Below, in pieces: positions 1-64,000 of a stretch of 64,000 bases of DNA. The translations under genes were made by a program, and so were the position numbers. Within the stretch, counting starts at the first letter, position 1; the number at the start of each line of letters is the position of its first letter. The notes beneath the pieces were generated by a model. The model saw only the letters and a program-made list of their open reading frames with translations. It was not told the DNA's origin and made no database searches. Source of the stretch: an uncultured Bacteroidota bacterium (lineage in GTDB: Bacteria; Bacteroidota; Bacteroidia; Chitinophagales; LD1). Location: contig CAIOTH010000033.1 in NCBI GenBank assembly GCA_903861145.1, positions 1-64,000 of the forward strand. The letters run 5' to 3'.

Positions 1-534
1 AATATTGTTCTCCATAGCAATAGCCAGCCCTTTTTTAACCAATTCGGGGTTATAGGCATGGTTCATGTTCGGAAACCTCGGGCCTAATTCATTTTCATTT
101 TTGCCGCGTAGCGGATGCTCGGGCTGAAGATAAATGTGGTCAGTAATAATCATTAAATCACCTACTTCAAAATCCGCATTCATCCCCCCCGATGCATTAC
201 TTACCAGCAAGGTTTTAACGCCCAAATACTTCATTACCCTCACCGGGAATGTAACTTCCTTCATCGAGTAACCTTCGTAGTAATGAAAGCGGCCGCTAAG
301 CGCCACTATATGTTTGCCACCTAGTTCCCCAAAAATCAAACTCCCTTTATGTCCCAATACGGTCGATACCGGAAAGTTGGGTATTTCGTGGTAAGGTAAT
401 TCAACTTCAATTTTAATGTCTTTGGTCAGGTTGCCTAAACCCGAACCCAGTATAATGCCATGCTTATATTGCTTGTTGATTTTTTGCTTCAAAAAATCAC
501 TGGTCTCCTTTATCTTCTCCAATAAGTTTTCCAT
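1..534 (-). CDS. purine nucleoside phosphorylase, C-terminus truncated by window edge
   Basis: Reverse strand from ATG at 534 reads MENLLEKIKETSDFLKQKINKQYKHGIILGSGLGNLTKDI...VLGHKGSLIFGELGGKHIVALSGRFHYYEGYSMKEVTFPVRVMKYLGVKTLLVSNASGGMN; GSGLG and SGRxHxYEGY are PNP signatures. Open at the window edge, so not in the ORF track. Confidence 0.93.
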   Translation of the reverse strand, partial: MENLLEKIKETSDFLKQKINKQYKHGIILGSGLGNLTKDIKIEVELPYHEIPNFPVSTVLGHKGSLIFGELGGKHIVALSGRFHYYEGYSMKEVTFPVRVMKYLGVKTLLVSNASGGMNADFEVGDLMIITDHIYLQPEHPLRGKNENELGPRFPNMNHAYNPELVKKGLAIAMENNI

Positions 535-539
535 AATCG

Positions 540-1622
540 TTATTGCTGTGCTCCTGTTTTTTGCTTCGTTACCTCAATGTATTGCAGTATATCTGCATTA
601 AATCTGTCGCTCCCACCCAATAAAAACCGAACAACTATCGGTTGAACAAATATTTCGATTTTATTCTGCAAAAACCAATCGCGGAACTCTTCTAAACGTG
701 CTGCATCTTTTTCGGTAGTTACTATTATTTTCTTTACATCTCCCAAATTATTGAAAGTCTCTCGTATTACTTCCAAATCGTACCGGTCAAAACGGTAATG
801 GTCGCGGTAATCGCGCACAAATACTTTTCGCGCTTTACTGCTCAAATAACTCTTCAATTCTTCAAACTTGGCTATGCCGCAAACCAGCAAAACATCGGTA
901 TCGTTTTCAATATTCAACCACTTTTGCGAATCATTAAACGAGTATAGCGGTCCATATTGTATGGTGGTGAAATAAACCTTTTGATAAGGGTATGGTTTAA
1001 TTTCATTTATGATTTTTTCACTTTCAGCCTCCGTAATATTGGCCGGGCATTTCGAAACAACAATAACATCTGCACGGTGGTAATTGCTTCTTGCCTCGCG
1101 TAGCCAGCCAACAGGCATAATGTAATCGCGGGTAAACAGGTTAGCATACTCCGTAACCAATATAGATAAGCCTGCTTTTATAGCCCGGTGTTGAAAAGCA
1201 TCGTCCAGCAAAATCACGTCTATTTCAGGATGGTCGCCTAATAATTTAGGGACAGCCAAAACCCGGTCTTCACAAACTGAAACCACAGTATCAGGAAACT
1301 TGGCTTTAAACTGACTTGGCTCATCGCCAATTTGCAATGAGGTGCTGGTGGAATCGGCAATTACAAGCCCGTGAGTCCGCCTGCCGTATCCGCGGCTTAG
1401 CGTTGCCACTTTAAAGGTGTATTGAAGTAGCGAAATCAGGTATTCTATGTGTGGGGTTTTTCCAGTTCCGCCCGCAGTAAGATTGCCCACCAAAACAACA
1501 GGAAAATCAAAACGCGCTGCCTTTAAAGTCTTGCTATCGTACAGATAATTCCGAAACGCGGTTATCAGCCCATAAATAAGGGCAAAGGGATAAAGCAGTA
1601 TTTTTGAAATGGTATTGATGAT
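540..1622 (-). CDS. lpxK: tetraacyldisaccharide 4'-kinase (lipid A 4'-kinase)
   Basis: GNLTAGGTGKTPHIEYLI, SRGYGRRT and LLDDAFQHR are LpxK motifs. The frame extends upstream of the track start (1493) as ..INTISKILLYPFALIYGLITAFRNYLYDSKTLKAARFDFPVVLVGN; 5' end uncertain because no ATG is available. Confidence 0.9.
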   Translation of the reverse strand: MINTISKILLYPFALIYGLITAFRNYLYDSKTLKAARFDFPVVLVGNLTAGGTGKTPHIEYLISLLQYTFKVATLSRGYGRRTHGLVIADSTSTSLQIGDEPSQFKAKFPDTVVSVCEDRVLAVPKLLGDHPEIDVILLDDAFQHRAIKAGLSILVTEYANLFTRDYIMPVGWLREARSNYHRADVIVVSKCPANITEAESEKIINEIKPYPYQKVYFTTIQYGPLYSFNDSQKWLNIENDTDVLLVCGIAKFEELKSYLSSKARKVFVRDYRDHYRFDRYDLEVIRETFNNLGDVKKIIVTTEKDAARLEEFRDWFLQNKIEIFVQPIVVRFLLGGSDRFNADILQYIEVTKQKTGAQQ

Positions 1623-1651
1623 AAAAGCGTTTTAATAAATGCAAATATTTG

Positions 1652-1736
1652 GCCACTAAGGCACAAAGACACTAAGAAATTCAATTTAATCTAAAGTATT
1701 AGTCAACAAAACTTAGTGCCTTAGTGTCTTTGTGGC
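1652..1736. repeat. intergenic inverted repeat with arms built from 8-bp CACWAAGR units
   Basis: GCCACTAAGGCACAAAGACACTAAG (1652-1676) and CTTAGTGCCTTAGTGTCTTTGTGGC (1712-1736); related copies at 17244-17340, 18062-18096 and 57238-57262. Confidence 0.8.
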
Positions 1737-1764
1737 TATAATTGTAATTAGTCAACTCAAAAAT

Positions 1765-2859
1765 ATGAAGATAAAAGACATCACCGATTTTCTTGAAACT
1801 ATTGCCCCCCTCGAATACCAGGAAAGCTATGATAACTGCGGCCTGATAGTGGGAGATAAGAACAGCACAGTAAAGAAAGCGCTTATAACACTTGATTGTA
1901 CCGAGGAAGTAATTGATGAAGCCATTGCTGAAAAATGCCAGCTGGTTATTGCCCATCACCCCATTGTTTTTGGCGGACTTAAAAAGCTAAACGGCAAAAA
2001 CTACGTTGAGCGCACGGTTATAAAAGCCATAAAAAACAACATTGCCATTTATGCTATACACACCAATTTCGATAATGTATTGGACGGTGTAAACGCTAAA
2101 ATTTGCGAGCGCTTAGGCCTGGTAGATTGCGAAATTCTATCACCTAAAAAGCAGTTGCTAAAAAAACTCTACACCTTTATTCCACTTGATAGCTACGCCA
2201 GTGTGGCACAAGCTGTTTTTGAAGCTGGCGCAGGTAACATAGGTAACTACAGTGAAACAAGCTTCAGCGCGCCGGGCATGGGCACTTTTAAAGGCAACGC
2301 AAACTCAAACCCGACTATTGGCAAAAAGGGGATGTTGGAGCGGGTGGAGGAAGTAAAGTTCGAGACCATCTTCCCTGCTATTATTGAAAGAAAGGTTGTT
2401 GAGGCCTTATTGAAGGCGCATCCTTATGAAGAGGTAGCTTATGATATTGTTTCGCTGGATAACTACTACCAGAAAGTAGGTAGCGGCATGGTGGGCAACC
2501 TTAAAAAGCCTTTGGATGAACTTACCTTCCTCAAAAGCGCTAAAAAACAGCTAAAAACCGACGGTATCCGCTATACTAACTTGCGCCAAAAAGAGGTGAA
2601 AAGGGTGGCGGTTTGCGGGGGAGCAGGCCGCTTTTTGTTAAATAATGCTATAGCCGTCAACGCCGACGTTTTTGTTACTGCGGACTTTAAATACCACGAT
2701 TTTTTTGACGCAGAGGGTAAAATAGTGGTAGCCGATGTGGGACACTTTGAAAGTGAACAGTTTACGAAAGACCTGCTAATAGAAAGAATTTCGGAAAAAT
2801 TCCCTACATTTGCAGCCCTAACGTCAAAAATAAACACGAACCCAATCAAATATTTATAA
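1765..2859 (+). CDS. Nif3-like dinuclear metal center hexameric protein
   Basis: MKIKDITDFLETIAPLEYQESYDNCGLIVGD..., LVIAHHPIVFGGLKKL, YAIHTNFD and HFESEQF are typical of the NIF3/YbgI family. ATG at 1765 chosen over the upstream non-ATG start in the track. Confidence 0.92.
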   Translation: MKIKDITDFLETIAPLEYQESYDNCGLIVGDKNSTVKKALITLDCTEEVIDEAIAEKCQLVIAHHPIVFGGLKKLNGKNYVERTVIKAIKNNIAIYAIHTNFDNVLDGVNAKICERLGLVDCEILSPKKQLLKKLYTFIPLDSYASVAQAVFEAGAGNIGNYSETSFSAPGMGTFKGNANSNPTIGKKGMLERVEEVKFETIFPAIIERKVVEALLKAHPYEEVAYDIVSLDNYYQKVGSGMVGNLKKPLDELTFLKSAKKQLKTDGIRYTNLRQKEVKRVAVCGGAGRFLLNNAIAVNADVFVTADFKYHDFFDAEGKIVVADVGHFESEQFTKDLLIERISEKFPTFAALTSKINTNPIKYL

Positions 2860-2861
2860 CA

Positions 2862-3611
2862 ATGGCAGCAACCAAGGAACTTTCTATTGATGAAAAATTG
2901 CAGCAACTCTGGGAACTACAACAAATAGATTCTAAGATTGACAAAATACAAATTCTTAAAGGCGAGTTGCCTATTGAAGTGAAAGAACTGGAGGATGAAA
3001 TCGAAGGATTACACACCCGCCTAAAAAACTCTCAGGACGAAGCTGGTGAAATGGAAGAGGAAATCAAAAACCGCAAAAACGCTAAGGCGCTTGCAAAGGA
3101 ATTGATTACCCGCTACGAAAAGCAACAAGACAACGTAAAGAACAATCGTGAATACGATGCGCTTTCAAAAGAAATCGAATTGCAGAAATTAGAGATTCAG
3201 TTATGCGATAAGAAGATTGCCGATTCAACTGCAAAGATTGATTCAAAGCAACTAGTGCTTGATGAAACTGAAAAGACGATTAAAGAGCGCGAAAAGAACC
3301 TGAAGAATAAGAAGAAGGAACTTGAGAAGATTATTGAAGAAACTGAGAAGGAAGAAAAAGAACTTCAAAAGGAATCAGACAAGCAATCTAAAAAAGTTGA
3401 AGAGAGATTATTGAAGGCATACGTTCGTATTCGCGGTGCATACAAAAACGGTTTGGCCGTTGTTGCAGTATTACGCGATGCTTGCGGTGGTTGCTATGCA
3501 AAAATCCCGCCTCAACGTCAATTAGAAATTCGCCAGAGAAAAAGAATTATTACCTGCGAACACTGCGGTAGAATTCTGGTTGCCTGGGAAGAACCTGAAG
3601 CCAACAACTAA
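2862..3611 (+). CDS. zinc ribbon domain protein with coiled coil (DUF164/CT398-like)
   Basis: Long coiled coil followed by CGGCYAKIPPQRQLEIRQRKRIITCEHCGRIL (C4 zinc ribbon); follows the Nif3-like gene. Confidence 0.85.
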   Translation: MAATKELSIDEKLQQLWELQQIDSKIDKIQILKGELPIEVKELEDEIEGLHTRLKNSQDEAGEMEEEIKNRKNAKALAKELITRYEKQQDNVKNNREYDALSKEIELQKLEIQLCDKKIADSTAKIDSKQLVLDETEKTIKEREKNLKNKKKELEKIIEETEKEEKELQKESDKQSKKVEERLLKAYVRIRGAYKNGLAVVAVLRDACGGCYAKIPPQRQLEIRQRKRIITCEHCGRILVAWEEPEANN

Positions 3612-3616
3612 TACCG

Positions 3617-3651
3617 ATAAAAACCCTTTCCTTACCGAGAGGGTTTTTTAT
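3617..3651 (+). terminator. rho-independent terminator
   Basis: AAAAACCCT (3619-3627) / AGGGTTTTT (3640-3648) with T run. Confidence 0.75.
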
Positions 3652-3794
3652 TTCAGGTAACTAAAGGAAACACTGGCTATCATAACTACACTTTTCAATT
3701 ATAGTCATACCAAAACCGGCTTTGGTTTTCCCTTTAGGGGACGGAAAGGGTCCGGCTGTTTTTTATTTCCATCCTCTCCGTTTATCTTTCGCTC

Positions 3795-5273
3795 GTGTTA
3801 AAGCAAATCATTTGGACTCTTCTCTTCCTATTTACAGGCAATTGCCTGCATGCCCAAAGTTTCGACTTTAACGATAACTGCCGCAAAGCTTACAAATCGC
3901 TTATAGCCCTTAAGCTTAATGAGGGCAACGCTTTATTAAAAGAAGAAGAGAAACTGCACCCCGATAATCTCATAGCCACTTATCTCGAGAACTACTACGA
4001 CTTTCTAACCGTCTACACCAGCGATGAGCGGAAACTTTATACCGGGTTAAAAAAGAATGAAGACCTGCGCCTTGTTTTATTGACAGAAGGCGATCAACGC
4101 ACTCCCTACTACCTGTTTTCATTAGCCGAAGTAAATCTGCAGTGGGCAGCGCTTGATATTAAGTTTGGCGAATACTTCAACGCCGTGTTCGAAATACGCC
4201 GCGCCTTTAAGTTGCTTGAAGAGAACGAAAAGAAGTTCCCGGATTTTAAGGCTAACAAAAAATCGTTGGGCGTGCTTTATGCTTTGCTGGGCAGCGTGCC
4301 CGATAAATATAAATGGGGCGTTACCCTGTTGGGCATGGATGGCAATGTAGAAATGGGCATGGCTTATTTACATGATTTGATTGACACCGGTAAAACCACC
4401 GGTTTTATTTACCAGGACGAAACCATCATTTACTACGCCTTTCTGCTGCTTAACCTGCAAAATAAAAGCGAACAGGCCTGGCAGGTGTTGCAGGCCAACG
4501 GCTTTCCGAAAAGCGATAACCTGATGAGCACCTACACCTGCGCGCACTTAGGCGTATATGGCAAGCACAATACAGAGGCCATCAAACTATTGGATGAGCG
4601 CCCCACTTCTGATTCGTTTGCAAAATTTCCTTTCCTCGATTTTCTCACCGGCGTGGCTAAACTTAGCGAGTTGGAACCCGATGCCGATACCTACTTTAAA
4701 CGGTTCCTGGTAACCTACAAAGGCGAAAACCACATCAAATCTTCCTACCAAAAAATAGCATGGTGCTATTTATTGAAGGGCGATACCGTTAATTACCTGC
4801 ACTTTATTGCCAACGCCAACAAGCTGGGCGCTAACACGCTTGATGCCGATAAGCAAGCAAAAAAAGAAGCAGAAGAACACCGTATACCCAATCCTCAACT
4901 ACTTCGCGCGCGTTTGTTGTTTGATGGTGGAGACTACCCCAAGGCCATCGCCCAAATGAACAACACCAATGAAAACGCCTTTAAAAGCACCGACGATAAA
5001 ACTGAATATCTATACCGTCTGGGTCGTATTTACGACGAAACTCATCTACCCGACTCGGCTTTGGTTTATTATGGCCGCGCTATTGACAAAGGCAAAAATA
5101 TACCCCGCTATTTTGCCGCCAACTCAGCCCTTTTATCGGCGCAGATATATGAGGCAAAAGGCGATAAGGAGAAGGCTAAATATTATTACAACCTCTGCCT
5201 GTCGTACCCCAACCACGAATACAAAAACGGCCTCGACCAGAAAGCTAAAGCAGCCTTGAATAGAATGCAATAG
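3795..5273 (+). CDS. TPR-repeat-like secreted protein, unknown function
   Basis: Signal-peptide-like N-terminus (LKQIIWTLLFLFTGNCLHAQ) and TPR-like segments (YLYRLGRIYDETHLPDSALVYYGRAIDKG). GTG start. Confidence 0.7.
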   Translation: MLKQIIWTLLFLFTGNCLHAQSFDFNDNCRKAYKSLIALKLNEGNALLKEEEKLHPDNLIATYLENYYDFLTVYTSDERKLYTGLKKNEDLRLVLLTEGDQRTPYYLFSLAEVNLQWAALDIKFGEYFNAVFEIRRAFKLLEENEKKFPDFKANKKSLGVLYALLGSVPDKYKWGVTLLGMDGNVEMGMAYLHDLIDTGKTTGFIYQDETIIYYAFLLLNLQNKSEQAWQVLQANGFPKSDNLMSTYTCAHLGVYGKHNTEAIKLLDERPTSDSFAKFPFLDFLTGVAKLSELEPDADTYFKRFLVTYKGENHIKSSYQKIAWCYLLKGDTVNYLHFIANANKLGANTLDADKQAKKEAEEHRIPNPQLLRARLLFDGGDYPKAIAQMNNTNENAFKSTDDKTEYLYRLGRIYDETHLPDSALVYYGRAIDKGKNIPRYFAANSALLSAQIYEAKGDKEKAKYYYNLCLSYPNHEYKNGLDQKAKAALNRMQ

Positions 5274-5349
5274 TGCGCAAAGGTGTTAATGTGTTAATGG
5301 GCGCATGTTGAAAATGTATTTAAGTTTGTATGTAACGTGAATACCTAAC

Positions 5350-6396
5350 ATGAGTGCGCCTGTCCATACCAATGCTTCCCTTAAGCCCTTCAACACCTTT
5401 GGTATTGATGCTATCGCTAAGTACTTTACCGAAATAAAATCGGTAGACGATTACCGGCGCCTTTTAGGTGATAAAAAACTATCGTCGGAAAAGAAGTTGA
5501 TACTTGGCGGTGGCAGCAACATTTTACTCACTCAAAATTACGATGGCCTTGTTATTCATAACTGCATACCAGGTATTGAAGTTGTTAGCGAAACCGAAAA
5601 CTTTGTAATCGTAAAAGCAAACGCCGGTGTAGTTTGGCATCATTTGGTGCTTTGGGCTATTGAACGCAATTACGGCGGTATCGAAAACCTCTCCCTCATT
5701 CCTGGTTTTGTTGGTGCTGCGCCTATGCAAAATATTGGTGCGTATGGCGTTGAAATAAAAGATGTATTTCAGGAACTAGAGGCCATTAACGTGCACACCG
5801 GTGAACTTCAAATCTTCAACCTAACCGATTGCGAATTTGGTTATCGCGAAAGTGTTTTCAAATCAAAATATAAAGGGCAATTTCTTATTGCCTCGGTTAC
5901 ATTCCGCTTTGCAAAACTCAACAGTCCCGCTGCACTTTCAAACTATCGTTTTAAAACCGATTACGGCGATATTAAAGAAACACTCGGCCAAATGCAGGCC
6001 TTCGATTTAAGCGTCAAAGCAGTTAGCGATTCCGTTATCAAAATACGCTCTGCCAAATTACCCGACCCTCAAAAAATAGGTAACGCCGGCAGCTTCTTCA
6101 AAAACCCGGTTATAAATAAAGAACAATACGAATCACTCGTTGCCCAATACCCGGTTATGCCCAGCTATCCTCAAAATGATGGCACTATTAAAGTGCCTGC
6201 CGGGTGGTTAATTGAGCAATGCGGCTTTAAAGGCAAAATTGTTGGCAACACCGGTGCCCATGCAACACAAGCCCTGGTGCTAGTCAACTATGGCCACGCC
6301 ACCGGCCACGAAATCTGGCAGCTTGCCATCACCATCCAACAAACAGTAAAAGAGAAATTCGGTATTGATATTTCGCCCGAGGTGAATGTGGTGTAA
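5350..6396 (+). CDS. murB: UDP-N-acetylmuramate dehydrogenase
   Basis: NASLKPFNTFGIDA, LGGGSNILL, GFVGAAPMQNIGAYG, FGYRESVFK, GNAGSFFKNP. Confidence 0.96.
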   Translation: MSAPVHTNASLKPFNTFGIDAIAKYFTEIKSVDDYRRLLGDKKLSSEKKLILGGGSNILLTQNYDGLVIHNCIPGIEVVSETENFVIVKANAGVVWHHLVLWAIERNYGGIENLSLIPGFVGAAPMQNIGAYGVEIKDVFQELEAINVHTGELQIFNLTDCEFGYRESVFKSKYKGQFLIASVTFRFAKLNSPAALSNYRFKTDYGDIKETLGQMQAFDLSVKAVSDSVIKIRSAKLPDPQKIGNAGSFFKNPVINKEQYESLVAQYPVMPSYPQNDGTIKVPAGWLIEQCGFKGKIVGNTGAHATQALVLVNYGHATGHEIWQLAITIQQTVKEKFGIDISPEVNVV

Positions 6397-6400
6397 GGTT

Positions 6401-6673
6401 TTACTCCGAATAAGATTCCATGATAGCATTTATTTCATCCATCACTACATCTTCGGCCATTTTGTAATTTTTAAGGATGGTCTTTACCGTGTTAGGGTGC
6501 GTGGCCATCAAAAACTTTTCATCGGGTATTTGCTTTTCTAAATTGTCGATATGCAAAACTGCCAGGTTAAGCAACTCTTCCCTCTTCGCATCAGGTTCCG
6601 ACGCTGAAAATAAATGCCTTTTTTGTTCAACTGCCTTGCGCAATTTGAATATGATGGTTTTAAACTGCTTCAT
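6401..6673 (-). CDS. small hypothetical protein
   Basis: Intact 90-aa ORF with protein-like helical composition; converges on murB. Confidence 0.55.
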   Translation of the reverse strand: MKQFKTIIFKLRKAVEQKRHLFSASEPDAKREELLNLAVLHIDNLEKQIPDEKFLMATHPNTVKTILKNYKMAEDVVMDEINAIMESYSE

Positions 6674-6804
6674 GTTTATCTTTTAAATGCAACGCAAGGT
6701 AATCTTTGGAAACCAGACCATAGCGATTTATTGGCCCTTGCAACGCCACTGGCGGTAGAAGGAGATGGGTGAAGATGTAAATGCTATGCGTTAAACGAAT
6801 TGCT

Positions 6805-9188
6805 CTACTTGATTTTAATAAACCAATTGTGATAGGTCCGATTGTCAGAAGTGGCATTAAGTAAATATGCGCCAGGGCTAAGTTCTGAAATATTCATCGC
6901 TACACGATGGCCCGGCGGCAAAATTTGATGTAGTACTTGCATTCCTGCTAAGTCCAAAACCTCAATTTCGTTCATAATGTGTTCTCCGCTTTCAATAAAT
7001 AATTCATCCGTAGCAGGATCGGGAAATACTTTTAACACTCCTACACTACTTTCAAATACACTAAGCGTAAAAGAAGCAACAATAGTATCAGTAAAGCTGC
7101 AGCCCTTGGTATCCGTAACTATTAAGTCATCGTAAGCAACTGTTTGATAAAAATGTGTTGCCGAGTCGCTGGTATTACTAAACATGCCGTCACCCCACAA
7201 AATATGATAGGGCCCTATTCCTCCGCTAATTACAATACCAGTTTCATGATAATTGGATGCTGCGTAATTCACTATTATCTCAACCCGTATTTCGCTATAT
7301 TGGTCTACCATAATATTTGAAAAGGCCGACGAGCAATTATTAGCGTCAGAAACCGTAACCGTATAATCACCTGCCGCAACATTTGTTGGGCATGCTCCCG
7401 TCAGTGCGGGGTCGTTCCAGAGATATCGAAATGGTGGCGCGCCACCTGTAATTGTAACGCAGCCTGATGCGGTAGAATCTCCATAGCAACCGTTTGAGAA
7501 ACTATACCCGGCTATTGATGGATTAGTTGGGGCATAAAGAATAACCACATCGGTTAAAGTACGTGGTAATAACCTGCCTGTAGCGAATTATATTTTATGG
7601 TATCGCCACTTAAAGTGTTGCCACTAAACAAAATAAGGCTCGATGAATTTGATATCGTGTAATGAATGGTTCCTTGTCCATGAACTACCGCTTGCATAGT
7701 TCCATTTGCTAAACCGCAGGCGTTGTTTTTTACACTGATATCGGCCGTAAAATTGATGGTATCAGTTACCCCAATTCTAAAGACATAATCAATATTGGCA
7801 CAAGATGAATCGCTTAAAAGTAAATGATAAAATCCGGGATAAAGATTTCCAATAGTACCCGACCAGTTGCCAGGAGTATTATTTCCAAATTCAACAACCT
7901 GATAATTAGAATCAGTGATTTCATAATTGATAAGTGCATCATTACTGGAATATGAAAGGAAAATACTTCCATTTGCCACCGAAACGCAGCTTGCATTGTT
8001 TGTTGAAAAGTTCGCTATTATAGAACGTGGCCTCACATTTACCATCACCGAGTCTTTTGCAAAGCAGCCGTTACCCCCGGTTACCTTCAAATAATAGGTA
8101 GTTGATGAATCCGGACTTGCACTGGTTTGAGCTTGTGTGCCCGAAAAAACGCTATCGCGCCCTGTGTCCGGAAACCATTGATAAGTAATAGGCAGGGCAA
8201 CAGTACTGCAATAGCCCAGCCTAAGGTTGGGTCTCAAATTCGAAATAATAGGGCTGGTGTTTGTGTCGCATTGATTATATCTGCCGGCCGAATATATATA
8301 GCTGTTATTAGCAGTAAGTGTGCAGCTTGCTTTATTGTTCTGGTTGCCAAAGGTGCCTGGATCATAATAGCATACTTCTACCACAATATTCGAAGTGCCA
8401 TCCCAATAAAAAGGAGAATTGAGGCCAAAGGAATTCCATCCAGACGTGGGTTGAATAACGGAAGGGTTAAGCACCTGAACTAATTGATTATTCCATTCCC
8501 TTAAACTATCTAATTGGGTGCAACCCATCTTTATGGTAAAGTTCAGCAAATAGGCATTGCTATTAAATAATCCAATATCAAAGGCCACACCTTCAATTGT
8601 TTTCGACCCCCCTAATGCCTGTTGTAACTCACTTGCTGTGTAAAGCATTTGGTTTCTGCAACTTTCGTTATAATTTCCGAATAACGATGGATATACTAAA
8701 CCTGTGCCCGGCTGCGAGATACTTCCGCTGCCTATAGTAGGTGATGTGGTCGTACCATTACAAGGCACCGTTATCCCGCAACTATTCGTCCCACCGCTTA
8801 CCGATGAGTACAACTGAATTCGTTGCCCGCTACAAATTATACTGTCACTTGCACTTACCGATATTATGGGTGTAGGGTTTACATAAACATGTATGGTGCT
8901 GCTTACGGTATCGTTAGCGTTGTCAATTACCCGTAAAATGTAATCGGAGCTATTACTTGTTATCAATTCGGGGTTTGGGCAAGTATCGCAATTAAGCCCA
9001 ATAGCGGGTGTCCACAAATATGAATACGGTACCGCACCACCGCTTACCACGGGTACACCGCCTAAAATGATTTTACTACCACTGCAAACTGTGGTATCAC
9101 GTCCTGCATTAACTGCCAATTGTGCTTGTAATCCTAAAGTTACCAGTACATAAGCAATGGATAATAAAGAGCGTGTGAGTGTAATCAT
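6805..9188 (-). pseudogene. T9SS-targeted SprB-repeat surface protein, split by a frameshift near 7555
   Basis: ORFs 7554..9188 (signal peptide, PKD-like repeats) and 6805..7548 (SprB-like repeat plus type A T9SS sorting domain VLKVFPDPATDELFIESGE...) join as ..GYYHV[T]LTDVVIL.. if one base is restored. Confidence 0.75.
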
Positions 9189-9303
9189 ATAAACCTTAGT
9201 GAATTTATATAATTTATTCGATACAGAACACTAATTAACACGGCGCAACCATTAAACCGAATGGTGTCTATCATCTCGCCTCTAACCTCTAACATCTATT
9301 CAA

Positions 9304-10206
9304 TCAATGCCTCTTAAAAAACTCCCAAATCTCCTCGCTGGCATTTAACTCGTGGGTGGTTTTGCCTATTAAAATTGGTGGTAAATACTGCTCCCCACCC
9401 GGCCAGGTATGCCCGCCGCCGCCTATTAAATAGCTAATCACTTCGGTATTGCTTTTGCCACCGGTGTAAACCGTTTTTGTAACGTTAGTGCCATCGTGGT
9501 TTAATTGGGGCATCACTGTAATCGTCGGTTTCATATTACAACCATCGCGGGTTGCCCATTTTTCGGCAAGTGCGCGTTGACTTAGCAGTACGCTATGTGG
9601 CAGGCGCTGCACAATACCACCGTTAAGCGGCACCAGCTTATCTTTATCACCGGCAAAAAGCATAACCGGTACAGGTTTGCTTGTTTGGCAATTGGCATCA
9701 ACTGCTGAGTCAACCGTAGACGCAACTGCAGCAACCGCCGCAATTTTATTAGGCAACTCACAAGCCAGGCGCATGGTCATAAAGCCGCCGTTGCTCATGC
9801 CCGCCACGTAAACTTTGTTTTTATCAATGCTGTATTCATTCAGCATAAAATCAATCAGCTTGCTAATAAATCCAACATCGCTAACCAATTCGTTTCGCCC
9901 GCGGCCATCGTTCCATTGGTGGTCAATGCCCTCGGGATAAACCACCACAAACTTTTCGCGTTCGGCTATGGCAATAAAGCTGCTCAGCTTTTCCATGCCC
10001 TGCGCATCGCCACCGGCACCGTGCAATAGCAGTACCATAGGCATTTGCTTTAATTTATCCCAACCGGTAGGCCTGTAAAACTCATAAGTGCGCACATACT
10101 CCCCAATCTCAATACTTTGCCGCAATGCTTTGCCCGGTTCGCCGGCCGCAAACAAGCCATTAACTAACAGGCACAATAAAAAATAAATAACCAATAACTT
10201 TTTCAT
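9304..10206 (-). CDS. secreted alpha/beta hydrolase, PHB depolymerase / feruloyl esterase-like (LpqC/CE1-type)
   Basis: Signal peptide; MVLLLHGAGGDAQGM, VVYPEGIDHQWNDGRG, VYVAGMSNGGFMTMRLACELP (GxSxG), GGGHTWPGG. Confidence 0.88.
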   Translation of the reverse strand: MKKLLVIYFLLCLLVNGLFAAGEPGKALRQSIEIGEYVRTYEFYRPTGWDKLKQMPMVLLLHGAGGDAQGMEKLSSFIAIAEREKFVVVYPEGIDHQWNDGRGRNELVSDVGFISKLIDFMLNEYSIDKNKVYVAGMSNGGFMTMRLACELPNKIAAVAAVASTVDSAVDANCQTSKPVPVMLFAGDKDKLVPLNGGIVQRLPHSVLLSQRALAEKWATRDGCNMKPTITVMPQLNHDGTNVTKTVYTGGKSNTEVISYLIGGGGHTWPGGEQYLPPILIGKTTHELNASEEIWEFFKRH

Positions 10207-10307
10207 ATTGAGGGTGAATAAATCCGCTTTTCACAAAGTTCGTAAAGCCCTGCAAACTATTTTACTTTTCTCTGCGGTTCTTTGCGCCAACTTGTATTAA
10301 GTCACAT

Positions 10308-10341
10308 AAAAACAAAAGCCACACCGAAATTCAGCGTGGCT
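10308..10341 (-). terminator. rho-independent terminator for the C10 peptidase gene
   Basis: Reverse strand AGCCAC..GTGGCT followed by TTTGTTTTT. Confidence 0.7.
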
Positions 10342-10373
10342 CTTGCGTATAATATTCAGGTTTTAATATTTGC

Positions 10374-12719
10374 TTATCTACTCAATACAAATTGTTTCAC
10401 GCCACGTTTATCACCCTGTCTTACCTCAATAAAATAAACCCCATCCGGGTATGATGAAAGGTCAAGCTGCGTTTCCTGGTCGGTAATTGCCTGGCTTAAT
10501 AACGTTTGCCCTAAAACATTTTCCAGTTTAAAAACCGTGCCGCTGCTAACCTTGTTCAACACAACAAATGCATGTGTACTTGCAGGATTAGGATAAACAC
10601 TAAATGTAAATGCATTGCTAATACTATTAATTCCTGCAGCCGGTGTGCTGATAACAGTATCTTTTGCTACCTCATAACAACCGGCATGGTCGCTAATAGT
10701 AACTGTATAAATACCCGCCTCAAGGTTGGTTATGGTTGCGGTTGTTTCACCATCACTCCATGCGTATGTATAAGGTGAAGTTCCGCCGGTAACATTCTCA
10801 ACACCTGCAGTGCCAATATAATGCCCGTTAACGGTATTGGTTACGGCAGTGGTATACTCAATTTGGTAGGGCTGTGTTACCTGTGCATCAACCACCGTAG
10901 TGCAATTGCGGCTATCGGTAACAGTCACAACGTAGTTTGCAGGCACCAGCCCGGTTATGGTAGTAGTAGTGGCGGCATTGCTCCACATATAAGTAAGCGA
11001 ACCTGCACCACCGCTGGCAGTTACCGTTGCTGTACCACTTGCGCTTGCACACGGTGCACCGGTTGCGGTAACCGTTGCATTAATTTGCTGTGGCTGTGTA
11101 ATATTTTCGATAACAACTGAAGAACACCCAACAGCATCGCTGATAGTAATAGAATAATTTCCGGCACTTAAAGTATTAACTGAGGCTGATGAAAGGCCGT
11201 TGTTCCAGTTATAAGTATAGGTGGGTATGCCACCGGCTACAGTAATATTGATAACTCCATCACCTGCACCATAGCAACTAAGGTTTGCCGAGGTGGCCGA
11301 AACACTTACCCTCGGGTAAACACTAACCACAACTGTTTTGCTGGTAATAGTACCTGCACTATCAACTTTAGCAGTATAAACGGTGGTAGCTCCCGGCGTT
11401 GCAATAGTATACGCACAGGTAGGGCAGCTAAGATTATTGGTTGGCGACCATGTGTAAGTAGCATGATTGGTAATTGGTGCAATAAGTTTTGCAGTATCGC
11501 CCACGCATATCGAAACGTGAACTGTTTGGTTAGCCGTATTTGGGTTTAAAGGCTCAATACCTATTAACGCCGATTCATCTGTGCTGAAATTGTATCCGCC
11601 CGCCGTTAATGAATTTACGTTGAAATAACCGTTGGCGGTACCTCCCCAACCCCAGTTCATGTGCAAAAGGCCATTGCCATCATAACCATCGCATACCCAG
11701 GTGTGGCCACCGGCTGTAGGGTCGCTGCCAACGTATTGAACCGGGCGCCCTGCATCTAAATCAGTCTTCATCAAATTAAACCAATCGCTTGCGCTGTATG
11801 ATGATTCGTAAACGCCCTGTATAGTATTTGGGTTGTACGAAAAATAAGCAACGTACGAGTTTTGCGCACTTGCTCCACCCCACATGGTAATAACCTGTGC
11901 ACCGCTTCCGCCTTGTGCATCAGTACCATAATCCATACCCACGCTAACACCGCACTGATACATTAAAGTGCCGATAGCAACGTTGTTCGAGCTGATAGAA
12001 ATTGGCATGGCCGACCAGTTATAAGTGGTTGCACCAAAGTTGGCAGTTTGAGTTCCGTAGTTGTTGCTATAAGAAGGAGGGGCATCGTTGTATGAATATG
12101 AACCCGTGCCTTGCGCCGGGTAGCTCCAGTATTTCATTATCTGCGCCATAGTTGTAGCAACACAACCGGTTACAGCGTGTGTGTTACTACCTGCATCAAG
12201 CGGACATAAATAGTTATAGTAAGGCGATTGGTTCCAAGCGGTGTAAACAAGTGGCGCAACCACCGTGCTTTTCGCATCAGCAGGTTTTTGGCCGGTGTTA
12301 TAAGCACTCCACAAAGTATTTATCCTGGTTGTAGCAGGTAGGTTTTCCTGTATACCGCGGTAAATGTGTTGTGCGGCATGTTTCATCCAGTCAACAACAC
12401 CGGTTTTATCCAGGTTACTTTCAAAATTTGCCTCGGTAGAGTAGCCCAGTACAGGCTCTGCCACATCATTAGCAGCTACAATTACAAAGCCCGGGCCCGG
12501 CGTAATATTGAATACATAAAAATCCACCGTATTGTCTGTCTCAACCCGGGTATAGTTTAGGGTGGCATTGACTGTCGCTTTTTCCCGGCCATCACTTGCG
12601 GTTACCTTAAAAAAATTGATAGCAACGGTTTTGGCATTGTCCACGCTCACGGCTCTGGCAAATAAATCACCAAATCCCAAAAGCAAAGCAAAAACAAAAA
12701 ACAGGGTAATTTTTTTCAT
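10374..12719 (-). CDS. C10 family (streptopain-like) peptidase with SprB-like repeats and T9SS type A sorting domain
   Basis: MKKITLFFVFALLLG signal; VAINFFKVT propeptide; AVTGCVATTMAQIMKYWSYP (Cys) and GGHTWVCDGYDGNGLLHMNWGWGG (His); SprB-like repeats; C-term FSVYPNPASTHAFVVL..GVKQFVLSR. Confidence 0.92.
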   Translation of the reverse strand: MKKITLFFVFALLLGFGDLFARAVSVDNAKTVAINFFKVTASDGREKATVNATLNYTRVETDNTVDFYVFNITPGPGFVIVAANDVAEPVLGYSTEANFESNLDKTGVVDWMKHAAQHIYRGIQENLPATTRINTLWSAYNTGQKPADAKSTVVAPLVYTAWNQSPYYNYLCPLDAGSNTHAVTGCVATTMAQIMKYWSYPAQGTGSYSYNDAPPSYSNNYGTQTANFGATTYNWSAMPISISSNNVAIGTLMYQCGVSVGMDYGTDAQGGSGAQVITMWGGASAQNSYVAYFSYNPNTIQGVYESSYSASDWFNLMKTDLDAGRPVQYVGSDPTAGGHTWVCDGYDGNGLLHMNWGWGGTANGYFNVNSLTAGGYNFSTDESALIGIEPLNPNTANQTVHVSICVGDTAKLIAPITNHATYTWSPTNNLSCPTCAYTIATPGATTVYTAKVDSAGTITSKTVVVSVYPRVSVSATSANLSCYGAGDGVINITVAGGIPTYTYNWNNGLSSASVNTLSAGNYSITISDAVGCSSVVIENITQPQQINATVTATGAPCASASGTATVTASGGAGSLTYMWSNAATTTTITGLVPANYVVTVTDSRNCTTVVDAQVTQPYQIEYTTAVTNTVNGHYIGTAGVENVTGGTSPYTYAWSDGETTATITNLEAGIYTVTISDHAGCYEVAKDTVISTPAAGINSISNAFTFSVYPNPASTHAFVVLNKVSSGTVFKLENVLGQTLLSQAITDQETQLDLSSYPDGVYFIEVRQGDKRGVKQFVLSR

Positions 12720-12831
12720 GGTAATTTTATAAACAGATGAAATTAAGAGCAAAAAAAGTTTACGAATTTACGAAATTTTCCCTGTGAATAGCGAGTTATT
12801 AACACGCGATATCAGATTTGTTAAAAGCCCA

Positions 12832-12863
12832 ATGTAGAGGCGCATAATTATGCGCCTCTACAT
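12832..12863. repeat. perfect 32-bp palindrome
   Basis: ATGTAGAGGCGCATAATTATGCGCCTCTACAT equals its own reverse complement. Confidence 0.95.
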
Positions 12864-12948
12864 GTTATGTATTTGGCCATTTACCACACAAAATCACCCT
12901 CAATTGCCTAAATTGACTTGGGTATGTTAAATTGCGTCCCCTAATTGT

Positions 12949-14898
12949 ATGATTTCAAAGCCTACCATCCAAAAAATTATTGACGAAGCACGTGTTGAAG
13001 ACGTGGTAGGCGAGTTTGTTACCCTTAAGCGCCGGGGCTCAAATTTGCTGGGGTTGTGCCCTTTCCATAACGAAAAAACGCCCTCGTTCAACGTAAATCC
13101 GGCTCGTAATATTTACAAGTGTTTTGGCTGTGGCAAGGCTGGCGGGCCATTGCAGTTTTTGATGGATTACCAACAAATGACCTACCCCGATGCACTGCGG
13201 TACCTCGCCAAAAAGTATAACATCGAGATTGAAGAAACGCGCGACGAAACCGACCAGAAGGAGCAGATTGAAAAGCAGAATCTTACCGAAAGCATACTAA
13301 TTGCCAATACCCGCGCCCAAAAGTTTTTTACCGATTACATGATGAACAACGAAGCCGGCGGCATTGGCCTTGCTTATTTTAAAGAACGCGGCTTTATTGA
13401 CAAAACCATCGAGAAGTTTCAGTTGGGTTACGCACCCGACGCGGGCAGCTTGCTAACCCAAACCATGTTGAAGGAAGGCTTTCAGCTGGACATACTTAAA
13501 AAGGCCGGCCTCACGTCGCCTAAGGAGGGAAGCACCTACGATTTTTTCCGCAACCGCGTAATGTTTCCTATTCATAACATGACCGGTAAAGTGGTTGCAT
13601 ACGGTGGCCGCATCATGGTTAAGGACGAAAAGGCCCCTAAATACGTTAACACTGCCGAGAGCGAGGTTTATCAAAAGAGCAAAATATTATACGGTGCTTT
13701 TTTTGCGAAGAATGAAATAAGAAAGAAAGATGAGTGTTTATTGGTAGAAGGTTACACCGACGTTATATCGCTGCATCAATCGGGTATTGAAAATGCAGTG
13801 TCATCATCCGGCACCTCCTTAACACCCGACCAAATACGGCTTGTAAAAAGAATAACGCCCAACATTACCATGTTGTATGATGGCGATGCCGCCGGTATTA
13901 AAGCTGCATTGCGAGGCACTGATTTAATATTGGAAGAAGGCATGAACGTGCGCGTAGTTATTCTACCTGCACCGGAAGACCCCGATTCTTACGTGCGCAA
14001 AGTAGGAGCGGAGGCATTTCAAAAATATATACAGGAGAACAAAAAGGACCTCATTCTTTTTAAAACCTCTCTCTTCGCCACCGAAGCCAAAGCCGACCCT
14101 ATAAAGAAAGCGGAGTTGATACGCGATATTGTTGACAGCATTGCAAAAATACCCGATGCCATTCAGCGCTCTGTTTATGTAAAAGAATCGAGCCAGCTGT
14201 TCGACATGAGCGAGCAGATTTTGATTACTGAAGTAAATAAGGCACGCAGAAAAAAGCAGGGCGAATTACAGAAAGAAGAAGAGAAACAACAGCAAAGAGA
14301 AAGCCCGGTTAAGGATGAACTTTCAGCAGCAGCGCACAAAGCGCAAACGATTGAAAACCCCTCTAACCTACCGGTGCTTGAGCATGATATCATCAGGATA
14401 CTGTTAGAGTTCGGTTCCTGGAAAACACAGGATAATGAAACCGAAATTTCGGTAGTGCAATATGTGTTGGAAGAATTGGAAGGACTGGATATTGAAACGC
14501 CACGCTACAAAGTAATTTTCGATTTGATTAAAAGAGATTTTGCCGATGGCGTTGTGCACGATGAAGGTTTCTTTAGCGCGAACGACGATGAGCAAATACG
14601 AAATTTAGCTATTGATATTTTAACCCAACCCTACACCCTTAGCGAAAACTGGTGGGTAAAGTATAAAGTAGCTATTGCCGAAAAGAAGGACCGTTTTGTA
14701 AAAGACATTCACTCCACTATCATCCGGTTCAAGCAATTCAAAAATATTGTTGAGTTACGCAAAATTGAAAAGCTGCTTAAAGAGCCCAAAGACGAAGCCG
14801 ACCTTCAACGTTTAATGCGCCTGCACGTGCTTTTAATGGAACAGAAAAAAGAATTCGCCCGCACGATAGGTAATGTTGTTTACCGGCCCAACACATAA
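12949..14898 (+). CDS. dnaG: DNA primase
   Basis: CHC2 zinc finger GLCPFHNEKTPSFNVNPARNIYKCFGCGKAG; TOPRIM LLVEGYTDVISLHQSG, MLYDGDAAG. Confidence 0.97.
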   Translation: MISKPTIQKIIDEARVEDVVGEFVTLKRRGSNLLGLCPFHNEKTPSFNVNPARNIYKCFGCGKAGGPLQFLMDYQQMTYPDALRYLAKKYNIEIEETRDETDQKEQIEKQNLTESILIANTRAQKFFTDYMMNNEAGGIGLAYFKERGFIDKTIEKFQLGYAPDAGSLLTQTMLKEGFQLDILKKAGLTSPKEGSTYDFFRNRVMFPIHNMTGKVVAYGGRIMVKDEKAPKYVNTAESEVYQKSKILYGAFFAKNEIRKKDECLLVEGYTDVISLHQSGIENAVSSSGTSLTPDQIRLVKRITPNITMLYDGDAAGIKAALRGTDLILEEGMNVRVVILPAPEDPDSYVRKVGAEAFQKYIQENKKDLILFKTSLFATEAKADPIKKAELIRDIVDSIAKIPDAIQRSVYVKESSQLFDMSEQILITEVNKARRKKQGELQKEEEKQQQRESPVKDELSAAAHKAQTIENPSNLPVLEHDIIRILLEFGSWKTQDNETEISVVQYVLEELEGLDIETPRYKVIFDLIKRDFADGVVHDEGFFSANDDEQIRNLAIDILTQPYTLSENWWVKYKVAIAEKKDRFVKDIHSTIIRFKQFKNIVELRKIEKLLKEPKDEADLQRLMRLHVLLMEQKKEFARTIGNVVYRPNT

Positions 14899-15151
14899 AA
14901 TAACGTCATTGCGGGCGAGGTTTTCGAGTGAAGTAATCCCAAATACGATGGATGGCCATCGGTTGCACTTGTTCAAAAAAATATTCTTACATAACTATAT
15001 GCAACCTTCTAAAAACTGTTTCAATCTATAAAGCTATTCACCCGTGTTTTTATAAGTTGTCCTGCCAATGTGCCGTGCATGTTAGCGGGAAACTGCGGAT
15101 GCCTACTTGGCGAACGGACGCGTTTTGCCGGGTAGGTTAATCCGTGATGAA

Positions 15152-15766
15152 TTAAATAAGTGCCACGTAAGTAGCAATATGCCCATCAAAAAACTCGTAA
15201 TGGACCCCCAGGTTTTTTAATGGCAGGTGAGGAGTTACTATATCAGCTTTTAGTTCTCCGCTTTGTCCCATTGTAAACGGCTCAATCAGCAGTTGGGTTT
15301 TAAACTCAAGTGCGCCCCAGCCGTACAGTTTAAATAGCGATTCTTTGGCGCTCCAGTAAAGCATAAGCTTTGCAGCTTTTTCATCAGCAGGTATGCTGTT
15401 TATTTCATCATCACGCAAAAATTTATGGGCTATGCGCTCAACTTTTGGGTGCACGGCTTCTATATCAATGCCCACAGCAAACTGTTTACTAATTATAACA
15501 GCCGCATAACCGATGGTGTGCGATAAAGAAATATTTATTGGCGAATTTTTAAAATTTGGTTTACCCGTGTCATCATTCACAATGGTATCCGGCTGCCCCA
15601 ACATTAGGTTGGCTAAATGCCTGCTGGCAAACCATTGCAGCCGCTTTTTTTCGCTCGATATATCCGGATGTCCATGAAACAACTCTTCAAAAAAAGATAG
15701 GTCTTCTTCTATCTTCCAAACGCCAATCGAAAAATTTGCTTCTTCTGTTTTTTTATAAAGCGGCAT
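15152..15766 (-). CDS. 4'-phosphopantetheinyl transferase superfamily protein
   Basis: NISLSHTIGYAAVIISKQFAVGIDIEAVHPKVERIAHKFLRDDE and LYWSAKESLFKLYGWG. Confidence 0.9.
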   Translation of the reverse strand: MPLYKKTEEANFSIGVWKIEEDLSFFEELFHGHPDISSEKKRLQWFASRHLANLMLGQPDTIVNDDTGKPNFKNSPINISLSHTIGYAAVIISKQFAVGIDIEAVHPKVERIAHKFLRDDEINSIPADEKAAKLMLYWSAKESLFKLYGWGALEFKTQLLIEPFTMGQSGELKADIVTPHLPLKNLGVHYEFFDGHIATYVALI

Positions 15767-15792
15767 GGGTGCAATGCGTGGGTTTGAAGTTA

Positions 15793-16476
15793 TTAACCCT
15801 CCAAATTCAGCGTAAAAGTAAATGTACGAGAATACATAGCCTGTATAGTACGAGAATATATAAGCCCAGGTGTTGGCGATAAAATATTGATAATGCCTCG
15901 GCTAACTTTAAACTCGGGAGATAAAATAAAGTATGGGAAATAAATCATAAACCCTATACCTATTTCGGCAGCCACATCATTTTTTTGTAGCTTAATAATA
16001 TCATCCGCTTTTCGCGCCTTCACGTTACTGGCAAGGTCATAATCGTAACGTATGCCGGCAATGCCGTATATCCTAAAATCTTTAATCGGGTCCGATTTAA
16101 AACGCAGTTGTAAAGGGAAATCAAGGTATATCGACGATATGTCTTTAACCACTTGCTGGTTATTCAAGGTAGTATAAACAACGTTTTTGTCGGAAAACGA
16201 AAGTGTGGGAATAAACCTCAGGTCAAAATATTTATGAAACTGGTAGTTGCCAATAATACCCAGGTTAAACCCTGGGCCTACCCTTGTTCTGATAAAACGC
16301 ACTGAATCATTTTGTGGGGTTAAAGGCGCAGGTATTAACTTAAAATCGGCAACGTTAAGGCCCATGGCTATACCAAAGTAAATGGTCTTTTTACTCATTT
16401 CGTTATAGTTAAACTGGGCCTTTGCCTGCCAAGTTAAAAACAACATTAATACTGCAATAGCAATTCTTCTCATCAT
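15793..16476 (-). CDS. porT: T9SS-associated outer membrane protein PorT
   Basis: MMRRIAIAVLMLFLTWQAKAQFNYNEMSKKTIYFGIAMGLNVADFK.. outer-membrane beta-barrel; adjacent to ubiE as commonly seen in Bacteroidota. ATG at 16476 chosen so the gene does not overlap ubiE. Confidence 0.88.
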   Translation of the reverse strand: MMRRIAIAVLMLFLTWQAKAQFNYNEMSKKTIYFGIAMGLNVADFKLIPAPLTPQNDSVRFIRTRVGPGFNLGIIGNYQFHKYFDLRFIPTLSFSDKNVVYTTLNNQQVVKDISSIYLDFPLQLRFKSDPIKDFRIYGIAGIRYDYDLASNVKARKADDIIKLQKNDVAAEIGIGFMIYFPYFILSPEFKVSRGIINILSPTPGLIYSRTIQAMYSRTFTFTLNLEG

Positions 16477-16492
16477 ATTAATATGTATCCGG

Positions 16493-17227
16493 TTAAGCCC
16501 GCTTTTCCATCGAATAAAAAGCGCAGGCACCGAATGTTAGGGGCTGCCATTTAATATTTACAAACCCAATATTCTCCAATATTTTTACAAATTCAAAACC
16601 CTCCGGAAAAGCCTTTACCGATTCAGGCAAATACGAGTAGGCCCTTGCATCTTTCGAAAACAGACGGCCAATCATAGGCACCACATTCCCAAAATATAAA
16701 CCGTAAAGCCCTCTTATTATTGTGTTTTGCGGTTGCGATGCCTCTAAAATGGCCACCTTGCCACCGGGTCGTGTTACCCTTAGCATTTCGCTTAGGCCTG
16801 TTTCCAAATGCTCAAAATTCCTTACACCAAACCCAACAGTTACTGCATCGAACGAGTTATCGGCAAATGGCATTTTTTCCGAATCGCCCTTTACAAATTC
16901 AACCACATTGGCAACATTCAATTTTACGGCTTTTGCGCGCCCGTAGTTCATCATCCCTTCTGAAAGGTCGAACCCGATTACTTTTTCGGGATTAAGGCGC
17001 AATGCCTCAAAAGCAAAATCGCCGGTGCCGCTGGCTACATCCAGTATTTTTTTGGGTTGAATAGTGCCTATAAACTTTACTGCTTTTTTGCGCCAGGTAA
17101 TATCAATACCCAACGATAAAAGGTGGTTCAAAAAATCATACCTGTGGGCAATATTGTCAAACATCTCCTCCACCTGCTCTTTTTTGGTGCGGGTAGTGTC
17201 ATTATATGGTGTAACCGTTTTGCTCAT
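16493..17227 (-). CDS. ubiE: demethylmenaquinone/ubiquinone methyltransferase
   Basis: VEEMFDNIAHRYDFLNHLLSLGIDITWRKKAV, ILDVASGTGDFAFEA, VTVGFGVRNFEHLETGLSEMLRVTRPGG. Confidence 0.96.
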   Translation of the reverse strand: MSKTVTPYNDTTRTKKEQVEEMFDNIAHRYDFLNHLLSLGIDITWRKKAVKFIGTIQPKKILDVASGTGDFAFEALRLNPEKVIGFDLSEGMMNYGRAKAVKLNVANVVEFVKGDSEKMPFADNSFDAVTVGFGVRNFEHLETGLSEMLRVTRPGGKVAILEASQPQNTIIRGLYGLYFGNVVPMIGRLFSKDARAYSYLPESVKAFPEGFEFVKILENIGFVNIKWQPLTFGACAFYSMEKRA

Positions 17228-17243
17228 TTCTTTTGTGCTAATG

Positions 17244-17340
17244 TTTTTGCCACAAAGGCACTAAGACACTAAGAATACAAATTATAAAGCGGTATTCTTT
17301 CTTACTAAACTTTGTGCCTTTGTGTCTTAGTGGCAAAAAT
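17244..17340. repeat. intergenic hairpin of the CACWAAGR family
   Basis: Left arm TTTTTGCCACAAAGGCACTAAGACACTAAG (17244-17273), right arm CTTTGTGCCTTTGTGTCTTAGTGGCAAAAA (to 17339), with inner AGAATAC/GTATTCT stem. Confidence 0.85.
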
Positions 17341-17416
17341 TATAAAGCGCCGCAAAAATAGCAGGTTATAGCTTCTATTCGCCTTTAATTGGTTAATCTG
17401 AATACTTTTGTGGCGT

Positions 17417-18055
17417 ATGGTTATTAAATCTTCTGAGTACAAGGCTAGTTATGTTGAGGTTGACAAGTGTCCCCCTGCACAAATGCCCGAGTTTGCTTTT
17501 ATAGGCAGGTCGAACGTGGGTAAGTCGTCGTTAATCAATTACTTATGCGGGCGTAAGGCGTTGTCAAAAGTGTCCAACACTCCAGGCAAAACGCAAACAA
17601 TTAACTACTTCGAAATCAATAACCACTTTCATTTGGTTGATTTACCGGGTTATAGTTTTGCCAAAGTTTCGCGCGAATTGCGCGAAAAATGGAACGCCAT
17701 GATACGCAATTACATACTTAAGCGCGAGCAATTGCAATATGTATGCCTGTTGGTTGATAGCCGCATACCACCCCAAAAGGTAGATTTGGAGTTTATACAA
17801 TGGATGGCCAAAAATCGCGTGGCCTTTGTTATCATTTTTACCAAAGCCGATAAACCCGGTAGTAAGGAGGTAAGCACCAACGTGCAGCTTTTCGAGAACG
17901 AACTGTTAAAAGAGTGGGATGAGTTGCCATTGTCTTTCGTTACCTCAGCCGAGCGGAATGCCGGCCGCGATGATGTTTGGGACTTTATTGATAAGGCTGT
18001 GAAATACTATTATGCCAATAATGAAGCGCATAACCCACCTGAGGGTGATAATTAA
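17417..18055 (+). CDS. engB: ribosome biogenesis GTPase YihA/YsxC/EngB
   Basis: EFAFIGRSNVGKSSLINYL, SNTPGKTQTINYF, LVDLPGYSFAKVS, IIFTKADK. ATG at 17417. Confidence 0.96.
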   Translation: MVIKSSEYKASYVEVDKCPPAQMPEFAFIGRSNVGKSSLINYLCGRKALSKVSNTPGKTQTINYFEINNHFHLVDLPGYSFAKVSRELREKWNAMIRNYILKREQLQYVCLLVDSRIPPQKVDLEFIQWMAKNRVAFVIIFTKADKPGSKEVSTNVQLFENELLKEWDELPLSFVTSAERNAGRDDVWDFIDKAVKYYYANNEAHNPPEGDN

Positions 18056-18061
18056 GAAAAA

Positions 18062-18096
18062 CTTAGTGCTCCTTAGTGTTCTTAGTGCCTTAGTGG
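18062..18096. repeat. solo arm of the CACWAAGR intergenic repeat
   Basis: CTTAGTGCTCCTTAGTGTTCTTAGTGCCTTAGTGG: four units. Confidence 0.7.
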
Positions 18097-18134
18097 TTAA
18101 TTTCTCTCCCATAAAACATTTTTAGCGCTTACGC

Positions 18135-18164
18135 TTTGATTTTCCGACAAAAAACCTATTTTTG
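18135..18164 (+). promoter_or_regulatory. Bacteroidota-type sigma promoter for rpmE2
   Basis: TTTG (18135-18138), 18-bp spacer, TATTTTTG (18157-18164; consensus TAnnTTTG), about 19 bp before the L31 ATG. Confidence 0.6.
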
Positions 18165-18182
18165 CAGTCCAAAATTTGATTT

Positions 18183-18428
18183 ATGAAGAAAGAAATCCAT
18201 CCGGCAGCTTACAGAACAGTGATATTTAAGGATATATCTTTAGATAAACAGTGGTTAGGTAAAAGCACAGCCAACACCAAAGAAACCGGCAAATGGGAAG
18301 ACGGTATTGAATACCCTTTGATTAAGCTTGAAATTTCGAGCGAATCGCATCCGTTTTTTACCGGCAAAATGAAACTGGTTGATACCGCAGGTAGAATTGA
18401 CAAATTCAAAAAGAGATACGGCAAATAA
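18183..18428 (+). CDS. rpmE2: type B 50S ribosomal protein L31
   Basis: [19 protein letters not shown]...[30 protein letters not shown]; lacks the Zn-binding Cys residues. Confidence 0.95.
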
Positions 18429-18450
18429 TCCGTTTTATAAATTCATTTTC

Positions 18451-18486
18451 AAAATGCCCTTGATTTTTCAAGGGCATTTTTGTTTT
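18451..18486 (+). terminator. rho-independent terminator after rpmE2
   Basis: AAAATGCCCTTGA tttt TCAAGGGCATTTT then TGTTTT. Confidence 0.9.
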
Positions 18487-18605
18487 ATGGCGCACACTGT
18501 TTCAGCAGCTTTGCATTTCGGGTAATTTTAGGTTTCATAACCCCTGGTAATTATGACCTAAATCATATTTCCACTATCTATCATTTTAAGAACTTTATAC
18601 CTGTA

Positions 18606-19814
18606 ATGATTACCCTTAAAAATAGCGCGGAAAAGGTACATTTGTTTGAAGGCAAAAAAACAAACAGAGTGGACTTAGACCCCTATATAAACCCCGAAGC
18701 GCTTTTTGAGTTTGCAGGCCAGGGCATAATAGTTGCCCGGCCTGACGGTGAAATTGTAAAAATTAACCGTGCCGCCGAGTTGATGTTTGGGTACGAACCC
18801 CACGAACTTTTAAAGCGCCGTACCGAATTGCTAATTGATGAGGGTTTTGAGCCCGCCTATATTTTGTTGCGTCGCGACTTTATGTACCCGGCAAAAACGC
18901 GGGCACTTGGTACCGGCCTCGAGTTAATTGCTAAAAGGAAAGATGGTGGCCGCTTTCCGGTGGAAATCGGGTTGAATATAATTGATACACCCGAGGGCAA
19001 ATTTGCCATGGCTGTTATTATTGATATTACGCAACGCAGGCAGCAAGAGGATCTTTTAAAAAAGGCACACCTCAATTTGCAATACTACACACGCGAACTG
19101 CAGGCATCAAACTTCGAGCTTGAAAATTTTGCCTACGTTTCATCGCACGATTTGTTGGAGCCGCTACGAAAAATACGTGCTTTTGGGGCGCGTCTTAAAA
19201 CAGCCGAAACCGAAAACATAACAGCACCGGGAAAAGAATACCTGGACCGCATACTGCATGCCACCGACCGAATGGAAAGCCTGATTAACGACCTGCTTAC
19301 TTTTTCGCGTTTATCAACCCGGTCGCTGCCATTTGTAACGGTAGATTTGAACGTTATTTTAAAGGAAGTGATGAACGACCTTGAAGTAACTATCGAAAAC
19401 ACAAAAGCGCGTATTGAGGCGGTTACCCTGCCGGTTATTGAGGCCGAGCCTACACAAATTCGCCAGCTTTTTCAAAACCTTATAGCCAACGCTGTAAAAT
19501 TTAAAAAAGAACGCGAATCACCGCTCATTAAAATTGACTTCACCAAAAATGAAGCCGAGCCCGACAGAGAAACTTATCATATAAGCTTTACCGATAACGG
19601 TATTGGCTTTGATGAAAAATATAAGGACAAGATATTTAATATATTTCAAACCCTTGCGGGCCGTAAATACGAGGGCAGCGGCATTGGCCTGGCCATTTGT
19701 CGCAAAATTGCTATCAGGCATGGTGGCAACATTGTCGCAAAAAGCGCCGTTAATATCGGCTCGGTTTTTATAGTTTCGCTTGCGGCTAAACAAGTAACCC
19801 CGCCGCAACAATAA
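18606..19814 (+). CDS. PAS domain sensor histidine kinase
   Basis: PAS (FEFAGQGIIVARPDGEIVKINRAAELMFGY), HisKA (LENFAYVSSHDLLEPLRKI), HATPase (FTDNGIGFDE, GSGIGLAICRKIA). Confidence 0.92.
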   Translation: MITLKNSAEKVHLFEGKKTNRVDLDPYINPEALFEFAGQGIIVARPDGEIVKINRAAELMFGYEPHELLKRRTELLIDEGFEPAYILLRRDFMYPAKTRALGTGLELIAKRKDGGRFPVEIGLNIIDTPEGKFAMAVIIDITQRRQQEDLLKKAHLNLQYYTRELQASNFELENFAYVSSHDLLEPLRKIRAFGARLKTAETENITAPGKEYLDRILHATDRMESLINDLLTFSRLSTRSLPFVTVDLNVILKEVMNDLEVTIENTKARIEAVTLPVIEAEPTQIRQLFQNLIANAVKFKKERESPLIKIDFTKNEAEPDRETYHISFTDNGIGFDEKYKDKIFNIFQTLAGRKYEGSGIGLAICRKIAIRHGGNIVAKSAVNIGSVFIVSLAAKQVTPPQQ

Positions 19815-19857
19815 ACAACCTGCCTTGCGCATAACGGGCAGGTAAGGTTAACCTGCT

Positions 19858-21066
19858 ATGGATAACGAAATTAAAGTGCTGGTAATTGACGATGATGAAG
19901 AGGACTTTATCATTATTAAAGACGTTATGGCCGAGTTGCCCCACGGTAAGTATGTTTTGGAGTGGAGTGAATCGTACGAAGAGGCTTTAGCTGTAATTGA
20001 GGAAAAAAAGCACGACGTTTATTTGGTTGATTACAGGTTAGGCGCTAAAACCGGCCTTGAGTTAATTGAAGAAGCAATTGCAAAAGGTAATGAGGCGCCG
20101 TTTATTATCCTTACCGGGCAAAGCGATTTGGAGGTTGATACCCTTGCCATGCAGGCCGGTGCTGCCGATTACCTGGTTAAAAGCACCATTACCGCCCTGT
20201 CCCTAGAGCGTTCCATTCGTTACAGCATGCAGCAGGCTAAAAACATACACGCATTTAGAGAATTGAATGTTGAACTGGAAAACCGCGTGCGCGAACGAAC
20301 CTATGTGTTGGAGCACGCCATGAAAGAACTTGAAAAGTCGCGGACTGAATTAAGTATATCGTTGGAAAGGGAAAAAGAAGTGAACGAAATGAAATCGCGT
20401 TTCGTTTCAATGGCATCGCACGAGTTTCGTACACCCCTGGCAACTATTCTTTCATCGCTGGCCCTTATTTCAAAGTATGCCGCCGCGGGAGAGCATGAAA
20501 AAGAGAAAAAGCACATTGAGCGAATTAAAGCATCAGTACACGGTCTTGCCGATTTGCTGAACGATTTCCTTTCGGTAAGTAAATTGGAAGAGGGTAAAGT
20601 GAGACTGCACCCCGAACATTTCAGGGTGGCCGAGTTGGTGGCTGAGGTTATTGAAGAAATGCAAACCGTTGCCAGGCCGGGCCAGTTACTAAACTACAAG
20701 CATGTAGGTAATGCTGATGTGATGTTAGATAAAAAGATATTGAGGCACATTTTGCTAAACCTTGTATCGAACGCCATTAAGTTTTCGCCTATTAATGCCG
20801 AAGTGTTTGTGCACTCGCTGGTTGAAGGCCATATGCTTACTCTGCGCGTTGAAGATTGTGGGGTGGGAATACCGGAAGGAGACCAGAAGCATTTGTTTGA
20901 ACGGTTCTTTAGGGGCAAAAACGCAACCAACATTCAGGGCACCGGCCTGGGGTTACACATTGTGGCCAACTATCTTAAATTACTTGGCGGTACTATTTCT
21001 GTGCGCAGCGATATGAGCGGTGGATCGGTTTTTAAAGTTCAAATACCGGTTGGAGAAAGCAAATAG
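19858..21066 (+). CDS. response regulator receiver-histidine kinase hybrid
   Basis: REC domain (VLVIDDDEEDFIIIKDV..VYLVDYRLGAKTG..ILTGQ..LVKS) followed by HisKA (MASHEFRTPLATI) and HATPase (VEDCGVGIPE, GTGLGLHIV). Confidence 0.92.
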   Translation: MDNEIKVLVIDDDEEDFIIIKDVMAELPHGKYVLEWSESYEEALAVIEEKKHDVYLVDYRLGAKTGLELIEEAIAKGNEAPFIILTGQSDLEVDTLAMQAGAADYLVKSTITALSLERSIRYSMQQAKNIHAFRELNVELENRVRERTYVLEHAMKELEKSRTELSISLEREKEVNEMKSRFVSMASHEFRTPLATILSSLALISKYAAAGEHEKEKKHIERIKASVHGLADLLNDFLSVSKLEEGKVRLHPEHFRVAELVAEVIEEMQTVARPGQLLNYKHVGNADVMLDKKILRHILLNLVSNAIKFSPINAEVFVHSLVEGHMLTLRVEDCGVGIPEGDQKHLFERFFRGKNATNIQGTGLGLHIVANYLKLLGGTISVRSDMSGGSVFKVQIPVGESK

Positions 21067-21732
21067 CCTTATTTAGTCTGGTTAAACGCTACTTTAATAA
21101 TTGCCAGGAAATTCTTTCGAAACAAGATGTAATAAGATGGGCTCAGGGATATTTTTTTACTTGTTTAAAAATCAGTTACTTATAAATAATGGTAAGTTAA
21201 AATCGTAAAAAGAATAATTTTAAAAGACATTTAATAAGCATGACTATCGTTGTTATTTAAACCACAACTTTGGTATAAATAATAAAAATAGCATTTAGAT
21301 ATAAATATTTTGTTATTGATTTATGCGTCAATCATCTTAGTGTATAAATATTACCAGCATTTTCTTTATTCCTTATTAGCTTGACATACAACTAAAGTCA
21401 TCTTATTTTAGATTTAAGTTTAGGCTCCCCATCTAAACCGAATGCACCACCAAAAATTAATTTATTGTTTATAGTAACACTCACTCGTGTTAGCTTGTAT
21501 GTTGTTTGATTTTGAATGTGAATGTTTGAGTGAAATTTACCTCCCCATTTTGCTAAAACACGCAACCTAAAACCAGGTTGTTGTTTTCCCCCTTTGTTGC
21601 TGGTTCGTTATTCAGCGGCCACGGTTATGTATATAACCATGCGCAGTTGTATTGCATATCCGGTATCAACATTACTGTGTTATTATAGTAAATAGTTATA
21701 TAAACGTTAATTGAATAATTAAATCCACAAGT

Positions 21733-24700
21733 ATGAAGCAGGTTTTACTTTGCACTATCGCAGCTTTGTTTTTATCGTTAACCGGTTTTGCCCAAACGCC
21801 GCAATATTTGCCTTACCAGGCAGTAGCGCGTAACACGGCGGGTAATTTGCTTTCCAACCAAAACGTTACACTTCGTTTTACTGTGCACGATGTAAGTGCC
21901 ACCGGAACTATTTTGTACCAGGAAAAACACTCGGCAACTACCAACAAGTTGGGCTTGTTTAATGTAAATATTGGCGCAGGCACGGTGCTTAGTGGCACTT
22001 TTGGCAGTATTGCCTGGGGCAGTGGCACGGCTAAATACATGCAGGTTGAAATTGACCCTACCGGTGGTACAACCTACACCGATATGGGCGCTTCGCAAAT
22101 GATGAGTGTGCCTTATGCACTATATGCAGGCAGCGCTGGTTCGGCAAGCGGCACTGCGGGTGGCGATTTAACGGGAACTTATCCTAATCCATCCTTAGCA
22201 AATGCAGGCACCTCGGGCACTTATACCAAAGTAACTACCGATGCTAAAGGGCGTGTAACCTCAGGCTCAAACCTTACTGCAACCGATATCCCTACAGGTA
22301 ATTTAACCGAAAGCACCTCCAGCGTTTTATCAATAACAGGCGGTAACAGCTCGGTTGTAGGCACTGGTACCTCTATCCAGGTAAAACAGGCTTCGGGTTC
22401 ACAAAACGGATATCTTTCATCAACCGACTATACTACCTTTAATAACAAGCAACACACGGTTACATTAACCACTACCGGAGATAATGGTGCGGCGACCTTT
22501 AACTCTGGCACCGGCGCTTTAAACATTCCTAATTATTCTTTAACTGGTTTGGGTGGAGTTGGATTAACAGATTTAGGTGCAACTGCCCCTTTAAACTATG
22601 ACAATAGCACAGGCACATTTTCAATACCAGTGGCAAGCACATCTGCCAACGGATATCTTTCATCTGCTGCCTATACTACTTTTAATAACAAGCAAACTAC
22701 AGTTTCGTTAAGCACTACAGGTAACAACGGTGCTGCAACATTTAACAGCAGTACAGGTGCACTAAACATTCCGGACTATACTCTTGCAGGTTTGGGCGGA
22801 ATTAGTTTAACCGGTTTAAGCGCATCGGCACCTTTAAATTATAATAACACTACCGGTGCGTTCAGCATCAATTCTGGTGGTATTGGTAATTCATTATTGG
22901 CTAACCCATCTTTAACGGTTACCGCCGGCACCGGCTTAAGCGGTGGTGGCTCGGTAAGTTTAGGTGGCACGGTTACTTTAACTAACGCGGGTGTTACATC
23001 GCTTACCGCGGGCACAGGGGTTAGTTTATCGGGTAGCACCGGTGCTATTACGGTAAACGTATCGGCATCAGGTATTGGTGCTATAACATCGTTAAACGGT
23101 TTAAGCGGTACTTCGCAAACTTTTGCTAATGGCACTTCGGGTACTGCACCTGCTTTTGCTTCATCGGGCACGGTACATACCTTAAATATACCAATGGCTT
23201 CAACCACATCGGTTACCGCAGGCCTTTTATCTAATACTGATTGGAACACTTTTAATAATAAAGTAGGCGGCTCGGGCACAACCAACAACCTGGCTAAATT
23301 TACCGGTACCGCTGCTATAGGCAATAGTCTTTTGGCAGATAACGGAACCTCGTTATACCTAAGCAATAACGGGGGAGGAGATAGTAAGGCAATATTGGAC
23401 TTAACCAATAGTGGTAACCTGGCATTTTTGCCACCCAGCATGACTTATGCTCAGGAGCAAACCCTGGCACCGCCAACTACTTCTACCAATGGCTACGTAG
23501 CTTACAACACTACATCTAACTGTTTAGATTTGTTTACCAATGGCCACTGGCAATCTATTTATTGCGGATGTCCAACACTACCGGCGCTGGTAGGAATAAC
23601 CGGTAACATTTCGGTTTGTGCCGGCAGTACACAAAGTTACGTAGTACCTGCTATTACAGGTGCCACATCATATACCTGGACAGTAACCGGCAACCCCACA
23701 ATAACCGGGCAAGGCAGTAACTCTATTTCGTTTACCGCTCCATCAGGCACCACCTATACCGTGTCGGTTACTGCAGCAAACGCATGTACCGGAGCACAGG
23801 CAAGCAGTGTAAGTAAAACACTCGGCGTATCCGATTTTTCAGGTTCACCGGCAACTCCAACCTGGAGCGGAACTGCCCCGTCTGTTAATGTTTGTACCAG
23901 CGCAACGGCTACATATACAGTTACCAGCCTTTTTGGAAGCAGTGGTACAGGGGTTGTTACCTATTCGTGAACTGTAAGTGCAACCGGTAGCGCTACAGCT
24001 ACTATTACAGCAAATAGTGCAACAGCAAACAGCTCAACACCAGCTACATTTACTTCTACCTCTTCTCCCTCAATAACTTTAAACTATGGGTCAGGAACAG
24101 GTACGGTTACTGTAAGTGTGGTAGCAATAAATACATGTAATGCCAGTTCGGCTTTGTCTGTTGGCCCTATAACTGTTTCGACCCAGCTTGCGGGTACAAC
24201 TCCTGCAACGCCAAGTATCAGCACGGGTTCCCCGGTGTGCGGTGGTTCGGCGGCTACTATTTCTGTAACAGCTGTTAGTGGTGCAACATCTTATACCTGG
24301 ACGGGCGTTCCTATAGGATTTTCGGTTACCACCGGTAGCATAACAAGCAGCGCTTTTGGTGGTACATTGGGTAATACCGGTGGTATATACAATTTAGGTG
24401 TTACGGCAAGCAATGGTTGCAGCTCAAGCAGTGCAAGTAGCACCACGCCTGTAGCTGTTTACACTGGTGCACCGGCAACTCCTACTTGGAACCCAACTCC
24501 TGCTGCCAATGTTTGTACCTCAACCAATGGCGTTACATACACTGTAACAAACCTTATTGGTACCAGCGGTACGGGTGTTATTACATATTCATGGACAGTA
24601 AGTGCAACCGGTAGTGCAACGGCAACCATTACGGCAAACAGCACAACGGCAAATAGCACAACGCCCGCAACATATACATCAACATCTTCTCCCTCTATAA

Positions 24701-26310
24701 CTTTAAATTACGGTACAGGCGCTGGAACAGTTACCGTAAGCGCGGTAGCAATTAATACATGCAACAGCAGCAGCGCACTTTCTGCAACAATTACGGTTTC
24801 AACTCAACTTGTCGGAACTACACCGGTAACCCCGGGTATGAGCCCGGTTTCGCCAATTTGTAGCGGCACATCCGCAACAATCTCAACAACGGCAGTTACA
24901 GGTGCTACCAGTTATGCATGGACAGGAGTGCCTACAGGTTTTTCTCTTACGGCAGGATCACTTACCAGTAATTCATTTACCGGCACTATAGGCTCTACAG
25001 GTGGCACATTTAACGTAGGTGTTACTGCCAGCAATGGTTGTAGTACAACCAGTGCAAGTAGCACATTGCCGGTAACAGTTTATACCGGTGTTCCTCCGAC
25101 CCCGTCATGGACTGCAGCACCTGCAACTTCAATTTGCCCAAGCCAAACCATTACCTACGCTATAACCGCTTTAACTGGTGCAACGGGCGCTGCAAATTAT
25201 ACATGGACATTTACGGTAACCGGCAGTGCCAGCGCAACGGTTAACGGCACAACCGTAACTGCGTCTAACTCACCTTATACCATCTCAAATACCGCCACTA
25301 CTTCGTATTCTGTGGCGTATGGTAGTGGCTCGGGTTCTCTTGCTATTACGGTTGCCGGCAATAATGCGTGTGGCTCTACTGCGGCGCCGCTCTCGACCAC
25401 AATTACCGTGGGGGTACCTCATGGTAATTATACCTGGAGCACAGCCGGAGCTCAAACTACTGTAACCCTATCCTCTTGCGTTACCAACGTCTCTTTTACG
25501 GTTATTGGTGGCTCTGGCGGGGTTTCTTCAGCAGGTGGAACTCCCGGTCTTGGGGCTATCATTACCGGAACAATTACAACAACTGGTGGAGGATCGTTTA
25601 CTGCTTATGTAGGTAGCCAGGGCGGTGCCGGATCAAGTGCAACAGGCGGTAGTGCCGGCTCAAACGGTGGAAGTGCCATCTTGGGTGCTCCTGGAGAAGG
25701 TGCGGCGGGCGGTAGTGGTACGGCCAGCGGCGCCTCTGGTGGTGGTGGCGGTGCCGCCTCTGAGCTGGTCGGCGGTAACCAATCCGCGATTTATGCAGGC
25801 GGTGGCGGCGGTGCTGGCGATGATCCTAATACGGGCTGCGCAGGATTGATGAGTGGGGGCAATGCCGGTACCATGACGCTGGGTAATGCCAATGTCGGAG
25901 CTAACGGAGCAGGATGTACAGGAGCCTCAGGACGTTGTAATAGTTCTAGTAACCAAAACACTTATGGACAGGGTGGAACGCAAAGTGCAGGTGGATATGG
26001 TGGAGATCCATTTAGCTATTCCACAAGCGCGGAGTGCGGAAGCAATGGAAGTTATTTATCAGGTAATGGCGGAGCCGGCGGTTACGACAAAAGCACAAAT
26101 AATTATGGCGGCGGCGGTGGCGGCGGTGGCTGGGCCGGCGGCGGCGGCGGAAGCGGCGGCGGCGGTGGCGGTGGTTCAAGTTATGTTAATACTACTGCAT
26201 ATACATCGGGTGGTATAACCTATACATTTAGTTATAGCACCACTTCGCCAAATGGTAGTGTTAGCGGCACAGGCGTAGCCGGTGGCGGACAAATCATACT
26301 ACAGTATTAA
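21733..26310 (+). pseudogene. giant secreted repeat protein with C-terminal glycine-rich domain, interrupted by in-frame TGA at 23968-23970
   Basis: ORFs 21733..23970 and 24118..26310 are in the same frame and the intervening sequence has no other stop. Signal peptide MKQVLLCTIAALFLSLTGFAQ; tail-fibre-like GDLTGTYPNPSLA..KVTTDAKGRVTSG; PKD/Ig-like repeats; Gly-rich C-terminus. Confidence 0.85.
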
Positions 26311-26412
26311 TTGATGTATGGCGGTAGAAATGAATTAGGATTTTGAAAACCAGGTATTGCATAATTGAACTATAAATTTTAAACGTGCAATGCATTCAAT
26401 AAATAGAGGCAA

Positions 26413-29268
26413 ATGAAATTTAAATATATAATCCTCTTACTGGCAATCCTGCAAACCGGCCTAACCGGTTTACAGGCGCAAACAACGCTAAGCCCAAGTG
26501 TACAAGCTACACAAGGCGGCCAGGCAACCGGCAGTAACGTTGACCTGCAGTGGAACATGGGAGAAACTTTTATCCCTACCCTCACAGCAGGCAGCACTAT
26601 ACTAAGCCAGGGTTTTGAGCAACCTGAAATTGAAATTGTTACCGGGGCCATAACCGGCGGCCCTTTTTGTTTGGCTCAACCAATTACCGTTCCGTTTACT
26701 ACTGATGGTTATGTTGATGCATCAAACGTTTACACTGCACAGCTGTCTGATGCCAGTGGTAGTTTTGCCAGCCCGATAGCAATAGGCACATTAACCAGTA
26801 CGGCTATATCGGGTTCAATTTCCGCCACGCTGCCCTCTGCAATAGCCTGGGGTACCGGTTATTTGGTGCGGGTAATAAGTTCGGCGCCGGTGTTTAATGG
26901 TAAAGCTACCTCATCGGCTATTTCTATAGGTTTATGCAGTAATACTTGGATAGGAACTACTACCGATTGGACAAACCCGGCTAACTGGAGCGCAGGTGTA
27001 TCTCCTTCCTCGTGTGGCGATAACGTTATTATCCCGGCCAACGCTAATAATTACCCGGTGTTAACCGGCAATGCCACGGCGGGTGGGGTAACTATAGCAA
27101 ATGGTGCGGATATCAATCTTCAAAATTACAATTTGTCTATATGCGGTAACTGGGCGGGGCCAGGTAGTGGTGTAGCAACCGTAACCGGTACCGGTTTGGT
27201 AATTCTAAACGGTAGCTCGGCGCAAACCATAAGCGGCCAAACCGTAGTGCAGGAAATGATGCTTAATAACCCCGCGGGTGTAACTATGCAAGGCTACTCA
27301 AGCCTCGCAATATATACCGCACTCGATCTTAAAGCAGGTACCTTTAATGCAAACGGTGGTTCGGTATTTTTTAAAAGCACTTCGGTTAGCAGCGTAGCCA
27401 TAATAGATAATTTTAGCGCAGGTTATACCGGAACTATTACGGGCAATATTACTGCCGAGCGCTATTTTACCACACCAAGTGCCAATTCGTACGGCCAGCA
27501 CTTACTAGGCACACCTGTTAGCGGCCTCGATTTATCGGTTTTTGGCGCCCACGGGGCAGGCGCCTTTGTAATTCCACAATCTGATTGCGATGAAACAAGA
27601 CTGGCTTTTGGGTCGCCCTATGGCAATGTGTTTAGTTATCACGAAGCTAACGGCGCGGCTTGCGAAGAGGCACAGTGGCGGGTTGAGGGGCAGGGCCCTG
27701 CTCAAATCGGCGTTGGTTATTCGGTTGTGCTTAATGGAACCGGTACATTTAGTGTAAACGGGCCTACTAATTTATCAGATGTTTCGGTGGGCAACTGTAC
27801 CAATAGCGGGTGGAACAATACCTCGCTTCAAAACCGGCCTTACGATGGCGGCTGGCAATTTCTTTCGAACCCTTACCTGGCAACACTGCAAATAGATGCA
27901 TCGCTTAACAGCGGCTCGTTTGATAACCAGGTGCAGGTTTGGAACACCAGTACCGGTAGCTATACCCTTACAACGACTGTTGCTCCCTTCCAGGGTTTTA
28001 TGGTGCATAAAACTGCAGTTGGCGGCACTGCGGCCACTTATGTAATAAAGGCCAGCGAAAGAGTAAGGAACCCACAAACGTTTTACCAGTTAAATGCTAA
28101 TCAATTAACCCTGGTGGCTTTAAATAATGCCACCGGTTTGACCGATCAAACTGTTATTGGCTTTAACCCAAATGCTACTGATACTTTCGATGCGCGCTTT
28201 GACGCAAATAAACTACCGGGCGATTTGGATCGCCACACCATTTACAGCGTTAATAACGGGCAATGGATGGCACTGAATATGTTGCACGACCAGGCAACAA
28301 CCAGCACCGTACCAGTGGGCTTTGAACCCGGTACTACCGGTGCCTTTACCCTAAACCTTAACGGCGTAAATACCTTTGACCCTACCAGCTATATATACCT
28401 TGAAGACCAGGCACTGGGCGTAATGCACAATGCCCGTAATGGCGATTATTCGTTTACGGCTGATAGTGCTGATGCATGGGGCCGTTTTGTGGTGCATTTT
28501 ACCCCACCGGCCCAAATAACAACGCTTGATGCTACCTGTACATCGGCCGGTACCATCAATATTCAACAACCCGGTACGGCAGATTGGATATATACCTTAA
28601 CTGATAGTTCAAATGCCATTGTCACCAGCGGTATTTTGAACCAGGGCAATGCAGTAACAGTAGACGTAGCACCGGGTACCTACCTGCTAACGCTTACCGA
28701 TACCAATAACTATGTGGCTGTAAAATCTATACAGGTAAACGGGTCGCAAATGTTGTCGGCGGCCTTTAATGTATCAAGAGATACAGTGCAAATTCAGCAG
28801 AGTGTGGTGTTAACGGCTACTGCAAATGGCGCCACCAACTACCAATGGAATTTAGGAAACGGCATTGTGGTTAACGGCGCTACCGTTACGGTAAGCTATG
28901 CACAGGCAGGCTCATATAATTTAACCCTGCTTGTTACAAGTGCAGGTGGTTGCACCTCAACACAAACGCAAACTATTATTGTGCTGCCTGCCAGTACTAC
29001 AGGTTTAAGTAATCTGACTGCAAACTCAAAAATCGGAATATGGAGCCACGACAATAAAGTTTATGTGGATTTTACTGCTTTGCAAAAAGTTGACGCCACA
29101 GTTATAATTTATGATATCTTGGGTCAGCAAATAAGTAGTGAGAAGGTAACTAACAGCCTGCTATACCAAAAGGAGCTTGACCAGATTGAAGCAGCCTATT
29201 TTGTAGTAATGGTTAAAAACGATGATAAAATTACCACCAAAAAGGTGTTTATAATGAATTACAAATAA
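26413..29268 (+). CDS. secreted PKD-containing protein with T9SS type A sorting domain
   Basis: MKFKYIILLLAILQTGLTGLQAQTTLSPSVQATQGG.., PKD (YQWNLGNGIVVNGATVTVSYAQAGSYNLTLLVTSAGGC), C-term VIIYDILGQQISSEKV..TTKKVFIMNYK. Confidence 0.88.
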   Translation: MKFKYIILLLAILQTGLTGLQAQTTLSPSVQATQGGQATGSNVDLQWNMGETFIPTLTAGSTILSQGFEQPEIEIVTGAITGGPFCLAQPITVPFTTDGYVDASNVYTAQLSDASGSFASPIAIGTLTSTAISGSISATLPSAIAWGTGYLVRVISSAPVFNGKATSSAISIGLCSNTWIGTTTDWTNPANWSAGVSPSSCGDNVIIPANANNYPVLTGNATAGGVTIANGADINLQNYNLSICGNWAGPGSGVATVTGTGLVILNGSSAQTISGQTVVQEMMLNNPAGVTMQGYSSLAIYTALDLKAGTFNANGGSVFFKSTSVSSVAIIDNFSAGYTGTITGNITAERYFTTPSANSYGQHLLGTPVSGLDLSVFGAHGAGAFVIPQSDCDETRLAFGSPYGNVFSYHEANGAACEEAQWRVEGQGPAQIGVGYSVVLNGTGTFSVNGPTNLSDVSVGNCTNSGWNNTSLQNRPYDGGWQFLSNPYLATLQIDASLNSGSFDNQVQVWNTSTGSYTLTTTVAPFQGFMVHKTAVGGTAATYVIKASERVRNPQTFYQLNANQLTLVALNNATGLTDQTVIGFNPNATDTFDARFDANKLPGDLDRHTIYSVNNGQWMALNMLHDQATTSTVPVGFEPGTTGAFTLNLNGVNTFDPTSYIYLEDQALGVMHNARNGDYSFTADSADAWGRFVVHFTPPAQITTLDATCTSAGTINIQQPGTADWIYTLTDSSNAIVTSGILNQGNAVTVDVAPGTYLLTLTDTNNYVAVKSIQVNGSQMLSAAFNVSRDTVQIQQSVVLTATANGATNYQWNLGNGIVVNGATVTVSYAQAGSYNLTLLVTSAGGCTSTQTQTIIVLPASTTGLSNLTANSKIGIWSHDNKVYVDFTALQKVDATVIIYDILGQQISSEKVTNSLLYQKELDQIEAAYFVVMVKNDDKITTKKVFIMNYK

Positions 29269-29273
29269 AGGAC

Positions 29274-29468
29274 ATGCGTAGTAGGATTTTAGCAGTAGTA
29301 TATACGGGCCTTATTATACTTTCAACGGAGCTTTTGTATGCGCCGGGGCCACCGCCTCCACCGGCCGCAACATCGGGGCCGATTGACCGGGGTGCGATTG
29401 TACTTTTATTAGCTGTTGCGGGCTACGGTTTTTTGAAGATTAAGCGCAGCGAAAAGGCGATAGCGTAA
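29274..29468 (+). CDS. short secreted protein with PID-CTERM-like C-terminal sorting signal
   Basis: MRSRILAVVYTGLIILSTELLYAPGPPPPPAATSGPIDRGAIVLLLAVAGYGFLKIKRSEKAIA: signal peptide, Pro-rich linker, PID-x-G motif, TM helix, basic tail. Confidence 0.75.
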   Translation: MRSRILAVVYTGLIILSTELLYAPGPPPPPAATSGPIDRGAIVLLLAVAGYGFLKIKRSEKAIA

Positions 29469-29497
29469 TTACAATAATTATAATACTACATTTATAC

Positions 29498-29540
29498 CTG
29501 AACCATGCATAAAACCTGCATGGTTCAGTTTATTTTAGGG
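29498..29540 (+). terminator. terminator/attenuator hairpin between the sorting-signal protein and exosortase genes
   Basis: CTGAACCATGCA (29498-29509) / TGCATGGTTCAG (29517-29528), 12-bp perfect stem, 7-nt loop, followed by TTTATTTTA. Confidence 0.75.
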
Positions 29541-29547
29541 AGGATAT

Positions 29548-30105
29548 ATGGAGAAGCTAAAGAAACGGCTAAAAGACCCCGCTAATTTATTTGTGCTGAA
29601 TATATTTATTGTATATGCAGGGTGGAAAGCCTTTTCCTATTATATTAAAAACAGCAGCGGGTGGGCGCATTCGTCTTGGCTTAAGTTAATTATTGTTTTG
29701 GGCAAGGCGTATGCGGCCGCCACCTGCGTTGTACTGAATACTTTTGGCGAATTCACGGTTCGTGACGGCATATCGGTTTTTTATCCGGTGCTGAATCGAA
29801 AAATAAGGGTTGAAGACCATTGCCTGGCAATACCTGCAACAGTCATATTTATTGGCACTATTTTGTTGTTTAAAGGTTCCTGGAAAAATAAACTTTGGTT
29901 TATACCGGTGGGCATTTTATGTATATCGGCCATTAACCTGTTGCGGCTGGTTTTTGTGTGCTACACCTTTGCGCATTTTTCAGAAGCGTTTTTTGATATT
30001 AACCACTCAGTAATTTATGTTGTAATTACTTATTCGCTTATTTTTTTGCTGATTGCGTGGTGGATGCGAAATTTTACTTACTCTAAAAACGATATTGCTT
30101 CGTGA
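29548..30105 (+). CDS. exosortase/archaeosortase family protein
   Basis: Multi-TM 185-aa protein with EDHC92LAIPATVIFIGTILLFKGSWKNKLWFIPVGILCISAINLLR133LVF...FFDINH153SVIYVV, matching the exosortase Cys / NxxR / His active-site pattern. Confidence 0.85.
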   Translation: MEKLKKRLKDPANLFVLNIFIVYAGWKAFSYYIKNSSGWAHSSWLKLIIVLGKAYAAATCVVLNTFGEFTVRDGISVFYPVLNRKIRVEDHCLAIPATVIFIGTILLFKGSWKNKLWFIPVGILCISAINLLRLVFVCYTFAHFSEAFFDINHSVIYVVITYSLIFLLIAWWMRNFTYSKNDIAS

Positions 30106-30148
30106 GAAATATTGCGTTTGTAGTTCTTTAGTTTAATTTGACTTTTGT

Positions 30149-31018
30149 ATGGCCGACCAGGAAAAAATCCGGTACGATGAAGATGAAACGGGAGAGGACT
30201 TTAGCAATAAAGTATGCCGGGTTGCAACATCGTTTGCCATGTTGGTTGCGGCTTTTATTACGAGCAACCTTGTTCTGCAAATACTGATTGCTGTTTTCTC
30301 ACGGGCACTAAAGTACGCCGTTAAGTTTTCCTATAATGAGGTAACCGTTACCCCTTGGGATTATCACTATTGGAACCGCACTAACGTTGCATTAACATCG
30401 CTTTTGCCGCCGGTAATTTGCCTTGTGTTGGGTATGGTTATTTTCGGGTTTCTTCATAAGTATTCTGATTGGGCGGGCAGGCTTCGCATCTTTTTCTTTT
30501 GGCTTTCGGCATCGCTGGTTAATATGGTTTTAACCCATATATTAATTGCACCGCTTGGCACGCCGCTTAATCTTAACAACGGGTTATACCAAACGTTTGC
30601 GGTTATAGCGGCGTGGTTTTATATCGATCCTCAACTTATGGTAATGGCGTCATTAGCGTCATTAATTTCCTCGCTGGGTGTAGGTATATTGTTACGCAAA
30701 GAGGTTATGCGCTACAGCTATTCTAAAAAGCTAATCAGGGTTAAAGCGGGTATGGATAGTATGGTTTTACAGGTTTATGTATTTCCTCTAATGCTGGCAA
30801 TTTTGCCGGTTATGCTGTTATGCACAAGGGCAGGTTTTCTAACCAATATTATGGAGTTTGCAAACCTTGCAGTTATGTCCATAGGCATTTTTATCATGAA
30901 TTCGGTTGGGGGTGCCAAAGTAAGATGCAATAGAAAGGATGTGCTTAACCATATTCCGGCTGTTGAATTAGCCGTTAGTGCAGCGGTATGGTTATTAGTA
31001 TTTTTCCTGTTAAGATAG
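30149..31018 (+). CDS. polytopic membrane protein, candidate exosortase-associated, unknown function
   Basis: Intact 289-aa ORF, acidic cytosol-like N-terminus then multiple TM helices; same strand and 43 bp after the exosortase. Confidence 0.75.
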   Translation: MADQEKIRYDEDETGEDFSNKVCRVATSFAMLVAAFITSNLVLQILIAVFSRALKYAVKFSYNEVTVTPWDYHYWNRTNVALTSLLPPVICLVLGMVIFGFLHKYSDWAGRLRIFFFWLSASLVNMVLTHILIAPLGTPLNLNNGLYQTFAVIAAWFYIDPQLMVMASLASLISSLGVGILLRKEVMRYSYSKKLIRVKAGMDSMVLQVYVFPLMLAILPVMLLCTRAGFLTNIMEFANLAVMSIGIFIMNSVGGAKVRCNRKDVLNHIPAVELAVSAAVWLLVFFLLR

Positions 31019-31025
31019 CAGCAGA

Positions 31026-31439
31026 TTAATTAAACCTGAAAAAGAAAAAAGCAACGGCAATCCATTCTTGTTTAACTCCGCTTGCATGGCCTATAGTGCT
31101 GCCGTGGCTATCTTCAACGGTTCCGTCGCTTCTTATGTGTCCAATTGTGCTACCATGGCTGTCGTCTACAGTACCATTACTTTCTACACGACCAATTGTG
31201 CTGCCATGGCTATCTTCAATAGTGCCGCCGCCTCTAATATGGCCTATTGTACTGCCGTGGCTGTCTTCAATGGTTCCATCGCTTCTTATATGGCCTGCAG
31301 TGCTACCATGGCTATCTTCAACCGTTCCGTCGCTTTTAATTTGACCGGTGGTTGAACCGTGACTATCGGAAAGAGTTTGCGCCTTCGAAACAAAAAAGGA
31401 GCCTGACAGGATTAGGCAAATAGCTAGTAATTTTTTCAT
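31026..31439 (-). CDS. secreted 17-residue tandem-repeat protein (beta-flower-like)
   Basis: MKKLLAICLILSGSFFVSKAQ signal; repeats SDGTVEDSHGSTIGHIR; C-term WIAVAFFFFRFN. 51-bp period at 31096, 31147, 31198, 31249, 31300, 31351. Confidence 0.75.
   Translation of the reverse strand: MKKLLAICLILSGSFFVSKAQTLSDSHGSTTGQIKSDGTVEDSHGSTAGHIRSDGTIEDSHGSTIGHIRGGGTIEDSHGSTIGRVESNGTVDDSHGSTIGHIRSDGTVEDSHGSTIGHASGVKQEWIAVAFFFFRFN
31096..31380. repeat. coding 51-bp tandem repeat (about 6 units)
   Basis: GTGCTGCCGTGGCTATCTTC-type units start exactly every 51 bp. Confidence 0.9.
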
Positions 31440-31597
31440 GGGGATTTTGATTTTGTTATTTGCAAGGTAAGTAATTTGCCAAATGTAAATGCACCTGTTT
31501 TTTATTGAAAAACGAGATAGGATGCTGCAAAGCATTAACTAAAACAGCTTCAGGCATTTACCTAATGCTGCTATTATACGTTTAAATAAAAATGAGG

Positions 31598-34402
31598 TTA
31601 ATCCACTTTTACAAACCTGCGGTTTATTATGGTTTTACCGCTTTGCAGGCTAAGGATATGAACGCCGGCACTTAGTTCAGAAATATCAACGGCCACCGCA
31701 TTGTTACCAGCCAGCATTTCAATTTCTTGCGTTAAAACGGGTTGCCCTAAAATGTTATAGGCAATTAATTTCCAGTCCCGGTTAGCAATGTTGCTGGTTA
31801 AGTTAAGGTTGAGCAGGTTGTGCGCCGGGTCGGGAAACAGGGACAAAAAGTCAACACTATTTACTTCGGTTATACCGGTTTCGCTTAACGTAACTACCTG
31901 GGTAATTGTATCGTTACAGTTTCCGTTGCTTTCAATCAGTTCAACCGTGTAATTACCATAGCCCGCATAATTATGCGATGGATTTAATTGAGTGGAGCTT
32001 TGTCCATCTCCAAAACTCCATGTGCAACTGGTTATGCCGGCGGCTACTGAAAAATTTACTATTGTGCCATTTGCATTCGCGCTAAACATGCTGTTGGCCC
32101 CGTTTAAAACCGATACCGGCACTACTGTTGTGCTGGTTGTGCAGCCCGGTTGTTGTAATTTCCAGTTATAGAAGAAATAATAGTAGCCCGGCGAACCTGC
32201 ATCCGAATTGGTTATAACTATTGTTCCATCGGTTGAGGTGTAGGGATACGTACCTCCTGAATTATTGCGGTACAAACCATTGGTTCCACTAATGGCCAGC
32301 TTCAGGCTGTTTTGCTGTGGTATTAAAAAATTGAGCGTAACTGTACTGTGGCCTGCGGCTAACGTAACGGTATCGGCCATTAATGTTAACCCGTTCGAGT
32401 CCTCAAGGCTGATAATTCTAACACCGGCGGTTTGCGCATACACATCAACCGATTTTAAGGTTTGGGGCGTGGTGCAATTAAACCAAAGGCCGTGTTGGTT
32501 GGTACCGGTAAAATAACCTCCTCCTCCAACGGTGTTATCAACCGGCCCTGCGTTATTGGCAGGTGGCGCTATAAGCGATGAAACAAAATAATTGGTAGAA
32601 TTATTTAAAACCGGGCTTACAAACATATTACCGGTACCCAGCAAATTACCGCCGGTAGCCGCATCGTACCAGCTTATAATACCGGTGCCGGTTGCTGCCA
32701 ACGAAGCTGTCATACCGGCGCAAATACTTTGGCTTGCCGCAACGGGTGCCAAATCGGTAATATTAACCTCGTGGTTACGCACCAGCGAATCGAGGCCGCA
32801 ATTATTGGCCGATAAAAGTTTAATAGTAAACGCCCCGTACGAGTTGTAGATATGGATGGGATTAGTAGCCGTATCAGTAAACCCATCGCCAAAATCCCAA
32901 AGGTAACGGTTGGCATTGGCGCTAAGGTTACTAAAAGAAATAGTTGCCGGAACTGCGCAGTTTGAAGATTGATTTGCCTCGTATCCTGCGCTAACGGCTT
33001 GTGTAATACTAATTGAAATGGTTGCAGCACCGGTAACCCCTGCGCTATCGGCAGTTACTGTATATATTGAGGTTGAGCCAGGGCTAACCGTAGTAGTAGC
33101 ACAAGTGGGGCAACTCAAACCCGTGGTGGGCGTCCAGGAAAAAGAAGCGTCCTCAGGGCCCTGCGCGGTTAATGTAGTAGTACCACCCGGGCAAACCGCC
33201 TGGTTAATTGCTGAAACTGTAACGTTGACAGGCGAGATTGGTTCAATGCCAATCAATGCGGCTTCATTATCATCAAAATTATATTGACCGGCGTTTAGAT
33301 TAGTGCAAGCGAAATAGCCATCGCTTTGCCCACTCCAGCCCCAGTTCATATGCAAACTGCCACCGGCATCATAGCCATCGCAAACCCAGGTATGACCACC
33401 GCCACCATTAACATCGTCGCCCTCGTATTGCACTACGCGACCACTGTTCAATTCGTTTTTAATCATATTCAACCAATCGTTCTCACTGTACTGCGACTTG
33501 ATGATGCCCTGTATAGTATTGGGATTGTAATAAAAATAATTTACGTACGAATACTGTGAACAAGGCAGGCCTGCGCCGGCTTCAGATTGTAATACCCAGG
33601 CACCACTGCCGCCCTGGTTATCGTCTCCGTAATCCATACCCACGCTAACACCAAGGTCATACATTAACAGTGCTATCTGGTTATTGGTTGAATTTATAGA
33701 CGCAGGCATTTGAGCCCATGAAAAAGCAGTATCGAAATTGGCTGAAAGAGTACCATAATTACCGCTGAAATTTGGCGGCGCATCAGTATAGCTATATGAA
33801 CCACGGCCACGGGTTGGGTAAGCCCAATATTTCATTATTTGCGCCATGGCCGTTGCTACGCAACCTGTTACCGCCCGTTGGCCGTCGCCGGTGTTATAAG
33901 GGCAAAAGGCATTGTAATTAGGTTCCTGGTCCCAGGTGGTGGTTAATAAAGGAGAAACAGAGCCATTGCGTTGCGGGTATGGATTTTGGCCGTTTAAATA
34001 AGCATTCCATAATCGGTTAATTTCGTCATCGGGTTGCACATTTAAAATAACACCCTTGTGTATGCGGGCGGCGGCATGGCTCATCCAATAATTAAGGCCA
34101 ATGGCGTGCGGAACGTTGAGGTTAAAGTTTGTTTCGGTTGAGTAGCCAATAACCGGCTTGGTATTAGTATTTCCGGCTACTATAACAAAGCCGGGTGCAG
34201 GCGATGTTTCAAAAACATAAAAATCAACGGTATTATCGCCTTCGGTGCGGCTATATTTTAAAGTGGCGTTAACGTTAGTATTAGCAGTAGTAACTTTAAA
34301 AAAATTGACAGCTACGGTATGCGCGGTTTCAACGCTTACCGAAGTGGCATTAAGGCCAAAAAACAACAGTAATAATGATGGAAATAGAAAAAGTTTTTTC
34401 AT
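31598..34402 (-). CDS. C10 family (streptopain-like) peptidase with PKD domains and T9SS sorting domain
   Basis: MKKLFLFPSLLLLFFGLNA signal; VAVNFFKVT; AVTGCVATAMAQIMKYWAYP; GGHTWVCDGYDAGGSLHMNWGWSG; PKD YLWDFGDGFTDTATNPIHIYNSYG; C-term FLSLFPDPAHNLLNLNL..RRFVKVD. Confidence 0.93.
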   Translation of the reverse strand: MKKLFLFPSLLLLFFGLNATSVSVETAHTVAVNFFKVTTANTNVNATLKYSRTEGDNTVDFYVFETSPAPGFVIVAGNTNTKPVIGYSTETNFNLNVPHAIGLNYWMSHAAARIHKGVILNVQPDDEINRLWNAYLNGQNPYPQRNGSVSPLLTTTWDQEPNYNAFCPYNTGDGQRAVTGCVATAMAQIMKYWAYPTRGRGSYSYTDAPPNFSGNYGTLSANFDTAFSWAQMPASINSTNNQIALLMYDLGVSVGMDYGDDNQGGSGAWVLQSEAGAGLPCSQYSYVNYFYYNPNTIQGIIKSQYSENDWLNMIKNELNSGRVVQYEGDDVNGGGGHTWVCDGYDAGGSLHMNWGWSGQSDGYFACTNLNAGQYNFDDNEAALIGIEPISPVNVTVSAINQAVCPGGTTTLTAQGPEDASFSWTPTTGLSCPTCATTTVSPGSTSIYTVTADSAGVTGAATISISITQAVSAGYEANQSSNCAVPATISFSNLSANANRYLWDFGDGFTDTATNPIHIYNSYGAFTIKLLSANNCGLDSLVRNHEVNITDLAPVAASQSICAGMTASLAATGTGIISWYDAATGGNLLGTGNMFVSPVLNNSTNYFVSSLIAPPANNAGPVDNTVGGGGYFTGTNQHGLWFNCTTPQTLKSVDVYAQTAGVRIISLEDSNGLTLMADTVTLAAGHSTVTLNFLIPQQNSLKLAISGTNGLYRNNSGGTYPYTSTDGTIVITNSDAGSPGYYYFFYNWKLQQPGCTTSTTVVPVSVLNGANSMFSANANGTIVNFSVAAGITSCTWSFGDGQSSTQLNPSHNYAGYGNYTVELIESNGNCNDTITQVVTLSETGITEVNSVDFLSLFPDPAHNLLNLNLTSNIANRDWKLIAYNILGQPVLTQEIEMLAGNNAVAVDISELSAGVHILSLQSGKTIINRRFVKVD

Positions 34403-34762
34403 CAAAACACGATTTACCCCCGAATTCCTAAATATACTAAATTTTGATATCGCTTTAGGGTGTGTGCCCTTTTTTATAATCAATGTAAAAATACAAGCCA
34501 AAACTTAATGTTAATGAATGATTAACTATACCCGATAAGATAGCCTGCTAAATTTAACAAGTCAAGTATGCATTTACCACATTTAGCCGCCCAATTTATA
34601 TAGTAATTGTAGCTTTAAACAACAAAAAATCATTGATTTTAAGGGCCTTAGTAATTACTTAACATTTAAGCAGGGTAATTGACATGTAAATTCAGCTATT
34701 TTCGCGGAAATCATTACATTGCCTTTCAGTCGTTTATAGAAAAAATTAACGCTATATAGTTC

Positions 34763-37700
34763 ATGAAAAAACATTTACACCCGGTAAGTTTTTGCGCTGT
34801 TTTGTTTCTTCTCATTTTCCAATTCCAGGCTGTTAAAACAAGTGCCCAATGTGTAAATGCCGATTTTTCGATGGGCAATTTTACAGGCTGGACCGCTACT
34901 TATGGCAAATGCAGTGGTGCGGTTATTGGTGGCGACTGTATTTGTGCCGGGGCTAATCCTACTGCTAATGTCGGGTTTCTGCAGGGGCCACTTAATGTTG
35001 CTTCCAATTCGGGCACCCAGTATAGCCAAACTATAGTTTCTACTGGTAACGATGCCACCCTTTCTGCACTGGGTGTTACTGTTCCATGTGTTTACCCGGG
35101 CAATGCTTACTCTGCACGTTTAGGTTGCACTTTTGCCGCCGCCGAAGGAGAAAGCATGACCTACTCATTTCTGGTAACTCCCAACAACTGTAATTTTACT
35201 TACCATTACGCTGTTGTGCTTGAAGATGGAGGCCATGCCGCCAATATTGCCCCGTTTTTTCACATCAATGTTTTTGACGGATCGAATAACGCCATTACAT
35301 GTGCCGATTTCCAGGTAGATGGTAGCCATGCTAGTACCATTGGCTTTAGCTATGTTTTGAGTGGTACTGATACGGTGCATTATAAAAACTGGACCTCGGT
35401 TTTTGTGCCTCTAAATAATTATATAGGGCAAACCGTAAAAATTACGTTTACAACCGAATCGTGCTATCCATCGGGTACCGGTTGCGGTGGCCCTCACTAC
35501 GCGTATGCCTATGTTGCTGCGGAATGTGGCCCTTTGCAAATTCTTTCTTCATCGCCTACGGTTTGCGGAGGCAGCAGCGTAACGCTTACTGCCCCTGCTG
35601 GCGCGGCTACCTATAGCTGGAGCGGCCCCGGTGTTGTGGCGCCGGTAAATGCCCAAACGGTTACCATTAACCAGCCCGGCCACTACACCTGTAATATGAC
35701 CACCTTTGGCAACCCGCCATGCCCGTTTTCGCTTGATACCGTAATGGCGGCAAGCCCAAGTAATCCGGCAGCAAATTTTTCCGCAACTACAGTTTGTGCG
35801 GGTGCTGCAACTACATTTACAGACCTTTCAATCCCTGCTGGCGGCGTTAACGCGTGGGCCTGGGATTTTAATAATACCGGTACTACTAATTCTACTTCGC
35901 AAAACCCAACATATACTTTTCCTACAGCCGGTACTTACCCGGTAAAACTTACAATTACATGGCCACCTTGTCAGGCCGATACTACTATAAACGTTACGGT
36001 AACACCACCGCCCACTTCTACATTTACAGCAACCGGCCCGGTTTGCGCAGGGCAAAACTCAACAGTTACTTATACGGGTAGCGCAACAGCAGGGGCAACC
36101 TATACGTGGGGTTTTTCGGGTGGCACCGTGGCATCAGGTTCGGGCCAAGGGCCTTACCAGGTTAACTGGGCAACATCGGGTTCTCAAAACGTAACCTTGT
36201 CGGTAACCGAGAACGGTTGTAGTTCATCAACTACTACAAACCCTGTTACGGTTAATCCATCTCCAACTTCGGTATTTACGGCAACATCGCCGGTATGTAC
36301 CGGTCAAAATTCAACAGTAACATATGGTGGCACACCTTCGGGTACGGCCAGTTATACCTGGGTATTTAACGGTGCTACTTTAGTATCGGGCGCAGGTGCA
36401 GGGCCGTATGTTGTAAACTGGCCAACGGCGGGCACTAAGGTGCTTACACTTTCGGTTACGGATGCCGGTTGCACTTCAACCCTCGATTCGCAACTGGTGG
36501 TGGTTAATGCTTATCCCACAGCAACGTTTACCGCAACCTCACCGGTGTGCGCTTTCCAAAATTCAACTATCACCTTTACCGGTTCGGCATCGGCTAACGC
36601 AACTTACCATTGGAATTTTTCGGGCGGTACTTTAGTATCGGGTAGCGGTGCAGGGCCTTACCAGGTTAATTGGGGAACGGCAGGAAACGAGAATGTTACC
36701 CTATCGGTTACAGATAATGGTTGCACCTCAACGCTTACCACTGTGCCCGTTACAGTAAACCCAACACCAAGTGCATCGTTTACAACTAATACGCCTATTT
36801 GCACGGGGCAAACCTCAACCATTACCTATACAGGCACCGGTACCGGCGCTGCAGTTTATAACTGGAGTTTTGATGGCGGCACTATTATTTCCGGCGCCAC
36901 GCAAGGGCCCTATGTAATAGGATGGACTACAGCGGGCAATAAAAACGTAACTCTGGCAGTAACCGAAAACGGTTGCACGTCGCCAATTACTGATTCTATA
37001 GTGGTAGTTAATCTTACACCGGTGGCGGCATTTACATTGGTGCCTGCGGCTGCCTGCGTAGGGCAAACATCAACGGCTACATTTACCGGCACGGCAGATA
37101 ATGCCGCCGTGTACGCCTGGAATTTTGGTGGCGGAACAGTTGTTTCGGGCACGGGTAACGGGCCTTATGTAATTGGATGGTCAATGGCGGGTAGCCTGAA
37201 CGTGACTTTATCTATTACCGACAATGGCTGCCTATCTAACGATACTTCAATGCCTATAACGGTTAATACTCCACCAACATCGGATGCGGGGACTGATGTT
37301 AGTTTTTGTTCGGGTGATAGCGCGGCTATTGGTAGTGCTACAACGGTGGGTTATACTTATGCGTGGACACCGGCCAATGGTTTAAGTGACGCAACTATAT
37401 CCAACCCTAATGCCGATGGCACTAATAATACTGCGGCAACTACAGTTACTAAATACCTTGTAACCACAACCTCAAACGGTTGTTCAACCAGCGATTCGGT
37501 AAATGTTACTATTTACCCGTTACCGGTGGCATCATTTACGCCACCGACCGGTGAATGTTTAACGGGCAACAGCTTTAATTTTGTTGCGGTCGGAACTTAT
37601 TTGCCTAACGCAACATTTGCCTGGGATTTTGGTGCTAACGGTACACCGGCAACTTCAACCCTAGCGAACCAGGCTGTAAGTTTTTCAGCAGCAGGGCAGC

Positions 37701-38539
37701 AAACGGTTACGTTAATCATTAGCCAGAACGGCTGTGTTAGCAATACTTTTACAGGTAACGTAAATGTGTTTGCAATGCCGGTACCGGCTTTTGTGCCCGA
37801 TAATATTTCAGGATGCCCGGGCTTAAAGGTTTGCTTTACCAATAACTCGACCGGTACTGCGCCAACCACCTACCAATGGCAGTTTGGCAACGGGCAAAGT
37901 TCAACCGCGCAGGCACCTTGTAACGTATATTCAGCGCCTGGTATTTATTCGGTTCAATTAATGGTTCAAAGTGCTGATGGTTGCGATAGCAGTACTACTA
38001 TGGATAGTTTGATAACCGTTATTCCGAACCCGGTTGCTGCATTTATACCTGCCGGTGCAACTATTCAATTACCGGTTGATACAATTACTTTGTACAACAC
38101 AAGTTCTAACGCAACAAGTTATGCCTGGAATTTTGGAGTGCTGGGCAATTCGACAGACCTCAATCCTTTATTAACGTTTACCCTATCGGGTGTTTATCCG
38201 GTGGTGTTAACAGTGGGCAATGGTACTTGTATAGATTCGGTAGAGCACGATATTTTGGTGTTGCCACCGGTTGCTTTCTTTATACCTAACGTATTTACCC
38301 CTAACGCCGATGGGCGTAACGATTTGTTTTATATAGAAGCTCAGGAAGGGGTGACCGTTTACCGCTTCGCGATATTCGACCGTTGGGGCGAAAAAGTGCA
38401 TGATGGCGCTTACCCATGGGACGGAACTTTTAAGGGCAAACCTTGCCAGGAAGGTGTTTACGTTTACGAAGTTACACTAACACTTGCCGGGCAAACAGAT
38501 GGCGTGCATCGTAAGGGGACTGTTACGCTGCTGAAATAG
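34763..38539 (+). CDS. giant PKD-repeat surface protein with gliding-motility-associated (T9SS type B/CHU_C) C-terminal domain
   Basis: Signal peptide, five 252-bp PKD-like repeats, C-term FIPNVFTPNADGRNDLFYI..FAIFDRWGEKVHDGAYPWDGTFKGKPCQEGVYVYEVTL. Confidence 0.93.
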   Translation: MKKHLHPVSFCAVLFLLIFQFQAVKTSAQCVNADFSMGNFTGWTATYGKCSGAVIGGDCICAGANPTANVGFLQGPLNVASNSGTQYSQTIVSTGNDATLSALGVTVPCVYPGNAYSARLGCTFAAAEGESMTYSFLVTPNNCNFTYHYAVVLEDGGHAANIAPFFHINVFDGSNNAITCADFQVDGSHASTIGFSYVLSGTDTVHYKNWTSVFVPLNNYIGQTVKITFTTESCYPSGTGCGGPHYAYAYVAAECGPLQILSSSPTVCGGSSVTLTAPAGAATYSWSGPGVVAPVNAQTVTINQPGHYTCNMTTFGNPPCPFSLDTVMAASPSNPAANFSATTVCAGAATTFTDLSIPAGGVNAWAWDFNNTGTTNSTSQNPTYTFPTAGTYPVKLTITWPPCQADTTINVTVTPPPTSTFTATGPVCAGQNSTVTYTGSATAGATYTWGFSGGTVASGSGQGPYQVNWATSGSQNVTLSVTENGCSSSTTTNPVTVNPSPTSVFTATSPVCTGQNSTVTYGGTPSGTASYTWVFNGATLVSGAGAGPYVVNWPTAGTKVLTLSVTDAGCTSTLDSQLVVVNAYPTATFTATSPVCAFQNSTITFTGSASANATYHWNFSGGTLVSGSGAGPYQVNWGTAGNENVTLSVTDNGCTSTLTTVPVTVNPTPSASFTTNTPICTGQTSTITYTGTGTGAAVYNWSFDGGTIISGATQGPYVIGWTTAGNKNVTLAVTENGCTSPITDSIVVVNLTPVAAFTLVPAAACVGQTSTATFTGTADNAAVYAWNFGGGTVVSGTGNGPYVIGWSMAGSLNVTLSITDNGCLSNDTSMPITVNTPPTSDAGTDVSFCSGDSAAIGSATTVGYTYAWTPANGLSDATISNPNADGTNNTAATTVTKYLVTTTSNGCSTSDSVNVTIYPLPVASFTPPTGECLTGNSFNFVAVGTYLPNATFAWDFGANGTPATSTLANQAVSFSAAGQQTVTLIISQNGCVSNTFTGNVNVFAMPVPAFVPDNISGCPGLKVCFTNNSTGTAPTTYQWQFGNGQSSTAQAPCNVYSAPGIYSVQLMVQSADGCDSSTTMDSLITVIPNPVAAFIPAGATIQLPVDTITLYNTSSNATSYAWNFGVLGNSTDLNPLLTFTLSGVYPVVLTVGNGTCIDSVEHDILVLPPVAFFIPNVFTPNADGRNDLFYIEAQEGVTVYRFAIFDRWGEKVHDGAYPWDGTFKGKPCQEGVYVYEVTLTLAGQTDGVHRKGTVTLLK
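36011..37273 (+). repeat. five tandem 84-aa (252-bp) PKD-like coding repeats
   Basis: Pxx(S/T/A)xFTxx(S)PVC units begin at 36011, 36263, 36515, 36767 and 37019; the next domain begins at 37274. Confidence 0.85.
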
Positions 38540-38548
38540 TTTCAAAAA

Positions 38549-38662
38549 TCAATGCGGCTCTTTAAGCCAGGCTTCGGCGTAGGTAGTGCCATCAATATGG
38601 GCGCGGATCCACACGTTATATTCAAACAGGTTTGAGATTCCTTCGGGTGGGCGTTTTGTCAT
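38549..38662 (-). CDS. candidate 37-aa small protein
   Basis: Reverse strand MTKRPPEGISNLFEYNVWIRAHIDGTTYAEAWLKEPH*, 8 nt after the stop of the 38671..40083 gene; not in ORF track. Confidence 0.4.
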   Translation of the reverse strand: MTKRPPEGISNLFEYNVWIRAHIDGTTYAEAWLKEPH

Positions 38663-38670
38663 GAGCGTGC

Positions 38671-40083
38671 TTAATTCTTTTGCAGCTCAACCCATTTTTT
38701 CTTTTCAATTTTGTTAAGGCGCAGTGAAGTGTGGATGAAAGAAAGCACGGTGCGCAATACATCGCCCGACGCATCTTTATCGCGCAGCGTTCGCTGAAGG
38801 GATTTTATGAGGCTATCGGTTAAAATTTTATCGCCCTTTTCAAAATGGCCAAGCAGCTGAATCATGCGCGCTACTAATTGCATGTCTTCGGCAACGGCGT
38901 TTTCTTTTTCCTGTATTACAGGCATTACATTTTCAAGCGCCTCATCGAATTTGGCCACGGCAAAGCACACATATGCCATCATAGTATGTAAGATAATGCG
39001 GTTACGCTTGGGTATTTTTTCGCCGTATTGCTGAAAGCCGTTTCTTATTTCGGCAACCTTTAAATGGGCCTGTTTAAAATTGGCGATGCTAATCAGGTAG
39101 TCCATTTCGAGGGTGTAACTCATACAAAACAGCATAGGGTCTTGCGGCGATTTGCCAAGACGTTTAAAGGCCGGTAGGTTGGGTATGTTGCGCAGCTTCT
39201 CCAGGTTAGTTTCGAACAGTGCGTATTTTTTTAGCTCGAGGCAGGTGAGGAGGTAATTGTATAAAACGGTTTGGTACGATTTAACGAACAGGTTTGTTTG
39301 CGGATTATTTTCGAGCAGCTGCAAATTTTTTTGCAGGTAATCCATTGATTTTTGGGTTTCGCCGCTCTGGAAATGATACTGAGCCTGCGTTTGATAAAAA
39401 AGCTCTTTTGAATGAACGGTTCTTGTTTTTTTCTCATGGCTAAATTCGGGGAGGTCAATAACCGCTTTTATGCGGGCTGTTAATTGAGCACTGCGGGCAC
39501 TTGATTCGTAATTCATTTTTGCAACCGAGGCGTTGAGGTAAGCGTAGCGCGAATAGGATTCTAAATCTTTATTTACCTCGAGGGTTTCCTTTTCCCAATT
39601 AGCCAAATCGGCATCGCTTATTTGCCTGAAACGTTTTTTGCTCATTACGGCAAGCTTCAGGTTTTGGAGCAGTAGTTGCGCAACACTATGGTCCATAGCA
39701 ACAGCAGTTTTGGATAAGGTGGTAATTTTTTTTTCGCACTGGGCCACCAGGTTTTTTTGCAGCAATAAGTTACACTGGCTAATGCCCTGCATTAATTGCT
39801 GGCCGGGGTTTGAAAAGGCAGAGAATTGGTGAAGCGCATCGAGTAATTGTTCGTACAACTGTTTTTTTAGTACGGCGTAATGGTTGGGCCTTTTTTCGTA
39901 GCGCAGTTGCTTCATTATTTTGGCGGCATCGTATTCGCCTGCGTCTTTTAAATAGTTGAAGAGAGCCAGGTATCTGTTATCATCTCCGCTGGCATTTTTT
40001 TTAAGGTAAAGCGAGCAGTACCGTTTCTCGGCGGGGGTGAGTGCGGTAATAAGCTGGAATAATTCGTCGGAATCCTTTTTCAT
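38671..40083 (-). CDS. hypothetical helical (TPR-like) cytoplasmic protein
   Basis: Intact 470-aa ORF MKKDSDELFQLITALTPAEKRYCSLYLKKN.., helix-rich; family not recognised. Confidence 0.75.
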   Translation of the reverse strand: MKKDSDELFQLITALTPAEKRYCSLYLKKNASGDDNRYLALFNYLKDAGEYDAAKIMKQLRYEKRPNHYAVLKKQLYEQLLDALHQFSAFSNPGQQLMQGISQCNLLLQKNLVAQCEKKITTLSKTAVAMDHSVAQLLLQNLKLAVMSKKRFRQISDADLANWEKETLEVNKDLESYSRYAYLNASVAKMNYESSARSAQLTARIKAVIDLPEFSHEKKTRTVHSKELFYQTQAQYHFQSGETQKSMDYLQKNLQLLENNPQTNLFVKSYQTVLYNYLLTCLELKKYALFETNLEKLRNIPNLPAFKRLGKSPQDPMLFCMSYTLEMDYLISIANFKQAHLKVAEIRNGFQQYGEKIPKRNRIILHTMMAYVCFAVAKFDEALENVMPVIQEKENAVAEDMQLVARMIQLLGHFEKGDKILTDSLIKSLQRTLRDKDASGDVLRTVLSFIHTSLRLNKIEKKKWVELQKN

Positions 40084-40262
40084 CAGGCTTTTAATTTATG
40101 AGCAGGGGCCTTATAGCTAAAGGTAAGGATTATATTGGGTAAATTAACCAAATAGGGCAATATTCTCTTAACTATTGGCCCTCAGACTTTTAATTTATGG
40201 TCTAAAGTTTAGTTGTATGGCCGCGGGTTATAGTTCTATTTTGCATCTATAAAATCATAGTT

Positions 40263-42530
40263 ATGGAAAAGACGACCCTCCCCCTACTAGTAATTGTTTG
40301 TGTTGCGTTGCAACTGGCAAATGTTAGCGCAGTGCGCGCACAAGTACCAACCCCATCAATTAGCAATGTAAGCAGCATTACACAGTTGCATGTCGCCGGT
40401 GGTACGGTATTGCTTGCGCCCAAGCTGCTTAATAAATTAAATGTGCTTGATTGGGCACTGGTTTTGCAGAGCGATACTGACCGTACGCATGTAAACTGGG
40501 CAGAGGAAACTTATTCGGCCAATGGTGATTCGTCACCCATTATAGGTGTGGTTAAAAAGGATGGGGCGGGTAACGAGGGCAAATTTTACGTTGTGTATGC
40601 CGATGGCTCGTTAGTGCTTGGTACTGCCGGTGCAAGCGGTTTAGGTGCGCCGGCTTTGGTAAACCAGAATATTGCCAACTATTACCAACTTGCAGGGAAG
40701 AATATTTTGTACCTGGTAGAGACCAACGGGTATCTTTACTCATCAACCGATGGAGGGCAAAACTGGCAAGCCGATACCGGTAATGCCAGTGGTAATGGCT
40801 TTACAAATGTTGTGTTGGATACGTTTCAAAACGTTTATGCCAATTATGGAATCAACACCATTTATAAACAAGACGCCCATGCAACCAGCTGGCATCCTTT
40901 GGCAGGCTTTCCGGGCGGGCAAATTGTTACAGGTTTATATGCCGACAGAAGAGGATATATTTATGTAAGTACTTACCAGGCCGGTATATGGTGTAGTAAA
41001 GATACGGGCAACACATTTACACTAAGCAACAGCGTTTTTACCCTGGGCACAACTCAAATGTTTTGCGATGATGCACTTGGCAATATTTATGTTACCGGAG
41101 GAGGTGGCAACCAAATGTACCGCAGTGCAGATACCGGCGTAACCTGGACCGGTATTAATTCGCCCATTACCAATCTTGAAATTGACCCTGCAAGTACTTT
41201 TATCATCAATAGCATTGCGGGCGATACGGTACTCACGGTTTCTACCATTTATGGCGTATTTGTTTCGCACGACCGGGGCACAACATGGACGCCGGTTAAC
41301 CGGGGCTTGCATGAAACGCAGTTCACCGGTTTTTTTAAAAGCCCATCGGGGCGTTTGATTGAGACGAGCAACAATGGTGTGTTTTATGCTAATCAAAGCA
41401 GTAATAGTTTTACCAATTCGTTTCCGGTAAATGGTTACCAGTATGCAGGGTCAATTTACAACGATACGTTGGGTAATATTTACACTAATGCTTATAGTTA
41501 TGGTGGAGCGTTTGGTGTGCACAATGCGAGGTTTTATAAAAGCGCAGATTATGGGGCTACCTGGCAAGCAGATACAGCGGGGCTGAGTGCATTAAACGGC
41601 CCGGGCGTTTTTGGTGTTGATGAATATGGCAATGTGCATGTTGCCGCCACCGGTGTAAACAACTTTGGTGCGCCATGGCTTTACAACAAAACACCTGTCG
41701 GAAGTTTTGCTTTAGATACAGCAGGTATAGGCAACCGGATAAGCCAGTACGTAAGCGTAAATACCTTTTGCAGCGATGATAATGGCAACCTGTTTATGGG
41801 CGATGGTGGTAATGCCAGTAAGCTTGTTTGCTGGAGGCGCCCCATTGGTGGTGGCACATGGGTGCTTGATACAGCGGGCCTGCCGGGCTTTACAGTTATA
41901 TCGTATTTAACGCGCGATACCAGCCATAATATGCTTGCCCTGGGCGAAGGTCAAATCTATTATCACAGTAACGGAGCGTGGAGTAATATTCCTGCTCCTA
42001 ATGTCACCAGTCCGGGTTATGTAGTCGCAATTTCGACGGATAACACCGGTGGGGTTTTGGCCGCCATAACCAACCAGATGGGATATGGTTGTAACGGTGT
42101 TTATTGCACACACGACATGGGCCTTAGCTGGAATTATGTGGGCCTATACGGTACCAACGTTTATGCCTTATACAGCTTTGGTGATACTACCTATGCTTTA
42201 TCGGATATGGGTATTTACGCATTGACTTGCAGCGGAGTTGTGCTTGGTATTACAGAACCGGTGCCAGCGCCGGCATCGGTTAACTTAAGCCTTTACCCCA
42301 ACCCAACACAGGGCGAGTGTAATGCGTTATTTACATTGCCTTCTTCTTCGGCAAAAAGCGAATTTGAAATTGCGGATATGAGCGGAAGAGTTTTAAAGAC
42401 GATAGAGGTGCAGGCAGGTTCTAACACCCTTAATTTTACTACCGATGATTTAAGCCGCGGCATTTATTTGTGTGTGCTGAGGACAGGATGGGAGGTTTTG
42501 GGTGTTAGGAAATTGGTAGTGGTGAAATAA
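40263..42530 (+). CDS. secreted beta-propeller (sialidase/BNR/Ycf48-like) protein with T9SS type A sorting domain
   Basis: Repeated SxDxGxTW motifs (SSTDGGQNWQADTG, SADTGVTWTGI, SHDRGTTWTPV, SADYGATWQADTA, THDMGLSWNYV); C-term LYPNPTQGECNALF..GVRKLVVVK. Confidence 0.88.
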   Translation: MEKTTLPLLVIVCVALQLANVSAVRAQVPTPSISNVSSITQLHVAGGTVLLAPKLLNKLNVLDWALVLQSDTDRTHVNWAEETYSANGDSSPIIGVVKKDGAGNEGKFYVVYADGSLVLGTAGASGLGAPALVNQNIANYYQLAGKNILYLVETNGYLYSSTDGGQNWQADTGNASGNGFTNVVLDTFQNVYANYGINTIYKQDAHATSWHPLAGFPGGQIVTGLYADRRGYIYVSTYQAGIWCSKDTGNTFTLSNSVFTLGTTQMFCDDALGNIYVTGGGGNQMYRSADTGVTWTGINSPITNLEIDPASTFIINSIAGDTVLTVSTIYGVFVSHDRGTTWTPVNRGLHETQFTGFFKSPSGRLIETSNNGVFYANQSSNSFTNSFPVNGYQYAGSIYNDTLGNIYTNAYSYGGAFGVHNARFYKSADYGATWQADTAGLSALNGPGVFGVDEYGNVHVAATGVNNFGAPWLYNKTPVGSFALDTAGIGNRISQYVSVNTFCSDDNGNLFMGDGGNASKLVCWRRPIGGGTWVLDTAGLPGFTVISYLTRDTSHNMLALGEGQIYYHSNGAWSNIPAPNVTSPGYVVAISTDNTGGVLAAITNQMGYGCNGVYCTHDMGLSWNYVGLYGTNVYALYSFGDTTYALSDMGIYALTCSGVVLGITEPVPAPASVNLSLYPNPTQGECNALFTLPSSSAKSEFEIADMSGRVLKTIEVQAGSNTLNFTTDDLSRGIYLCVLRTGWEVLGVRKLVVVK

Positions 42531-42630
42531 GATATGGTGGGGCGGCATTAATATCTAAGCGAATTGAGGTAGCCCCTAATTTGATCCACAATCAATTTGT
42601 TTTTTAGCGTTATACTCGAAAAACAGGGCT

Positions 42631-43092
42631 ATGAAACTAATTAAACTATTACTCCCCATAGTTACAGCAGTTTTGCTTTTTACCTCTTGTTGCGGCGATA
42701 AATTGTGCCATGATAATACGCACGTATTACAAAGCACAATGACCTTTAAAAATTTTACCGCGGCCGAAATGGATTCGGTTAAAATACTTGAGTACTGGGC
42801 ATCATCTAACTTTACAAGAGTGATGGATAGTGTGGGGTTTAGAGTAATTAACGACTCGTTTTACTATACCGTATGGTTTGATAGCGCGCAAAGCGTGGCG
42901 CCCGATACCGCGATGAATATCCTGGTATCATTTGATCACGATAGCCTGGTTTACAAAATAACTGACATCACTTATAAAACCGAATTGTGTAGTAAATGTT
43001 ATGGCCATAAAACCTATGGAACTACGCTAACAGGATATGAGATTAATGGGGTAGCGAGCAATTACCCTTGGGGAATTGTTGTTACGAAATAA
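42631..43092 (+). CDS. hypothetical lipoprotein
   Basis: MKLIKLLLPIVTAVLLFTSCCGDKLCHDN: lipobox-like TSCC; intact 153-aa ORF. Confidence 0.65.
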   Translation: MKLIKLLLPIVTAVLLFTSCCGDKLCHDNTHVLQSTMTFKNFTAAEMDSVKILEYWASSNFTRVMDSVGFRVINDSFYYTVWFDSAQSVAPDTAMNILVSFDHDSLVYKITDITYKTELCSKCYGHKTYGTTLTGYEINGVASNYPWGIVVTK

Positions 43093-43099
43093 AAGCTGA

Positions 43100-43255
43100 A
43101 TGAATAAGGCCTGGCACGATACCAACCCTATGCCCAAAAATGCAACAACAGAGCAACGCATTACCTGGCATTTAGCGCATGCAAAAAATTGCGCGTGCCG
43201 ACCGATACCCGATAAGTTGAAGAAGGAAATGAAGAAGCGAAAAATTAAGGTTTAA
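43100..43255 (+). CDS. small 51-aa protein with WHxxHxxxCxC motif
   Basis: MNKAWHDTNPMPKNATTEQRITWHLAHAKNCACRPIPDKLKKEMKKRKIKV*; start 7 nt after previous stop; not in ORF track. Confidence 0.55.
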   Translation: MNKAWHDTNPMPKNATTEQRITWHLAHAKNCACRPIPDKLKKEMKKRKIKV

Positions 43256-43288
43256 ATTGATAACCAGTTTTCTGGCCTAAGTCGCTGA

Positions 43289-43369
43289 GGGTGGGTCTCA
43301 TTTGGCTCTCTAATTTGACTTAAATATTTGACATTCAACGGCTTGGTTTTTTTAAAGTGATACCCACCC
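43289..43369. repeat. short inverted-repeat-bounded element, possible IS-end relic
   Basis: GGGTGGGTCTCATTT (43289-43303) ... AAAGTGATACCCACCC (43354-43369); related motifs at 54338-54404. Confidence 0.5.
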
Positions 43370-43384
43370 GTTCCCATTTAAAAC

Positions 43385-43422
43385 AATAAAAAAGCCCTTC
43401 GACAATTAAGCTGAAGGGCTTT
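43385..43422 (-). terminator. rho-independent terminator for icd
   Basis: Reverse strand AAAGCCCTTC..GAAGGGCTTTTTTATT. Confidence 0.85.
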
Positions 43423-43443
43423 CTATAATAGTGCTTTTAGTAA

Positions 43444-44772
43444 TTAAAAGTGGCTGATGATCTCGTCGCCAAATTCGCTGCATTTAATTTCGGTAGCACC
43501 TTCCATTAAACGGGCAAAATCGTAAGTAACGCGTTTGTTGTGTATGGCAGCTTCCAATCCTTTATGGATAAGTTGTGCTGCTTTATCCCAACCCAAATAT
43601 TCAAACATCATTGCGCCTGAAAGGATAACTGAACCGGGGTTCACTTTATCAAGGTCGGCGTACTTAGGTGCTGTGCCGTGTGTAGCTTCGAATATAGCAT
43701 GGCCGGTAACGTAGTTAATGTTTGCACCCGGTGCTATACCAATACCGCCTACCTGTGCGGCTAATGCATCGCTCAGGTAATCGCCGTTAAGATTCAATGT
43801 TGCAATTACATCAAAATCTTCGGGGCGGGTTAATACCTGCTGTAGGGTAATATCGGCAATTGAGTCTTTAATAATCAATTTACCTGCTGCTGAAGCTGCG
43901 TTCATTTCATCGTTCGCAACCTTTTCTCCATGGGCTTTCTTGGTTTTCTCCCAGGTGTTCCAGGTATAAGTTTTGTCGGCATATTCGGTTTCTGCTAACT
44001 GGTAACCCCAATCGCGGAAGGCACCTTCGGTAAACTTCATGATATTGCCTTTGTGCACCAGGGTAACCGATTTGCTGTTGTTAAGCAAAGCGTAATCGAT
44101 AGCAGCACGTATTAAACGCTGAGAACCTATTTTAGAAACCGGCTTAATACCAACGCCTACCATTAACTCAGGGTCGTTATCTTTTAGCTTGGCGGCCTTT
44201 AAATATTCCTTACCGCGTTTCTTATCGCTAAAGCGGATTTTGCCAAAGTCTTTTTCGAAAGTCTTTTTGATGAACTTCAAAACCTTCAAAGCATCTTCGC
44301 TACCGGCAGCGTATTCAATACCTGCATAAATATCTTCGGTGTTTTCGCGGAAGATGACCATCTTAACTTTCTCGGGATGCTTAACCGGGCTTGGGGTACC
44401 GGTGTAATAACGCACCGGGCGAAGGCAAACATACAAATCAAGTATTTGGCGCAACGCTACGTTAAGTGAGCGGATACCGCCACCCACCGGTGTGGTAAGC
44501 GGGCCTTTAATACCAACCAGGTATTCGTTAAAAGCGGCAAGCGTTTCATCGGGCAACCAGCTACCGGTTTTGTCGAAGCTTTTTTGACCTGCTAAAACTT
44601 CTTTCCATTCAATTTTCTTTTTGCCTTTGTATGCATGGGCCACAGCCGCATCTAAAACACGCACCGAAGCACGCCAGATATCGGCACCTGTTCCATCGCC
44701 TTCAATAAACGGGATGATAGGATTTTCAGGCACCTTCAACTTGCCTCTGCTTATCGTAATTTTCTCTGCCAT
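43444..44772 (-). CDS. icd: NADP-dependent isocitrate dehydrogenase
   Basis: [88 protein letters not shown]. Confidence 0.97.
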
Positions 44773-45038
44773 AAAATGTTTATATTGATTAGTTTAAAAA
44801 CTTTGGAGCGACAAATTTATCCGAATTATTAAGAACCCAAAATCTATTTGCTTGTAGCTTTGGGGCTGCAATGTGTGCATTTTTGGATGATTAAATGCTG
44901 ATTTTGGTCATTTTAGTGCGGTTTAATGGTGTGTGCATCAGCAAGTTGATTTGATTGAGCAGTGTTGTGTGTTAGTTAAAATGTGCTGTTACAACGACCC
45001 TGACATTAACTTTTCGCCTTTAAACTGTACATTTGAGG

Positions 45039-46670
45039 ATGCACTATAGAAAGCTCTTGCTGTTCAGCAGTATTGCGGTGGCAATAGTAATATCCTGCTC
45101 AGCTTTTTTATTCAGGTCGTTTAATACCGACCGGTATAAGATATTTTTTGACCAGCGACTGATTAAGGGCAAAGCCCAATACCTGGCCACACCGGTGCCT
45201 GATGTTGCAAATCACAAACGCCCCAACATTATTATCATTTTGGCCGATGACCTTGGTATTACCGACCTATCATCGTACGGTAATAAAAATGTAAGCACGC
45301 CTAACATTGATGGCATTGCTAAAAACGGGGTAATGTTTACCGAGGGTTATATAACCTCACCGGTATGTTCTCCATCACGGGCTGGGTTAATTACAGGAAG
45401 ATATCAACAACGTTTTGGCCACGAATTTCAACCTCAGCAGCGCTATTTAAAGAACATGGCCGAGTATGTTGGGTTTAAAGTATTGCCAAGATACAAACCC
45501 CTGGCGCCACTTAAAGAGTTGGAGGTGCCCAGCACCGAAGACCGGTTGAGGCAGGGCCTACCGCCATCAGAAATTACATTGGCCGAGTTGCTTAAAAAGT
45601 ACGACTACAGCACCGCAGTTATTGGTAAATGGCACTTAGGCGCTGCCGATTTTGCTTTGCCCTGCGCCCGTGGTTTTGATTATCAATACGGGTTTTACGA
45701 AGCCTTTACTTTGTATGCGCCAAAAACTGACACCAGTATAGAGAACCGCCCCATTAAGCGCGACTTTATGGATCACCATGAATGGGAAACTGCCGAAGGC
45801 CGCAAAGGTAACTGCGCCATTTTACGTAACTGCTGCGAGTGCCGGGAAGAGGATAAATATCTTACCAATTTGCTGGCCGATGAAGCCATAAGTTTTATAG
45901 ATAGAAGCAAAGACAATCCGTTTTTTCTTTACCTGCCTTTTAATGCACCGCATGCACCTTTGCAGGTACCAAAGAGTTATTACAAGCAATTTGCCAATAT
46001 TAAAGACCCTGTAAAACGCATATACGCAGCCATGATAAAATGCCTGGATGACCAGGTAGGCCGTGTGCTAAAGCATGTAGATAGCCTGGGGTTAGATGAT
46101 AATACTTTGATAGTTTTTTTAAGTGATAATGGCGGCGCTGCGTATAATGGCACCACCGATAATGCGCCATACCGCGGTGGTAAGCTCACCAACTTTGAAG
46201 GCGGTATTAAAGTGCCTTTTATGATGGAGTGGAAGGGCAAAATTAAGCCGGGTATTAAGTACACTAACCCTGTTATTTCGTTAGATGTGTTTAGCACCGT
46301 TGCTGCTGCCATAGGTATTGATTTGCCAACCGATAGAAAATACGACGGCGTTAACCTGATACCATACATTAACGGCGACCTTGCAGCCGTACCGCACGAT
46401 GCACTTTATTGGAGAAGCGATTTTAATAAGGCCATACGTAAGGGCGATTGGAAGCTGATTGTAAACGAATACGATAACGTAAACCAACTCTACAATCTTA
46501 AAACCGATAGCGTTGAAGCGCACAATCTGTATGCCGCTAAACCCGATGTGGCTAAAGACCTTTTATTTAGTTTGGATGGATGGGAAAAGGATATGGTTAA
46601 ACCTTTATGGCCGCGCGTTGTTAACTATGTTTACCGCGATGAAAAAGGCACTTACGTGTTTGCGTTTTGA
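45039..46670 (+). CDS. sulfatase (formylglycine-type arylsulfatase)
   Basis: IIIILADDLGITDLSSYGN..TPNIDGIA, CSPSRAGLITGRYQQRFG (C-x-P-S-R), GKWHLG, FLSDNGG. ATG at 45039. Confidence 0.95.
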   Translation: MHYRKLLLFSSIAVAIVISCSAFLFRSFNTDRYKIFFDQRLIKGKAQYLATPVPDVANHKRPNIIIILADDLGITDLSSYGNKNVSTPNIDGIAKNGVMFTEGYITSPVCSPSRAGLITGRYQQRFGHEFQPQQRYLKNMAEYVGFKVLPRYKPLAPLKELEVPSTEDRLRQGLPPSEITLAELLKKYDYSTAVIGKWHLGAADFALPCARGFDYQYGFYEAFTLYAPKTDTSIENRPIKRDFMDHHEWETAEGRKGNCAILRNCCECREEDKYLTNLLADEAISFIDRSKDNPFFLYLPFNAPHAPLQVPKSYYKQFANIKDPVKRIYAAMIKCLDDQVGRVLKHVDSLGLDDNTLIVFLSDNGGAAYNGTTDNAPYRGGKLTNFEGGIKVPFMMEWKGKIKPGIKYTNPVISLDVFSTVAAAIGIDLPTDRKYDGVNLIPYINGDLAAVPHDALYWRSDFNKAIRKGDWKLIVNEYDNVNQLYNLKTDSVEAHNLYAAKPDVAKDLLFSLDGWEKDMVKPLWPRVVNYVYRDEKGTYVFAF

Positions 46671-46706
46671 TGTCTTAGGCAAAAGCGCCCGAAATAATGG
46701 TTACAT

Positions 46707-47096
46707 ATGAAAACACGTGATGCAAAGGTCAAACCGTTAACTATTACAATAACGAACCTTGGTTCACCAACGGCACCGGTATTATTGGGCCTATATGGAA
46801 CCGATAATGAGTTTTTGAATGAACGAGATACTCTTAACAACTACAAATTTGTGCCTAAGGGTGCCGATACTTTGACTGCGCAAATTACCGACCTTGAATA
46901 CGGCCGTTACGCCATCGCATTGTTCCAGGACATAGATAATGATGGTAAGATTGCAAAGAACTTTCTGGGGATACCTAAAGACCCTTACGCCTTTTCAAAT
47001 AACGCACGCCCTACTTTTAAAGCGCCATCATTTGACGATTGCTGCTTTGATTACACCGAACTGGATAACAGCATTGAAATTACTATGATACGATAG
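46707..47096 (+). CDS. DUF2141-like protein
   Basis: LTAQITDLEYGRYAIALFQDIDNDGKIAKNFLGIPKDPYAFSNNARPTFKAPSFDDCCFDY pattern typical of DUF2141. Confidence 0.8.
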   Translation: MKTRDAKVKPLTITITNLGSPTAPVLLGLYGTDNEFLNERDTLNNYKFVPKGADTLTAQITDLEYGRYAIALFQDIDNDGKIAKNFLGIPKDPYAFSNNARPTFKAPSFDDCCFDYTELDNSIEITMIR

Positions 47097-47107
47097 GGTT
47101 TATCAGT

Positions 47108-47935
47108 CTACTGTGATACCGCTCTATGCTTTTCCATCTCTGCTTTCTTTCTCATGATGTAACTATCGACCAGGCTGGGGGCAAGTTGACTAAAGAACCT
47201 CACCATTTTGGCATCGGGCCCTACCATTACGCGCTTCGATTTCTTTTGTATTGCCTTAATTATTATTTCAGCGGCCTTGTCTGATGAAGTAATTACCAGC
47301 TTCTTAAATTCCTCGGCAACCTTGTCCTTGTCTCTATAATGTATTCCGTTGTGAACAATATTCGTATCAATACCACCGGGGTGAATGCAGGTTACCGCCA
47401 CGTTAGTGTCCTGCAACTCAAGGCGCAGAGAGTCGGTGAACCCTCTTACAGCAAACTTCGAAATGCAATATGGTATTTGACCGGGAATACCCATTAAACC
47501 AAATACGCTCGATGTATTGGCAATAGCAGATTCAGGGCGGCTCTTTAACACGTCTAAGAACAAACGGGTATGGTGTATTACACCCCACATGTTTACGTTA
47601 ATCAATAACTCGAAATCTGCCAACGGTATTTCATTCAGCGTAGCCTCGCCAATAGCCATGCCCGCATTATTTATTAACACATCTATAAACTTAAACTCGA
47701 CTAAAACGTCCTTTGCAAAAGCTTCAATCTGGCTCCTTTCGGCCACGTTTACTACGTATGTTTTACACAATCCTTTAGCAGATTCAATCAAAGCCTTGGT
47801 TTCGTTCAACGCGGCCTCGTTTTTATCTGAAAGCAAAACACGGGCACCCATTTGTGCAAGTTGAATGGCCATTGACCTTCCCATGCCCGAACCGGCACCG
47901 GTTATTACTATTATCTTTTGCTGAAAGTTTTTCAC
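47108..47935 (-). CDS. SDR family NAD(P)-dependent oxidoreductase
   Basis: IVITGAGSGMGRSMAIQLAQMGARV, LINNAGMA, NTSSVFGLMGIPGQIPYCISKFAVRGF (S-Y-K). Confidence 0.93.
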   Translation of the reverse strand: MKNFQQKIIVITGAGSGMGRSMAIQLAQMGARVLLSDKNEAALNETKALIESAKGLCKTYVVNVAERSQIEAFAKDVLVEFKFIDVLINNAGMAIGEATLNEIPLADFELLINVNMWGVIHHTRLFLDVLKSRPESAIANTSSVFGLMGIPGQIPYCISKFAVRGFTDSLRLELQDTNVAVTCIHPGGIDTNIVHNGIHYRDKDKVAEEFKKLVITSSDKAAEIIIKAIQKKSKRVMVGPDAKMVRFFSQLAPSLVDSYIMRKKAEMEKHRAVSQ

Positions 47936-48020
47936 TGGTATAGGGTTTTGAGTTTGCAGCGCTACATCACACCGCTTAATAATTAACCAAGTTATAAACT
48001 TATTTGATATCGCGCCGATA

Positions 48021-48074
48021 CCCTTATAAAAGAGAAAGGCGCAAACTAATTTGCGCCTTTCTCTTTTATAAGGG
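48021..48074 (-). terminator. 25-bp perfect stem, 4-nt loop palindrome; terminator for the aminotransferase gene
   Basis: CCCTTATAAAAGAGAAAGGCGCAAA ctaa TTTGCGCCTTTCTCTTTTATAAGGG. Confidence 0.85.
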
Positions 48075-48082
48075 GAAACCTG

Positions 48083-49381
48083 TTAAGCAATCTTTCTTAA
48101 AGGCGGAGCCTGTGTAATGATATCCTTGTTTGGAGCTTTGATACCAAATGTTTGATAAATCTCTTCCAACGAAGAACCTTCTTCTTCCAAAGCTTTTGGC
48201 AGGGCGTATGCAACGCGCTCTAAAATACCATTAATATCTTCAAGGGTATTGTGATTGTTAACGGTAAGTCTTAATCCTGAATTCTTCATTGGCACGGCAG
48301 GGAAGAAGGTCGTCATACAGTAAAACCCTTCATTCTGTAAGAATTTAGAGATTTTGAAGGCCACTTCTGTCTTACCCAGTGCTATGTAGAAAATAGGTGT
48401 AAGGTCATTGTTCACTACCGGTAAGTTATACTTGGCACCTGTTTGGGTAAAGTAGAACATACGCTCAAAAAGGTCGTTTTGTAGTACGTCAATTTCCTCG
48501 CTTAAGTGAATTTTAGCCGAAGCGATATTAGCGCCCATTACTGCAGGCTGCAGCGGGCCTGAGAATATACTTGTGCTGCTAAAGTTCTTAATCAACACCT
48601 TTAAATCTTCATTGGTGCAAACCAGGGCACCACCGCAACTTCCAAATCCTTTGGCCAGCGAAGTTGCCATAATCATCTTCTCATGGTAAGGCATTTTCGA
48701 AAGGGCATAACCTCTTCCGTTGGTTCCTGCCCAACTCATACCGTGTGCATCATCAACATACAGGTGAAACTGCTCGTACTGATTCAACATTTGGTATAAC
48801 TCAGGGAAAGGGGCCGCATCACCAAACATAGAGTATACGCTATCGCACATGTACCAAACGCGATTATGGTTTTGCTTCAATATTTGTATCCTTGTTTCAA
48901 GCTGGTCAAGGCGGTTGTGCTTAACAATTTCGGTGTGCACACCTTCGGGTTTAACCATTTGCACGGCGTTTTTAACGCTATTGTGTACCTGCTGGTCCAT
49001 GATGATGGCATCATTCTCATCCATAATGGTTGGAATGATAGCTATATGGCCCAGGCTGGTAGTAGGTGCCAGATAGGTAGGTTTGCCAAAAATTTTGGCT
49101 AGTAGGTCCTCCATCTCATCATACATACCCATCGAAACGGTAACCCGTGAGCTTGAGAACTGGGTGCCGAACTTTTGAACTGCCTCAATAGCAGCTTTCT
49201 TCATAGATTCGTTTGTCTCTAGGCCCAGATAGCTACAGTTGCTGAAAAACTTGCACTCTTTGCCCCTAACAGTAATGTTTCTACCATTAAAAGATTCATC
49301 CTCCGTGCTCAAATGGAAAAAACCTAGTTCCACAGCCTTAACGGCTTGCTTGTACATAATGTCAATGAATTCTTTTTTCAT
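48083..49381 (-). CDS. alpha-oxoamine synthase family PLP enzyme (KBL/AONS/serine palmitoyltransferase-like)
   Basis: FFSNCSYLGLETNESMKKAAIEAVQKFGTQFSSSR, YVDDAHGMSW, SLAKGFGSCGGAL (PLP Lys), SGLRLTVNNHNT. Confidence 0.9.
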   Translation of the reverse strand: MKKEFIDIMYKQAVKAVELGFFHLSTEDESFNGRNITVRGKECKFFSNCSYLGLETNESMKKAAIEAVQKFGTQFSSSRVTVSMGMYDEMEDLLAKIFGKPTYLAPTTSLGHIAIIPTIMDENDAIIMDQQVHNSVKNAVQMVKPEGVHTEIVKHNRLDQLETRIQILKQNHNRVWYMCDSVYSMFGDAAPFPELYQMLNQYEQFHLYVDDAHGMSWAGTNGRGYALSKMPYHEKMIMATSLAKGFGSCGGALVCTNEDLKVLIKNFSSTSIFSGPLQPAVMGANIASAKIHLSEEIDVLQNDLFERMFYFTQTGAKYNLPVVNNDLTPIFYIALGKTEVAFKISKFLQNEGFYCMTTFFPAVPMKNSGLRLTVNNHNTLEDINGILERVAYALPKALEEEGSSLEEIYQTFGIKAPNKDIITQAPPLRKIA

Positions 49382-49633
49382 AAATCCGGGGTTTTAGTGG
49401 TTTAATTGGGTATTGGTTTAAGGGTTTATTCGGGAAAAATTTTATCTGGTTTTTGCGTTATTATCCTTAGCCTGCATTTAATCAATCCTCTTCTATTTAC
49501 TTCAGTGCCAATGTTACATAATTGCCACATTTCGAAATTCAAGAAAAATCCATGTAAAAAAAATTTACCGCCTCGGTAATTAACAACGTTCAAAAAAAAA
49601 TGTCCATAAAATTGTCCTATCACTTACATATCT

Positions 49634-52171
49634 TTGGGAAAACTAGATATTCTGTTTAAGCGATTAATCAATCTCATTAAGGCTGAAACTTATTGGAAGG
49701 AGAGGGCCAGTGGCATTTTGGGCTTCGTTATGTATTTCCTTGGTAATTTGCTTGAAATTGCCACTTCTCCCGAGCACACAACTTCCGACCCACCCGTTAT
49801 TTGGGTTACCGGCACCATCATTAGCTTTGCAGTTGTTCTTATCTCTTTTACCTCTTACAGGCATTATACAGGGCGGCTGTTTAAGGTTTTAATGTACTTT
49901 ATCAACTTCAACATCATTTTCAGTTATGCCTCCATCACCAATAAAGATAATCCCGACGCGGCTTATTACCTTTACATAAGTTACTTCGTTTTTTTCATTA
50001 CCAGCCAAATGCTCGATTCGAGGCGCGAATTGACACTTTTCACTCTTGCTGAAGTTTGTTTTTTTGCCGGCGGGGTATACATAAGCCGCGATCACCATCC
50101 TTTGCTGATGCAGCCGTTTAATTTGTTGATATTGTTTTTTGTGTTGATGGGTAATATGATGATTGGGCTGCAACGGTTGCGCTTAACCCAAATTTCGGGG
50201 GGCAGCAACATCCAGTTTAAAGCAATAAGCGAAAATGCCCGGGACATTCAATGTATCATCAACGGCGATTTTAAGTTCCTCTACATTAACCCCGCTGTAA
50301 AAGAGATATCAGGTTATAGCTTCAACGATTTAAATGGTAAGGAGTTTTTAAAGCTGGTAGCCGAGAGCGACCAGGCTGTAGTGTTAGAAACCCTCACCAA
50401 AATAAAGCAAACCCCCGAAGAAAAATGTAGTGTTGAGTACCGGGTTAAAACCACTTCCGGCGAGCTTATTTGGGTTGAAAGTATCTTCAGTAGCTTTAAT
50501 ATTGGCAGCACCGGCCAGGCTGATCTTATATTCTCTGAAACCCGCAACATTGAGGCCCGCAAAAAACTGGAAGAAGAGATACAGCAACAATTGCACATGG
50601 AGGAAATGCTTATCAAGCACTCCAACCAATTCATCAACGTGGGCCGTACCGAAATTCAGCAAGGTATAGACATTGCTTTAGGCGAGTTTGGCAATATGCT
50701 TCAAGCCACTGCAGTAGTTGTTTATCGTATGCACGGCAAGTTGCAGGACGAGTTTAGGTATACCAATAAATGGACTGCCGCCGGCCACATTGAAGTTGAA
50801 AAATACTTCAACCCAAGCATTAAAATCAATCAGCAGTTGGTTGCTTTTCTGCGCTCCTTGCGTGGCGATAAAGCCTCACACGGTAATTTTTACACCACCG
50901 AGCGCCTAAGCGAAATCCAGGTACTTACCGCCGCCGAAATACCGGGCTATAAATTTTACCTGGTTCCATTGCAAAGTGGCAATATAGCCAGCGGTTTTGT
51001 AGTGTTTTCATTCGGTGTAAATGTCGAAAACGTACCGGTTAGCTTTTTTGGTTTAATTGGCAACATGGTAAGCAGTGCGTTTACCCGTATGCGTACCGAA
51101 ATGCGCTTACACGAAGCCCAGTTAACCAACGAGGCTATCCTGCGCGCATTACCCGATTGGTTGTATATCATCAATAAAAACGGCGAATTTACCGGTACCA
51201 ACAACTCATCTACACTGCCCGATTATATACCCGACTATGGCCTGATTGGTAAAACATTCAGCGATGTAATGCCAACCGAAATTGCATTGAGCTTCACTGA
51301 AGCACTTAGCCAGGTAATGGATACCGAAATGGCTTCCTCGTTCGAATATTACGATAACACCATTTATAAAGAGAGGTTCTTCAAGGCCATCATCGCTCCG
51401 TTCAAGGCCAGCGAATACCTCGTCATCATCAGGGATATTACCGACCTGAAACAAGCTCAAAATGAGTTGGTTTCCAAAGCCAAAAAACTTGAGCAAAGCA
51501 ATAAGGAGTTGGAAGAGTTTGCATACGTGGTAAGCCACGATATGAAACAGCCAATCCGCACTATTATTTCGTACCTGTCGCTGCTCAAGAAAAAGCATCA
51601 TCAGGAGCTATCACCGTCTGCGCAGGAGTTTGTCAATTTCTCTATCGATGGTGCCAACAAAATGAGCGACCTGATTCGCGACATCCTCCAGTACTCACGG
51701 CTCGACCAGCAATTGAGTGTTGAAAAGGGTATATCCTTAAACAACGTCGTAGCCAAAGTGCGCAAGGCACTTACCGATACTATTAACGTAAATAATGCCG
51801 AAGTAATATGCTCTGATTTGCCCGATGTAACCGGTAACGAAACCATGCTTACCGAATTGTTCCAAAACCTGACGGAGAACGGCATTAAGTATAACAAGAA
51901 TGATAAGAAGATAATTAAGATCAGCGTAACCGATAAACCTTCCGAATGGATATTCCACATCAGCGATAACGGTATTGGTTTCGAACAGCAATATGCGCAA
52001 CAGATATTCAAAATGTTTAAACGTTTACATACTGATGGCGATTTTCAGGGCACCGGTATAGGCCTTGCCATATGCCAAAAGGTGGTAGAAAAACACGGCG
52101 GCCAAATATGGGCCGAATCTGAAAAGGGCGTAGGTAGTAACTTCTATTTTACCTTACCAAAGTACGGATAG
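49634..52171 (+). CDS. membrane PAS-domain sensor histidine kinase
   Basis: N-terminal TM helices, PAS (FKAISENARDIQCIINGDFKFLYINPAVKEISGYS), second PAS, HisKA (LEEFAYVVSHDMKQPIRTI), HATPase (ISDNGIGFEQ, GTGIGLAICQKVVEKHGG). Possible TTG start. Confidence 0.92.
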   Translation: MGKLDILFKRLINLIKAETYWKERASGILGFVMYFLGNLLEIATSPEHTTSDPPVIWVTGTIISFAVVLISFTSYRHYTGRLFKVLMYFINFNIIFSYASITNKDNPDAAYYLYISYFVFFITSQMLDSRRELTLFTLAEVCFFAGGVYISRDHHPLLMQPFNLLILFFVLMGNMMIGLQRLRLTQISGGSNIQFKAISENARDIQCIINGDFKFLYINPAVKEISGYSFNDLNGKEFLKLVAESDQAVVLETLTKIKQTPEEKCSVEYRVKTTSGELIWVESIFSSFNIGSTGQADLIFSETRNIEARKKLEEEIQQQLHMEEMLIKHSNQFINVGRTEIQQGIDIALGEFGNMLQATAVVVYRMHGKLQDEFRYTNKWTAAGHIEVEKYFNPSIKINQQLVAFLRSLRGDKASHGNFYTTERLSEIQVLTAAEIPGYKFYLVPLQSGNIASGFVVFSFGVNVENVPVSFFGLIGNMVSSAFTRMRTEMRLHEAQLTNEAILRALPDWLYIINKNGEFTGTNNSSTLPDYIPDYGLIGKTFSDVMPTEIALSFTEALSQVMDTEMASSFEYYDNTIYKERFFKAIIAPFKASEYLVIIRDITDLKQAQNELVSKAKKLEQSNKELEEFAYVVSHDMKQPIRTIISYLSLLKKKHHQELSPSAQEFVNFSIDGANKMSDLIRDILQYSRLDQQLSVEKGISLNNVVAKVRKALTDTINVNNAEVICSDLPDVTGNETMLTELFQNLTENGIKYNKNDKKIIKISVTDKPSEWIFHISDNGIGFEQQYAQQIFKMFKRLHTDGDFQGTGIGLAICQKVVEKHGGQIWAESEKGVGSNFYFTLPKYG

Positions 52172-52230
52172 TCAAATCCCCCTCCTTCTTTTAAGCAGGA
52201 GTTGCCCGAAGGGCGGGGTGGTCGGCTGTT
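52171..52230. repeat. dispersed-repeat-like hairpin sequence
   Basis: CCCCCTCCTTCTTTTAAGCAGGAGTTGCCCGAAGGGCGGGG: nested CTCCT/AGGAG and GCCCGAAGGGC inverted repeats; single copy here. Confidence 0.45.
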
Positions 52231-52285
52231 GGCTACTAAACTTTTTACCGTTACCTTATGTTTATTAACACAAAAACAATCCAAT

Positions 52286-53131
52286 ATGTCATCATCAACT
52301 AAACACGCAGCTACATTCAAAATAGGCAGCCAATTAGAAGTTAACAGGGTAGGCTATGGCGGCATGCAGCTAACCGGCCCCGGTGTTTGGGGCGATGCCG
52401 AAGACCGTGATAACGCTATAAAACTTTTGCGCCAGGCTGTAACAAGTGGAGTTAACTTTATTGATACTGCCGATGCTTACGGGCCCCACACCAACGAAAC
52501 CCTGATTGCCGATGCCCTGCATCCTTACAACGGCCTTATAATTGCCACCAAAGGCGGTTTAATGCGCACTGGTCCCAGCCAGTGGGCTGTCAATGGCAAA
52601 CCTGAGTATATCCGCGATGCTATTGAAGGCAGCTTAAAACGCCTAAGGGTTGCCCACATCGATCTTTGGCAACTCCACCGCTTTGATGCCAGCGTGCCGA
52701 TTGAAGAAACCCTGGCACCGGTGGTTGATGCGGTTAAAGCAGGCAAAATAAAGCATGTAGGCCTGTCCGAAGTAGGCATTGAGCAAATTGAACGGGCCGA
52801 AAAGGTTTTGCCAATCGTATCGGTTCAAAACAAGTATAACCTTAACGAGCGCCAGTGGGAAGAAATGGTAGACTATACCGCCAAACGCAACATAGCATTT
52901 ATTCCATGGTATCCACTCGCTTCCGGCCCATCAAAAATGGCCGATAAAATTACTAACATCGCCACTAAACACAACGCCACCACAGCCCAAATTGCGTTGG
53001 CATGGTTGTTAAGGCGTTCACCCAATATCCTGCTCATTCCGGGCACAAAATCTATCGAACACCTACAGCAAAACATTGCAGTCAACGCCATCGACTTAAG
53101 CGACGATGAGTTTGCTCAATTATCAGCTTAA
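52286..53131 (+). CDS. aldo/keto reductase
   Basis: VNRVGYGGMQLTGPGVWG, NFIDTADAYGPHTNETLIADAL, IIATKGGL, IDLWQLHRFD, HVGLSEVG, WLLRRSPNILLIPGTKS. ATG at 52286. Confidence 0.94.
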   Translation: MSSSTKHAATFKIGSQLEVNRVGYGGMQLTGPGVWGDAEDRDNAIKLLRQAVTSGVNFIDTADAYGPHTNETLIADALHPYNGLIIATKGGLMRTGPSQWAVNGKPEYIRDAIEGSLKRLRVAHIDLWQLHRFDASVPIEETLAPVVDAVKAGKIKHVGLSEVGIEQIERAEKVLPIVSVQNKYNLNERQWEEMVDYTAKRNIAFIPWYPLASGPSKMADKITNIATKHNATTAQIALAWLLRRSPNILLIPGTKSIEHLQQNIAVNAIDLSDDEFAQLSA

Positions 53132-53144
53132 CTTATCCTCTGTT

Positions 53145-53235
53145 TTAAAGGACCGAGGGGCCGTAATATAATAGCGCAGGGTGTCAGCCCTGCGTAAATA
53201 ATATCATTATGTCCAGGCCTGAAGGGCCGAAATAC
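53145..53235. repeat. REP/BIME-like intergenic element
   Basis: CGCAGGG tgtcag CCCTGCG (53175-53194) followed by GGCCTGAAGGGCCGAAATA. Confidence 0.6.
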
Positions 53236-53369
53236 TTTTTTGTAAGAGGAAATAGTAGTTGTTTACAACGTAGGTGATAACCTTCATCTCATATCTTGAC
53301 TTTCAACCTTACCAATACCACGCACATTTCATTAAATTTAGCGCTCAATTCAATTGAACATATTAGCAG

Positions 53370-54287
53370 ATGGAATACAAAGATTACTACAAGGTAATGG
53401 GCGTTTCAAAAAGCGCTACCACCGACGAAATCAAGAAGGCCTTTCGCAAGTTGGCCGTTAAATATCACCCCGATAAAAACGCCGGCGATAAAAAGGCCGA
53501 GGAGAAGTTTAAAGAAATTGCCGAGGCAAACGAAGTATTAAGCGACCCTGTTAAACGCAAAAAATACGATGAACTCGGCGCCAACTGGAAAGAGTACGAG
53601 CAACAACAGGCACATGGAAGCGGTTACGGTGGGCAAGGCGGTTATCGCCCACGACGCGGCGGTGGATTTAATGTTGAAGACTTTGGTGGCGAAGGCGGTG
53701 GCTTTTCCGACTTCTTCGAGAGCATTTTTGGTGGCGGGGGCTTTGGCGGTTCATCTAAAAGGCAAACACGCGCGGCCCGCGGTCACGATTTCCAAACCGA
53801 GATGGACATTACGCTGGAAGAAGCCTTCAACGGTGGCCCCAAACAAATATCACTCAATGGCCAGCTACTAAAACTTACCCTTAAACCCGGTATCCAGGAG
53901 GGCCAGGTAATTCGCTTAAAGGGTAAAGGGGGAGAAGGTGCCAACGGTGGGGGCAGCGGCGATTTGCTCATTACCATCCACATTGCAAAACATCCGCGGT
54001 ACGAAGTAAAAGGAAACGACATCTACTTCGACCAACCGGTAGATATATACCAGGCTATATTGGGCGGCAAAATTGCTGTGCAGCTAATTGATAAGCAAAT
54101 AATGATGGATATACCCGCCGGTACCGATAGCGACAAAAAGTTCCGCCTAAAAGGCATGGGCATGCGCCTGTTCGACCAACCCGATGCAAGAGGCGATGCT
54201 TATCTGCGCATACAAATTAAAGTGCCTAAAACGCTTACCGAGCAAGAAAAGGAACTGTTTACCAAATTGTCAAGTGGCAAAGCCTGA
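53370..54287 (+). CDS. DnaJ-family co-chaperone (CbpA-like)
   Basis: J domain [43 protein letters not shown]-rich linker, C-terminal domain ([17 protein letters not shown]). Confidence 0.93.
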
Positions 54288-54774
54288 TAAAAGATAGGGG
54301 ATAAGCTTTGCCAACTGAAAGCTCAAAATAGTCGAGAGGGGGGTATCACTTTTACAAAGAAGACCATTGGTTATCAGATGTTTATTAATTAGGGGGGTCT
54401 CACTGCTACCCCGTAATGCCATTAACTTAAGCAAATTCTGGCCTCGGAGAGGTCATATATTTATAGAATGGAGGGTAAGAAAAGCCAACGACCCAAGCGG
54501 GGTCGAATAAAACCTTTCTGGGTCAATAATATTGGTTGCCCTCTCATTTAATTTTGACAAAACATTCGCACAGCCCTACTTATAGCGTAACTTTATAACA
54601 TAAAACCGGCGAAGAACAGCCCAAAGAAAATCGCTCGTCTTTTAGATATGTTAAGCTAAACTTGGTTACTAAAATATCTCGTTGCTGTAATTATTCCGGC
54701 ATAGTAATCGGGATACATTAAATATTGGTTATTCTGGCTTACTTTTAAACAACACTATCTCGGCCCCGATAACT

Positions 54775-55971
54775 ATGAATAGAATATTGATAATTATTAC
54801 TTCTTGCCTGTTTTTTATATCCGGTAAGTTGTACGCCCAACGCGATCTTGAACATACAACCAACTGGGCTTATCAATTACAAAATATGGACATTAATGCA
54901 ATAGCCGCCAATGATTCATTCCAGCTCATGGTAAGTGATTATTCTCACGATGGCACAGATGGCAACAAACTGACACCAACTGAAGTCGCTACCGTTAAAA
55001 ACAGTGGTAAACTTTTTATTAGTTACATTTCAATAGGCGAAGCTGAAGATTATCGCTCTTATTGGCAGGGGTCGTGGAGTCCGGGGTCTCCTGCCTGGCT
55101 TGATAGCGTAAATCCTGACTGGGCCGGCAACTATAAAGTGCGTTATTGGGATAGTGCCTGGCAGAAGATCGTTTACAACTACGTTGACACTATTATTAAC
55201 CAGGGTTTTGATGGCATATATCTGGATATTATAGATGCCTGGTATTATTGGCAGAGTGAAGTATCGGTTGGAAGACAAATTCCCAATGCAGATTCGCTCA
55301 TGATCGACTTTGTCTTAAAAATCCGTAATCATGTTAACAGCGTTACCGGTACATCACACTTTATTATAATGCCTCAAAACGGTGAAGATCTCATTTTTCA
55401 AAATAACATTTCGCCAACTCAAAAAAACCAGTACTACAGTGCTATTGATGCGCTTGGTATCGAAGATGTATTTTTTATAGGCCCGAATAATGAAGATAAT
55501 CCTTTTACTCCTGATTATTACAGGATACAGAACCTGCAGTTGTATCAGGCACAAGGCAAAAAAATATTCAACATAGAGTACCTCACCCAGTCAGCCAAAA
55601 TCAGGGAATACAAGGATACTGCACAATATTATTCTTTTGTTCCTTATGCTTGCACGCGTGCTTTAGACCAACTTTGTAATACCATACCTCTTGCAATACC
55701 AGAGGTTCAGGATGGTAATTTGAAAATATATCCTAACCCTGTAAATGGCGATGAGGTTTTTATAATTTCTCAAACTTCTCTGTGTTCCGCATTTCGGATT
55801 GAGCTTTTGGACATGGCAGGTCGAACCATACAAATGGAGTCATTGCAACCTTCAGCGCAATGGGCCCATGTTCAGCTAAAAATTCCTTCTTCAATACCTA
55901 ATGGAATATATAATTTGTGCTTGCACAATAACACGCAAACTTCAAACCACCGAATAATTTTGCTAAGGTAA
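54775..55971 (+). CDS. GH114-like (endo-alpha-1,4-polygalactosaminidase type) secreted protein with T9SS sorting domain
   Basis: WAYQLQNMD.., FISYISIGEAEDYRSYW, WLDSVNPDWAGNYKVRYWDSAWQ, GFDGIYLDIIDAWYYW; C-term LKIYPNPVNGDEVFI.. Confidence 0.8.
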   Translation: MNRILIIITSCLFFISGKLYAQRDLEHTTNWAYQLQNMDINAIAANDSFQLMVSDYSHDGTDGNKLTPTEVATVKNSGKLFISYISIGEAEDYRSYWQGSWSPGSPAWLDSVNPDWAGNYKVRYWDSAWQKIVYNYVDTIINQGFDGIYLDIIDAWYYWQSEVSVGRQIPNADSLMIDFVLKIRNHVNSVTGTSHFIIMPQNGEDLIFQNNISPTQKNQYYSAIDALGIEDVFFIGPNNEDNPFTPDYYRIQNLQLYQAQGKKIFNIEYLTQSAKIREYKDTAQYYSFVPYACTRALDQLCNTIPLAIPEVQDGNLKIYPNPVNGDEVFIISQTSLCSAFRIELLDMAGRTIQMESLQPSAQWAHVQLKIPSSIPNGIYNLCLHNNTQTSNHRIILLR

Positions 55972-56121
55972 ACTACCAATCCTGCCATTGTCGGTGGAAC
56001 ATATGTAATGGAGCGAATAACAATCAAACTAGTCCCTGCGTAAATCGAATACCTTAACTACAAAACACCTTCTTTTCCGAACACCAGTAGCGTCCCCACC
56101 AACAACAGGGGTAACTTAACC

Positions 56122-57186
56122 TCAAACCTTCCCACTCCCCAAAGCATCAACCGCCCTGCTCCCCAATCTCTGTATAATAGGCAACAACATACCAAATCGT
56201 GGGTCTTTGCTATGCCCTTGCTTCCACCGCGCATAAATTTGCTGCGCAATCACGGCATTTTTATATAACCCAAAAACATAATAAAATAAGATATTCGAAA
56301 CATCACGCCCGCTCTTTTCTGCGTAGCGGTCAATCACTCCTTGCCGGGTTAAATTACCGGGTAGCCAGGTCAGGTTAAAGTATTTTATTTCATCGCTGTC
56401 AGTCGGTTCGCTCCAGTAAGCAAGCGTTCCGCCCAAATCCATCAGTGGGTCGCCAACGGTGGCCATTTCCCAATCCAACACGCCAACAATATCTGCCAGG
56501 TTATCGGGGTTAAATATTACGTTATCGTACTTGTAATCATTATGTATAAAAGCCGCCTTGTGCTCAACCGGTAGGTTGCTATTAAGCCATTCAGCAACAC
56601 TATCCAGGCTTTCAATTTTATCCGTCTCCGAATTATAATAACGCTTTATCCAACCCTCTACCTGCCTTTGCACGTAACCATCTGGCTTACCCAATTGTAT
56701 TAAACCGGTGGCGTCAATATCCAGGCCATGCAGCGTTACCAGGTTATCAACTAACGACTGTGAGCTTAGTCCTAACACCTCCGGCGATAGTTGCATTTTA
56801 GGCGCATTCGCGGCACGCAATATGGTTCCCTGCAAGCGCTCCATAATATAAAACGGTGCACCTATCACTTCAATATCTTCGCAATAAGCCACCGGTGCAG
56901 GTACCTTGCTGTAATGTTTTTTCAACAAGCGCAGCACCTTAAACTCCCGCCCCATATCATGCGCCGATTTTATATTCGCACCAAACGGCGGCCTACGCAA
57001 AACATATTCGCCACTGCTCGTTTTTAAACAATAGGTAAGGTTCGAAAACCCACCGGCAAACTGCGTTACCTCTAACACATCACCAACTTGTGATGCACTG
57101 TTGCGCAAATAAGCGTTCAGTTTCTCCATCTCAATTTCTTCTCCCTTACGTACGTTAGTTGCAGTGTCGGTTTTATAGGTACTCAT
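56122..57186 (-). CDS. aminoglycoside-phosphotransferase-like kinase (ACAD10/11 kinase-domain type)
   Basis: FAGGFSNLTYCLKTSSGEYVLRRPPFG, FIHNDYKYDNVIFNPDNLADIVGVLDWEMATVGDPLMDLGG. Confidence 0.9.
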   Translation of the reverse strand: MSTYKTDTATNVRKGEEIEMEKLNAYLRNSASQVGDVLEVTQFAGGFSNLTYCLKTSSGEYVLRRPPFGANIKSAHDMGREFKVLRLLKKHYSKVPAPVAYCEDIEVIGAPFYIMERLQGTILRAANAPKMQLSPEVLGLSSQSLVDNLVTLHGLDIDATGLIQLGKPDGYVQRQVEGWIKRYYNSETDKIESLDSVAEWLNSNLPVEHKAAFIHNDYKYDNVIFNPDNLADIVGVLDWEMATVGDPLMDLGGTLAYWSEPTDSDEIKYFNLTWLPGNLTRQGVIDRYAEKSGRDVSNILFYYVFGLYKNAVIAQQIYARWKQGHSKDPRFGMLLPIIQRLGSRAVDALGSGKV

Positions 57187-57237
57187 ATTTCAATCTTCTT
57201 CATTGGTTATTCGATATTCATTATTCTGAATTTAAAA

Positions 57238-57262
57238 CTTTGTGCCTTAGTGTCTTTGTGGC
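57238..57262. repeat. CACWAAGR-family repeat arm overlapping the acyl-CoA dehydrogenase stop codon
   Basis: CTTTGTGCCTTAGTGTCTTTGTGGC. Confidence 0.8.
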
Positions 57263-58488
57263 AAGTGCTCTTTTCGTTTTCCCTTCACATCCAATCCATA
57301 TCCTTTCAAAATACTTAATGCCAGGTTCTGTTTATGCACTTCATCTGCACCATCCCAAATACGTGCTCCGCGCTCATGGCGGTATAACGATGATAGTATG
57401 GTATCGTCACTTACCCCAAGCGCACCATGTACTTGTATCGCCCTGTCAAGCACACCCAGCATTATGTTGGCTACATAAAATTTTATTGCAGATATCTGGT
57501 CACGCACTTTAGCCGCACCGTGCTTGTCAATGTTATAAGCGGTGCGCAGTACTAACAGTCGTGCGGCATCAATCTCAACACGGCTCTCCGCAATAAAGCC
57601 CTGTATAAATTGTTTCTCTCCCAATACCACCCCGTTTTCAATTTCGCGGGCGGCTGCGCGTTGGCACATCATATCTAATGCACGTTCGCTAATACCAACC
57701 CAGCGCATACAATGGTGTATCCTACCCGGGCCGAGTCTTTCCTGCGCCAATTTAAAACCGGTACCTGTCTCCCCAATTAAATTATCAACCGGCACGCGGC
57801 AATTGGTAAACGTAACTTCCGCATGGCTGGCCCATCCACTGCCTTGTTCGCCAAACACCGGTACATTGCGCTCAATTTTAAAACCCGCTGCGTTGGTTGG
57901 CACAATTATCATACTGGCCCTTTGATGGGCCGCCGCTTCAGGATTTGTTACCGCCATTACAATAGCAAAGGCAGCGCCCTCGGCTCCGCTGGTAAACCAC
58001 TTATGTCCGTTAATCACAAAATCGTTCCCATCGCGCACTGCAGTTGTGCCCAGTTTAACCGGGTTCGAACCGGCAAACTCTGGTTCCGTCATGGCAAAGC
58101 AACTCCTTGTTTTTCCCTCAAGCAGCGGGTGTAAAAATTGCGCTTTAATAGCTTCTGTTCCAAACTTGCTAATCAGCTCCATATTGCCAATATCCGGGGC
58201 CTGGCAATTAAAAGTATAATGGCCGTAAAAAGGTGCCAGCGCCAGCGCCTCGCTCAACTGCCCAAACTCGCATAACGTTAAACCCAAACCACCTTCATCT
58301 TTGGGCAGGTGCAAACCCCACAAACCCGCAGCTTTAACCAGTTCTCTTTTTTGCTCAAGCACTTTGGCTACCTCGGCAAATGGTTTATGCTGATATTCTT
58401 TCTCAAGCGGCAGCAATTCAGTCTTTACAAAATGGGTTACTTTGGGTAGTAATTCCTTCAACCGTTCAGTGGCAAATACTTCTTCCAT
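57247..58488 (-). CDS. acyl-CoA dehydrogenase
   Basis: CFAMTEPEFAGSNP, INGHKWFTSGAEGA, GPGRIHHCMRWVGISERALDMMCQRA, VHGALGVSDDTILSSLYRHERGARIWDGADEVHKQNLA. Confidence 0.95.
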   Translation of the reverse strand: MEEVFATERLKELLPKVTHFVKTELLPLEKEYQHKPFAEVAKVLEQKRELVKAAGLWGLHLPKDEGGLGLTLCEFGQLSEALALAPFYGHYTFNCQAPDIGNMELISKFGTEAIKAQFLHPLLEGKTRSCFAMTEPEFAGSNPVKLGTTAVRDGNDFVINGHKWFTSGAEGAAFAIVMAVTNPEAAAHQRASMIIVPTNAAGFKIERNVPVFGEQGSGWASHAEVTFTNCRVPVDNLIGETGTGFKLAQERLGPGRIHHCMRWVGISERALDMMCQRAAAREIENGVVLGEKQFIQGFIAESRVEIDAARLLVLRTAYNIDKHGAAKVRDQISAIKFYVANIMLGVLDRAIQVHGALGVSDDTILSSLYRHERGARIWDGADEVHKQNLALSILKGYGLDVKGKRKEHLPQRH

Positions 58489-58638
58489 CTTAGTTATTTG
58501 TTTTAATGCTTTGTGATATTAGCAATATGCCTGTAATCCGCGAAAAATTGATTTGGTATTATTTTTGTTTCCTAACACAATTTTAGCCGACATTCGCCAC
58601 AGCAATTTCTAAATAACCTAACCATAAAAATTAATACT

Positions 58639-59049
58639 ATGCCACGTTCAGCAACCGCCATTTGGAATGGCTCAGGAAAAGAAGGAACCGGAAACTTAAC
58701 CACTCAAAGCACAGTATTGAACAAAACCCAATACTCATTTAAATCGCGTTTTGCCGATGGCCCCGGCACCAACCCCGAAGAGCTAATTGCCGCTGCCCAC
58801 GCCGGTTGCTTTACCATGAAACTTAGTTTCGTACTAGGCGAAGCAGGTTTTACTGCCGATGAGATTGAAACCAAATGCGACATTACCTTGCTGGACGGGG
58901 CCATTACAAAATCGCATTTAGTAGTAAAAGCAAAGGTACCCGGCATTAGTAAAGAGAAATTTGAAGAGTGCGCTGCAAATGCCAAAGTCAATTGCCCGGT
59001 ATCTAAGCTGTTAAACACCAATATCAGCATGGAAGCTGCCTTGGCTTAG
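58639..59049 (+). CDS. OsmC family peroxiredoxin
   Basis: ATAIWNGSGKEGTGNLTTQSTVLNKTQYSFKSRFADGPGTNPEELIAAAHAGCFTMKLSF..CPVSKLLNTNISMEAAL. Confidence 0.93.
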   Translation: MPRSATAIWNGSGKEGTGNLTTQSTVLNKTQYSFKSRFADGPGTNPEELIAAAHAGCFTMKLSFVLGEAGFTADEIETKCDITLLDGAITKSHLVVKAKVPGISKEKFEECAANAKVNCPVSKLLNTNISMEAALA

Positions 59050-59434
59050 CTAATTAGTTTTCAACAGTGGTTTTTAGGCCAATTATCCGGCATTTTGGGC
59101 GCCCTACGTGGCGTTTTAATCGGTAAGGTAATTTGCTCAATTTCACACTGTCTTATTTTATGTGCGATTTTAGTTTACATTTGCCTTATCTAAACTGGCA
59201 GGCCCTATAAGTAATGTCAGTTTAATACCCACCACAAAGCACTGAATAGTAATGATTTAGGCAAAAAATTCGTTTTTTCCGAATTTCTTCCTATTTTTCA
59301 GACGACTCATGTTCAGTTTTAGGAAAATTATTGATTAAGTATGACAAAATGATGTGGCAAAAAAGGTTAGTTTTGCGCCGCATTTTGCAAGGTTAGGAAG
59401 TGTCCTATTAAAACTTATTTGCTAAAGGAGACGG

Positions 59435-59566
59435 ATGGTAGATTTTGACACGATTTACGGTTTTACTCGCAGGGATTTTCGCGTGGTGTTTTTAGATGGC
59501 CTGTTGTGTTGCAATCAACAGGGGTGTTGTGCTTTTGACCGAACTCTCCCATTAAACTTAATTTAA
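59435..59566 (+). CDS. candidate 43-aa Cys-rich leader ORF
   Basis: AAAGGAG spaced before ATG; MVDFDTIYGFTRRDFRVVFLDGLLCCNQQGCCAFDRTLPLNLI*; ends 13 nt before the 59580 ORF. Confidence 0.35.
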   Translation: MVDFDTIYGFTRRDFRVVFLDGLLCCNQQGCCAFDRTLPLNLI

Positions 59567-59579
59567 TCATAACATAGAG

Positions 59580-62500
59580 GTGATGGCCTTGGCCCTACCT
59601 CTGTTTTTATTTGCTATAACATCTAAGCCAACGCTGATGAATAATACTTTACTTCTTTCCGAAAAATTAGTTTCAAAGCATACACGTATGGGTAATTTTA
59701 CTTTCAAGGGCAAAATGGTTTGCCTCGCATTAATGCTGTCGTTCGTTTTTGGTGTTCAACAGTCGCACGCGCAAACCAAACAGAAACCTAGCCAGCAGCA
59801 GGTTGATAAAATGGTAAACTCTGCAGCGGGTATATCTTTTATCGAAAACAAAGGCCAATGGCCGGTTAACGTGTTATACCACGTTGATGTTCCGGGCGGG
59901 CAGATGGTGGTTACACCCGAGGGTATGTTAATGAGCCAGTACGATGCCGCAAGTTTCAACGCAGTTGAGGCTTATGATATGAAGCGCGAGGAAGCCCGGG
60001 CCAAGCACAAATCGCTGAAAGATTTGGGTAACGCCCCTTCTATTAAGGGCCACGCCTGGAAATTCAATTTTATTGGTGGAAGTAAAGCCAACATGGGCAC
60101 CATCGAAAAGGGTGGCGAAAGCAACGAGTATTTTAACTTCCTGGGGTTTAATGGTACCAGCGTTACAGGTGCACATGGTTATACCCAACTTACCTATAAA
60201 AACGTTTACAAAAATATTGATGTTAAATATTATACCTCCGATGCCGGCGCGTTAGAGAATGACGTTATTATCAAACCCGGTGCCGATGGTAGCCAGGTTA
60301 AAATTGCGATTGAAGGGGTTAGCAATTTAAGAATGAATGAAAAGGGCGAACTGATATTGCCAACCAGCGTTGGCGATATTACCGTTACTCGTCCCGTAAG
60401 TTATTTGTTAGATGCGGCCGGTAACAAATCCGAAATTGACGTAAAATACATTTTTACAGGTAAAAACACGCTTTCATTTAATATTCCTGCGTACGATAAA
60501 ACCAAAACCCTTGTTATTGACCCGATTGTAATGCGTTGGGCAACCTGGGTAACCAACAACTCATCTGCCGATGGTCACAACCACGGTATCGACGTTGATG
60601 CTTCAGGTAATATATATGTAACAGGTAAGGCCGCTCAAAACTTAATAGTTACCGCCGGCGAATTCCAGTTAATCGACTCGGGCCAGTTTAACGTGTTTGT
60701 AGGTAAATACCAGGAACCCGCTACACCGGGCAATACCGGAACCCGCGTTTGGCAAACCTACTTCGGTAGCTTAAGTACCGATATCCCTTACGTTTTAACT
60801 ATTGGTACTGATGGCTTCTTATATATAGCAGGTACTACCAGCGGTAACCTTCAATCAACTTATGGTACCGGTTTTGCCGGCCAGGCCACCTGGACCCAAC
60901 GTAGCTGTAACGACGTTATCCACCAACAGGCCTTCATTGCAAAAGTATCTGCAGCGGGTACCGGCGCTTTAGTGCGCGAAATAGGCCCTGCAACCAACGA
61001 TTGCGAACCCGCACTTTTCGACTTGCGTTTATTATCAACCGGCGGAAGTAATTTTGATTTAGTAGCCGTAGGTTATGTTACCGAAAAAACAAACACCGCC
61101 GATGGTGATATCCCCGTCACTACAATCCCTGCAGGTACCTCTAAACTTACAACCGGCGACTTAAATGGTTACGTGTTGCGTATTACCAGCAACCTCCAAA
61201 CCATTTCGTGGGAAAAGCAAATTACCTCGTCGGGTAACAACTCCGATAACTTCAATATTGCCCTGGTTGATGCCTCGGGTAACATATATATAGGTGGAAG
61301 CACTGAAGGTACTGCCGGTGTTTCTTTTAACAACCCGTCTACCCAAAATGCAATAGTTGGTTTTCAGGATGGCTGGTTATTAAAACTTAACTCTTCGGGT
61401 ACTTGTCAATGGTCGCGTTACTTTAATAGTAAAACTGCCAGCGATTTTACGAATATCCTTTGTATGGAATTCAACCAACAACAAACTTCGTTCGTTATTG
61501 GTGGTCTTACAAGTAGTCTGGCTTCGGCTAACATTATCGCCGGCTCGTATGATGTGACTTACAACGGTGGTGCTTCCGATTTCTTTGTTTGTGCCCTCCC
61601 TGTTTCCGCTGCTTCAACCACTTGGGGAACTTACTTTGGTGGTAGCGTTGATGAAACAAACATGATGGGTCTTAACCTTGACCAGAATAACGATGTTTAC
61701 GTACTGGGTTATTCTACCAGTAAGAACATCCCGGTTCCCGCAGGTAACTTTCCCGTTCAGGATGCTACCTACGATGCTACCAACTCTGATGGTATCTTCT
61801 TTAAAATACACGGCGATGGAACCGCCCTTGATTATAGCTCTTATCTCGGAGGTACCTCAAGCGATTACGACCCGATAGGGCAGAAGGGTATCAAGTTTGC
61901 CAACTGCCGTATTTACCTGGCAATGACTTCCGAGTCTAACAACTTCCCTTTAACTCAGGGAACCTTAACCAGCACCAAATCAAGCGCTACTACTATATAC
62001 GAGCCAATACTTATCTCAATGGCTAACCCTCCCGATTTATCGGGTAATGATATTACCAGTGCGCACACCCAAACTGTAACCTGCGGTTCCGCACCTACTA
62101 CAATTACTGCCGGCATACCTAGTTATAATATCCCGCGCATTATTCGTAACAACGTGTTGCAAACAAACGGTACATCAGGCGCTTATCCTGATGGCTCGGT
62201 TCCGTTAGTATTTAACTACCAATGGCAAAAAAGCGTTGACTTAGGTGTTACCTGGGTTAACATCCCCGGTGCAACTAGCCAAAATTATTCTCCCGGCCCT
62301 CTCGACTCAGTTGTTACTACCGAATTCCGTCGGGTAATCAACGGCGATGCCTGCGAAAGTATTACCGATACCCTCGGCTTTAATATAGTGTAAGTAAATC
62401 CGGTGTTAACCAACGTAGGTAACAACGGGCCTTTATGTACTGGTGCAACTCTTAATCTTACCAGTAGCACAGTAGCAACGGGTAAATACCATTGGAGCGG

Positions 62501-64000
62501 CCCTAACAGCTTTACCAGTACTTTGCAAAATCCGTCTATTTCCAACGTTACGTTGGCTAACGGTGGTATCTACTCGGTATCGGCATACGATTCAGCTACC
62601 ACCTGTCCTACCATAATATATTTTGATACGGTGGTAATTTATCAAACCGGCACTGCGGCTGCTGGTACAGGTGCGAGTGGGGCTACGGTTTGTTCAGGTA
62701 GCACATTAAACCTTACCTCAACTCCAACAGGTGGTACAAGTCCATATACCTATAGCTGGTCAGGGCCGGGTGCATTTACTTCTGCCGTTCAAAACCCTAA
62801 CCGCGCTGCTATAACTGTAGCGCAGGCGGGCACCTATAACGTAACAATTACCGATGCACACGGCTGTTCGGCTTCGGCTACCGTAAGCATTACAGTCAAT
62901 CCTTCGCCAACCGTCAGTGCCGGAGGTGGGGGTAATTACTGTTTTGGTACTACTATTAGTTTGACCTCAACGCCGTCTGGTGGAACAGGTGCCGATACCT
63001 ATTCATGGTCTGGCCCTACATTTACTAGTACCTTACAAAACCCTACCCGAACGTCTGCCACCACGGCCTACACGGGTACCTACACTATAACAGTTACCGA
63101 CACCAAGTCGTGCTCGGCATCTGCAAGTGTATCTGTAACCGTAGATGCGGCATTTAGTGCAACAGTGGGCGGAACAACTACATATTGCAGCGGTAGTACT
63201 ATAAGTATTACTTCTACGCCAACCGGTGGTACTTCTACCTATACTTATTCATGGACAGGTCCAAGCGCGTTTAGCAGCACCCTTCAAAATCCTACAAGAA
63301 CAGCGTCTACTACTGCCATGACGGGTACATATGCAGTTACCATTACCGATTCGAAAAGTTGTACCGCCACTGCAAGCGAGGTTGTTACGGTTAACCAAAC
63401 ACCGGTCATATCGTCTACCTCAAGTACCAATCCAAGCACATGTACTACCAACGATGGTTCAATCACATTAAATGGTTTGAATAATAGTGTTGCCTATACG
63501 GTTAATTACACATTTAACGGCACCGCCCAAACGCCTTTAAGCGTTACCTCAAATGGCAGCGGGCAAATTATTTTATCCGGCCTTGCGCCGGGTACTTATG
63601 CGGCTATAACGGTAACGTTGGTGTCGTCTAATTGTATATCGGCATCTGTTGGGCCATTTACATTGGTAAACCCTTCGGTACCTGCCGCGCCAACTGTAGG
63701 CAGTAACAGCCCGGTTTGTACCGGCAGTTCTATCAGCCTTACTGCATCGGGTGCCGGTGGCAATACCTATAGTTGGACCGGCCCGGTAAGTTTTAGCACC
63801 ACGGTTCAAAATCCTACTCGCTCAAGCGCAACTACTGCTATGTCGGGTAGCTATTGTGCTACACAAACTGCATTGGGTAGCTGCGTTTCGCCACAGGCTT
63901 GTACTACGGTAACAGTTAATCCGGCTCCTTCAATTTCAGGTGCTGTAGGTAGCAACCCTACTACTTGCGGTGGCTCACAAGGTTCAATTACTTTAAGTGG
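59580..64000 (+). pseudogene. giant surface protein (IENKGQW N-terminal domain, SBBP-like propeller, Ig-like repeats), interrupted by in-frame TAA at 62391-62393; open at window end
   Basis: ISFIENKGQWPVNVLYHVDVPGGQMVVTPEGM..; propeller repeats VDASGNIYVTGKA..; after the TAA the same frame reads VNPVLTNVGNNGPLCTGATLNLTSS...WSGP...TITDAHGCSASATV with no further stop to 64000. Confidence 0.85.

Follow-up and report, generated by a model that had tools for sequence, protein, structure and literature searches.

A recurrent cassette in Bacteroidota places an XrtX-like exosortase beside a PID-CTERM-like peptide and a type IX secretion cargo

Organisation of the locus

The window, by which we mean the whole stretch of 64,000 nucleotides analysed here, is contig 33 of a source genome assembly of 4.7 Mb that is 98.65% complete. 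Four open reading frames, all on the + strand like the features described below, are found in it between positions 26413 and 31018, with intergenic gaps of 5, 79 and 43 bp, exactly as the original prediction had laid them out, the 5-bp gap between the first two genes included. These encode a 951-amino acid (aa) secreted protein with a PKD domain and a probable C-terminal sorting domain of the type IX secretion system (T9SS), referred to here as the cargo (26413..29268); a 64-aa PID-CTERM-like small protein, the proposed substrate (29274..29468); a 185-aa XrtX-like exosortase (29548..30105); and a 289-aa multi-TM protein (30149..31018), proposed from genome neighbourhoods to be the exosortase partner and assigned to a family that we call MP289. 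The arrangement is not a matter of chance, since it is seen again on contig C59 of the same genome and in many other genomes.

The gap between the 64-aa gene and the exosortase gene contains an intrinsic-terminator-like hairpin (29498..29528; z = -4.0), made up of a 12-bp stem and a 7-nt loop and followed by TTTATTTT, a T-rich run. The terminator scan returned 7 sites overall, no excess over the 6.6 of shuffled sequence, and this hairpin has the longest stem found. Hairpins of unrelated sequence lie in the same gap in L014, L063, L065, L069, L080 and L106, and are absent from it in other loci. A terminator-like hairpin often parts the cargo and PID genes from the enzyme gene, a feature newly described here, which suggests that cargo and PID peptide may be co-produced at a higher level than the exosortase.

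Regarding the surroundings of the locus, two + strand ORFs of 745 and 730 aa (21733-26310) resemble two parts of the same repeat-rich secreted protein, interrupted within a repeat by one in-frame stop (23968-23970), which could correspond to a pseudogene, a sequencing error or recoding. On the - strand, at 31026-31448, there is a repeat protein matching the Pfam 5-fold beta-flower family (Bflower_2) with 132 bits.

The exosortase and its candidate substrate

The third gene product had been taken for an exosortase from its pattern of Cys, NxxR and His residues, and the search of 29548-30105 against exosortase models bears this out, the 185-aa protein scoring 54.3 bits with the exosortase/archaeosortase superfamily model TIGR04178 (curated cut-off 23). 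Of the named subfamilies, exosortase X (NF046081) gives the highest score, 76.3 bits; this is under the cut-off of 170, and thus the enzyme is called XrtX-like and not XrtX. Cys92, the predicted nucleophile (29821..29823), Arg133 of the NxxR motif (29944..29946) and His153 (30004..30006) are present as described, and these three residues, together with Gly122 and Asn130, are invariant in 58/58 aligned exosortase relatives. Phylogenetically, the protein falls inside a strongly supported clade (98/95) of 19 members, 13 of them labelled PID cassettes, which stands apart from the branch holding the best-scoring XrtX rows. Judged by these comparisons, it is an exosortase of the same superfamily and of a divergent, XrtX-like subfamily. 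Among the solved structures of the PDB, no sequence relative was found. The shortness of the enzyme, pointed out in the original prediction, is normal for this group, the XrtX model comprising 168 positions.

The 64-aa protein begins with a hydrophobic N-terminus and continues with a Pro-rich linker, the sequence PIDRG, a second hydrophobic segment and a tail of basic residues, parts named in the original prediction as signal peptide, Pro-rich linker, PID-x-G, helix and basic tail. In an alignment of 16 members (the window protein and 15 relatives), no variation is seen at P36, D38 and Y51 and hardly any at G40, and all share the hydrophobic N-terminus, a mostly Gly/Pro-rich linker, P-[IV]-D, the hydrophobic stretch and the basic tail. 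The alignment therefore describes a small exported protein with a tripartite end, composed of P-I-D-x-G, a hydrophobic helix and a basic tail. Residues 36-40 (PIDRG; 29379..29393) are proposed, from their conservation, as the region of recognition and probable cleavage, and the sorting-signal hydrophobic segment with its basic tail extends over 29394..29465. With a model built from the 16 members, the protein itself being one row, a search of the genome recovers it with 78 bits. The idea that this short ORF might be spurious was rejected, motif and position being conserved where it recurs.

NCBIfam already holds a PID_CTERM family (NF046080, curated cut-off 26 bits), which the 64-aa protein does not match. 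Its relatives grade into this model, with 14 bits for L065, 22 for the C59 protein and 32 for L050, and alignment and neighbours mark the 64-aa protein as a divergent relative of the NCBI family. A substrate of such size had been considered unusual, but it is typical of PID-CTERM proteins: at the 90 places found in 249 genomes, the median open frame is 82.5 aa long and the longest 144 aa.

The pairing of both components was surveyed across the order. An XrtX-like gene is present in 90/249 genomes and PID_CTERM in 51, and the two occur together in 50 of these 51 PID genomes (Fisher p about 2e-26, a value that carries no correction for kinship). A motif scan of 58 exosortase loci found 24 PID-like ORFs, with 22 of them located on the same strand and upstream of either the exosortase or the membrane partner, at a distance of up to 500 bp, a placement for which about 3% would be expected by chance. 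These counts of co-occurrence and adjacency led us to reject a fortuitous pairing of exosortase and PID gene, and they support the reading of the 64-aa protein as the cognate substrate, whose processing would follow by analogy. The original prediction was open to refutation by the lack of an exosortase match or by homologues that do not co-occur with PID-x-G proteins; both points were tested, and match and co-occurrence were found. Taking into account the PID-CTERM family of NCBI and the co-occurrence and adjacency with XrtX, an enzyme with a tiny substrate represents a known kind of system.

The reverse relation is looser, as an exosortase is found at 3 kb or less from only 23/90 PID places in the order. 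The source genome itself encodes four PID-like proteins for its two exosortases, and two of the four are orphans carrying PFDGG. Because of these numbers, the original description of a dedicated, one-substrate system is too strong: the pairing of exosortase and PID protein recurs, but need not be strictly one to one. The orphans are small proteins ending in IPFDGGVFLL... (L012, 7244-7435, and L013, 6843-7058), with no exosortase nearby, and one of them scores over the PID_CTERM cut-off. Among the close exosortases, L051, L052 and L057 have no adjacent PID protein; at L064, the PID position, flanked by a T9SS-like cargo and the exosortase, is taken by a 62-aa ORF (5184-5372) that has a C-terminal hydrophobic helix and no PID motif.

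The T9SS cargo

The 951-aa protein matches Pfam PKD_4 with 36.9 bits. Against the T9SS type A model (TIGR04183, cut-off 23) it reaches 19.3 bits as a whole and 25.2 bits when its last 100 aa are taken alone, and against the type C model (NF033708) 24.2 bits, the cut-off being 40. The host has a T9SS, as judged by PorU, which scores 1215 bits against a cut-off of 420.

In most loci of this type a large same-strand gene lies 2-85 bp upstream of the PID gene, and the C-termini of 12/18 of these upstream cassette proteins match the type A model (E 0.01 or better). Thus, the link with T9SS that had been drawn from a single neighbouring gene is real and recurrent. A custom model, for which cassette cargos of other genomes were the sole input, was run against the source genome and placed its two cassette cargos at the top, with 94 and 83 bits; a third protein reached 49 bits and none of the rest exceeded 39. 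Since both cassette cargos are ranked first, the sorting domain (29011..29265 in the window) is a subtype that travels with the cassette, specific to it and newly recognised here.

The recurrent cassette is made up of T9SS cargo, PID protein and exosortase, and the source genome has two copies of it. The second copy (L014, contig C59, 1761-10702) encodes a 2399-aa T9SS-like protein, a 75-aa PIDGG protein, a 286-aa MP289 relative and a 185-aa exosortase, the membrane protein preceding the enzyme. The arrangement is not confined to the source lineage, because a locus of a Flavobacteriales MAG (L007) has, in the same order as in the window, a T9SS cargo of 601 aa, a PVNGG protein, a bona fide XrtX (175 bits) and an XrtX-associated protein.

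The membrane protein family MP289

The 289-aa protein is a member of a family without a name, described here; across the 20 members examined, Pfam and NCBIfam give no match that is consistent and the PDB gives none, and a PHROG match was not found either. W75 and W118 are invariant in the alignment, and S28, Y147 and P213 nearly so. The protein did not match the XrtX-associated membrane protein model NF046082, so that the linked partner of exosortase X was not found at this locus. Homology with the 147-aa XrtX-associated proteins was rejected as well, with an hhalign probability of 0.5%, in what is a weak test with a mixed short set. A single-sequence AlphaFold model of the protein was unusable (pLDDT 46).

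The family is present in 39/249 genomes, and 28 of its 59 places have an XrtX-like gene no more than 3 kb away. Most of the other copies examined lie directly downstream of gldB, the gene of a gliding/T9SS-associated lipoprotein, and several exosortase-linked copies have the order gldB-MP289-exosortase. In this way, the family touches T9SS biology twice. The source genome also contains a gldB gene (GldB, 225 bits) followed by an MP289-family gene (L018, contig C45, 5039-7087), with no exosortase beside the pair, although several relatives have one there. In two further loci (L135, G008:C4, and L130, G176:C3) a PID protein is followed directly by an MP289-family gene with no adjoining exosortase, the pair of L135 being preceded by a 1716-aa gene.

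Proposed mechanism and alternative explanations

We consider it probable that the locus is an XrtX-type exosortase cassette, whose enzyme would cut the PID peptide at the inner membrane and yield a product acting in the service of the T9SS cargo encoded with it. In this scheme, the signal peptide would export the 64-aa protein, which would stay anchored in the inner membrane through its C-terminal helix. The exosortase, through Cys92, Arg133 and His153, would then cut near PIDRG, by analogy with other exosortases, and the freed Pro-rich peptide, of about 13-17 residues, would be transferred to an acceptor in the envelope. Meanwhile, the large surface protein would leave by the T9SS carrying its cassette-specific C-terminal signal, and the processed peptide, or the acceptor joined to it, most likely helps to anchor, guide or mature this cargo. 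Such a service is our best guess because the cargo is co-encoded and has a signal subtype of its own. The 289-aa protein most likely works with the exosortase, in the supply of the acceptor, in substrate presentation or as a scaffold. Against this scheme speak the missing match of the 64-aa protein with the PID_CTERM model, the close exosortases that have no PID protein beside them or a small neighbour devoid of the motif, the location of most PID proteins of the order away from any exosortase, and the spreading of F. johnsoniae xrtF mutants.

The peptide might also have a job of its own, for instance as a secreted or lipid-linked product, the exosortase processing it with the T9SS cargo as a mere neighbour and the operon reflecting a common regulation of surface functions. 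PID proteins are indeed often orphans located far from any exosortase, and at L130 and L135 they stand beside the membrane protein with no exosortase next to it; nevertheless, the presence of the cargo directly upstream in most cassette loci, and the specificity of its signal subtype for the cassette, make this explanation rather unlikely. The fact that the subtype tracks the cassette, and that the MP289 family also adjoins gldB, would fit the view that the exosortase or its partner has the cargo itself as another client, the C-terminal signal of the cargo being modified, for example, by the same acceptor, and the PID peptide acting as a carrier. This is very improbable, taking into account that the C-terminus of the cargo (KKVFIMNYK) has no tripartite signal and that the known T9SS sortase, PorU, is encoded in the genome. 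It is even harder to believe that the PID protein is a small membrane subunit of the exosortase complex instead of its substrate: a tiny mature part and a fixed position next to the enzyme could be expected of a subunit, but its tripartite signal is that of other exosortase substrates, and there are several PID proteins per genome, many of them unlinked.

The preferred explanation, service of the processed peptide to the cargo, can be extended to a broader proposal, which is possible but doubtful. According to it, a subset of T9SS surface proteins would be matured or anchored via an inner-membrane exosortase, with PID peptide, XrtX-like enzyme and MP289 making the anchor or export partner of the cargo, and the gldB-MP289-exosortase arrangement would be a housekeeping version serving the gliding/T9SS machinery.

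The kind of system is known already, XrtX and PID-CTERM being named in NCBI models. Our literature searches found no paper mentioning PID-CTERM, and those for exosortase X returned nothing on an XrtX/PID-CTERM system; within the reach of our searches, three things are new, namely the T9SS-coupled cassette, the subtype of its cargo and the family MP289. With the recurrent cassette, an orphan class of Bacteroidota exosortases gains a well-defined candidate substrate, and these enzymes are tied to the T9SS through a particular subtype of cargo, a very small peptide and a newly described membrane protein. If the coupling is true, the surface display of some T9SS proteins would depend on a second sorting system.

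Comparison with known systems

As in type IX secretion with the PorU sortase, the cargo has a probable T9SS-type C-terminal domain and PorU is encoded, but PorU is an outer-membrane sortase unrelated to the window exosortase and, to our knowledge, the exosortase cassette is not part of the T9SS as described. With the PEP-CTERM/EpsH systems the locus would share its proposed chemistry and a tripartite C-terminal signal, whereas it is without a PEP motif and its enzyme and substrates are much smaller; no exopolysaccharide genes were seen beside the window exosortase.

A close likeness is that to the set formed by XrtX, PID-CTERM and the XrtX-associated protein (NF046081, NF046080 and NF046082), with which the locus has in common the subfamily group, a tiny PID-x-G protein upstream and a small multi-TM partner adjoining the enzyme, the bona fide XrtX locus L007 also having an upstream T9SS cargo. 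It differs in an enzyme that scores under the XrtX cut-off and falls outside the branch of the best-scoring XrtX rows, and in a partner from an unrelated-looking family of 289 aa instead of the 147-aa NF046082.

Another related system is that of XrtF and the exosortase F system-associated protein (TIGR04128, TIGR04127) of Flavobacterium johnsoniae, which likewise combines a short exosortase, a membrane partner and a T9SS host, although the window enzyme reaches only 43 bits against the XrtF cut-off of 90. The substrates of XrtF in F. johnsoniae are, according to the authors, still to be found (PMC10936215). In this bacterium, zorbs (biofilm-like microcolonies) no longer form when xrtF or the partner gene is deleted, a surface-colonisation defect seen also in porU, porV and sprA deletion mutants (PMC10936215), and the same mutations, in xrtF and the partner on the one hand and in porU, porV and sprA on the other, strongly reduce biofilm (PMC10936215). 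Among nine mutants, spreading was lost only in that of sprA, and xrtF mutants spread (PMC10936215). Loss of the exosortase in F. johnsoniae is thus not a general failure of the T9SS, since these mutants still spread, and its phenotypes support a role of the exosortase at the cell surface and argue against a general T9SS block.
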